From positions 1 to 26,718 of the IMG/VR virus record IMGVR_UViG_3300032931_000202: 26,718 bases of DNA; one strand, 5' to 3'. Below the pieces are notes generated by a model. It worked only from the letters and a program-made list of their open reading frames with translations. It did not search any database and was not told where the DNA came from. The position numbers and the translations under genes are program-made. This document shows, piece after piece, positions 1 through 26,718 of the stretch. The DNA is from a virus. The first letter of the stretch is position 1. Every line of letters starts with the position of its first letter.

Positions 1-45
1 GATCTTCGCAAGTGACTGGAGTTCAGACGTGTGCTCTTCCGATCT
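1..45. other. Sequencing adapter remnant (Illumina P7 end, i7 index, read-2 primer site)
   Basis: Bases 12-45 match the standard Illumina TruSeq index-read/read-2 adapter (GTGACTGGAGTTCAGACGTG followed by TGCTCTTCCGATCT). Bases 1-3 (GAT) fit the end of the P7 flow-cell oligo, and the eight bases 4-11 (CTTCGCAA) sit exactly where an i7 index belongs. The biological sequence therefore starts at about base 46. This is recognition from memory of the adapter, not a database match, but the fit of all three parts in order leaves little doubt. Confidence 0.97.
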
Positions 46-109
46 ACCCTGAACATTTTTTCACGGGTTTTCACTAAGTCTAGTAAAGTTAATGGGTTAC
101 AAGATGAAG

Positions 110-139
110 TTGAAAATAGGGGCCAAAAAAACGTATAAT
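110..139 (+). promoter_or_regulatory. Putative sigma70-type promoter for the packaging/structural operon
   Basis: A -35 element TTGAAA (110-115, five of six consensus bases) is followed by an 18 bp spacer and a perfect -10 element TATAAT (134-139). Transcription would start near 146, leaving about a 50-base leader before the terminase small subunit start at 198. The in-frame ATG at 138 overlaps the -10 box, which argues against its use as a start. It is the best promoter match I see in the window; function is inferred. Confidence 0.55.
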
Positions 140-197
140 GCACATTGAAAGGGGGCATTTTGAAAGTCAAATTGCACGACATCGAAAGGGAATGAAA

Positions 198-695
198 ATG
201 GGACTACGAGGACCGCCACCGACGCCGCAAAAAGTTTTGGAGATGCGTGGATCCTGGAGGGCAAAAGAGATTGCCAAGACCGGGGTGCAGGTGGACCCGG
301 CAATACCGCGGCGCCCGAGGTGGGTGACGTCAAAAGCGTCGCGAGCGGCGTGGAAGGATGTCACGCGCATGCTGGGCAACGCCAGGATCATCGCCGATCT
401 CGACCAGAACGCCCTTGGGCGCTACTGCGTGCTGCTTGAGCAGTGGCTTACGTGCAAGGAGTGGATCGAAAAGCATGGCATGGTCCACGGCGTTAAAGGG
501 CCCGACGGGGCCTTGCATGGCGTCGAGGAGTGGCCACAATTTGCGATGGAGGTAAAGCTCGCGGCGCTCCTTGGAAAACTTGAGGCGCAATTCGGTCTGA
601 CGCCAAGCGCCAGAACACGTATCAGCGTGGGGGTCACACAGCAAAAAGATGAAGCGGCCGAAAAGAAAAAGAAATACTTTGTTGACGCCGGGTGA
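198..695 (+). CDS. terS: Terminase small subunit, P27 family
   Basis: This 165-residue protein would recognise phage DNA and recruit the large terminase for packaging. The N-terminus MGLRGPPPTPQK matches the signature opening of P27-family small terminases (usually MGxRGPxPxP), and the length is normal for the family. I chose the ATG at 198 because AAGGGA (186-191) lies six bases upstream and because the family signature starts there; ATGs at 138 and 192 are in frame but 138 overlaps a likely -10 box. The C-terminus is Lys-rich and reads into the large-subunit gene, overlapping it by 47 bp. Its position as the first gene before the large terminase supports the call. Confidence 0.88.
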   Translation: MGLRGPPPTPQKVLEMRGSWRAKEIAKTGVQVDPAIPRRPRWVTSKASRAAWKDVTRMLGNARIIADLDQNALGRYCVLLEQWLTCKEWIEKHGMVHGVKGPDGALHGVEEWPQFAMEVKLAALLGKLEAQFGLTPSARTRISVGVTQQKDEAAEKKKKYFVDAG

Positions 696-2313
696 AATCG
701 GTTCCAAAGAATTGGATCTGATTTCTGCCATCCCTGGCTATAGCCCGTGCGTGACAGCAAAAGGGCATTTGTTCGATGCCGAAAAAGCTCATCGGGCTGT
801 TGAGTTCTTTCCCGAAATGCTGACTCACGTGAAGGGCGATCGGGCTAAATCTCCTTTTGGCCTGGAGCCGTGGGAGGCCGCGATAGTCGCCAACGTGTTC
901 GGTTGGGTGGAGCCAGACGGCCGGCGGCGGTATCGCGAGGCATTCGTGTTCGTTCCGCGCAAGAACGGCAAGACAACGCTGATTGCAGGATTCTGTTTGT
1001 TCGTGTTGGTGTGTGACGGGGAACCCGGCGCCGAGATCTACAGCGCGGCCGCCGACCGCGAACAGGCGACGCTCGTGTTCGATCAGGCGAAGGGCATGGT
1101 CCATCAGAATCCGCTTTTGGCCGAGCGCCTCAAGATCTATGGGGGCCTTGGCCAGCGCGCGATCATGTATGAAAGCCAGATGTCGAGCTATAAGGTAATC
1201 TCTGCCGACGCCGACACGAAGCACGGCTACAACACGCACCTCGCTGTGATCGATGAACTGCACGCGCAACCAAACCGCGAGCTGGTGGACGTGCTGGGGA
1301 CCTCGACGGGATCGAGGCGCCAACCGCTGATTCTCTACATCACGACCAGCGACTACGAGCGCCCATCGATCTGCAATGAAAAGTACGACTATGCGACAAA
1401 GGTGCGGGACGGGATTATTGACGATGCATCATTTTTGCCAGTGGTTTACGAGGCCACGAAAGACGACGATTGGAAGGATCCGAAGATCTGGCGCAAAGCC
1501 AACCCGAATTTTGGAATTTCGGTCTCCGAGGAATACCTGGCCCGCGAGTGCAAGCGCGCGCAGGAGGTGCCGTCTTACGAGAACACATTCAAGCGCCTAC
1601 ATTTGAACATCAGAACAGAGCAGGCAGAGCGCTGGATTCAGATGGAACACTGGGACTTGTGCGGCGGGCGCTTCGACAAACAAATGCTGATTGGGCGCCC
1701 GTGCTTCGGGGGCCTGGATCTGGCGTCCACTATCGACCTGGCGGCGCTGGTGCTTTACTTTCCGAACGACGACCACAAACTTTTGTGCTGGTTCTATTGC
1801 CCTGCAGATCGCATTCTGGAGCGCTCACGGCGCGATAAGGTTCCGTATGAGCAGTGGCGCGACGAGGGCCTGATTACGGCGACGCCGGGGAATGTGATCG
1901 ATTACGAGTTCATCAAGGCAGACCTTTTGAAGATCTGCGAAACCTACGACGTTCAGGAAATTGGATTCGACCCGTACAACTCTCGACAGCTTTGCGTCGG
2001 CCTGGCCGACCAGCACGGCCTACCGATGATCGAGTTTCGCCAGGGGTATCTGTCGATGAATGACCCTTGTAAAAAGTTTGAGACGATGGTCATATCTCAC
2101 ACTTTGGACCATGGAGGACACAAGATTTTGCGTTGGATGGCGAGCAACGCGGTTATCACGCGGAACGCTGCAGACAACATCAAAATCAACAAGGCGAAGG
2201 CGACGGAGAAAATCGACGGGATCATTGCGGCGGTTATGGGATTGGGTTGCAGTATGGCGAAGACGATCAAAAAGGAATCTGTTTACGAAAAGCGAGGGGG
2301 AATATTCCTTTGA
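649..2313 (+). CDS. terL: Terminase large subunit (ATPase/nuclease)
   Basis: This 554-residue protein is the packaging motor: an N-terminal ATPase that translocates DNA and a C-terminal RNase H-like nuclease that cuts concatemers. Visible motifs are Walker A PRKNGKTT (residues 103-110), Walker B LAVIDELH (198-205), a coupling motif TTS (232-234) and nuclease aspartates D357 in GGLDLAS, D441 in GFDPYNS and D523 in KIDGII. The RKNGKT form of Walker A is typical of the HK97/P27-associated Terminase_1 group. Length is normal. The ATG at 649 lies inside the small-subunit gene and has no strong Shine-Dalgarno, so translational coupling is likely; in-frame TTG codons at 679 and 682 are weaker alternatives. 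Confidence 0.95.
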   Translation: MKRPKRKRNTLLTPGEIGSKELDLISAIPGYSPCVTAKGHLFDAEKAHRAVEFFPEMLTHVKGDRAKSPFGLEPWEAAIVANVFGWVEPDGRRRYREAFVFVPRKNGKTTLIAGFCLFVLVCDGEPGAEIYSAAADREQATLVFDQAKGMVHQNPLLAERLKIYGGLGQRAIMYESQMSSYKVISADADTKHGYNTHLAVIDELHAQPNRELVDVLGTSTGSRRQPLILYITTSDYERPSICNEKYDYATKVRDGIIDDASFLPVVYEATKDDDWKDPKIWRKANPNFGISVSEEYLARECKRAQEVPSYENTFKRLHLNIRTEQAERWIQMEHWDLCGGRFDKQMLIGRPCFGGLDLASTIDLAALVLYFPNDDHKLLCWFYCPADRILERSRRDKVPYEQWRDEGLITATPGNVIDYEFIKADLLKICETYDVQEIGFDPYNSRQLCVGLADQHGLPMIEFRQGYLSMNDPCKKFETMVISHTLDHGGHKILRWMASNAVITRNAADNIKINKAKATEKIDGIIAAVMGLGCSMAKTIKKESVYEKRGGIFL

Positions 2314-2480
2314 AAATTGCTTCTGACCTGGTGGGCGATATTTGCATTCTTGCGGGACTGGGTATTGTGATCTACGGGGCCTACCTGATATATGCGCCGA
2401 GCGGAATAATCCTTGGCGGCGTGGGCATGGTTGCGGTTGGCTTTGGATTGATCCGACCGCATATTCGGCGAGGAAAATAG
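2310..2480 (+). CDS. Small two-helix membrane protein between terminase and portal
   Basis: A 56-residue protein starting with TTG at 2310, which overlaps the terminase stop codon; GAGGGGGA at 2293-2301 gives a strong ribosome site eight bases upstream. Two hydrophobic segments (about residues 9-27 and 30-47) with a short PSG turn and a basic C-terminus (RPHIRRGK) predict a membrane hairpin. Small membrane proteins at this position occur in many HK97-like phages and have no established role. The longer upstream reading frame is a shadow of the terminase gene. Function is unknown; I do not call it a holin because it lies among head genes. Confidence 0.6.
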   Translation: MKIASDLVGDICILAGLGIVIYGAYLIYAPSGIILGGVGMVAVGFGLIRPHIRRGK

Positions 2481-2483
2481 GCT

Positions 2484-4097
2484 ATGCTTTTTGACAGGCT
2501 TTTAAGCAAGCGCGGATCGACACCGATTGATTCCGACGTGGGTTGGAATTACATGTCCGGGGGCCTGCAGACGCAAGCAGGCGTGCGGATCAATGAACAG
2601 ACTGCGCTGGGCATTGCGGCGGTATGGGCGGCAACGCACAACATCAGTGAAGACATCTCGAAGCTGGGTTTGCCGCTCTACCGCTTCACTGATCCGGAAC
2701 GCAAAAACAGAGAAAAGGTTTACGACCATCCGCTTCACGCGATCTTGAACGAGGCTCCCAACGCTGAAATGTCCGCGATGACGTTTCGCGAGACGCTGAC
2801 GGCGCATTTGCTTGGATATGGAAATGCATACGCCGAAATCATCCGCACTGGCGCCGGCGATGTGAAGCGCCTTGAGATTCTTGAGCCTCAAAAGATGGAG
2901 GTGCGGCGAGTCGATGAAAAGATCGTCTACAAATATGACGGATCAATTGTATTGCCCGCGCGTAAGGTGCTGCATGTCAAGGGCCTGGGCTACAATGGAC
3001 TGATGGGCTACAGCGTGGTGCGGATGGCGCGGGAATCGCTGGGCCTCGCCAAGGCGGCCGAGAAATTTGGCGCGTCGATGTTCGGAAACAATTGTCAGCC
3101 TGGCCTAGTCGCCGTGCATCCCGAAACGATGTCGGAGCAGGCTGAGCAGAATTTGCGGCGCACGCTTGAGCGTGCCGGCAAGGGCGAGAACGCCTTTAAG
3201 GTGTTGGTTCTCGAAGAGGGCCTGAAGCTGGATAAACTGGCGATCACGCCCGAAGATGCGCAATATCTTTCGACACGACAATTCGAAATAGAGGAGGTCT
3301 GCCGGTGGTTTCGAATCCCACCGAGCAAGGTCCATCATCTCCTGAAAGCGAATTTTAACACGCTTGAAATGCAGTCATTGGAGTACGTTACCGATACGCT
3401 GATGGGCTGGTGTGTGCGCTGGGAAAAAGAAATCAAGCGCCAACTGCTGACGAATCCTTCGGATCGCGACCTGTATGTTGAACACAACCTTGACGCTCTG
3501 CTTCGAGGGGACATAAAAACGCGAGCGGAATCATATTCCAAGGGTCGTCAGTGGGGATGGTATTCGGTCAACGACATTCGGCAAAAGGAAAACATGCCTC
3601 CGATTGGCGAGGCCGGAGACGTTTACCTGTCGCCGAGCAATATGGTCGATGTCGAAAACATGGATCAGATGATGCCCGTGTCTCAACCAGCGCGTCCGGC
3701 GCCAGATCCAGACGAAGAAGACGACGGCGACGAGCAGGACGAGGAAGAGCGCAAGATTGAGGCGATTGACCGAGCTTTAGGGCGATCAATTGAAAGCGCG
3801 ATGGGGCGGCTGTGCAGGGTCGAAGAAGACAAGATTGCCAGGGCCAGTAAGCGCAATGACTTTGGGGACTGGATCAAGGGATTCGAAATCTCGCACGAGG
3901 AATACGTGTTGAGCGCGATAAATGACGCGGTGAGAAACATTACTCCGCTTTATCATGCGCACGGGCGCAAGATCGACGAGGCCGAGCTTGTTGCGCGAAT
4001 CTGCAGTGCTCATTCAAAACGGCTTGGAAAATGGAACCTGGAACCGGGTCCAGAGTCAGACGTGATTTGCAATGCGATCAAGGAGCTACGAAAATGA
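2484..4097 (+). CDS. Portal protein, HK97 family
   Basis: A 537-residue portal that would form the dodecameric ring at one capsid vertex through which DNA enters and to which the neck attaches. The N-terminal part (SGGLQTQAGVRINEQTALGI, then AVWAATHNISEDI), the central GYGNAYAEIIR segment and FRIPPSKVHHL with the following LEYVTDTLMGWCVRWEKEI helix are characteristic of Phage_portal (HK97 gp3-like). It is longer than HK97 portal because of a C-terminal extension containing an acidic run (around residues 406-425, rich in Asp and Glu) and a helical tail of about 110 residues. Start is ATG 2484, with GAGGA at 2469-2473. It overlaps the protease start by 4 bp (ATGA). Confidence 0.95.
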   Translation: MLFDRLLSKRGSTPIDSDVGWNYMSGGLQTQAGVRINEQTALGIAAVWAATHNISEDISKLGLPLYRFTDPERKNREKVYDHPLHAILNEAPNAEMSAMTFRETLTAHLLGYGNAYAEIIRTGAGDVKRLEILEPQKMEVRRVDEKIVYKYDGSIVLPARKVLHVKGLGYNGLMGYSVVRMARESLGLAKAAEKFGASMFGNNCQPGLVAVHPETMSEQAEQNLRRTLERAGKGENAFKVLVLEEGLKLDKLAITPEDAQYLSTRQFEIEEVCRWFRIPPSKVHHLLKANFNTLEMQSLEYVTDTLMGWCVRWEKEIKRQLLTNPSDRDLYVEHNLDALLRGDIKTRAESYSKGRQWGWYSVNDIRQKENMPPIGEAGDVYLSPSNMVDVENMDQMMPVSQPARPAPDPDEEDDGDEQDEEERKIEAIDRALGRSIESAMGRLCRVEEDKIARASKRNDFGDWIKGFEISHEEYVLSAINDAVRNITPLYHAHGRKIDEAELVARICSAHSKRLGKWNLEPGPESDVICNAIKELRK

Positions 4098-4693
4098 AGC
4101 GAGAAATCAGAACTTTCGGCATGACCGGGATCGAGATCAGGAAGGCCGGCGACAAGAACATGCTTGCAGGTCACGCTGCGCTTTACGACAGCATGAGTCG
4201 CGATCTCGGGGGTTTCTTCGAGACGATCAGGCCAGGCGCATTCAAGCGCGCAATAGCTGAAAAACAGGACGTAAAAGCGCTTTGGAATCACGATTCGGGC
4301 GTGGTGCTGGGACGAACAACAAGCGGCACACTGCGGATTGCCGAGGATGAGCGTGGACTCGCGATCGAAATCGACCTGCCCAACACGAACGCAGCGGCAG
4401 ACCTTAGGGAGTTGATTGAGCGCGGCGACGTCGATCAAATGAGCTTTGCTTTCATCACGCGGCGTGACGATTGGTCGGAGCGAATTGTTAACAATCTCTT
4501 GTCTGTAGTGCGCGAGCTGCAAGATGTCGATCTTTACGATGTTTCACCGGTCACGTTTCCAGCTTACGAGGAGACCGACATCGCAGTGCGATCATTCGAG
4601 CAGAAGCGCAAGCGCGATCAGGACGACGTTGCGAGACGCCACAAAAATCTGATCAGAAAAATTAATCTTGTGAAAATAATCGAGAATGCTTAG
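4094..4693 (+). CDS. Prohead maturation protease, HK97/U35 family
   Basis: A 199-residue serine protease that would process the capsid scaffold (delta) domain inside the prohead. The candidate catalytic His lies in LWNHDSGVVLGRT (H66) and the Ser in GDVDQMSFAF (S117), followed by the family motif LYDVSPVTFPAYEET (148-161). Length and motif order match HK97 gp4-type (Peptidase_S78) enzymes. The ATG at 4094 overlaps the portal stop by 4 bp, indicating coupled translation. The C-terminal 40 residues are Lys/Arg-rich and non-conserved, and the stop at 4691-4693 forms part of a potential three-way RNA junction in the capsid leader. Confidence 0.93.
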   Translation: MKREIRTFGMTGIEIRKAGDKNMLAGHAALYDSMSRDLGGFFETIRPGAFKRAIAEKQDVKALWNHDSGVVLGRTTSGTLRIAEDERGLAIEIDLPNTNAAADLRELIERGDVDQMSFAFITRRDDWSERIVNNLLSVVRELQDVDLYDVSPVTFPAYEETDIAVRSFEQKRKRDQDDVARRHKNLIRKINLVKIIENA

Positions 4694-4741
4694 TTTTTCG
4701 TCTTCACCTTTGGTGAAATGCGCTCTTTGGGCGTGAAAAAC
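4693..4741 (+). promoter_or_regulatory. Potential three-way-junction RNA in the major capsid leader
   Basis: The outer stem GTTTTTC (4693-4699) pairs with GAAAAAC (4735-4741). It encloses two hairpins, TTCACC/GGTGAA (4703-4708 with 4712-4717) and CGCTC/GGGCG (4721-4725 with 4729-4733, one G-U), each with a TTT loop. The structure starts at the last base of the protease stop codon and ends about 30 bases before the capsid start at 4772, so it could affect RNA stability or initiation of the most highly translated gene. The helices are short; the role is inferred. Confidence 0.4.
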
Positions 4742-4771
4742 AAGCGAAAATGCAAGAAAAAGGGCTTAAAA

Positions 4772-6202
4772 ATGAAGACAATCGAGCAGTTAAAGGCCGA
4801 AAATAAGGCGTTGCTTGAGGCAATTCGCGCACTCAAGGCGCTTTGCGAGACCGAAAAACGAGAGTTTTCGGAAGACGAAGGCAAGAAAATCGACGAAACT
4901 ATGTCGAAAATTGGGGATAATCGGGCTGAAATTGAGCGCCTGGAGAAGCTGGAAAGCAGGAAAAACAAGCTCGCTGCGCTTGATTCTGAGATGAATCAAC
5001 CGGAAGTGCGCGCAACCAAGCCTTCCGAACCCGAGATCCGCACCGAAAAAGCCAAGTTTACGCTTCCGGCGAGCGCCAGGTCTACGCGCTGCAGTTTCAT
5101 CAAAGATGACACCTACACCGGCATGAAGGCAAACGAGCGCGCTTACCGCATCGGCATGTGGATTGCAGCGACGCGTGGCAACCGCAAGGCTCAGCGTTTT
5201 TGTTTGGAAAACGGGCTTGAGATTGTCGGTTGGGATGACAAAAATGAAAAAGAAGTGCGCTTACATTCTGAAGACATCAACTACCAGGGCGGGTATCTGG
5301 TGCCCGAGGAAGTCGACAACGCCATCATCGACCTGAAGGAGCTGTACGGCGTGTTCCGTGGCTTGGCTCGCAGGTCTCCAATGGGCAGCGACACAAAAAA
5401 CCGTTCGCGACGCAAGACCGGGCTGACGGCGTATTTCGTCGCGGAAGGTGCGGCGATTACGGAATCCAGCAAAACTTGGGATAACGTCCAGCTCGTTGCC
5501 AAGAAGATCGCCGTATTGACTCGCATGACCAATGAACTCGGCGAGGACGCTGCGATCAACGTGGCGGATGATCTCATTGGTGAGATCGCCTACGCATACG
5601 CCAACAAGGAAGACGATTGCGGATTCAATGGCGACGGCACTTCGACTTACGGCACGATTTTCGGAGTGTGTCCGAAACTACTGGCCGTGAGCGGCACAAT
5701 TGGAAACATCAAGGGCCTGATTGTGGCCACCGGAAATCTGTTCAGCGAGTTCGCATTGGCCGACTTCAACAAGGTCGTCTCGATTCTGCCTGAGTATGCC
5801 GACACGCCGAGCGCCGTATGGGTTTGTCACAAGGTTTTCTGGGGCAGCGTGATGCAAAAACTCATGCACGCCGCAGGCGGAAACACGGTCATGGATCTGC
5901 AGGGCAAGGTTGTTAAGAGCTTCATGGGTTACCCGGTGGTGATCAGCCAGGTGATGCCAAAGGCCGATGCAAACAGTCAGATCGCGTGTCTGCTTGGTGA
6001 CTTCGGATTGGCCGCTGATTTTGGCGACCGGCGCATGTCGACCATTGCTTTCAGCGAGCACGCGACGGTTGACAGTCAAAGCGTGTTCGAGCGCGACGAG
6101 GTTGCAGTACGCGGGACCGAGCGTTTTGACATCAACGTCCATGACATTGGCGACACCTCCGCGGCCGGGCCCGTGGTTGGTCTGATTAGCGCATCGTCGT
6201 AA
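4772..6202 (+). CDS. Major capsid protein, HK97 fold
   Basis: A 476-residue HK97-type major capsid protein. Residues 1 to about 75 are a charged coiled coil (MKTIEQLKAENKALLEAIR and following), the expected scaffolding delta domain that the upstream protease would remove. The shell domain follows with typical segments: GGYLVPEEV, LTAYFVAEGAAITES, KIAVLTRMTNELGEDA, and a C-terminal ERDEVAVRGTERFDINVHD. I chose ATG 4772 because AAAAAGGG (4757-4764) is seven bases upstream; an in-frame ATG at 4718 would add 18 basic residues but has no good ribosome site and lies inside a potential RNA structure. Placement after portal and protease is canonical. Confidence 0.96.
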   Translation: MKTIEQLKAENKALLEAIRALKALCETEKREFSEDEGKKIDETMSKIGDNRAEIERLEKLESRKNKLAALDSEMNQPEVRATKPSEPEIRTEKAKFTLPASARSTRCSFIKDDTYTGMKANERAYRIGMWIAATRGNRKAQRFCLENGLEIVGWDDKNEKEVRLHSEDINYQGGYLVPEEVDNAIIDLKELYGVFRGLARRSPMGSDTKNRSRRKTGLTAYFVAEGAAITESSKTWDNVQLVAKKIAVLTRMTNELGEDAAINVADDLIGEIAYAYANKEDDCGFNGDGTSTYGTIFGVCPKLLAVSGTIGNIKGLIVATGNLFSEFALADFNKVVSILPEYADTPSAVWVCHKVFWGSVMQKLMHAAGGNTVMDLQGKVVKSFMGYPVVISQVMPKADANSQIACLLGDFGLAADFGDRRMSTIAFSEHATVDSQSVFERDEVAVRGTERFDINVHDIGDTSAAGPVVGLISASS

Positions 6203-6216
6203 TCACCTTGACGGAC

Positions 6217-6247
6217 TTGTGGCCCTGGTCTGGCGCCGGGGCCGCAA
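6217..6247 (+). other. Stable RNA hairpin after the capsid gene
   Basis: TTGTGGCCCTGG (6217-6228) pairs with CCGGGGCCGCAA (6236-6247) over 12 bp with two G-U pairs and a 7-base loop. The G-U pairs become mismatches in the opposite strand, so a + strand RNA is favoured. No T-run follows, so it is not a standard intrinsic terminator; an RNA-processing or 3'-end-stabilising role behind the capsid message is possible. Confidence 0.5.
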
Positions 6248-6280
6248 ACAAAAAGAACTTGAATTTGTGAGGGTTGAGAA

Positions 6281-6712
6281 ATGAAACAGATCCAGAGGGC
6301 AATCAGCGAAGTGGCGCTTGCGTCGCAGTTGGTGACGGATGGTGCTACGGTTACGGCAAACGTTGACATGCGCGGCTATCACGCCGCAACGATTCTCGTC
6401 AATCTGTCGATTGAAGAGACGACGCACGCGGCAAACAGCACTTTGTCGTTGCTGTCATGCGATACGACCGTGGTAACGAATTTTGCGACGGTCGTTGCCA
6501 ACAAGAGCCTTGATCTCACCGCCGCGAAACAGCATCGGTACGAGATCGATAACCTTGGCGGCAAGCGCTACCTTCGGTTGTCGTTCACGGCCGGAACGAC
6601 CACGGGCGGCAACGTCATGGTCGGTGCGATTGTGCTGAGGGAACGAGGCGACGGTCCGGCAACTACAACCGCGATGGTTGCCAGCACGAACGATTCCGTT
6701 CAGGTTGCATAG
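6281..6712 (+). CDS. Probable head decoration/virion protein (hypothetical)
   Basis: A 143-residue protein of predicted all-beta character, with alternating hydrophobic residues, Thr/Ala/Val-rich composition and no obvious enzyme motif. A central stretch reads DNLGGKRYLRLSFTAGTTTG. It directly follows the capsid gene, behind a good ribosome site (GAGGG, about 6270). That position is where HK97-like phages often encode decoration or head-associated proteins, and the composition fits a beta-sandwich virion component. I do not recognise the family, so function rests on position. It ends just before a 15 bp hairpin that separates it from the sulfotransferase gene. Confidence 0.55.
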   Translation: MKQIQRAISEVALASQLVTDGATVTANVDMRGYHAATILVNLSIEETTHAANSTLSLLSCDTTVVTNFATVVANKSLDLTAAKQHRYEIDNLGGKRYLRLSFTAGTTTGGNVMVGAIVLRERGDGPATTTAMVASTNDSVQVA

Positions 6713-6716
6713 TTGT

Positions 6717-6752
6717 AATGGCGGGCGGTGATCCGCGTCACCGCTCGCCATT
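6717..6752 (+). terminator. 15 bp hairpin, weak terminator or processing site before the sulfotransferase
   Basis: Stem 6717-6731 pairs with 6738-6752 over 15 bp (one G-U) with a 6-base loop TCCGCG. The stem is GC-rich and ends in ATT with only one more T before a run of seven A, so classical intrinsic termination would be inefficient. It lies just after the stop at 6710-6712 and would reduce read-through into, or separate the message of, the enzyme genes downstream. Confidence 0.5.
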
Positions 6753-6774
6753 TAAAAAAAGCGTGGGGACGCTC

Positions 6775-7476
6775 ATGGGAAAAAGATTCATTTGGCTTGC
6801 CAGTTATCCAAGGTCTGGATCGAATTATCTTCGGTATTGTATCGAACAGATTTACGGATTAAAGACTTTTAGCCGATACACAAACGATCCGTATGACGAT
6901 GCCTTCAATGATGGCGCGTCGAGCGTGGCAAACGCCGATCACATTCGCGCTACAAACTATTGCTATTACGCAGTAAAAACACATGGTCACGATCTTGAAG
7001 TTGCGACACGCGATCCGGCAATTTTACTGGTTCGTGATGGCCGCGACGCGATCTGTTCGCACGCGCACTACGACATGGAGTGCGGCTACACGCGCAACTC
7101 AAATTTGAAATACGAAACTGTTTTGAAGGCGCTGATCGAGGGCCGATTGAAGCGGTTCGATGGACAGTGCTGGGACTGGGGCGCGCACGCGCGCGCGTGG
7201 ACCGGGCGTCAGACGCCGCTGTCCGTGGTCAAGTTCGAGCATCTAATCCGCGATCCAATCAACGCGATCAAAACCGCATTCAATGAAATCAGCGTGAATT
7301 TGAAAGCGCTGGAAAAGATCGAGTTGGAAAGTTTCGAGGAATTGAAGCGGCGCGATGCAGTGCTTTTTCGAAAAGGGATCAAGCGCATCTATCGCAAAGA
7401 GATGCCGAAGGATCTGCAAAAAATGTTTTGGAAGCGAAACGCGGACATGATGAGGAGGTTCGATTACAAGCCATGA
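6775..7476 (+). CDS. PAPS-dependent sulfotransferase
   Basis: A 233-residue protein with the hallmarks of the cytosolic/Golgi-type sulfotransferase fold (Sulfotransfer_1). The 5'-phosphosulfate loop is WLASYPRSGSNYLR (residues 7-20). KTHGH (68-72) holds the expected catalytic His. LVRDGRDAICSH (85-96) gives the 3'-phosphate-binding Arg (R87) and Ser (S95). VVKFEHLIRDP (151-161) and a C-terminal FRKG (198-201) with MMRRFDY also fit. The enzyme would transfer sulfate from host PAPS to a hydroxyl on sugar, protein or lipid; the acceptor is unknown. Start ATG 6775 has GGGGA at 6765-6769; an ATG at 6718 lies inside the preceding hairpin. It overlaps the next gene, a methyltransferase-glycosyltransferase fusion, by 4 bp, suggesting the two work on a common glycan. 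Confidence 0.88.
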   Translation: MGKRFIWLASYPRSGSNYLRYCIEQIYGLKTFSRYTNDPYDDAFNDGASSVANADHIRATNYCYYAVKTHGHDLEVATRDPAILLVRDGRDAICSHAHYDMECGYTRNSNLKYETVLKALIEGRLKRFDGQCWDWGAHARAWTGRQTPLSVVKFEHLIRDPINAIKTAFNEISVNLKALEKIELESFEELKRRDAVLFRKGIKRIYRKEMPKDLQKMFWKRNADMMRRFDYKP

Positions 7477-8690
7477 GCACGCTGAAGCTGAATATCGGAA
7501 GCGCCAGGGTGAAGATTCCTGGATACATCAATATTGACAGGACGTTGGGAACCGAGGCGTATCCGCTCCCACTGAATATTGTTCAGGAAGATGGAAGTTG
7601 CATCGCAATTACAGATGAAGGCGTACAAGAGGTCCGCGCAAGCCACGTGCTGGAGCACTTCAGCTTTGATGACGTGCCGAAGGTGCTCGGCGAGTGGTCG
7701 CGCGTGTTGGCGCCTGGCGGACGGATGTTTATCAGCGTGCCCGATTATGACAAGGTCAGCGAACTGCGGAAGGCCGGCGATGCGCGCTGGAGGCTTTATC
7801 TGATGGGCGGGCAGACGCACGCGAACGATTATCACCAAAGCGTTTTTGATCGCGTCACCTTGCGAGAGCATATGCTTGCTGCAGGATTGGAGCATATCCA
7901 GATCTGGGACGGCGCTGATGACACCTCGCGGCATCCATGCAGTTTGAATTTGATGGGTATCAAGCCGATGAAAAACCCAATATCGGGGCCTCCTTCGGCA
8001 ACGCACATCAAGCAGATGGAAATAAAAATCATGGCCGTCTGTTCGATTCCCAGGCTGGGATTCAACGACCATTGGGGATGCATCCATGAGGCGTTGCAGC
8101 ACTGGAATATCCCATTGCGACGGTTTACGGGAGCCTACTGGGGGCAGTGCATGCAGGGGGCTCTGGAGGGCGCGCTACAAGGCGACGCCGATTGGATCCT
8201 GACGCTGGACTATGACACAATGTTTTCGCCGCAACATCTTGATGCGATGTTTGGGGCCTTCGGTAGGAATGGCCACATCGACGCCCTGGCCGCGCTACAG
8301 CGCAAAAGAAACGCTGACACGCCTCTTTGTACGGTCAAGGGATGCGAGAAGCAGGAGGTGGCCGGGGATCCGTTTAAGGTAAATACGGCACATTTCGGGC
8401 TGACGTTGATCAGAGCGGCCTCGCTTCGGAAGCTGCCACTTCCATATTTTGCACATGAGCCTGGACCCGACGGGACCTGGACCCATTTCGACCATATTGA
8501 CGATGATATTTTCTTCTGGAAGTCCTGGGAAAGGGCCGGGCTGACGTGCTACGTGCATCCGGATGTTCGCATCGGACACCTCGAAATGATGGTCACCGGA
8601 TTTGACGAATACCACAAACCGGAGTGCATGACGGTTGGGGCGTGGTATAATAAATACAAGCCGGAGACGTTGCACACCGGCTTGGGCTGA
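7473..8690 (+). CDS. Fusion: SAM methyltransferase (N) - GT-A glycosyltransferase (C)
   Basis: A 405-residue two-domain enzyme. Residues 1-165 form a class I methyltransferase: LNIGS (6-10) as the SAM loop, YINIDR (18-23), ASHVLEH (56-62) and LAPGGRMFISVPD (79-91). Residues 185-405 look like a GT-A glycosyltransferase: ADWILTLDYDTMF (239-251) with a DxD-like metal site at D246/D248, HFGLTLIR (307-314), DHIDDDIFFW (340-349) and a late RIGHL. It would add a sugar and methylate that sugar or a neighbouring group; acceptor and donor are unknown. The ATG overlaps the sulfotransferase stop by 4 bp. The GT half shares motifs with the GT half of the fusion at 9801-11174, where domain order is reversed. 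Confidence 0.82.
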   Translation: MSTLKLNIGSARVKIPGYINIDRTLGTEAYPLPLNIVQEDGSCIAITDEGVQEVRASHVLEHFSFDDVPKVLGEWSRVLAPGGRMFISVPDYDKVSELRKAGDARWRLYLMGGQTHANDYHQSVFDRVTLREHMLAAGLEHIQIWDGADDTSRHPCSLNLMGIKPMKNPISGPPSATHIKQMEIKIMAVCSIPRLGFNDHWGCIHEALQHWNIPLRRFTGAYWGQCMQGALEGALQGDADWILTLDYDTMFSPQHLDAMFGAFGRNGHIDALAALQRKRNADTPLCTVKGCEKQEVAGDPFKVNTAHFGLTLIRAASLRKLPLPYFAHEPGPDGTWTHFDHIDDDIFFWKSWERAGLTCYVHPDVRIGHLEMMVTGFDEYHKPECMTVGAWYNKYKPETLHTGLG

Positions 8691-8699
8691 GGGCGATAG

Positions 8700-8921
8700 A
8701 TGAAAATCAGATTCCTGCGACCATATTTCATGTACGCGAAGGGCGAAATAATCGAGCCCGATAAACCGGTGCGGGACATCATGCTTGCGCGTGGGCTTTG
8801 CGAGATCGTCGAGGGCGAGAAGCCGGATAGGAAGAAAGCAGAGCCGCTGATGGAAGTTGCCGCCATCGAGCCGACAGAGCGGGCGATTTCCCGCGGGCCT
8901 GGGCGACCGAGGAAAATATGA
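8700..8921 (+). CDS. Small phage protein with basic GRPRK tail
   Basis: A 73-residue protein. Residues 1-45 (MKIRFLRPYFMYAKGEIIE, later ARGLCEIVE) resemble a very common small phage protein type that opens MKVRFLR and carries a short beta-barrel-like GD/GE..A..L..RG pattern; it is usually encoded near head genes and has no known role. The C-terminus ends RGPGRPRKI, an AT-hook-like basic motif that could touch DNA or an acidic partner. The start is ATG 8700, ten bases after the preceding stop, with GAGGGCG close upstream. It overlaps the next gene by 4 bp (ATGA). Confidence 0.6.
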   Translation: MKIRFLRPYFMYAKGEIIEPDKPVRDIMLARGLCEIVEGEKPDRKKAEPLMEVAAIEPTERAISRGPGRPRKI

Positions 8922-9160
8922 TCGGCGAGCTGAAGGTGCTGCTTGAGTTGATGCGCAACGATCCGCAGTCAGCGGCTCGCGAGCTGGATATTATGGGCGA
9001 CAGATTGAAAAACCTTGCGAAAAAACTGCGACAAGCTGACAATCATTTTCAGGCGTGGTTAGCGTCGCAGGGTTTTTCTCAGCCATGCGGCGTCGGTGAC
9101 AGGGTCATGGTCGAGGTCTACGGACCCGACGGCGTTCTCAAGCAGAAAACGCACACATAG
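8918..9160 (+). CDS. Small helical hypothetical protein with GPDG tail motif
   Basis: An 80-residue protein, mostly helical and charged in residues 1-50 (leucines spaced as in a short coiled coil), ending in a beta-like tail VMVEVYGPDGVLKQKTHT. That tail resembles residues 37-50 of the next product (IKIRLVGPDGVVKQ), so the two neighbours share a small domain or derive from a partial duplication. Start ATG 8918 overlaps the previous stop by 4 bp. I do not recognise the family. Context (late operon, next to a virion-type protein) suggests a structural or assembly role. Confidence 0.5.
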   Translation: MIGELKVLLELMRNDPQSAARELDIMGDRLKNLAKKLRQADNHFQAWLASQGFSQPCGVGDRVMVEVYGPDGVLKQKTHT

Positions 9161-9170
9161 GAGGAAACTC

Positions 9171-9734
9171 ATGCGCAATTCAAAAAATTACGTCAGCGAA
9201 CTTGAAGGCAAGGTCGCGTCATTGGAGGCCGCGAATGCTGCGCTGCAAAAGCATTCACCGTTCCGCGCAAAGAATCGCATCAAGATTCGTTTGGTCGGGC
9301 CTGATGGCGTGGTCAAGCAGGAATTCGATCACGTTGAAAACATCATGGCGACCTACGGGCTGAACTGGCTGTGCGAGCGCATCGCCACCGGTGGCGAGGC
9401 ATCTTCTTGGGTGCAGCGCATGGGCCTCGGCACGAGCACGACTGCAGCGGCGTCGGATCAGGCTTCGCTGATTGCCAGCACGGCGAGCGTGCATATTTCA
9501 GATACGACACGCATGGTGGCGTCGGACGCGGGCAATATGAGCTGTAATTTTCAGGCGACTTTTCTTTCAAACAATCCGGCCGGCGCGGCCGCGATTAACG
9601 AAATCGGACTATTCGGCGGTACGGCGCTATCTGGCAGCATGATCGCCAGGTCGGTGCTGGGAACTGCGAGCATCAACAAGGGGGCCTCGGACTCCATTCA
9701 GATCACGCATCAGATTGTGTTCACGACTGGATAG
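9171..9734 (+). CDS. Putative virion appendage protein (head or tail fibre type)
   Basis: A 187-residue protein. It begins with a coiled coil (about residues 5-27), then a strand region with the shared RLVGPDGVVKQ motif and a long beta-rich domain opening MGLGTSTTAAASDQASL and containing NEIGLFGG. The pattern 'GxGTxxTAAxxxDxxL ... E.GLF' is common in phage structural and appendage proteins. A strong ribosome site GGAGG (9160-9164) precedes ATG 9171; an upstream in-frame ATG at 9096 reads through the previous gene and is rejected. A perfect intrinsic terminator follows immediately, marking the end of a transcription block. Precise role (head fibre, tail or decoration) is not determined. Confidence 0.55.
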   Translation: MRNSKNYVSELEGKVASLEAANAALQKHSPFRAKNRIKIRLVGPDGVVKQEFDHVENIMATYGLNWLCERIATGGEASSWVQRMGLGTSTTAAASDQASLIASTASVHISDTTRMVASDAGNMSCNFQATFLSNNPAGAAAINEIGLFGGTALSGSMIARSVLGTASINKGASDSIQITHQIVFTTG

Positions 9735-9743
9735 CATTTTGCA

Positions 9744-9776
9744 ACTCGCCCAGGTTCGTATCCTGGGCGAGTTTTA
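9744..9776 (+). terminator. Strong intrinsic terminator
   Basis: AACTCGCCCAGG (9744-9755) and CCTGGGCGAGTT (9763-9774) form a perfect 12 bp stem with a 7-base loop TTCGTAT, and the 3' side runs into TTTT (9773-9776). It lies ten bases after the stop of the appendage gene and before the second enzyme fusion, so it would cut or attenuate transcription inside the late region. Confidence 0.85.
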
Positions 9777-9800
9777 CCATTGTTTCGTGGGGAAACGCCA

Positions 9801-11174
9801 ATGAAAGCACAACAACATCCACGCATTTCTATCGCCATTTGCACGCCTCAACCTTACACGCGGGGGCGAAATGGCGAGATCATGCTCGACACCATTACGG
9901 TCAACTGGCAGCGGGCCAGGGCCGGCATGAGCGTGCCGACGAACTTCAACTCGATCGAAATGTTTGCCGACGGAATGGAAGTCGGAGACGCGCGCAATAA
10001 GGTCGCGATGAAATGCGTTGAGTCTTCACCTTCACCTGAGTTCTTGTTTTTCATCGACAATGACGTGCTCGTTCCTCACGATGCCTTGACCAAGCTCTTT
10101 TTCCGCGCGCAGACCCGGCCGCATTACGACATTTATTGCGGCGTCTACTGCTGCAAGTGGACGTCTCCATGCGAGCCGCTGATTTACGCCGGGGATGGAG
10201 GGGGCCCATATTGGGACTGGGCCGTAGGGGATCTTCTGACGACCGAGGAGCACGGGATTACGAGCATCCACATGGGCCTGACGCTGATCAGAACAAGCCT
10301 TTTCAAGCGCATGGTCGAGGCTGGGTATGGATCCGAAAAGCCGATGTTCTTTTCGCGATGCGAAAAGACGGTCACCGACAAGGGCGAGCTGAAGACGGCC
10401 CGGGGGACCGAGGACATTTATTTCTGTCAGATCGCCGTGAACGAGTTCGCAGCAAAAATTCTGGTCGATACTGGAGTCCTTGCTGGGCACATCGACAAAA
10501 GCACGGGGAAAATCTGGGGCCTTGAGGCAACCTCGCCACCCATTCAGCGGGCGCGGCGCCTTTACGCTGGGCAACCTGGTGGATTCCCTGAAGAGCCTGG
10601 CCTCGTGGCGTTGGATATTGGCGCCGGTAATTCTCGCCGGGTCTGGGAGGGCTATAAGACCGAGACGCTGGACATCCGGAAGGAGTCGGGGGCCGATTAC
10701 ATTCAAGACACGCGCATGATGACATTCCGCGACAACACCTTTGACCTCGTGGCGTCGAGTCACCATCTTGAGCACATCGGCAGGCTGGATCAGGAAATGG
10801 TCTGGGCGGAAATGTTCCGCGTTTGCAAGCCCGGCGGAGGCTTCGAGCACATCATTCCTGACGTATCCTGGGCCGCTGACCAGATCTCAAAGGATATCAT
10901 GGACGATCACGTGATGAATGTGCTTTACGGGGCGCAAGAGGCGCACGGCTACGCGCGCGAGTTCAATCTGCATTATTTCGGCTACACGCCTGAAATCGGA
11001 ATTACTCTTGCGAAAAAGGCCGGATTCGTCGATGTTAACTGCAAGAATTGGAAGGACGATCCGGCATTAGGGTACAATATGATTTTGACGGGATTCAAGC
11101 CGGACGAGAAGAAGGGTCAGAATGAGGTGACGGCGATTCAGGACGCGCCACGAAAGCGCAAGAAAAAGAAGTGA
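9801..11174 (+). CDS. Fusion: GT-A glycosyltransferase (N) - SAM methyltransferase (C)
   Basis: A 457-residue two-domain enzyme with the reverse order of the 7473-8690 product. Residues 8-235 are a GT-A-like glycosyltransferase: ISIAICTPQPYTRGR at the start, EFLFFIDNDVLVPHDAL (80-96) with a DxD-like D86/D88, HMGLTLIRTSLFKRM (157-171), RGTEDIYFCQ (201-210) and LAGHI (227-231). Residues 266-435 are a class I methyltransferase: VALDIGAGNSRR (269-280), SSHHLEH (319-325), VCKPGGGFEHIIPDV (341-355). The tail is very basic (RKRKKKK). GTGGGGA lies seven bases before ATG 9801. It follows a strong terminator, so it is probably made at lower level. Substrates are unknown; the sharing of both domains with the earlier fusion points to one glycan pathway. 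Confidence 0.82.
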   Translation: MKAQQHPRISIAICTPQPYTRGRNGEIMLDTITVNWQRARAGMSVPTNFNSIEMFADGMEVGDARNKVAMKCVESSPSPEFLFFIDNDVLVPHDALTKLFFRAQTRPHYDIYCGVYCCKWTSPCEPLIYAGDGGGPYWDWAVGDLLTTEEHGITSIHMGLTLIRTSLFKRMVEAGYGSEKPMFFSRCEKTVTDKGELKTARGTEDIYFCQIAVNEFAAKILVDTGVLAGHIDKSTGKIWGLEATSPPIQRARRLYAGQPGGFPEEPGLVALDIGAGNSRRVWEGYKTETLDIRKESGADYIQDTRMMTFRDNTFDLVASSHHLEHIGRLDQEMVWAEMFRVCKPGGGFEHIIPDVSWAADQISKDIMDDHVMNVLYGAQEAHGYAREFNLHYFGYTPEIGITLAKKAGFVDVNCKNWKDDPALGYNMILTGFKPDEKKGQNEVTAIQDAPRKRKKKK

Positions 11175-11193
11175 ATATGTTGGACCGCGATGA

Positions 11194-11222
11194 TTGAATA
11201 TGGATCCAAGTCGCGAAATAAT
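11194..11222 (+). promoter_or_regulatory. Possible sigma70-type promoter after the second fusion gene
   Basis: TTGAAT (11194-11199, four of six consensus) and AATAAT (11217-11222, five of six) are separated by 17 bp. A start near 11229 would drive the small genes and the beta-helix gene downstream. It follows the strong terminator at 9744-9776, so a second promoter in this part makes sense, but the -35 match is modest. Confidence 0.35.
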
Positions 11223-11248
11223 CATGTCGTAAAAACAAGGGCGAAGCC

Positions 11249-11386
11249 ATGACCAAGGCGCAATTGCTTGCCGACATTGCGGCAAAATGCGGTGGCGAAA
11301 TACTGTCCACCGATCTCATAGACACAACGGGCGACGTGAAGCGATACGCGTCCACGATTTTCACCATAGGGGAACGCAGCAAGTGA
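11249..11386 (+). CDS. Hypothetical 45-residue protein
   Basis: A short reading frame beginning MTKAQLLADIAAKCGGEIL and ending FTIGERSK. AAGGGCG at 11237-11243 lies a few bases before the ATG. The first half is predicted helical, the second half mixed, and there is no membrane segment. It lies in the 412 bp stretch between the second fusion gene and the next clear gene, so it may be a real small gene, and a 20 bp dyad sits directly after its stop. I do not recognise it; coding status is only moderately supported. Confidence 0.4.
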   Translation: MTKAQLLADIAAKCGGEILSTDLIDTTGDVKRYASTIFTIGERSK

Positions 11387-11392
11387 CTCAGA

Positions 11393-11412
11393 TTTGGATT
11401 ACGTAGTCCAAA
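11393..11412. repeat. 20 bp near-perfect dyad symmetry
   Basis: TTTGGA (11393-11398) and TCCAAA (11407-11412) flank a centre TTACGTAG that is itself a palindrome (TACGTA) apart from one T-G position. It begins seven bases after the stop at 11384-11386. As DNA it is operator-like; as RNA it forms a small hairpin. No T-run follows. Confidence 0.45.
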
Positions 11413-11462
11413 CTGAAGCATGGGCGCTTGTCGGAGCTGCTCTTTCTGTTTAGAGAGATAAG

Positions 11463-11567
11463 ATGTCACAGTACATCATAAAACTGAATGATGATGACGT
11501 GATAATCCGTCAAGATGTCGATCCGGCATCGACCAGAAAGCCTGTGTCTGTGCTGGTTTTTATTTGA
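11463..11567 (+). CDS. Hypothetical 34-residue peptide
   Basis: A very short frame beginning MSQYIIKLNDDDVIIRQD and ending in the hydrophobic VSVLVFI. A weak purine-rich site (AGAGAGA, 11453-11459) lies just before the ATG. The stop at 11565-11567 is 19 bases before the next gene's start. The alternating charged/hydrophobic pattern looks like a small beta protein, but a frame this short could be chance. Reported because the stretch otherwise has no gene. Confidence 0.3.
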   Translation: MSQYIIKLNDDDVIIRQDVDPASTRKPVSVLVFI

Positions 11568-11586
11568 TCTGAACCAGGGAGGCCTC

Positions 11587-11925
11587 ATGGCATACGCAGA
11601 TTTGACGGCAGGACAGAAGGCAGCAATCGACAACTACTCGAATAATCTCAGGGCGGCTCTTGGTGAGGCTGCTCGACTGATCAGGGTAGCGGAGATTCTG
11701 AAGGCGCAATACTCGGAGGTTTACGCGCCAGCGGTATCGAGCCTCACGTCCGGGGACGAAATCCCGAACAACGGCGGACTGGCAGGCGCGTCTTCCAGCG
11801 CAACAAAGGCTACCATTGCGAATTGGCAGTCCTATCTGGACACCGTGGTGACCGACATCGGCAGTTCCGATCATATCGGGCAGATGGTTGCGGCTGCGGG
11901 CGCGGGTAACGTTCTCAGGGGATAA
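11587..11925 (+). CDS. Helical phage protein, probable virion component
   Basis: A 112-residue protein (MAYADLTAGQKAAIDNYSNN at the start) that is helical through residue 45 and then Ala/Gly/Ser-rich. The ribosome site AGGGAGG (11576-11582) is very strong and fixes ATG 11587, so the in-frame ATG at 11515 is rejected. Similar short 'DLT.xQ..A...Y...LR' proteins occur among phage structural genes as uncharacterised products. It lies three bases upstream of the beta-helix gene, consistent with an assembly partner or base for that fibre, which is inference only. Confidence 0.5.
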   Translation: MAYADLTAGQKAAIDNYSNNLRAALGEAARLIRVAEILKAQYSEVYAPAVSSLTSGDEIPNNGGLAGASSSATKATIANWQSYLDTVVTDIGSSDHIGQMVAAAGAGNVLRG

Positions 11926-11928
11926 GCC

Positions 11929-13002
11929 ATGGCAATAACCGAGGTGTATGTTGACCCGTCGATTGCGGCGGACTCTGGAACCGGCACGGTTGGTGATCCC
12001 TACGGGGATCTCCAGTACGCCTTTAATACCAAGACGCGTGATGCGACCAACGGCGACCGATTCAATATCAAAGTGGGGACCGCTGAGGTGCTGACGGCGA
12101 CTCTGAGCCTTACCACGTATGGCACGCCGACATCCGCCGCACCTCTTTGGATACAAGGATATACCTCTGCCGCCGCAGACGGCGGAACTGGGGAAATTGA
12201 CGGAGCAGCGACGTATTCGATTTTTATTTCGAGCACATTGCAATATATTACATTCATCGATATGAAAATGGGCAATTGTGGTAATAATGCAATTTTGCAA
12301 TTAAGTTCACGTTGCGTGCTTAAGAATTGTGAATTACACACTGCTACGAAAACAACCGGATATGCCGTGCAATTAGGAGCAAACGGAGAAATAATAAGCT
12401 GCTATGTGCACGACGTAGAGGCTGCTGCGCTGTATCCGACAGGATGTACAGTGATTGGATGCACAATAAGCGATGGAGCCGCGACCACGACTATCGGGAT
12501 AGTAGGCGATTCCAATTGTATTCTACTAAATAATATCATCCGGCTAAATACGGGTGCGGGAATTGGTATTCAAGTAAGCTTCGGTTCTGGCGGAATCATA
12601 GGGGGAAATTCAATATTTGCAAATGCCGGTACTGGAAGAGGTATAGATATATCATACCAGACCTACACTACATATCTTAACAATATCATATCTGGATTCT
12701 CGGGCTCTGGCGGAAAAGGCATTAACGTAGCTGCGTCAACCTGTTATGGTGGATATAACGGATTCTATAATAACGCGACCAACAAATCAGGAACTCCTAC
12801 TATAGATTTGGGTGGCGATGAGATCTATAGTGCCTCGCCTTTCGTTGATGCTGCAAACGGAGATTTCAGACTGAAGCCGGGCATTCGTAACGGCGGATAT
12901 CCGACGACATTCAAGGGTCTGACGCCGACGAACTACCTGGACCTTGGAGCCATGCAAGCAATTCAATCCATGCGCCGCTCACGCGCAGTCATGATAGGGT
13001 AA
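11929..13002 (+). CDS. Right-handed beta-helix virion protein (fibre/spike-like)
   Basis: A 357-residue protein with the pectate-lyase-like pattern. The N-terminus reads YVDPSIAADSGTGTVGDPYG, a motif common at the start of parallel beta-helix proteins. Short recurrent strands follow (for example LQYITFIDMKM, RCVLKNCELH, GEIISCYVHD, GCTVIGCTISD, NCILLNNIIR, GGIIGGNSIF), each about 20-25 residues as expected for helix coils. The C-terminus has DFRLKPG and YLDLGAMQ, typical closing motifs. No catalytic triad can be assigned. It would be a receptor-binding or capsid-decorating spike, possibly with glycanase activity. Bases 12230-12840 are much more AT-rich than the neighbours (about 28% GC in one 60-base block), suggesting acquisition from elsewhere. 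Confidence 0.72.
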   Translation: MAITEVYVDPSIAADSGTGTVGDPYGDLQYAFNTKTRDATNGDRFNIKVGTAEVLTATLSLTTYGTPTSAAPLWIQGYTSAAADGGTGEIDGAATYSIFISSTLQYITFIDMKMGNCGNNAILQLSSRCVLKNCELHTATKTTGYAVQLGANGEIISCYVHDVEAAALYPTGCTVIGCTISDGAATTTIGIVGDSNCILLNNIIRLNTGAGIGIQVSFGSGGIIGGNSIFANAGTGRGIDISYQTYTTYLNNIISGFSGSGGKGINVAASTCYGGYNGFYNNATNKSGTPTIDLGGDEIYSASPFVDAANGDFRLKPGIRNGGYPTTFKGLTPTNYLDLGAMQAIQSMRRSRAVMIG

Positions 13003-13006
13003 AACC

Positions 13007-13552
13007 ATGCTGAAAAAAAATGTGGCAAGTCAGAAGATTCCGGTCTACGCGCACGACGTCTTGCTCGACACACCGAAGACCGGCGACGCGGCGAACATTA
13101 CGGCGCGGGTGAGCAAGGACGGTGCGGCGGTTGCACAGAGCAATGACGCGAACCCCACCGAACTCGACGCAACATACGCTCCTGGCTTATATATTTTCGA
13201 CATGACACAGGCGGAAACGAACTGTGAAATGGGCGTGCTGTTCGCTAAAAGCGCAACGGCAAATATTAAGTGTGACCCGGTGGTTTACTGGCCTCAACCT
13301 GACGTGCCTGCCACGTTCGGCGCGGTCAATGACGCCGGCGCAGACACTGACGACTTCGACACTGACCTGACCGAGGCGACGGACGATCACTATAACAAGC
13401 TGTACATCGTCTTCCTTAGTGGCGTTCTGACAGGCCAGGCGCGCAAAATCTCGGACTACGTGGGCAGCTCGAAAAACATTACGTTAGCGGAGCCTCTCAC
13501 CGACGCGCCGACAACAGGCGACAGATTCATGATTTTGGGGCGTAGCGAATGA
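13007..13552 (+). CDS. Beta-rich virion structural protein
   Basis: A 181-residue protein with two parts. Residues 1-90 form an Ig/beta-sandwich-like domain (ITARVSKDGAAV, ATYAPGLYIFDMTQAE, KCDPVVYW). Residues 110-181 carry a module often found at the end of phage virion proteins: DHYNKLYIVFLSGVLTGQAR, ISDYVGSS, LAEPLTDAPTTGDRFMILG. No enzyme motif is visible. It starts four bases after the beta-helix stop and overlaps the 20-residue-repeat protein by 4 bp, so the three are likely made together. A fibre-associated or adaptor role is inferred. Confidence 0.58.
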   Translation: MLKKNVASQKIPVYAHDVLLDTPKTGDAANITARVSKDGAAVAQSNDANPTELDATYAPGLYIFDMTQAETNCEMGVLFAKSATANIKCDPVVYWPQPDVPATFGAVNDAGADTDDFDTDLTEATDDHYNKLYIVFLSGVLTGQARKISDYVGSSKNITLAEPLTDAPTTGDRFMILGRSE

Positions 13553-14742
13553 GAAGCATGTGGTGGTACTTCTTTCATGCGGCGGCGGGTGGGCAAACGT
13601 TCACGCGCTCGATTGTGGAAACTTTACGCGTTACAGATTCATTGGCCAGACAGTCTGATGCAAAAAGAGCGATTACTGAAGCGCTGAAAATTGTTGACGC
13701 CATATTGCGCAAATCTGATGCCCTTCGGTCAATCGGCGAGTCAGTCAAGATCAGTGATGTAATTGCGAGACAAAGCAACGCAAATAGAGCGCTGTCAGAG
13801 AATTTGAAAATCACTGATACGCTGCAATTGATTGCATCGTTCAAGCGCCTCGTTGCAGAAGTCGCAAAGCTGACGGACAGCGTATCGCGCAAGTCAGATG
13901 CAAATCGCTCCATCACAGAACTTGCAAGCCTCGTGGATGCCCTGGCGAGGCAGTCGGATGCAAAGCGTGCGATAGTCGAAACGATGGAATTGATCGACTC
14001 TATAATTCTAAGCGGATCGCTGTTTATCCAGATCGTCGAGGCCATGGCGTTGACTGACAACCTCGACCGCGTAGCACACGCGAATCGGTTGCTCACGGAG
14101 CTTGCGGAGCTTCAAGACAATCTGCAAAAGATCGGGGACTTCAAGCGAAGTATTATCGAAAATGCCGTACTGGTCGACGCGTTGTTGACGGGCTCCCAGT
14201 TGATCATTCGGGTCGTCGAAAGCCTGGCTCTTGTTGACTCGCTGCATGTGCGCATGACCGTGCTGCGAATCATCGGTGAGGCCATCGCCCTGGCTGACAC
14301 GCCACGGTTGTCGATGGCGCAGTTGCGCGCGATTGTTGAATCGCTTGTCATGCGAGATTCGCTTTCCCAAAGTGCTGTTTTCAGGCGAACGATATCCGAG
14401 GTTCTTGAAGCACTCGATTCAATCGTGCGGAAAAGCCAGTATGCGATTTCCATTTCCGAAACATTCAGGCTCGTTGACGCCCTGACCAGGATCCAAGAGG
14501 CTTTGCGTGCAGTCTCTGAAAACATGCCGATGGTCGATGATCTTGCGCGCATCGGCGACTATTTCAGAACGATCAGCGAGGCGCTTGCTCTCGACGATGT
14601 TTTGACAGTGCAGCACATAACGCTTGCGCTTTACGTGAATTTGATTGCAGAGGTCTACGAAAAAACTGAATACATCGGTACACTGCAATCCGACGCAGGG
14701 ACGAAGTTGATTGCCGCGCTTCTTTTCGGAGACAGGAATTAA
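13549..14742 (+). CDS. 17 x 20-residue tandem-repeat protein (fibre-like)
   Basis: A 397-residue protein almost wholly made of repeats. After a 19-residue aromatic leader, residues 20-359 are 17 consecutive repeats of exactly 20 residues with no insertions. Position 5 is Glu and position 11 is Asp in every copy, with hydrophobic residues at 3, 7, 9 and 13 and usually Arg at 1; an example is RAITEALKIVDAILRKSDAL. The alternating pattern suggests two short strands per repeat stacked into a solenoid or trimeric shaft. A 38-residue non-repeat tail follows. I know of no assigned function. Its place between virion protein genes and the baseplate/connector genes suggests an extended appendage. It overlaps the previous gene by 4 bp. 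Confidence 0.7.
   Translation: MRSMWWYFFHAAAGGQTFTRSIVETLRVTDSLARQSDAKRAITEALKIVDAILRKSDALRSIGESVKISDVIARQSNANRALSENLKITDTLQLIASFKRLVAEVAKLTDSVSRKSDANRSITELASLVDALARQSDAKRAIVETMELIDSIILSGSLFIQIVEAMALTDNLDRVAHANRLLTELAELQDNLQKIGDFKRSIIENAVLVDALLTGSQLIIRVVESLALVDSLHVRMTVLRIIGEAIALADTPRLSMAQLRAIVESLVMRDSLSQSAVFRRTISEVLEALDSIVRKSQYAISISETFRLVDALTRIQEALRAVSENMPMVDDLARIGDYFRTISEALALDDVLTVQHITLALYVNLIAEVYEKTEYIGTLQSDAGTKLIAALLFGDRN
13606..14625 (+). repeat. 60 bp coding repeats, 17 tandem copies
   Basis: The reading frame repeats every 60 bases for 1020 bases, each unit giving 20 residues with invariant Glu (position 5) and Asp (position 11). Copies have diverged strongly in DNA while keeping length and these residues; copies 1 and 6 share the block ARQSDAKRAI. 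This argues for old duplication under structural constraint rather than recent slippage. Confidence 0.92.
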
Positions 14743-15140
14743 TGGCTACAATCGCAACGAACAAAAAGGATTTGCGCATGGACCAGGGGAAGACCTGGAT
14801 CACGCAATGGCAGGTCAAAGACCACGGCCTTGCGACTCCGACTGTAGTCGATATTACGGGCGCTACCGCATTCTTCACGGCGAAATACGACATCGACGAT
14901 GCGGATGTTTCGGCGGTATTCAAAAAGTCTGTTGGGTCTGGAATAACCTTGACTGACCCGACAAATGGCAAGCTGACCGTGCAGGTGAATCCAACTGACA
15001 CCTCGTTGATGACGGGATTTCTTTTCGAAGAACGTCGGCTTTATTACGATTTCACTTTGAAAACCGTAGGAGGTGAGATCTACGCGATATCCCAAGGGGA
15101 TCTTGTTGTTCGGCAAAATGTTACGCTGACGACGACATAG
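14742..15140 (+). CDS. BppU-type Ig-like baseplate/fibre protein
   Basis: A 132-residue protein of Ig-like beta character. The pattern KKDLRMDQGKTWITQWQVKD, then VDITGATAFFTAK and GKLTVQVNPTDTSLM, matches the small beta-sandwich found at the N-terminus of baseplate upper proteins and in many stand-alone phage proteins ('dqGdt...ltgAt..f.vk...'). It would attach a receptor-binding component to the virion. Start ATG 14742 overlaps the previous stop by one base (TAATG), with AGACAGG just upstream. It immediately precedes the connector gene, closing the accessory insert. Family assignment is by pattern only. Confidence 0.58.
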   Translation: MATIATNKKDLRMDQGKTWITQWQVKDHGLATPTVVDITGATAFFTAKYDIDDADVSAVFKKSVGSGITLTDPTNGKLTVQVNPTDTSLMTGFLFEERRLYYDFTLKTVGGEIYAISQGDLVVRQNVTLTTT

Positions 15141-15148
15141 GGGCAAAC

Positions 15149-15781
15149 ATGAGAACACGCATCAAAGTCGCAACCGCGCCAACGATCGAGCCAGTGACGC
15201 TGACCGAGGTGAAACAACACCTACGGCGCACGGACCGGCGCGAGGATGACTACATCACGACGCTGATCACCGCGGCGCGGGAATACTGCGAGACCATCAC
15301 GCGCAGGGCCTTCATAACCCAAACGATTGACTTGGTGCTTGATGCGTTTCCTTCGAGCGACGGACTGAGTTATTCGGACGAAACCAGCATTGACCGCGGA
15401 TCTCAGATCACGATTCCAAAGCCGCCACTGCAATCGATCACGTCGATCAAATATCTGGACTCCTCCGGCGCTCTGCAGACGCTTACATCAAGCGCCTACA
15501 ACGCCGACACATACAGCGAGCCAGGGCGCATTTATTTGAGCCAGTCCTATCAGTGGCCAACGACGCAGGACATTGAGAACGCTGTGACGATCAAATACGT
15601 TGCTGGCTACGGACTCACGGCGGCAACGGTGCCGACCGCGCTGCGTCACGCCATCAAACTGGTGGTTGCGCATTGGTTTCTAAACCGCGAATCTGTGATC
15701 GTAGGCGTGACAAGTCACGAGCTTGAGCGCACGCTGAAAAGCCTGCTTTGGCAATATCGCGACTACAGGATGAGCTACTAA
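15149..15781 (+). CDS. Head-tail connector, HK97 gp6 / phiE125 gp8-like
   Basis: A 210-residue connector that would bind beneath the portal ring. The N-terminal helical part (EPVTLTEVKQHLR, then DDYITTLITAAREYCETITR) and the following LDAFPSSD and IPKPPLQSITSIKYLD are characteristic of the phage connector family. C-terminal helices (PTALRHAIKLVVAHWFLNRE) also fit. The length of about 200 residues is that of the longer gp8-like type rather than the short HK97 gp6 type. The ribosome site AGGGGC precedes ATG 15149. In most relatives this gene lies right after the capsid gene; here about 9 kb intervene. Confidence 0.9.
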   Translation: MRTRIKVATAPTIEPVTLTEVKQHLRRTDRREDDYITTLITAAREYCETITRRAFITQTIDLVLDAFPSSDGLSYSDETSIDRGSQITIPKPPLQSITSIKYLDSSGALQTLTSSAYNADTYSEPGRIYLSQSYQWPTTQDIENAVTIKYVAGYGLTAATVPTALRHAIKLVVAHWFLNRESVIVGVTSHELERTLKSLLWQYRDYRMSY

Positions 15782-16131
15782 TGGCGAAGAGCATGCGACG
15801 TGGCCAGTATAAGACGTTCATCGAAATCGAGCGCCTTGACGAGACGGAGAACGACGCTCAAGGCGGGGTCGTGCCGCAATGGGAAATCGCCGAAACGCGC
15901 TGGGCAAACGTTGTGCCGATGACGAATCGAGAGCTTTACGAAGCGCAGCAGGTTGAGGTCGACATTTCACACCGGGTGACCTTCGACTATTGTCCGGGCC
16001 TGCTGGCGACGGACCGCATTCATTGGGTGGACGTTGACAATCAGGACCGCTACGCCTACATCAGTTCATTTTACGACGAAGAAGAAAACGGCGTGACTCA
16101 CGTTTGTCGATGCATCGAAAGGTCAAGCTGA
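15781..16131 (+). CDS. Head-closure (head-tail joining) protein
   Basis: A 116-residue protein matching the phage head-tail joining/adaptor family (HK97 gp7, SPP1 gp16-like). Key segments are GQYKTFIEIERLDETENDAQG, ETRWANVVPMTNRELYEAQQ and HRVTFDY followed by DRIHWVDVDNQDRYAYI, which correspond to the oligomeric beta-barrel with its typical 'w..v.p.sgrE...a.q' stretch. It would seal the connector after packaging. TAATG overlap (1 bp) with the connector stop fixes ATG 15781, and it overlaps the next gene by one base as well, a sign of coupled translation through the neck genes. Confidence 0.88.
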   Translation: MAKSMRRGQYKTFIEIERLDETENDAQGGVVPQWEIAETRWANVVPMTNRELYEAQQVEVDISHRVTFDYCPGLLATDRIHWVDVDNQDRYAYISSFYDEEENGVTHVCRCIERSS

Positions 16132-16586
16132 TGGCAATTATTCTGAACCTTCAATTAATGGGAGATGATGCGCTAATAAGGCGGTTCAATGCGTTGCCTG
16201 AAAAGATGCAGGGTAAGGTTTTTCGTCCGGCCGTGAGGGTGGCGACCAAGCTGGTCATGCAGGACGCAAAGAAGAATGCCCCGAAGCGAACGGGGGCCCT
16301 GAGGCGTGGACTGTTTATAAAGCCATTCAAACGTAAACGCAGGGGTGGAAACATCGGCCTGATGATTTTGACGCCTACACGCGATAAACTAAACATCAAA
16401 TCCGATGCTAAATGGTATTACCCATCATTGGCGGAATTAGGGCACAAAAAACGAAAGAGCGGAGGTAGAGTTGAAGGGCGTCCGTTCCTGCGCAACGCGA
16501 TCAAAAACAATCGCGCTGCGGCGCTGGACACGCTGAGGCGAGAGATGCGGACGAGGATAGGGGCGTTGCAATGGCCGAGTCGTTAA
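16131..16586 (+). CDS. HK97 gp10-like neck/tail-completion protein
   Basis: A 151-residue protein of the HK97-gp10 type. Diagnostic features are RRFNALPEKMQGKVFRPAVR near the start, DAKKNAPKRTGALRRGLFIK in the centre (the 'AP..TG.L..s' motif) and WYYPSLAELGHKK followed by GRPFLRNAIKNN. It is very basic. The family sits between the head-closure and tail-terminator proteins and is involved in joining or completing the tail. Start ATG 16131 overlaps the previous stop by one base. The 3' end overlaps the next gene by 16 bp. Confidence 0.9.
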   Translation: MAIILNLQLMGDDALIRRFNALPEKMQGKVFRPAVRVATKLVMQDAKKNAPKRTGALRRGLFIKPFKRKRRGGNIGLMILTPTRDKLNIKSDAKWYYPSLAELGHKKRKSGGRVEGRPFLRNAIKNNRAAALDTLRREMRTRIGALQWPSR

Positions 16587-17023
16587 ACGAGAACCTGACG
16601 GCATATCTGCGAGAGCATCGGCTGATCGCCGAGCTTGTAACGGAGCCAGGCGTTTGGGTCGTTGGTGCACCGCAATCCCAAGGGTTGCCTTACATCGTTT
16701 ATCAGCGCAACGACGGCAAGCCGGCGGCGCATATGACCGGAGTCAGTGATGTAGTGCAGGCTAACGTAAGCTTTTCGTGCTACGACGACACGCCAGAGGG
16801 AGCTGCCGATTTGGCCGATGCGTTGGTGCTTGCGCTGGCAGGATTCCGCGGATTCATGGATGACATCCATGTGCGCGTTTGTGCGCTGCAAACGGAGTCT
16901 CAAAACTACATTGCTCCGACTGACGGGAGCGATCAAGGCGTTTTTGTCGAGAATCGGGATTTTTTGATTTGGTTTTTACGGACTGCACCGACATCGGTCG
17001 AGCAACCGATGCGGATCGCATAA
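16571..17023 (+). CDS. Tail terminator/completion protein (DUF3168, gp17-like)
   Basis: A 150-residue protein of the tail-completion family. Helical start NENLTAYLREHRLIAELV, then the conserved LPYIVYQRNDGK and VQANVSFSCYDDTPEGAADL, ending in a strand VENRDFLIWFLR. This order matches SPP1 gp17/lambda gpU-type tail terminators that cap the tail tube at the head-proximal end. It follows the gp10-like gene with a 16 bp overlap and precedes the tail tube gene, exactly as in other siphovirus neck operons. Start ATG 16571. Confidence 0.88.
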   Translation: MAESLNENLTAYLREHRLIAELVTEPGVWVVGAPQSQGLPYIVYQRNDGKPAAHMTGVSDVVQANVSFSCYDDTPEGAADLADALVLALAGFRGFMDDIHVRVCALQTESQNYIAPTDGSDQGVFVENRDFLIWFLRTAPTSVEQPMRIA

Positions 17024-17038
17024 CAGGAGGAACGCATC

Positions 17039-17467
17039 ATGGCGGGCGGAGCTGCAGACATCGGGACGGGTGCATCGATTACGTTTTCAACAACGTTCTT
17101 TGCGCAAGTCACCAACATTTCTTGGAGTGGTATCAGTCGGCCTGCAATCGACGCGAGCCACATGGGTATTGCAGCGGCAGGCGCTGCAAAGTTCGGCAAC
17201 AAGCTATTCCTTGCCGGCGATCTGGTAGACCCCGGCGAGCTGTCGGTTGACATGCATTTCAATCCGATAACGGATCCGCCGATTGCGGCCGCGGCCGAAT
17301 CGACAACCTTGACTTTTCCAAAGTTCGGGAGCGATTCAACCAGCACATCATACGCCGGATCTGGATTTCTCACGCAGTGGGAATTCACGGTTCCAATGGA
17401 GGAGCTGATGACCGCAAGCGCGACCATCAAATTCTCTGGCAACATCACGATCACAGACGCGACTTAA
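17039..17467 (+). CDS. Major tail (tube) protein
   Basis: A 142-residue beta-rich protein that would polymerise into the tail tube. The opening GTGASITFSTTFFAQVTNIS (surface-strand pattern), the RPAIDASHMG loop, the LVDPGELSVDMHFNP strand and C-terminal ATIKFSGNITITDAT correspond to the tail-tube fold. The ribosome site CAGGAGG (17024-17030) is very strong, as expected for an abundant protein. Position between the tail terminator and the tail-chaperone/tape measure block is canonical. It is followed by a 107 bp gap that contains a compact four-way-junction structure. Confidence 0.85.
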   Translation: MAGGAADIGTGASITFSTTFFAQVTNISWSGISRPAIDASHMGIAAAGAAKFGNKLFLAGDLVDPGELSVDMHFNPITDPPIAAAAESTTLTFPKFGSDSTSTSYAGSGFLTQWEFTVPMEELMTASATIKFSGNITITDAT

Positions 17468-17474
17468 TGTGGTT

Positions 17475-17553
17475 GTGGGGATTTGTGGAGTCCGGCGCTT
17501 CGACGCCCGTCAACCCCACGTGACGCCAGGAGCCTAAATCCTGGGGACTCCAC
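17475..17553 (+). ncRNA. Four-way-junction structured RNA with possible pseudoknot
   Basis: A 9 bp closing stem, GTGGAGTCC (17485-17493) with GGACTCCAC (17545-17553), encloses three contiguous hairpins: GGCG/CGCC (17494-17497 with 17504-17507), CGTCA/TGACG (17508-17512 with 17521-17525) and CCAGGA/TCCTGG (17526-17531 with 17539-17544). All 24 pairs are Watson-Crick and no base at the junction is left over. GTGGGG (17475-17480) just upstream is complementary to CCCCAC (17514-17519) in the middle loop, giving a possible 6 bp pseudoknot. It fills the gap between tail tube and next gene. It lacks T-loop/anticodon features of tRNA and the catalytic strand of HDV-like ribozymes. Function unknown; a DNA cruciform is an alternative. 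Confidence 0.65.
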
Positions 17554-17574
17554 GCAAATACGCGAGGTAATGAC

Positions 17575-18069
17575 ATGAGCGTGCGATGCAAGTACAACCT
17601 TTATTTGCTGGCTGAAGAGACGATCAGCCTATCTGAGGATCTGATTGCAAACCCTACTGTCACGCATCAGATCGCGTCCAGTCATGGGACCTACAGCGCT
17701 TCGTCAACCGTTCCCGTATCGCAGGCGTGGAGCGATACGCGCACGCTTGCGGCCGGCGCAGACGCGCTGGATCTGACAGCGCTTGTGCAGGCAGCGCGCG
17801 CCAATATCAATTTCAACACGCTGAAGGTGCAGGCGGTGAAAATCAAAGCATCGGCAAACAACAGCGCCGTTGTCGTTTTCGCGCCGTCCGGCACGAACGG
17901 CTACAACCTCTTCGGCAGTGCGGCCGGGACGCTTGCGCTGCCGCCTGGCGCCGAGGCGCTGATGATTTTCAAGGAAGGTTTGGCAGACGTATCGGCTACC
18001 GTCAAGGCGGTGGCGATCACGTCGACGGATACGGATGCTTCGTATTCGATCATTCTGGTTGCTGGGTAA
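17575..18069 (+). CDS. Putative tail-associated virion protein
   Basis: A 164-residue beta-rich protein beginning MSVRCKYNLYLLAEETISLS. It contains a long Ala/Asp/Leu stretch (DTRTLAAGADALDLTALVQA) and strands such as LKVQAVKIKAS and NSAVVVFAPSGTNG, ending SYSIILVAG. I do not recognise the family with confidence. The position between tail tube and tail chaperone suggests a second tube, decoration or minor tail protein. A ribosome site GAGG (17564-17567) precedes ATG 17575, and the structured RNA element ends 21 bases before this start, so it could influence this gene's translation. Confidence 0.5.
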   Translation: MSVRCKYNLYLLAEETISLSEDLIANPTVTHQIASSHGTYSASSTVPVSQAWSDTRTLAAGADALDLTALVQAARANINFNTLKVQAVKIKASANNSAVVVFAPSGTNGYNLFGSAAGTLALPPGAEALMIFKEGLADVSATVKAVAITSTDTDASYSIILVAG

Positions 18070-18082
18070 AGGAGATTGAGAC

Positions 18083-18430
18083 GTGGGGAAGACGCTGACG
18101 CGGGAACAAATCCTTGACGCAAAGGATGTCAAAATCAAAACGGTTGACGTGCCTGAATGGGGCGGTGCCGTCAATGTTCGCGTGATGTCGGGCGCCAGGC
18201 GTGGTTACATCGAAAGCAAGGTGCTGCGCGGCGAGATGCAGCAAGGCGATATGCGGATCATCGTATGTGCCAGCACGATTTGCGACGATGATGGATTCGC
18301 GATTTTCACAAACGACGACGTTGAATTACTTGGCGAAAAATCTTCGACGGCGCTGGACCGCGTATTTGAGGCGGCTCTTGAGCTGAACGGCATGAAGTCC
18401 GGAGCGATTGAAGAGGCTAAAAAAAACTGA
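18083..18430 (+). CDS. Tail assembly chaperone G-like protein
   Basis: A 115-residue protein starting with GTG at 18083, with GGAG (18071-18074) eight bases upstream. It opens MGKTLTREQILDAKDVKIKT and has a central VPEWGGAVNVRVMSGARRG, the typical chaperone opening seen in gpG-like proteins ('l.a.....e.vdvpewgg.v.vr.l.g.er'). It would coat the tape measure during tail assembly. The gene ends in AAA AAA AAC TGA, a -1 slippery sequence that lets some ribosomes continue into the T frame. Position just before the tape measure gene confirms the role. Confidence 0.87.
   Translation: MGKTLTREQILDAKDVKIKTVDVPEWGGAVNVRVMSGARRGYIESKVLRGEMQQGDMRIIVCASTICDDDGFAIFTNDDVELLGEKSSTALDRVFEAALELNGMKSGAIEEAKKN
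18421..18427 (+). promoter_or_regulatory. -1 programmed ribosomal frameshift site (A AAA AAC)
   Basis: In the G frame the end reads GCT AAA AAA AAC TGA (18416-18430). The heptamer A AAA AAC (18421-18427), inside a run of eight A, fits the X XXY YYZ rule and sits directly before the stop. A -1 slip continues as CTG ACG GAT into the T frame. The T frame has no initiator with a Shine-Dalgarno, as expected for this mechanism. Confidence 0.82.
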
Positions 18431-18792
18431 CGGATGATCATAGTCGTTTGTTTTGGTTTCGGCTGGCAAAAGAATTGGGCATGTCAGTGCGAAGGGCTCA
18501 AGAGGAAATCGAAAGCGATGAGTTTACCGAGTGGATCGCATACTATGAACTTGAGCCATTCGGCGAGCTTCGTGCGGACGTGCGACAAGCCCACACGAGC
18601 GCCATACTCGCAAGCGTGCATCGCCGAAAAGGATCTCGGCAACCTCGAATCGCTGACTTCATTTTTGAAGGAAAACCAGCAGCAAAACAATCAATTGACG
18701 ACATGCACAACATTTTCAGACAATTCGTCAGCGCACATAACAAGGCGATTCAGTCGCGACAAAGACGGGCCGGAGGCGTAGCGCATGGCTAA
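18427..18792 (+). CDS. Tail assembly chaperone T-like extension (made as G-T frameshift fusion)
   Basis: The -1 frame after the slippery site encodes 121 residues, giving a G-T fusion of about 236 residues. It begins LTDDHSRLFWFRLAKELGMS and contains SDEFTEWIAYYELEPFGELR with a following DVRQAH segment, the standard T-domain signature ('..ef.eW.ayy.lePfGe.r.d...a'). The T part recruits tail-tube subunits to the chaperone-coated tape measure. A TTG at 18448 could serve as an initiator, but nothing near it looks like a ribosome site. The end overlaps the tape measure start by 8 bp. Confidence 0.82.
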   Translation: MTDDHSRLFWFRLAKELGMSVRRAQEEIESDEFTEWIAYYELEPFGELRADVRQAHTSAILASVHRRKGSRQPRIADFIFEGKPAAKQSIDDMHNIFRQFVSAHNKAIQSRQRRAGGVAHG

Positions 18793-20413
18793 TATTGGTT
18801 CACTCAATGTATCCGTCTACGCGAAGACCGAAAAGTTTAATGGACAGATGTCGGCGTCGGCACGGATCGTTCAAGGGTTTTCGGCGACGGTCAAAACGGC
18901 TGCGATTGCTGCGGCTGGCGCGTTCGCAGCGTTTGCGGCCGGCCGTGGATTGAAGGATGCTTTTGAGGCAATCGACAATGCATCTAAGTCTGCTCAAAAA
19001 TTAGGCATGACGACCGAGGCATTAACCGGGCTGCAGCACGCTGGCAATCTGGCTGGAGTCGGCATCGAGCAAATGGATAAGGCGTTGGTCAAGCTGACGC
19101 GGACCTCGCAGGAGGCCGCGATGGGCAGCGGTGAGGCTCAGGACGCCTTTAAAATGCTGGGCCTGGATGCGCAACGGTTGGCGCGAATGTCACCCGACAA
19201 GAGATTTTTGGCCGTCGCTGATGCCATGAAGGCCGTCGGCAACCAGGGCGATAAAATCGTTTTGGCTCAAAAGATATTTGGCAAAGAAGGTGCGATGCTC
19301 ATACCGCTGCTGCAGCAAGGCAGCGAGGCGATAAAAGCACAGCAAGCGGAAGCTGAAAAACTGGGCATCACATACAGCCAGTTCGACGCATCCAAGGTTG
19401 AGATGGCAAACGACGCGATGACGCGGCTTGGATCATCCGGGAAGGGCGTTTTCAATCTGCTTGCAATCGATCTTGCCCCTACGATCACAGCGCTGATTGA
19501 AAAGTTCATCGCATGGGCGACAGAAAGTAACAACCTGAAAGACGCGTTCACGGCCATCGGATCCGTAACGGGGCCGCTTTTGAAGGGCATGCTGGGCGCA
19601 CTGGACTTTGCGATATCGGCCTGGATGCGCTTGAAGCAGATCGTCACCGGTATTCAGGCGGCGCTGATGGACCTGATCGACACGATCGCAAGGATCGACT
19701 TTAAAAAGTTGGGGAGCTTCAAAAACTGGCGTCAATGGATTGCTGGCGATCCGAACGCGGGCGTCATGGCGCCGCGTGACACCGACATGTCAAAGCAGGC
19801 GGATATGCTTTTCAAGGAATCCGGGCGCCAAGGGGACCTCGCAAACGAATATGTCCAGCGATTCATGAAGGGGACAAGCGGGACGGAGCTGGATTATGCA
19901 ATTGAGAATATGAATGCTAAGCTCAAGGCCGGGGCAACAGCATCGGGTGTCGAAAGCGGTAAGGGTTTCGGGGCGTCAATGGCGGATAGCATGGCGAAGA
20001 GCTTGGATACGGCCAAAGGCGTATTCGATGCGTTGAAGAGTAAGGCCAAGTCCATTTTTGAGGCAACGAGAACACCACTGGAGAAAATGAACGCGCAGGT
20101 CCAGGACGTGATCGATTTGTTTTTCAATGGCCTGATCGACAAAGACACGATGAATCGAGCTGTATTGGCAGCGGGCGAGGCATTCAAGCAAACCCAGGAA
20201 TCACTGACGAAGACCAACGCCAAGGCAATCCAGAAAAGCGAATATGGGCGCGTGATTGACCGATCTCTGATGGCGTTGGGGGGGCCGGATCTTGGCGTTG
20301 TGAAGCCAGACACGACAAGCGAAAAGCAGTTGGTTGAACAGAAAAAAACCAATGACATCCTGCAGAAATTGTACGCACAGTTTGGGCTGACTGAAACGGC
20401 GGTGGCGATCTAA
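18785..20413 (+). CDS. Tape measure protein
   Basis: A 542-residue tape measure that sets tail length. It has the typical start (NVSVYAKTEKFNGQMSASAR) and an Ala-rich hydrophobic helix (about 36-55). The conserved TEALTGLQHAGNLAGVGIEQ and LVKLTR region is followed by IFGKEGAMLIPLL, which is standard for lambda-like tape measures, and by a central helical and C-terminal coiled region. At roughly 1.5 angstrom per residue it predicts a short tail of about 80 nm. No peptidase or lysozyme-like domain is evident. ATG 18785 overlaps the T frame by 8 bp. Confidence 0.92.
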   Translation: MANIGSLNVSVYAKTEKFNGQMSASARIVQGFSATVKTAAIAAAGAFAAFAAGRGLKDAFEAIDNASKSAQKLGMTTEALTGLQHAGNLAGVGIEQMDKALVKLTRTSQEAAMGSGEAQDAFKMLGLDAQRLARMSPDKRFLAVADAMKAVGNQGDKIVLAQKIFGKEGAMLIPLLQQGSEAIKAQQAEAEKLGITYSQFDASKVEMANDAMTRLGSSGKGVFNLLAIDLAPTITALIEKFIAWATESNNLKDAFTAIGSVTGPLLKGMLGALDFAISAWMRLKQIVTGIQAALMDLIDTIARIDFKKLGSFKNWRQWIAGDPNAGVMAPRDTDMSKQADMLFKESGRQGDLANEYVQRFMKGTSGTELDYAIENMNAKLKAGATASGVESGKGFGASMADSMAKSLDTAKGVFDALKSKAKSIFEATRTPLEKMNAQVQDVIDLFFNGLIDKDTMNRAVLAAGEAFKQTQESLTKTNAKAIQKSEYGRVIDRSLMALGGPDLGVVKPDTTSEKQLVEQKKTNDILQKLYAQFGLTETAVAI

Positions 20414-21165
20414 TGGCAACGATTACTGACATCATCGACGGCGCAAGCCTTTCGGTTGACCGGCAGGGCATCACAACGACGCGTGTATTTTTTGTCGAGG
20501 GCCTTTCGGGCAGCGAGCACAGTAGGCTACAATCTGCGCTGACGGCGGACGGGATTCCTGCGCGCGGAGATGCGCATCCATCGAGCACATCATACCGCGT
20601 GGACTCCGTGCGCGTCGATCCGATTGATGACTCGCCGAGTAAAGCGCGGGTGACGGTGACCTACAAGCCATGGTTGCCCAGGCGCTTCGTTCCTAACGAC
20701 ACTCAAAATTGTGACGTGCAGATCGGCGCGAGCTTACAGGAGGTCGAAAGCGTCTACGATTACGCCGGCGATCCGATAATCGTCACGCACAACGAAATCG
20801 AACAACGCGGCAAGGTCACGAAAAGCGTGGTGATTCTGACGCTGCAGTTGACCAGACGTGAGACCAGCAACCCGCGCGGCAAGGCGCAGACCTACACCGG
20901 CAAGGTCAACTATGGCACGTGGCTAAACGATCCGCCTCACAGTTGGCTCTGTAAATCCATAAGCGGACATTCCGACGACGGCGGGGACAGCTACATGGTC
21001 ACCTACGAATTTCAGCGGCAGCTGCCTGATTGGGACGTTGAGGTGGCCTGGGTGGATCCGGCGAAGGGAGAGCATCCTGTTGACCTGGCGGAGAATGTTG
21101 GCATCAAATGGGTTCAGGTTTACGAGTCAATCAATTTCGCGGGGCTGAACCTTGGAACTTTCTGA
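20413..21165 (+). CDS. Putative distal tail / tail-tip protein
   Basis: A 250-residue beta-rich protein directly after the tape measure, with one-base TAATG overlap. It contains RVDSVRVDPIDDSPSKARVT, VTYKPWLPRR and a later tract LTLQLTRRETSNPRGKAQTY, ending with WVQVYESINFAGLNLGTF. The position is that of the distal tail (Dit-like) or first baseplate hub protein in siphoviruses, and the beta content fits, but I see no decisive Dit signature. It overlaps the next gene by 14 bp. The role is inferred mainly from order. Confidence 0.55.
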   Translation: MATITDIIDGASLSVDRQGITTTRVFFVEGLSGSEHSRLQSALTADGIPARGDAHPSSTSYRVDSVRVDPIDDSPSKARVTVTYKPWLPRRFVPNDTQNCDVQIGASLQEVESVYDYAGDPIIVTHNEIEQRGKVTKSVVILTLQLTRRETSNPRGKAQTYTGKVNYGTWLNDPPHSWLCKSISGHSDDGGDSYMVTYEFQRQLPDWDVEVAWVDPAKGEHPVDLAENVGIKWVQVYESINFAGLNLGTF

Positions 21166-21706
21166 TAAATCTCCAATCAATTTGAAGCCATGGCGCTCTG
21201 GCATGCCTATCGAGGCCGCACACCTCGACGAGGTCCGGGACGCTGTGCAGCGCATCATTGGCGGGACGCGGCCTGGGCGCCAGGTAAGAGGATCCGCCAG
21301 GGCCTCCGGCGTGACGCCGATTCAAATGCAGGTTTTCGTGATTCCCACCACAACGACTGATTACATTTGGTGTTATCGCTGGGATGGAACGGAGCAGACC
21401 GGCGAGGCGGTGCGCGTGGCGGTTCCGTATTTGCTGCGCTCGACGCCGTTCGACGGGCATACGCGAAACGGGATCACCTACGACTACGATTTCACGGCAA
21501 GCCCAATTGAGCGCACAGCGACGAACGTGGGCGCTGAAACCGAGGATCAGGTGATCGTTCCGTCATTCCAGGTTGACGACATCATTTATGCGATCGCAAG
21601 CGTTGACGGAGGAACGGACGTTCAGGCGGATCTTGGCGACGGGACATATGAGGACGTCACTTATTTGATGCTGTCGGATGGCAGGGCGTGGAGCGCTAAA
21701 GCGTGA
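21152..21706 (+). CDS. Hypothetical tail-tip/fibre protein
   Basis: A 184-residue protein likely starting at TTG 21152, which lies inside the previous gene with GGGG (21141-21144) upstream; no ATG start fits as well. The N-terminus is a short helical region with LKPWRSGMPIEAAHLDEVRD, reminiscent of a connector helix, followed by a beta-rich domain (TTTTDYIWCYRWDGTEQ, RVAVPYLLRSTPFDG, EDQVIVPSFQVDDIIYA). Context suggests a tail tip or fibre-base protein. I do not recognise the family. The end overlaps the next gene by 4 bp (GTGA). Confidence 0.5.
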   Translation: MELSDKSPINLKPWRSGMPIEAAHLDEVRDAVQRIIGGTRPGRQVRGSARASGVTPIQMQVFVIPTTTTDYIWCYRWDGTEQTGEAVRVAVPYLLRSTPFDGHTRNGITYDYDFTASPIERTATNVGAETEDQVIVPSFQVDDIIYAIASVDGGTDVQADLGDGTYEDVTYLMLSDGRAWSAKA

Positions 21707-22407
21707 CGATTGCATTTGATAGCTTTAGTTCGACAGTGCTTGATGCGCTGATTCAATCGCCACTTGATGCAAGGGCGCATGGGGGATCGTTTTTTATTCC
21801 TGCGTGGCAAACATCTGTTTTAATCGCCGCAACGCCGACGACACCAAACTATTATCCATACGGAATTGACTCCGGCGTTACGGCTGCGGTGGATAGTACT
21901 GACGGCGGAACAAGAGACAAGAAGAAGTGTATCATTATTCCAGAAGGTGGCCCTATTGCAGTTCCGGCGAATGGCGGGCGCTGGGTTACATTCGGATTAA
22001 GGGCATTTCGACCGTACCTTCTTATTGCTGATTCTACGCCGCCTTTCTACAGTTTAGAATATACACTTGAGGTAGCTATTATTACAGCATCTTTTGATAT
22101 TACAGCCGTTACATGGAATACATCTTTAACTTTATCAAGTTGGTATACGATATCCGCTAGTAAAAGTATAATGACCACAATCGCGCATTATCCAGCTTAT
22201 CAGAATGTCACCGGCTGGGAAGATCCATATTTTACATTCTACCAGGACACTTTTGCAATTCACGGCCTTATCTTTGCGATATCTGGAGCGGCGCATTCGT
22301 CACTTAGTAAATCGTCATTTGTTTGTCGGGCATCAATAAACACATATGTCGCAAGCAATTTGTCTATATTCCCGTCGTGCTTCTTTTCGTGTTACGAGGG
22401 TTTTTAA
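21703..22407 (+). CDS. AT-rich fibre-like protein, paralogue of the next gene
   Basis: A 234-residue beta-rich protein starting at GTG 21703, overlapping the previous stop by 4 bp. It has the segment ASFDITAVTWNTSLTLSS, which recurs in the next product as ADFDITAITWNNQSVSL. The 'TWN' strand recalls jelly-roll carbohydrate-binding modules such as DNRLRE-type domains, but that is a pattern guess. It is rich in Ser, Thr, Tyr and Phe, as receptor-binding proteins are. The gene is strongly AT-rich relative to neighbours (about 30% GC around 22081-22140). Receptor binding is inferred. Confidence 0.5.
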   Translation: MTIAFDSFSSTVLDALIQSPLDARAHGGSFFIPAWQTSVLIAATPTTPNYYPYGIDSGVTAAVDSTDGGTRDKKKCIIIPEGGPIAVPANGGRWVTFGLRAFRPYLLIADSTPPFYSLEYTLEVAIITASFDITAVTWNTSLTLSSWYTISASKSIMTTIAHYPAYQNVTGWEDPYFTFYQDTFAIHGLIFAISGAAHSSLSKSSFVCRASINTYVASNLSIFPSCFFSCYEGF

Positions 22408-22408
22408 T

Positions 22409-23089
22409 ATGCCATCACGGACGTACGATACAAGCGTGATTGACGTACGACAATTTGCGATTGCCGACAGTTCCGCGCCGTCAACCGTAGAATATTACGC
22501 GAACGGCCTGCCTATTTCTTCGCCGGTGATTGCAGCGCAATATGAATCGAGCGTAGAAAGGGTTTTATTTGCGAAGTGCAATCCGTTTACGTATGCACCT
22601 ACTTATGGTGCCGCTGCCGGAAGGTTGATAGTCTTTATTGGAGAACAACTAGGCAGCGCGCTATGGGCGAAGGATAGCACGGACTATAATTTCAGAGTGA
22701 ATTTATTATGGCAAAGTATTGTTGCCGACTTTGATATAACTGCCATAACATGGAATAATCAAAGCGTGTCTCTTGGAAATACCGCACCGTATGATAATCA
22801 TGGGAGATTCACCTATGCGAACGTTGGCGGTTTTTCGATGGATGTTGAAACCGGATCATCTTCCTCGGGATCAAGTTGGATGATTAGCGCCGCGCTTAGA
22901 AATGGTGTCGCACCATACACGGAGACGATTCACGGATATAAGCTTAGTCTTACCGCTTTGATTGATGGATCATACGTCAAGCCCAGTGGTGAGTGTAGGT
23001 TGACTTTGGGGAACGAGGATAGTTACACTGGGACGCACGTAAGAAAAAGATCATACTTTCATCTTTTGAAATCGACTTACACGCCTTAG
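22409..23089 (+). CDS. AT-rich fibre-like protein, paralogue of the previous gene
   Basis: A 226-residue beta-rich protein beginning MPSRTYDTSVIDVRQFAIA. GAGGG (22396-22400) lies eight bases before ATG 22409, so the upstream in-frame ATG at 22346 is rejected. It shares ADFDITAITWNNQSVSLGN with the preceding product in the same relative position, suggesting tandem duplication and divergence. The C-terminus (GYKLSLTALIDGSYVKPSG, then KRSYFHLLKS) is strand-rich. It would be a second tail-tip/receptor-binding protein with a carbohydrate-binding-like fold; that function is inferred. Confidence 0.5.
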   Translation: MPSRTYDTSVIDVRQFAIADSSAPSTVEYYANGLPISSPVIAAQYESSVERVLFAKCNPFTYAPTYGAAAGRLIVFIGEQLGSALWAKDSTDYNFRVNLLWQSIVADFDITAITWNNQSVSLGNTAPYDNHGRFTYANVGGFSMDVETGSSSSGSSWMISAALRNGVAPYTETIHGYKLSLTALIDGSYVKPSGECRLTLGNEDSYTGTHVRKRSYFHLLKSTYTP

Positions 23090-23102
23090 AAAGGGTTCAG
23101 CA

Positions 23103-24365
23103 ATGGCAACAAGACAATGGCAACCGAAGGCAAAATCAGTGGCGCAGGTGACGACGGTCACCGTCGGCGGCACGCTTTCAGGGGAGACGTTCACGATCAG
23201 CGTGAACGGCGTAATCATCGCAACGCACACCGACGCGACTACGGTGATCGCCGCTACCGTGGCGGCCTTGGTGGCGGCCTGGAATGCGAGCACGCATCCA
23301 TACGCTACCGGCATCACAGCGGCGGCCGCGTCGCCAAGCCTGACACTGACCGGTGACGTGGCCGAGGTGCCTTTCACGATCACGCTAAACACGTCTGGCG
23401 GCAGCGCTACACTGGGGCAGACCGCGACGACCGCAGCGACGGGGCCGAATACCTGGCACAACGCCGATAATTGGAGCGGAGACACGGTTCCAGCGAGTAA
23501 TGATACGGTTGTGATCCGTGACACTGCCTCAAATATAGCCTGGGGCCTTGCTCAGAGCGTGGTGACGCTGACGAAGCTCGTGATCGACAAATCTTTCACC
23601 GGCAAAATTGGACTGAACAGCCAGGCATTTGCCACGACCGCCGACGGCGCGACGACGACAACCGCGGCGCCAGAATACAGGGCGGCATACCTTGCGATCA
23701 GCGCGACGACTGTGGCGATCGGAGAAAACCAGTCTCAATCGTCGCCGGCCGGGAGTCAGCGAATCATGCTGGACCTTGGGAGCAACCAGGCGACCGTGAC
23801 GATTTACGGGACGGCATCGACGAGCGCCGAGACGGGGCGCCCGGCAATCCGCCTGAAGAACGTCCACGTTTCGAGCGCGCTTTATGTGAGATCCGCTCCG
23901 GGGGGCGTGGGCGTGGCCATCGATCAACCTGGCGAGGTGTCTACGCTGTCGTTGATCTCTATTTCCGACGAGAGTACGAGCAGTCGCGTCTACACCTCCA
24001 GTGGTGTGACCCTTACGACCTGGACGCAGTACGGCGGAAACCACGTGATGGACCTCGCGGCGACGCTGACGACACACACTGTTCGGGGCGGGACGTGTCG
24101 CACCGAGGGCGACTACACGATCACGACGGCCGACTATTCTGGCGGGACCGTCTATTCGAACCACATCAAATCCGCGGGCAACGCGATCACAGCGTTGACC
24201 CTTGCGGGCACGATCGACGCGCTGGGATCGACGGTGGCGCGGACATGGGCAACCGTAACCCTTTCGGTTGGTGGGGTCATGCGCGCGGACGGGTCTGTGA
24301 TGACACTGACGACGCTGGCGGATCCTGCGGGGAAATACTCGATCACGGTTTCGAGTCCGTCATAG
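23103..24365 (+). CDS. Large beta-structured adhesin/fibre protein
   Basis: A 420-residue Thr/Ala/Ser-rich protein with two parts. Residues 1-110 are a beta domain with TVTVGGTLSGETFTISVNG and later VPFTITLNTSGG, a module seen in several phage virion proteins. From residue 115 on, NTWHNADNWSGDTVPASNDT introduces a probable beta-helix ('nW..g.vP..nDtvvi') with repeated short strands up to the end. It has no visible catalytic motif. It lies at the end of the tail block, as long fibres often do. GAAAGGG (23090-23096) is the ribosome site. GC content returns to high values here, in contrast with the two preceding genes. Confidence 0.62.
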   Translation: MATRQWQPKAKSVAQVTTVTVGGTLSGETFTISVNGVIIATHTDATTVIAATVAALVAAWNASTHPYATGITAAAASPSLTLTGDVAEVPFTITLNTSGGSATLGQTATTAATGPNTWHNADNWSGDTVPASNDTVVIRDTASNIAWGLAQSVVTLTKLVIDKSFTGKIGLNSQAFATTADGATTTTAAPEYRAAYLAISATTVAIGENQSQSSPAGSQRIMLDLGSNQATVTIYGTASTSAETGRPAIRLKNVHVSSALYVRSAPGGVGVAIDQPGEVSTLSLISISDESTSSRVYTSSGVTLTTWTQYGGNHVMDLAATLTTHTVRGGTCRTEGDYTITTADYSGGTVYSNHIKSAGNAITALTLAGTIDALGSTVARTWATVTLSVGGVMRADGSVMTLTTLADPAGKYSITVSSPS

Positions 24366-24381
24366 GGCGAGGTGAGACTGC

Positions 24382-24735
24382 ATGGCATCAGAAGAACTTG
24401 ATCGATATGCGCATCAACCCTGCTTCATTTGCGGGGCCCGGCCGGTCGGCATGAGGCGAGAGGCGATTTTTGAGCGATTCATTTTGATTGGCGGCAACCG
24501 CAAAGCAATTTTTACGCCTGGGCGCTGGGTGACGTTCTGCGACGCACACCGGCCGGAGCTGTGGCGGCGAGCATGGGGGATTTCATTCACTTTTTGGATG
24601 CAGGTGCTCGATTCTATTTCCGGTCAGAGGCTTTTTGAAAAAAGCTATCGGAAAACAGCGCAAGACATCTATAATGCGAACCTGCATCCAGGCGCTGCGC
24701 TGCGCGAGATGTTTGCTGACGCTGACGGGAGATGA
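24382..24735 (+). CDS. Hypothetical protein with CxxC/CxxH zinc-binding pattern
   Basis: A 117-residue protein with C14 and C17 in PCFICGAR and C53/H56 in FCDAHRPE, a spacing that would form a single treble-clef or zinc-ribbon-like site. The remainder is helical and basic, including an aromatic stretch WRRAWGISFTFWMQV that is hydrophobic but has internal Arg and so is not a clear membrane helix. GAGGTGAG lies upstream of ATG 24382. It overlaps the holin-like gene by 4 bp. I do not recognise the family; DNA binding or a nuclease remnant would be a guess. Confidence 0.5.
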   Translation: MASEELDRYAHQPCFICGARPVGMRREAIFERFILIGGNRKAIFTPGRWVTFCDAHRPELWRRAWGISFTFWMQVLDSISGQRLFEKSYRKTAQDIYNANLHPGAALREMFADADGR

Positions 24736-24986
24736 ATCCAATGGTCGATTTCGTGAAGCTGTTTGTCGATAACGGCAGTTTTACGGTGACGCTGGTCGGC
24801 ATTTTGGTTTATTGGCAATTGACGCGCGAAAAACGGTTGAGCGAGCGGCTGGATAAGGTCCAGGATGAGCAGGTGAAAGCGTCGCATGAGGTAATCGCGA
24901 AAAACAGCGAGGCGCTGATGTGCGTTCGCGACGCGATGAATCGCCTCGTGACAAATTGCGAGCTCAAAGGGAGAGAAAACGCATGA
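24732..24986 (+). CDS. Holin-like small membrane protein
   Basis: An 84-residue protein with one N-terminal membrane segment (about residues 14-30, GSFTVTLVGILVYWQL) followed by a charged coiled coil (TREKRLSERLDKVQDEQVK and on). One membrane helix plus a cytoplasmic coiled tail is the layout of BhlA/UviB-like and other small phage holins, and the gene lies in the usual lysis position after the tail genes. No endolysin is found next to it, which weakens the call. It overlaps both neighbours by 4 bp, so it is translated in a coupled block with the lipoprotein. Confidence 0.5.
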   Translation: MNPMVDFVKLFVDNGSFTVTLVGILVYWQLTREKRLSERLDKVQDEQVKASHEVIAKNSEALMCVRDAMNRLVTNCELKGRENA

Positions 24987-25492
24987 GCAGAAAACAGCTT
25001 TTCGTTCTACCTGCGCTGATGGCGCTGATGCTGGCGTGCGTGGGCTGCGGTGAGTCAATCCAGGCGGCCAGAGCAATCGGCGCCATCGAAGCGAGCAGCA
25101 TCAACTACGATCAAAACAGAGACCGGATCGACGAGGCTTTTATCCAGTTTTACCGGGCGAAAATGATTGCCGAGGCCGACGCCCTGGCTGACGCTGCAGT
25201 CAAGGCGGAGACAAAAATCGTCGATGGTGTGCCGCTGGCAAACCCAACAAACCTGGGTCTGATCTACGCCAAAAAGCTCGATGACTACAAGACCATCGAG
25301 GGACGCATCATTGAGATGAGGACGAAAATAATCGCTGCAAAGCAGGATCACGTGAACATCATTCAGTACAGCGAGGCCATGAAAAACTACTTCAACGCCT
25401 CGACAGCGAGCGCTGATTTACTGAACAAAAACACCGAGCAAGTGCTTCAGATGCTCGAGCAGTTCATGCCAAAGAAAGGTGGGGAAAAATGA
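24983..25492 (+). CDS. Putative lipoprotein, possible spanin-like lysis protein
   Basis: A 169-residue secreted protein. Residues 4-18 form a signal peptide (KQLFVLPALMALMLA) ending at C19 or C22 (LACVGCGES). The lipobox is imperfect, but two cysteines after a hydrophobic core support lipoprotein processing. The rest is a long charged helical/coiled region (DALADAAVKAETKI, later QYSEAMKNYFNASTASADLL). Directly after a holin-like gene it could act as an outer-membrane spanin component, which would imply a diderm host; other lipoprotein roles are possible. ATG 24983 overlaps the holin-like stop by 4 bp; GGGAGAG lies upstream. Confidence 0.55.
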   Translation: MSRKQLFVLPALMALMLACVGCGESIQAARAIGAIEASSINYDQNRDRIDEAFIQFYRAKMIAEADALADAAVKAETKIVDGVPLANPTNLGLIYAKKLDDYKTIEGRIIEMRTKIIAAKQDHVNIIQYSEAMKNYFNASTASADLLNKNTEQVLQMLEQFMPKKGGEK

Positions 25493-25755
25493 GCGGATTG
25501 AGTTTGGAACGCGTTAAAGCGCGGTTGATTGAGCTCGGATATCAGGGCGAGATGACTCCGGAGATCCTGAGGCAATACGGATGGACACCTGACGACCCAC
25601 TGGCCGACGTGTATCTGTCGGGGCCGGTGCGGACACACGATCATCTCATGGACGACCTTGCCTTACTCAAGGCCGAGATGGAGGCAAACAGCGTGCCGCA
25701 GCAAATCATCGATGGGGTCCTGAAAATCGCTGGGACAGTCCTGAAATTTCTTTAA
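25489..25755 (+). CDS. Small hypothetical protein at the end of the late block
   Basis: An 88-residue acidic, helical protein beginning MSGLSLERVKARLIELGYQG and containing YGWTPDDPLADVYLSGPVR. The last 20 residues are an amphipathic helix ending VLKIAGTVLKFL. No signal peptide or catalytic motif is visible. It overlaps the lipoprotein gene by 4 bp with AAAGGTGGGG just upstream, so it belongs to the same lysis-type block. It is the last gene before a 202 bp palindrome-rich gap. Function unknown. Confidence 0.5.
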   Translation: MSGLSLERVKARLIELGYQGEMTPEILRQYGWTPDDPLADVYLSGPVRTHDHLMDDLALLKAEMEANSVPQQIIDGVLKIAGTVLKFL

Positions 25756-25848
25756 TAGAGAAAACAGGACTGACGAAAATTGTCACTTTTGAGTTGACAA
25801 TTCTGATCATCAATGCCCACAAAGCCTTATATGAAATGCGCATTGTGA

Positions 25849-25865
25849 TTGACAAAATTTGTCAA
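25849..25865. repeat. 17 bp perfect palindrome (operator-like)
   Basis: TTGACAAA, a central A, then TTTGTCAA form a perfect inverted repeat. The half-site is shared with the hairpin arms at 25778-25802. A dimeric helix-turn-helix regulator site is the simplest reading. Confidence 0.55.
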
Positions 25866-25871
25866 TTTCGC

Positions 25872-25900
25872 GTGGAACATTCGCTTTGTGGAACATACGC
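25872..25900. repeat. Direct repeat GTGGAACATWCGC, 16 bp period
   Basis: Two 13 bp copies (25872-25884 and 25888-25900) differ at one base and start 16 bp apart, about one and a half helical turns. They lie just downstream of the palindromes and fit tandem binding sites. Confidence 0.5.
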
Positions 25901-25957
25901 AAAAAACACATAAGCATATATTCTTAAAAGACTTACGCAAAAAGCAGAGAAAAATCT

Positions 25958-26209
25958 ATGATAGGCATGATCCATGCTATATGTCATATCATGGATACGA
26001 CGACGACACTACAGCAATATCTGGCCCTGATCGGGGCCGGCAAATCGCAGGCCGAGGCTTGCTACGCTCTGATGGATCAGGGCGTCTCTGCCGCCGATGC
26101 GGCGGCCGTGGCGTGGCAGGCGGACGGGCAGAAGGCTCCCGACCGAGACGACGCACGCGCGGTCGGCGCCTGGCATAGGGGCCAGGAACGGGCGCAGCGC
26201 GGATACTGA
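25958..26209 (+). CDS. Small hypothetical protein
   Basis: An 83-residue protein if ATG 25958 is used, with AGAGA about seven bases upstream. A shorter form of 72 residues would start at ATG 25991 (MDTTTTLQQYLALIGAGKSQ), which lacks a ribosome site and lies within a 27 bp dyad (25970-25996). The protein is Ala-rich and helical in the first half (AEACYALMDQGVSAADAAAV) and Arg/Asp-rich at the end. The helix-plus-charge layout would suit a small regulator, but I see no recognisable helix-turn-helix. Base composition is more GC-rich than the gap before it. Function unknown. Confidence 0.45.
   Translation: MIGMIHAICHIMDTTTTLQQYLALIGAGKSQAEACYALMDQGVSAADAAAVAWQADGQKAPDRDDARAVGAWHRGQERAQRGY
25970..25996. 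repeat. 27 bp dyad overlapping an alternative start codon
   Basis: ATCCATG (25970-25976) and CATGGAT (25990-25996) enclose a second dyad ATATG/CATAT (25979-25983 with 25985-25989). The 3' arm contains the ATG at 25991. It could be an operator or an RNA hairpin that hides that start. Confidence 0.4.
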
Positions 26210-26218
26210 GCCGCGACC

Positions 26219-26237
26219 CGCCGGAGGGAATCCGGCG
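26219..26237 (+). other. GC-rich hairpin before the last complete gene
   Basis: CGCCGGA (26219-26225) pairs perfectly with TCCGGCG (26231-26237) around a GGGAA loop. It lies ten bases after the stop of the previous gene. No T-run follows, so termination is unlikely; it may stabilise or separate the two messages. Confidence 0.45.
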
Positions 26238-26272
26238 ACCAACATCCTGAACACCAACAAAGGAGACTTTCC

Positions 26273-26623
26273 ATGGCCAATTTTCTGAACCTCACCCCGC
26301 ACACAATCAACCTGGGGGCTGGGTATGCAATTCCCCCAAGCGGGACTGTCGCCAGAGTGGCGACGGTCGAAACCCACATCGATGATCTCGACGTGGGGGC
26401 GGGGTCTATCCCCGTGGTCACCACCCAGTGGGGTGGGATTGAGGGGATCCCGGCAGACGTGGACCCCTGGACGATGGTCCTGGTTAGCGGCTATGTGGCC
26501 GCTGCCATCGAGTCTGGCGCGGTCTGCCCCGTAGCCACGGTATACGTCCCTGATCATTTTGTCAGGGACTCCGCAGGCAAGATCGTCGGGGCGTCCGCGC
26601 TCCGGCGGGTGGACCGACCGTAG
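26273..26623 (+). CDS. Small beta-type phage protein of 'NLTPH' family
   Basis: A 116-residue protein beginning MANFLNLTPHTINLGAGYAI and continuing PPSGTVARVATVE. The 'NLTPH..N......iPPSG..ARv' opening and the late HFVRDSAGKIVGASALRR are typical of a widespread small protein of unknown function in phages and some bacteria. Length is normal. AGGAG (26261-26265) lies seven bases before ATG 26273, a strong site that fixes the start. GC content is high relative to the preceding gap. The stop is TAG at 26621-26623, after which the same frame stays open to the window end. Confidence 0.6.
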   Translation: MANFLNLTPHTINLGAGYAIPPSGTVARVATVETHIDDLDVGAGSIPVVTTQWGGIEGIPADVDPWTMVLVSGYVAAAIESGAVCPVATVYVPDHFVRDSAGKIVGASALRRVDRP

Positions 26624-26718
26624 GTTCTGACCACCGGCAGAATCTTGGTAGCCGAGGCGACCTGGATGGTCGGCGAGGTTGAAATCTTCTCTGACTGCAA
26701 AATCGGCGAACTTCCGGA
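26624..26718 (+). other. Open frame running off the window end
   Basis: The frame directly after the TAG at 26621-26623 stays open for 31 codons to the end (containing LVAEATWMVGEVEIFSD). An in-frame ATG occurs at 26666, and TTG/CTG codons precede it. It may be the start of another gene cut by the window edge, but no clear ribosome site is visible. Confidence 0.25.

Follow-up and report, generated by a model that had tools for sequence, protein, structure and literature searches.

The window, i.e. the whole stretch of DNA analysed, is an IMG/VR viral record of 26,718 nt (26.7 kb) that carries late-region genes of a tailed phage of the HK97 type. The genes for TerS, TerL, portal, S78 protease, the HK97-type major capsid protein (MCP) and a 143-aa capsid-associated ORF are positioned 5' of a sulfotransferase (ST) gene. 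The ST is followed by ORFs with methyltransferase (MT) and glycosyltransferase (GT) domains, and 3' of this region the head-tail adaptor, closure, neck, terminator, tail chaperone and tape measure genes were found (Table 1). The location of the enzymes in the late + strand region between the capsid and connector genes, described previously in a sequence-only reading of this DNA, was borne out by these profile-identified neighbours. The 4-bp overlap between the ST and the MT-GT fusion was confirmed, as the latter starts at 7473 (ATGA).

Table 1. Features of the capsid-proximal part of the window
Feature	Position	Strand	Evidence
HK97-type MCP, locus anchor	4763..6202	+	PF05065 6.6e-40; phrog_10 1.5e-55
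Small capsid-associated (decoration-like) protein, 143 aa	6281..6712	+	phrog_5707 1e-9, family without assigned function
Putative PAPS-dependent ST (Sulfotransfer_1), 233 aa	6775..7476	+	PF00685 7.9e-9; predicted fold; PDB profile match
MT-GT (GT-A-like) fusion, 405 aa	7473..8690	+	PF13489 3.2e-8; weak PF00535; DxD
Small ORF in the slot, 73 aa	8700..8921	+	phrog_16445, weak, 0.0043; kept in sister phages
Small ORF in the slot, 80 aa	8918..9160	+	No family; kept in sister phages
Possible fibre-like structural protein, 187 aa	9171..9734	+	phrog_5417 2.7e-14 (function not assigned); phrog_4176 tail fiber 1.1e-5
GT-MT fusion, reverse domain order, 457 aa	9801..11174	+	PF08241 3.5e-9; GT half matched by GT-domain HMM, 7e-7
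Head-tail adaptor, right border of the variable slot	15149..15781	+	phrog_442 1.9e-25

The score of the ST ORF with PF00685 was 35.7 bits against the cut-off of 22. All the PAPS-ST motifs named in the sequence-only reading, which had claimed a complete set, were found. SYPRSGSNYLR corresponds to the 5' phosphosulfate loop, in which P12 and G15 do not vary among 17 viral sequences; VKTH-GH holds the catalytic K68-T69-H70, invariant in the same sequences; and LVRDGRDAICSH corresponds to the 3' phosphate site, where R87 is invariant and S95 nearly so. The other invariant positions of the 17 viral homologues were A9, D88, R90 and W135. The claim requires one qualification: in the C-terminal RKGxxGDW motif FRKG is kept and the GxxGDW continuation is degenerate (FRKGIKRIYRKEM), while most relatives retain the W. 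The AlphaFold2 model, built with the alignment of the 17 homologues, had a pLDDT of 83.1 and a pTM of 0.82. In the Foldseek search its best PDB folds were PAP-bound SULTs, with SULT7A1-PAP at an E-value of 7e-8, a probability of 1.00 and a query TM-score of 0.66. The profile of the viral STs matched solved structures of cytosolic SULTs and antibiotic STs at 1.5e-25, far above the protein-tyrosine STs (about 1e-5). The structure prediction and the Sulfotransfer_1 search proposed in the sequence-only reading thus gave a PAPS-type fold and a profile score above the cut-off. The PAPS fold and motifs are common with the cytosolic SULT7A1 (5x2b) and the bacterial glycopeptide STs StaL and Teg12/14; the phage ST differs from these in its low identity (about 14–18%), its degenerate C-terminal GxxGDW and its genetic setting. 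By motif, profile and predicted fold the ORF is a PAPS-type ST, and its activity is predicted on the same grounds.

The two GT/MT fusions that had been described near the ST were both found, and their domain orders are opposite. In the first, the MT domain (Methyltransf_23, 33.9 bits, cut-off 27) precedes the GT domain; in the second, the GT domain precedes the MT domain (Methyltransf_11, residues 285–346, 37.6 bits, cut-off 21.2). Both MT domains thereby pass the curated cut-offs for class I SAM methyltransferase profiles. The second fusion had been placed after the first; it is present, but not directly adjacent, as three ORFs intervene (Table 1). The match of the GT half of the first fusion to Glycos_transf_2 was weak (0.007–0.024), and the PF00535 score of 16.7 bits was below the cut-off of 23.3. 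PF00535 was matched by 9 of 16 homologous GT domains at E≤0.1, and D66 and D68 of the DxD metal/nucleotide-sugar motif were invariant in all 16. Judged by the weak Pfam scores and the conserved DxD pattern, the domain is best called GT-like and not a GT2 member. The GT half of the second fusion was recognised by the HMM built from the first. No transmembrane-like hydrophobic segment was detected in the ST, MT-GT or GT-MT, and no GtrA/GtrB-like membrane partner, flippase or polymerase was recognised beside these enzymes in the slot. A link to the O-methyl phosphoramidate transferase CJJ1420 was rejected as noise (E-value 0.018, 14 bits against a cut-off of 600).

The cassette is kept in three sister phages (L002, L003, L004) with amino acid identities of 87–88% for the ST, 89–93% for MT-GT and 89–90% for GT-MT. 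The order of ST and MT-GT is the same in all three, and that of GT-MT also in the two longer contigs; the L002 contig stops before the GT-MT gene. The dN/dS values were 0.10–0.11 for the ST and 0.04–0.07 for the fusions, indicating purifying selection, and therefore the cassette is not a product of chance and its genes are functional rather than debris. Together with the ST placement relative to simulation (see below), sister conservation and dN/dS ruled out chance, frameshift and host contamination.

Earlier scans for ST relatives resulted in the three sister phages only, because the search patterns fell in lineage-specific stretches. The rest were brought in by an alignment in which the phage ST was mixed with about 30%-identical STs of Planctomycetota genomes. 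The IMG/VR search yielded 104 ST-bearing viral contigs, corresponding to 70 lineages at 60% identity, and the PF00685 cut-off was passed by all 16 records tested. Among the 29 lineages with a recognised MCP, 24 had the ST start within 1 kb (≤1 kb) after that gene, compared to 4.6 expected; MCPs were recognised by two profiles only, so this gives a minimum for the capsid-linked share of all lineages. The expectation was obtained by placing the ST at random among the + strand ORFs of its locus, and in 20,000 simulations the count was never above 13. Since this control was drawn from the same fetched loci, a general abundance of structural genes in viral contigs is not the explanation.

The placement was observed with two capsid families, HK97-type and P22-like (phrog_283). 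The window-like type I order is MCP, decoration gene, ST, optional sugar-pathway enzymes, MT-GT and head-tail adaptor. It was found in the window and in L097, L098, L100, L101, L103 and L190–L194, with the adaptor preceding MT-GT in L098 and L192. In the P22-like type II, the phrog_283 MCP is followed by the ST and a virion structural protein (phrog_2941). No window-type GT/MT was seen beside the ST in the type II loci, L132 or L201, where the contigs are fragments, and no Glycos_transf_2 was found in the records G446–G451, also fragments. The ST genes of other contigs come after genes for head or virion structural proteins (phrog_240 and, with a weak match, phrog_3758). In an approximate FastTree phylogeny the STs behind MCPs fell into several separate clades, namely the type I main group, L101/L103, L132/L201, the main P22-like group and L167–L172, which suggests that STs were recruited to this site more than once. 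The survey of relatives suggested in the sequence-only reading hence showed the ST linked to MT/GT and late structural genes in many related phages, instead of the genes being scattered.

A link to sugar chemistry was evident in several of these loci. The ST and MT-GT form a single 664-aa ORF in L103, and in L104 GT-MT is followed by two tandem STs. GDP-mannose 4,6-dehydratase (L098) and cytidylyltransferase-like enzymes (L097, L101) are encoded in the ST locus. The interval from the decoration gene to the head-tail adaptor is a variable slot: the full set is present in the window, MT-GT occurs without an ST in L006/L007, L021, L022 and L033, MT+GT+GT is found in L014/L041, and the slot of L023 is nearly empty. 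Across the window-like phages the GT genes are linked to virion structural genes. All genes of the block co-diverge, and the divergences of ST and GT across 11 phages showed the best tracking (r = 0.76). A homologue of the decoration-like gene lies directly 5' of the ST in nearly all window-like phages. The gene was also present in L023 and L038, two phages with no MT, GT or ST seen in the locus, and is therefore not specific to the module. Ser and Thr account for 21% of the 143-aa protein (S+T 0.21). Its decoration role is presumed from gene position, and it is a candidate acceptor of the modification.

The relatives of TerL in bacterial genomes (about 50–57%) provide only a lead to the host: 7 of 10 loci were from Planctomycetota/Phycisphaerae. 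The nearest full-length cellular STs were found in Planctomycetota genomes, and a scan of the genome contigs with the phage ST as the query gave no match. APS kinase is encoded in 8 of the 9 bacterial genomes holding TerL relatives, so PAPS should be available; in G044 (Planctomycetia) about 320 bp separate its gene from that of a cellular ST.

The locus is probably, with moderate confidence, a late capsid-linked module for glycan modification, by which capsid-shell proteins receive a glycan that is both methylated and sulfated. Late in infection, the soluble phage enzymes would be made with the head proteins and would draw on host PAPS, SAM and nucleotide sugars. Both fusions would add sugars and O-methylate them, after which the ST would place sulfate on a sugar hydroxyl. 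The most likely acceptor would be one or more capsid-shell proteins whose genes lie just 5' of the module (the MCP or the decoration-like protein of 143 aa), so that the particle would gain a coat of negative charge. The co-expression of the module, its acceptor, sugars, product and purpose are what we infer. This reading is favoured because of the ST itself (family, motifs and fold), the gene order, the L103 fusion, the placement in 24 of 29 lineages, the separate clades, the sugar enzymes, the ST/GT correlation, the soluble enzymes, the purifying selection and the precedent of mycobacteriophages.

A glycan acceptor does not appear to be universal, as no window-type GT/MT was seen beside the type II, L132 and L201 STs in these contig fragments. 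The occurrence of the ST behind the MCP in those phages makes direct protein sulfation, or the use of a host-made glycan, a real rival. In the former case capsid proteins would be sulfated by the ST on the hydroxyls of Tyr (or Ser/Thr) residues, and MT-GT would be a separate activity that happens to be encoded nearby. We consider direct protein sulfation unlikely in view of the ST-MT-GT fusion in L103, the stable linkage of ST and MT-GT in window-like phages, and the ST profile, which is nearer to the cytosolic SULTs and antibiotic STs than to the protein-tyrosine STs.

Sets of GT, MT and ST genes are typical of bacterial surface-glycan loci, and the cassette could alter an envelope glycan for blocking superinfection, releasing progeny or as lysogenic conversion. 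The Planctomycetota STs mentioned above would be in line with such a role. The enzymes are soluble, however, and were seen without a membrane anchor, flippase or polymerase; in comparison with a lysogenic-conversion (gtr-type) surface operon, the slot of the window lacks recognisable GtrA/GtrB-like membrane partners. Moreover, the cassette has a fixed site inside the head-gene block, and placement next to an MCP recurs in type I, in type II and in L132. Modification of the host surface is thus rather improbable. The interpretation offered in the sequence-only reading is in part supported: the true PAPS-type ST and its linkage to MT/GT and late genes, once by fusion, were retained, the glycan on the virion and its effects on charge, immunity or receptor binding stay proposals, and the host-surface alternative fits less well.

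The slot behind the decoration gene is variable, nearly empty in one phage, and would tolerate insertions of selfish or host-derived cargo with no virion function. The strong purifying selection, the co-divergence of the ST with GT and MCP, the L103 fusion and the separate recruitment to the same place make this very improbable. That GT, MT and ST hypermodify phage DNA bases for the evasion of restriction is hardly credible, as genes for the synthesis or modification of bases were not recognised in the window, the location is late and structural, and we know of no sulfated base modification. Hypermodification of DNA by phage GTs is itself among the topics cited in PMC12619734.

Glycosylation of virion proteins has a precedent in the modules of mycobacteriophages (Freeman et al. 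2023, Cell Host Microbe, as cited in PMC12691614 and PMC12619734). Capsid and tail proteins are reported to carry glycans there, whereas glycans are predicted from the genes here; the phages and hosts are unrelated. We know of no ST reported in the mycobacteriophage modules. In the podovirus ctKR88 (MW202524), which belongs to another capsid lineage, a cluster of GT and MT genes occupies the equivalent position, between the genes for the MCP and the stabilisation protein; no ST was found.

ST genes as such are not new in tailed phages. They have been annotated in OM43 phages and a Synechococcus phage as Sulfotransfer_3 (PF13469), with the function stated as unclear (PMC10580990), and in glacier viruses (PMC8290583), and BFVD holds ST entries from P-SSM7 and uncultured Caudovirales. 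Within the accessible text of the two papers, no link of the ST to the capsid locus or to GT/MT was drawn. In the tblastn search against 50,697 annotated phages, no match was obtained with the ST, and the MT-GT, GT-MT and GT queries resulted in weak partial matches with no full-length relative of the fusions. The arrangement had been called unusual, which holds for the sequenced isolates but not for uncultured phages, where it is recurrent. In the literature searched, outside which most subscription papers lie, there was no report joining a phage ST with virion glycosylation or a sulfated-sugar coat. Phage STs have precedents, and so does virion glycosylation; what appears to be new is that the two are systematically linked at the capsid locus.

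We suggest tentatively, leaning slightly against rather than for it, that sulfation of the virion shell is convergent and widespread in uncultured tailed phages. The STs would have been recruited several times directly behind the MCP gene, with MT-GT in HK97-type siphoviruses and without it in P22-like phages, and the resulting sulfated particles would be of a kind that no cultured phage has shown. The zero matches in the 50,697 records suggest a class of particle chemistry missed by culture. Phage STs have so far been annotated as metabolic genes of unclear function (PMC10580990), and the fixed site behind the capsid gene together with the MT-GT fusion points to a specific function, virion sulfation, so that an orphan annotation becomes directly testable by experiment. 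If true, a sulfated coat would change the charge of the particle and could alter its surface adsorption, host contact and stability.

Several viral contigs carried two sulfotransferase genes per locus, arranged in tandem or closely spaced. In contigs L193 and L194, a second methyltransferase-glycosyltransferase pair was located directly 3' of the head-tail adaptor gene and, therefore, both hold two fusion copies flanking a single structural gene. A sugar-pathway gene was found inserted between the prohead protease and major capsid genes of contig L098.

Coordinates of features in the window and in other loci
Feature	Locus	Position	Remark
Paired sulfotransferase genes	L104	2807-4209	
Paired sulfotransferase genes	L136/L138	5219-6816	
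Paired sulfotransferase genes	L140	3552-6792	
Second fusion pair	L193	4768-5925	
Second fusion pair	L194	4783-5937	
GDP-mannose 4,6-dehydratase	L098	3582-4598	PF16363, 1.8e-119
Parallel beta-helix-like protein	window	11929-13002	
Similar in appearance	L025	7977-9335	
Similar in appearance	L056	9415-10881	
Repeat protein	window	13549-14742	397 aa; ~21-residue repeats, RSIxExLxLxDxLxR-like
Small hydrophobic protein	window	24732-24986	
Lipoprotein-like ORF	window	24920-25492	

The parallel beta-helix-like protein, encoded within the variable interval between the decoration-like and adaptor genes, possibly forms a fibre or spike on the head; genes of similar appearance were seen in two other loci. 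The sister phage L003 has different genes in place of the 11.2-13.5 kb segment. Its counterpart of the repeat protein comprises 463 aa, and this size difference suggests a length-variable structural protein. The hydrophobic protein gene and the lipoprotein-like ORF following it are possibly holin/spanin-type lysis genes.

TerS-TerL pairs with ~50-57% identity to those of the window were present in Planctomycetota genome contigs (L048-L051, L054, L055, L057), in most of which no window-type portal, capsid or protease was found nearby. These loci are possibly degraded prophages and provide a lead toward the host of the phage.
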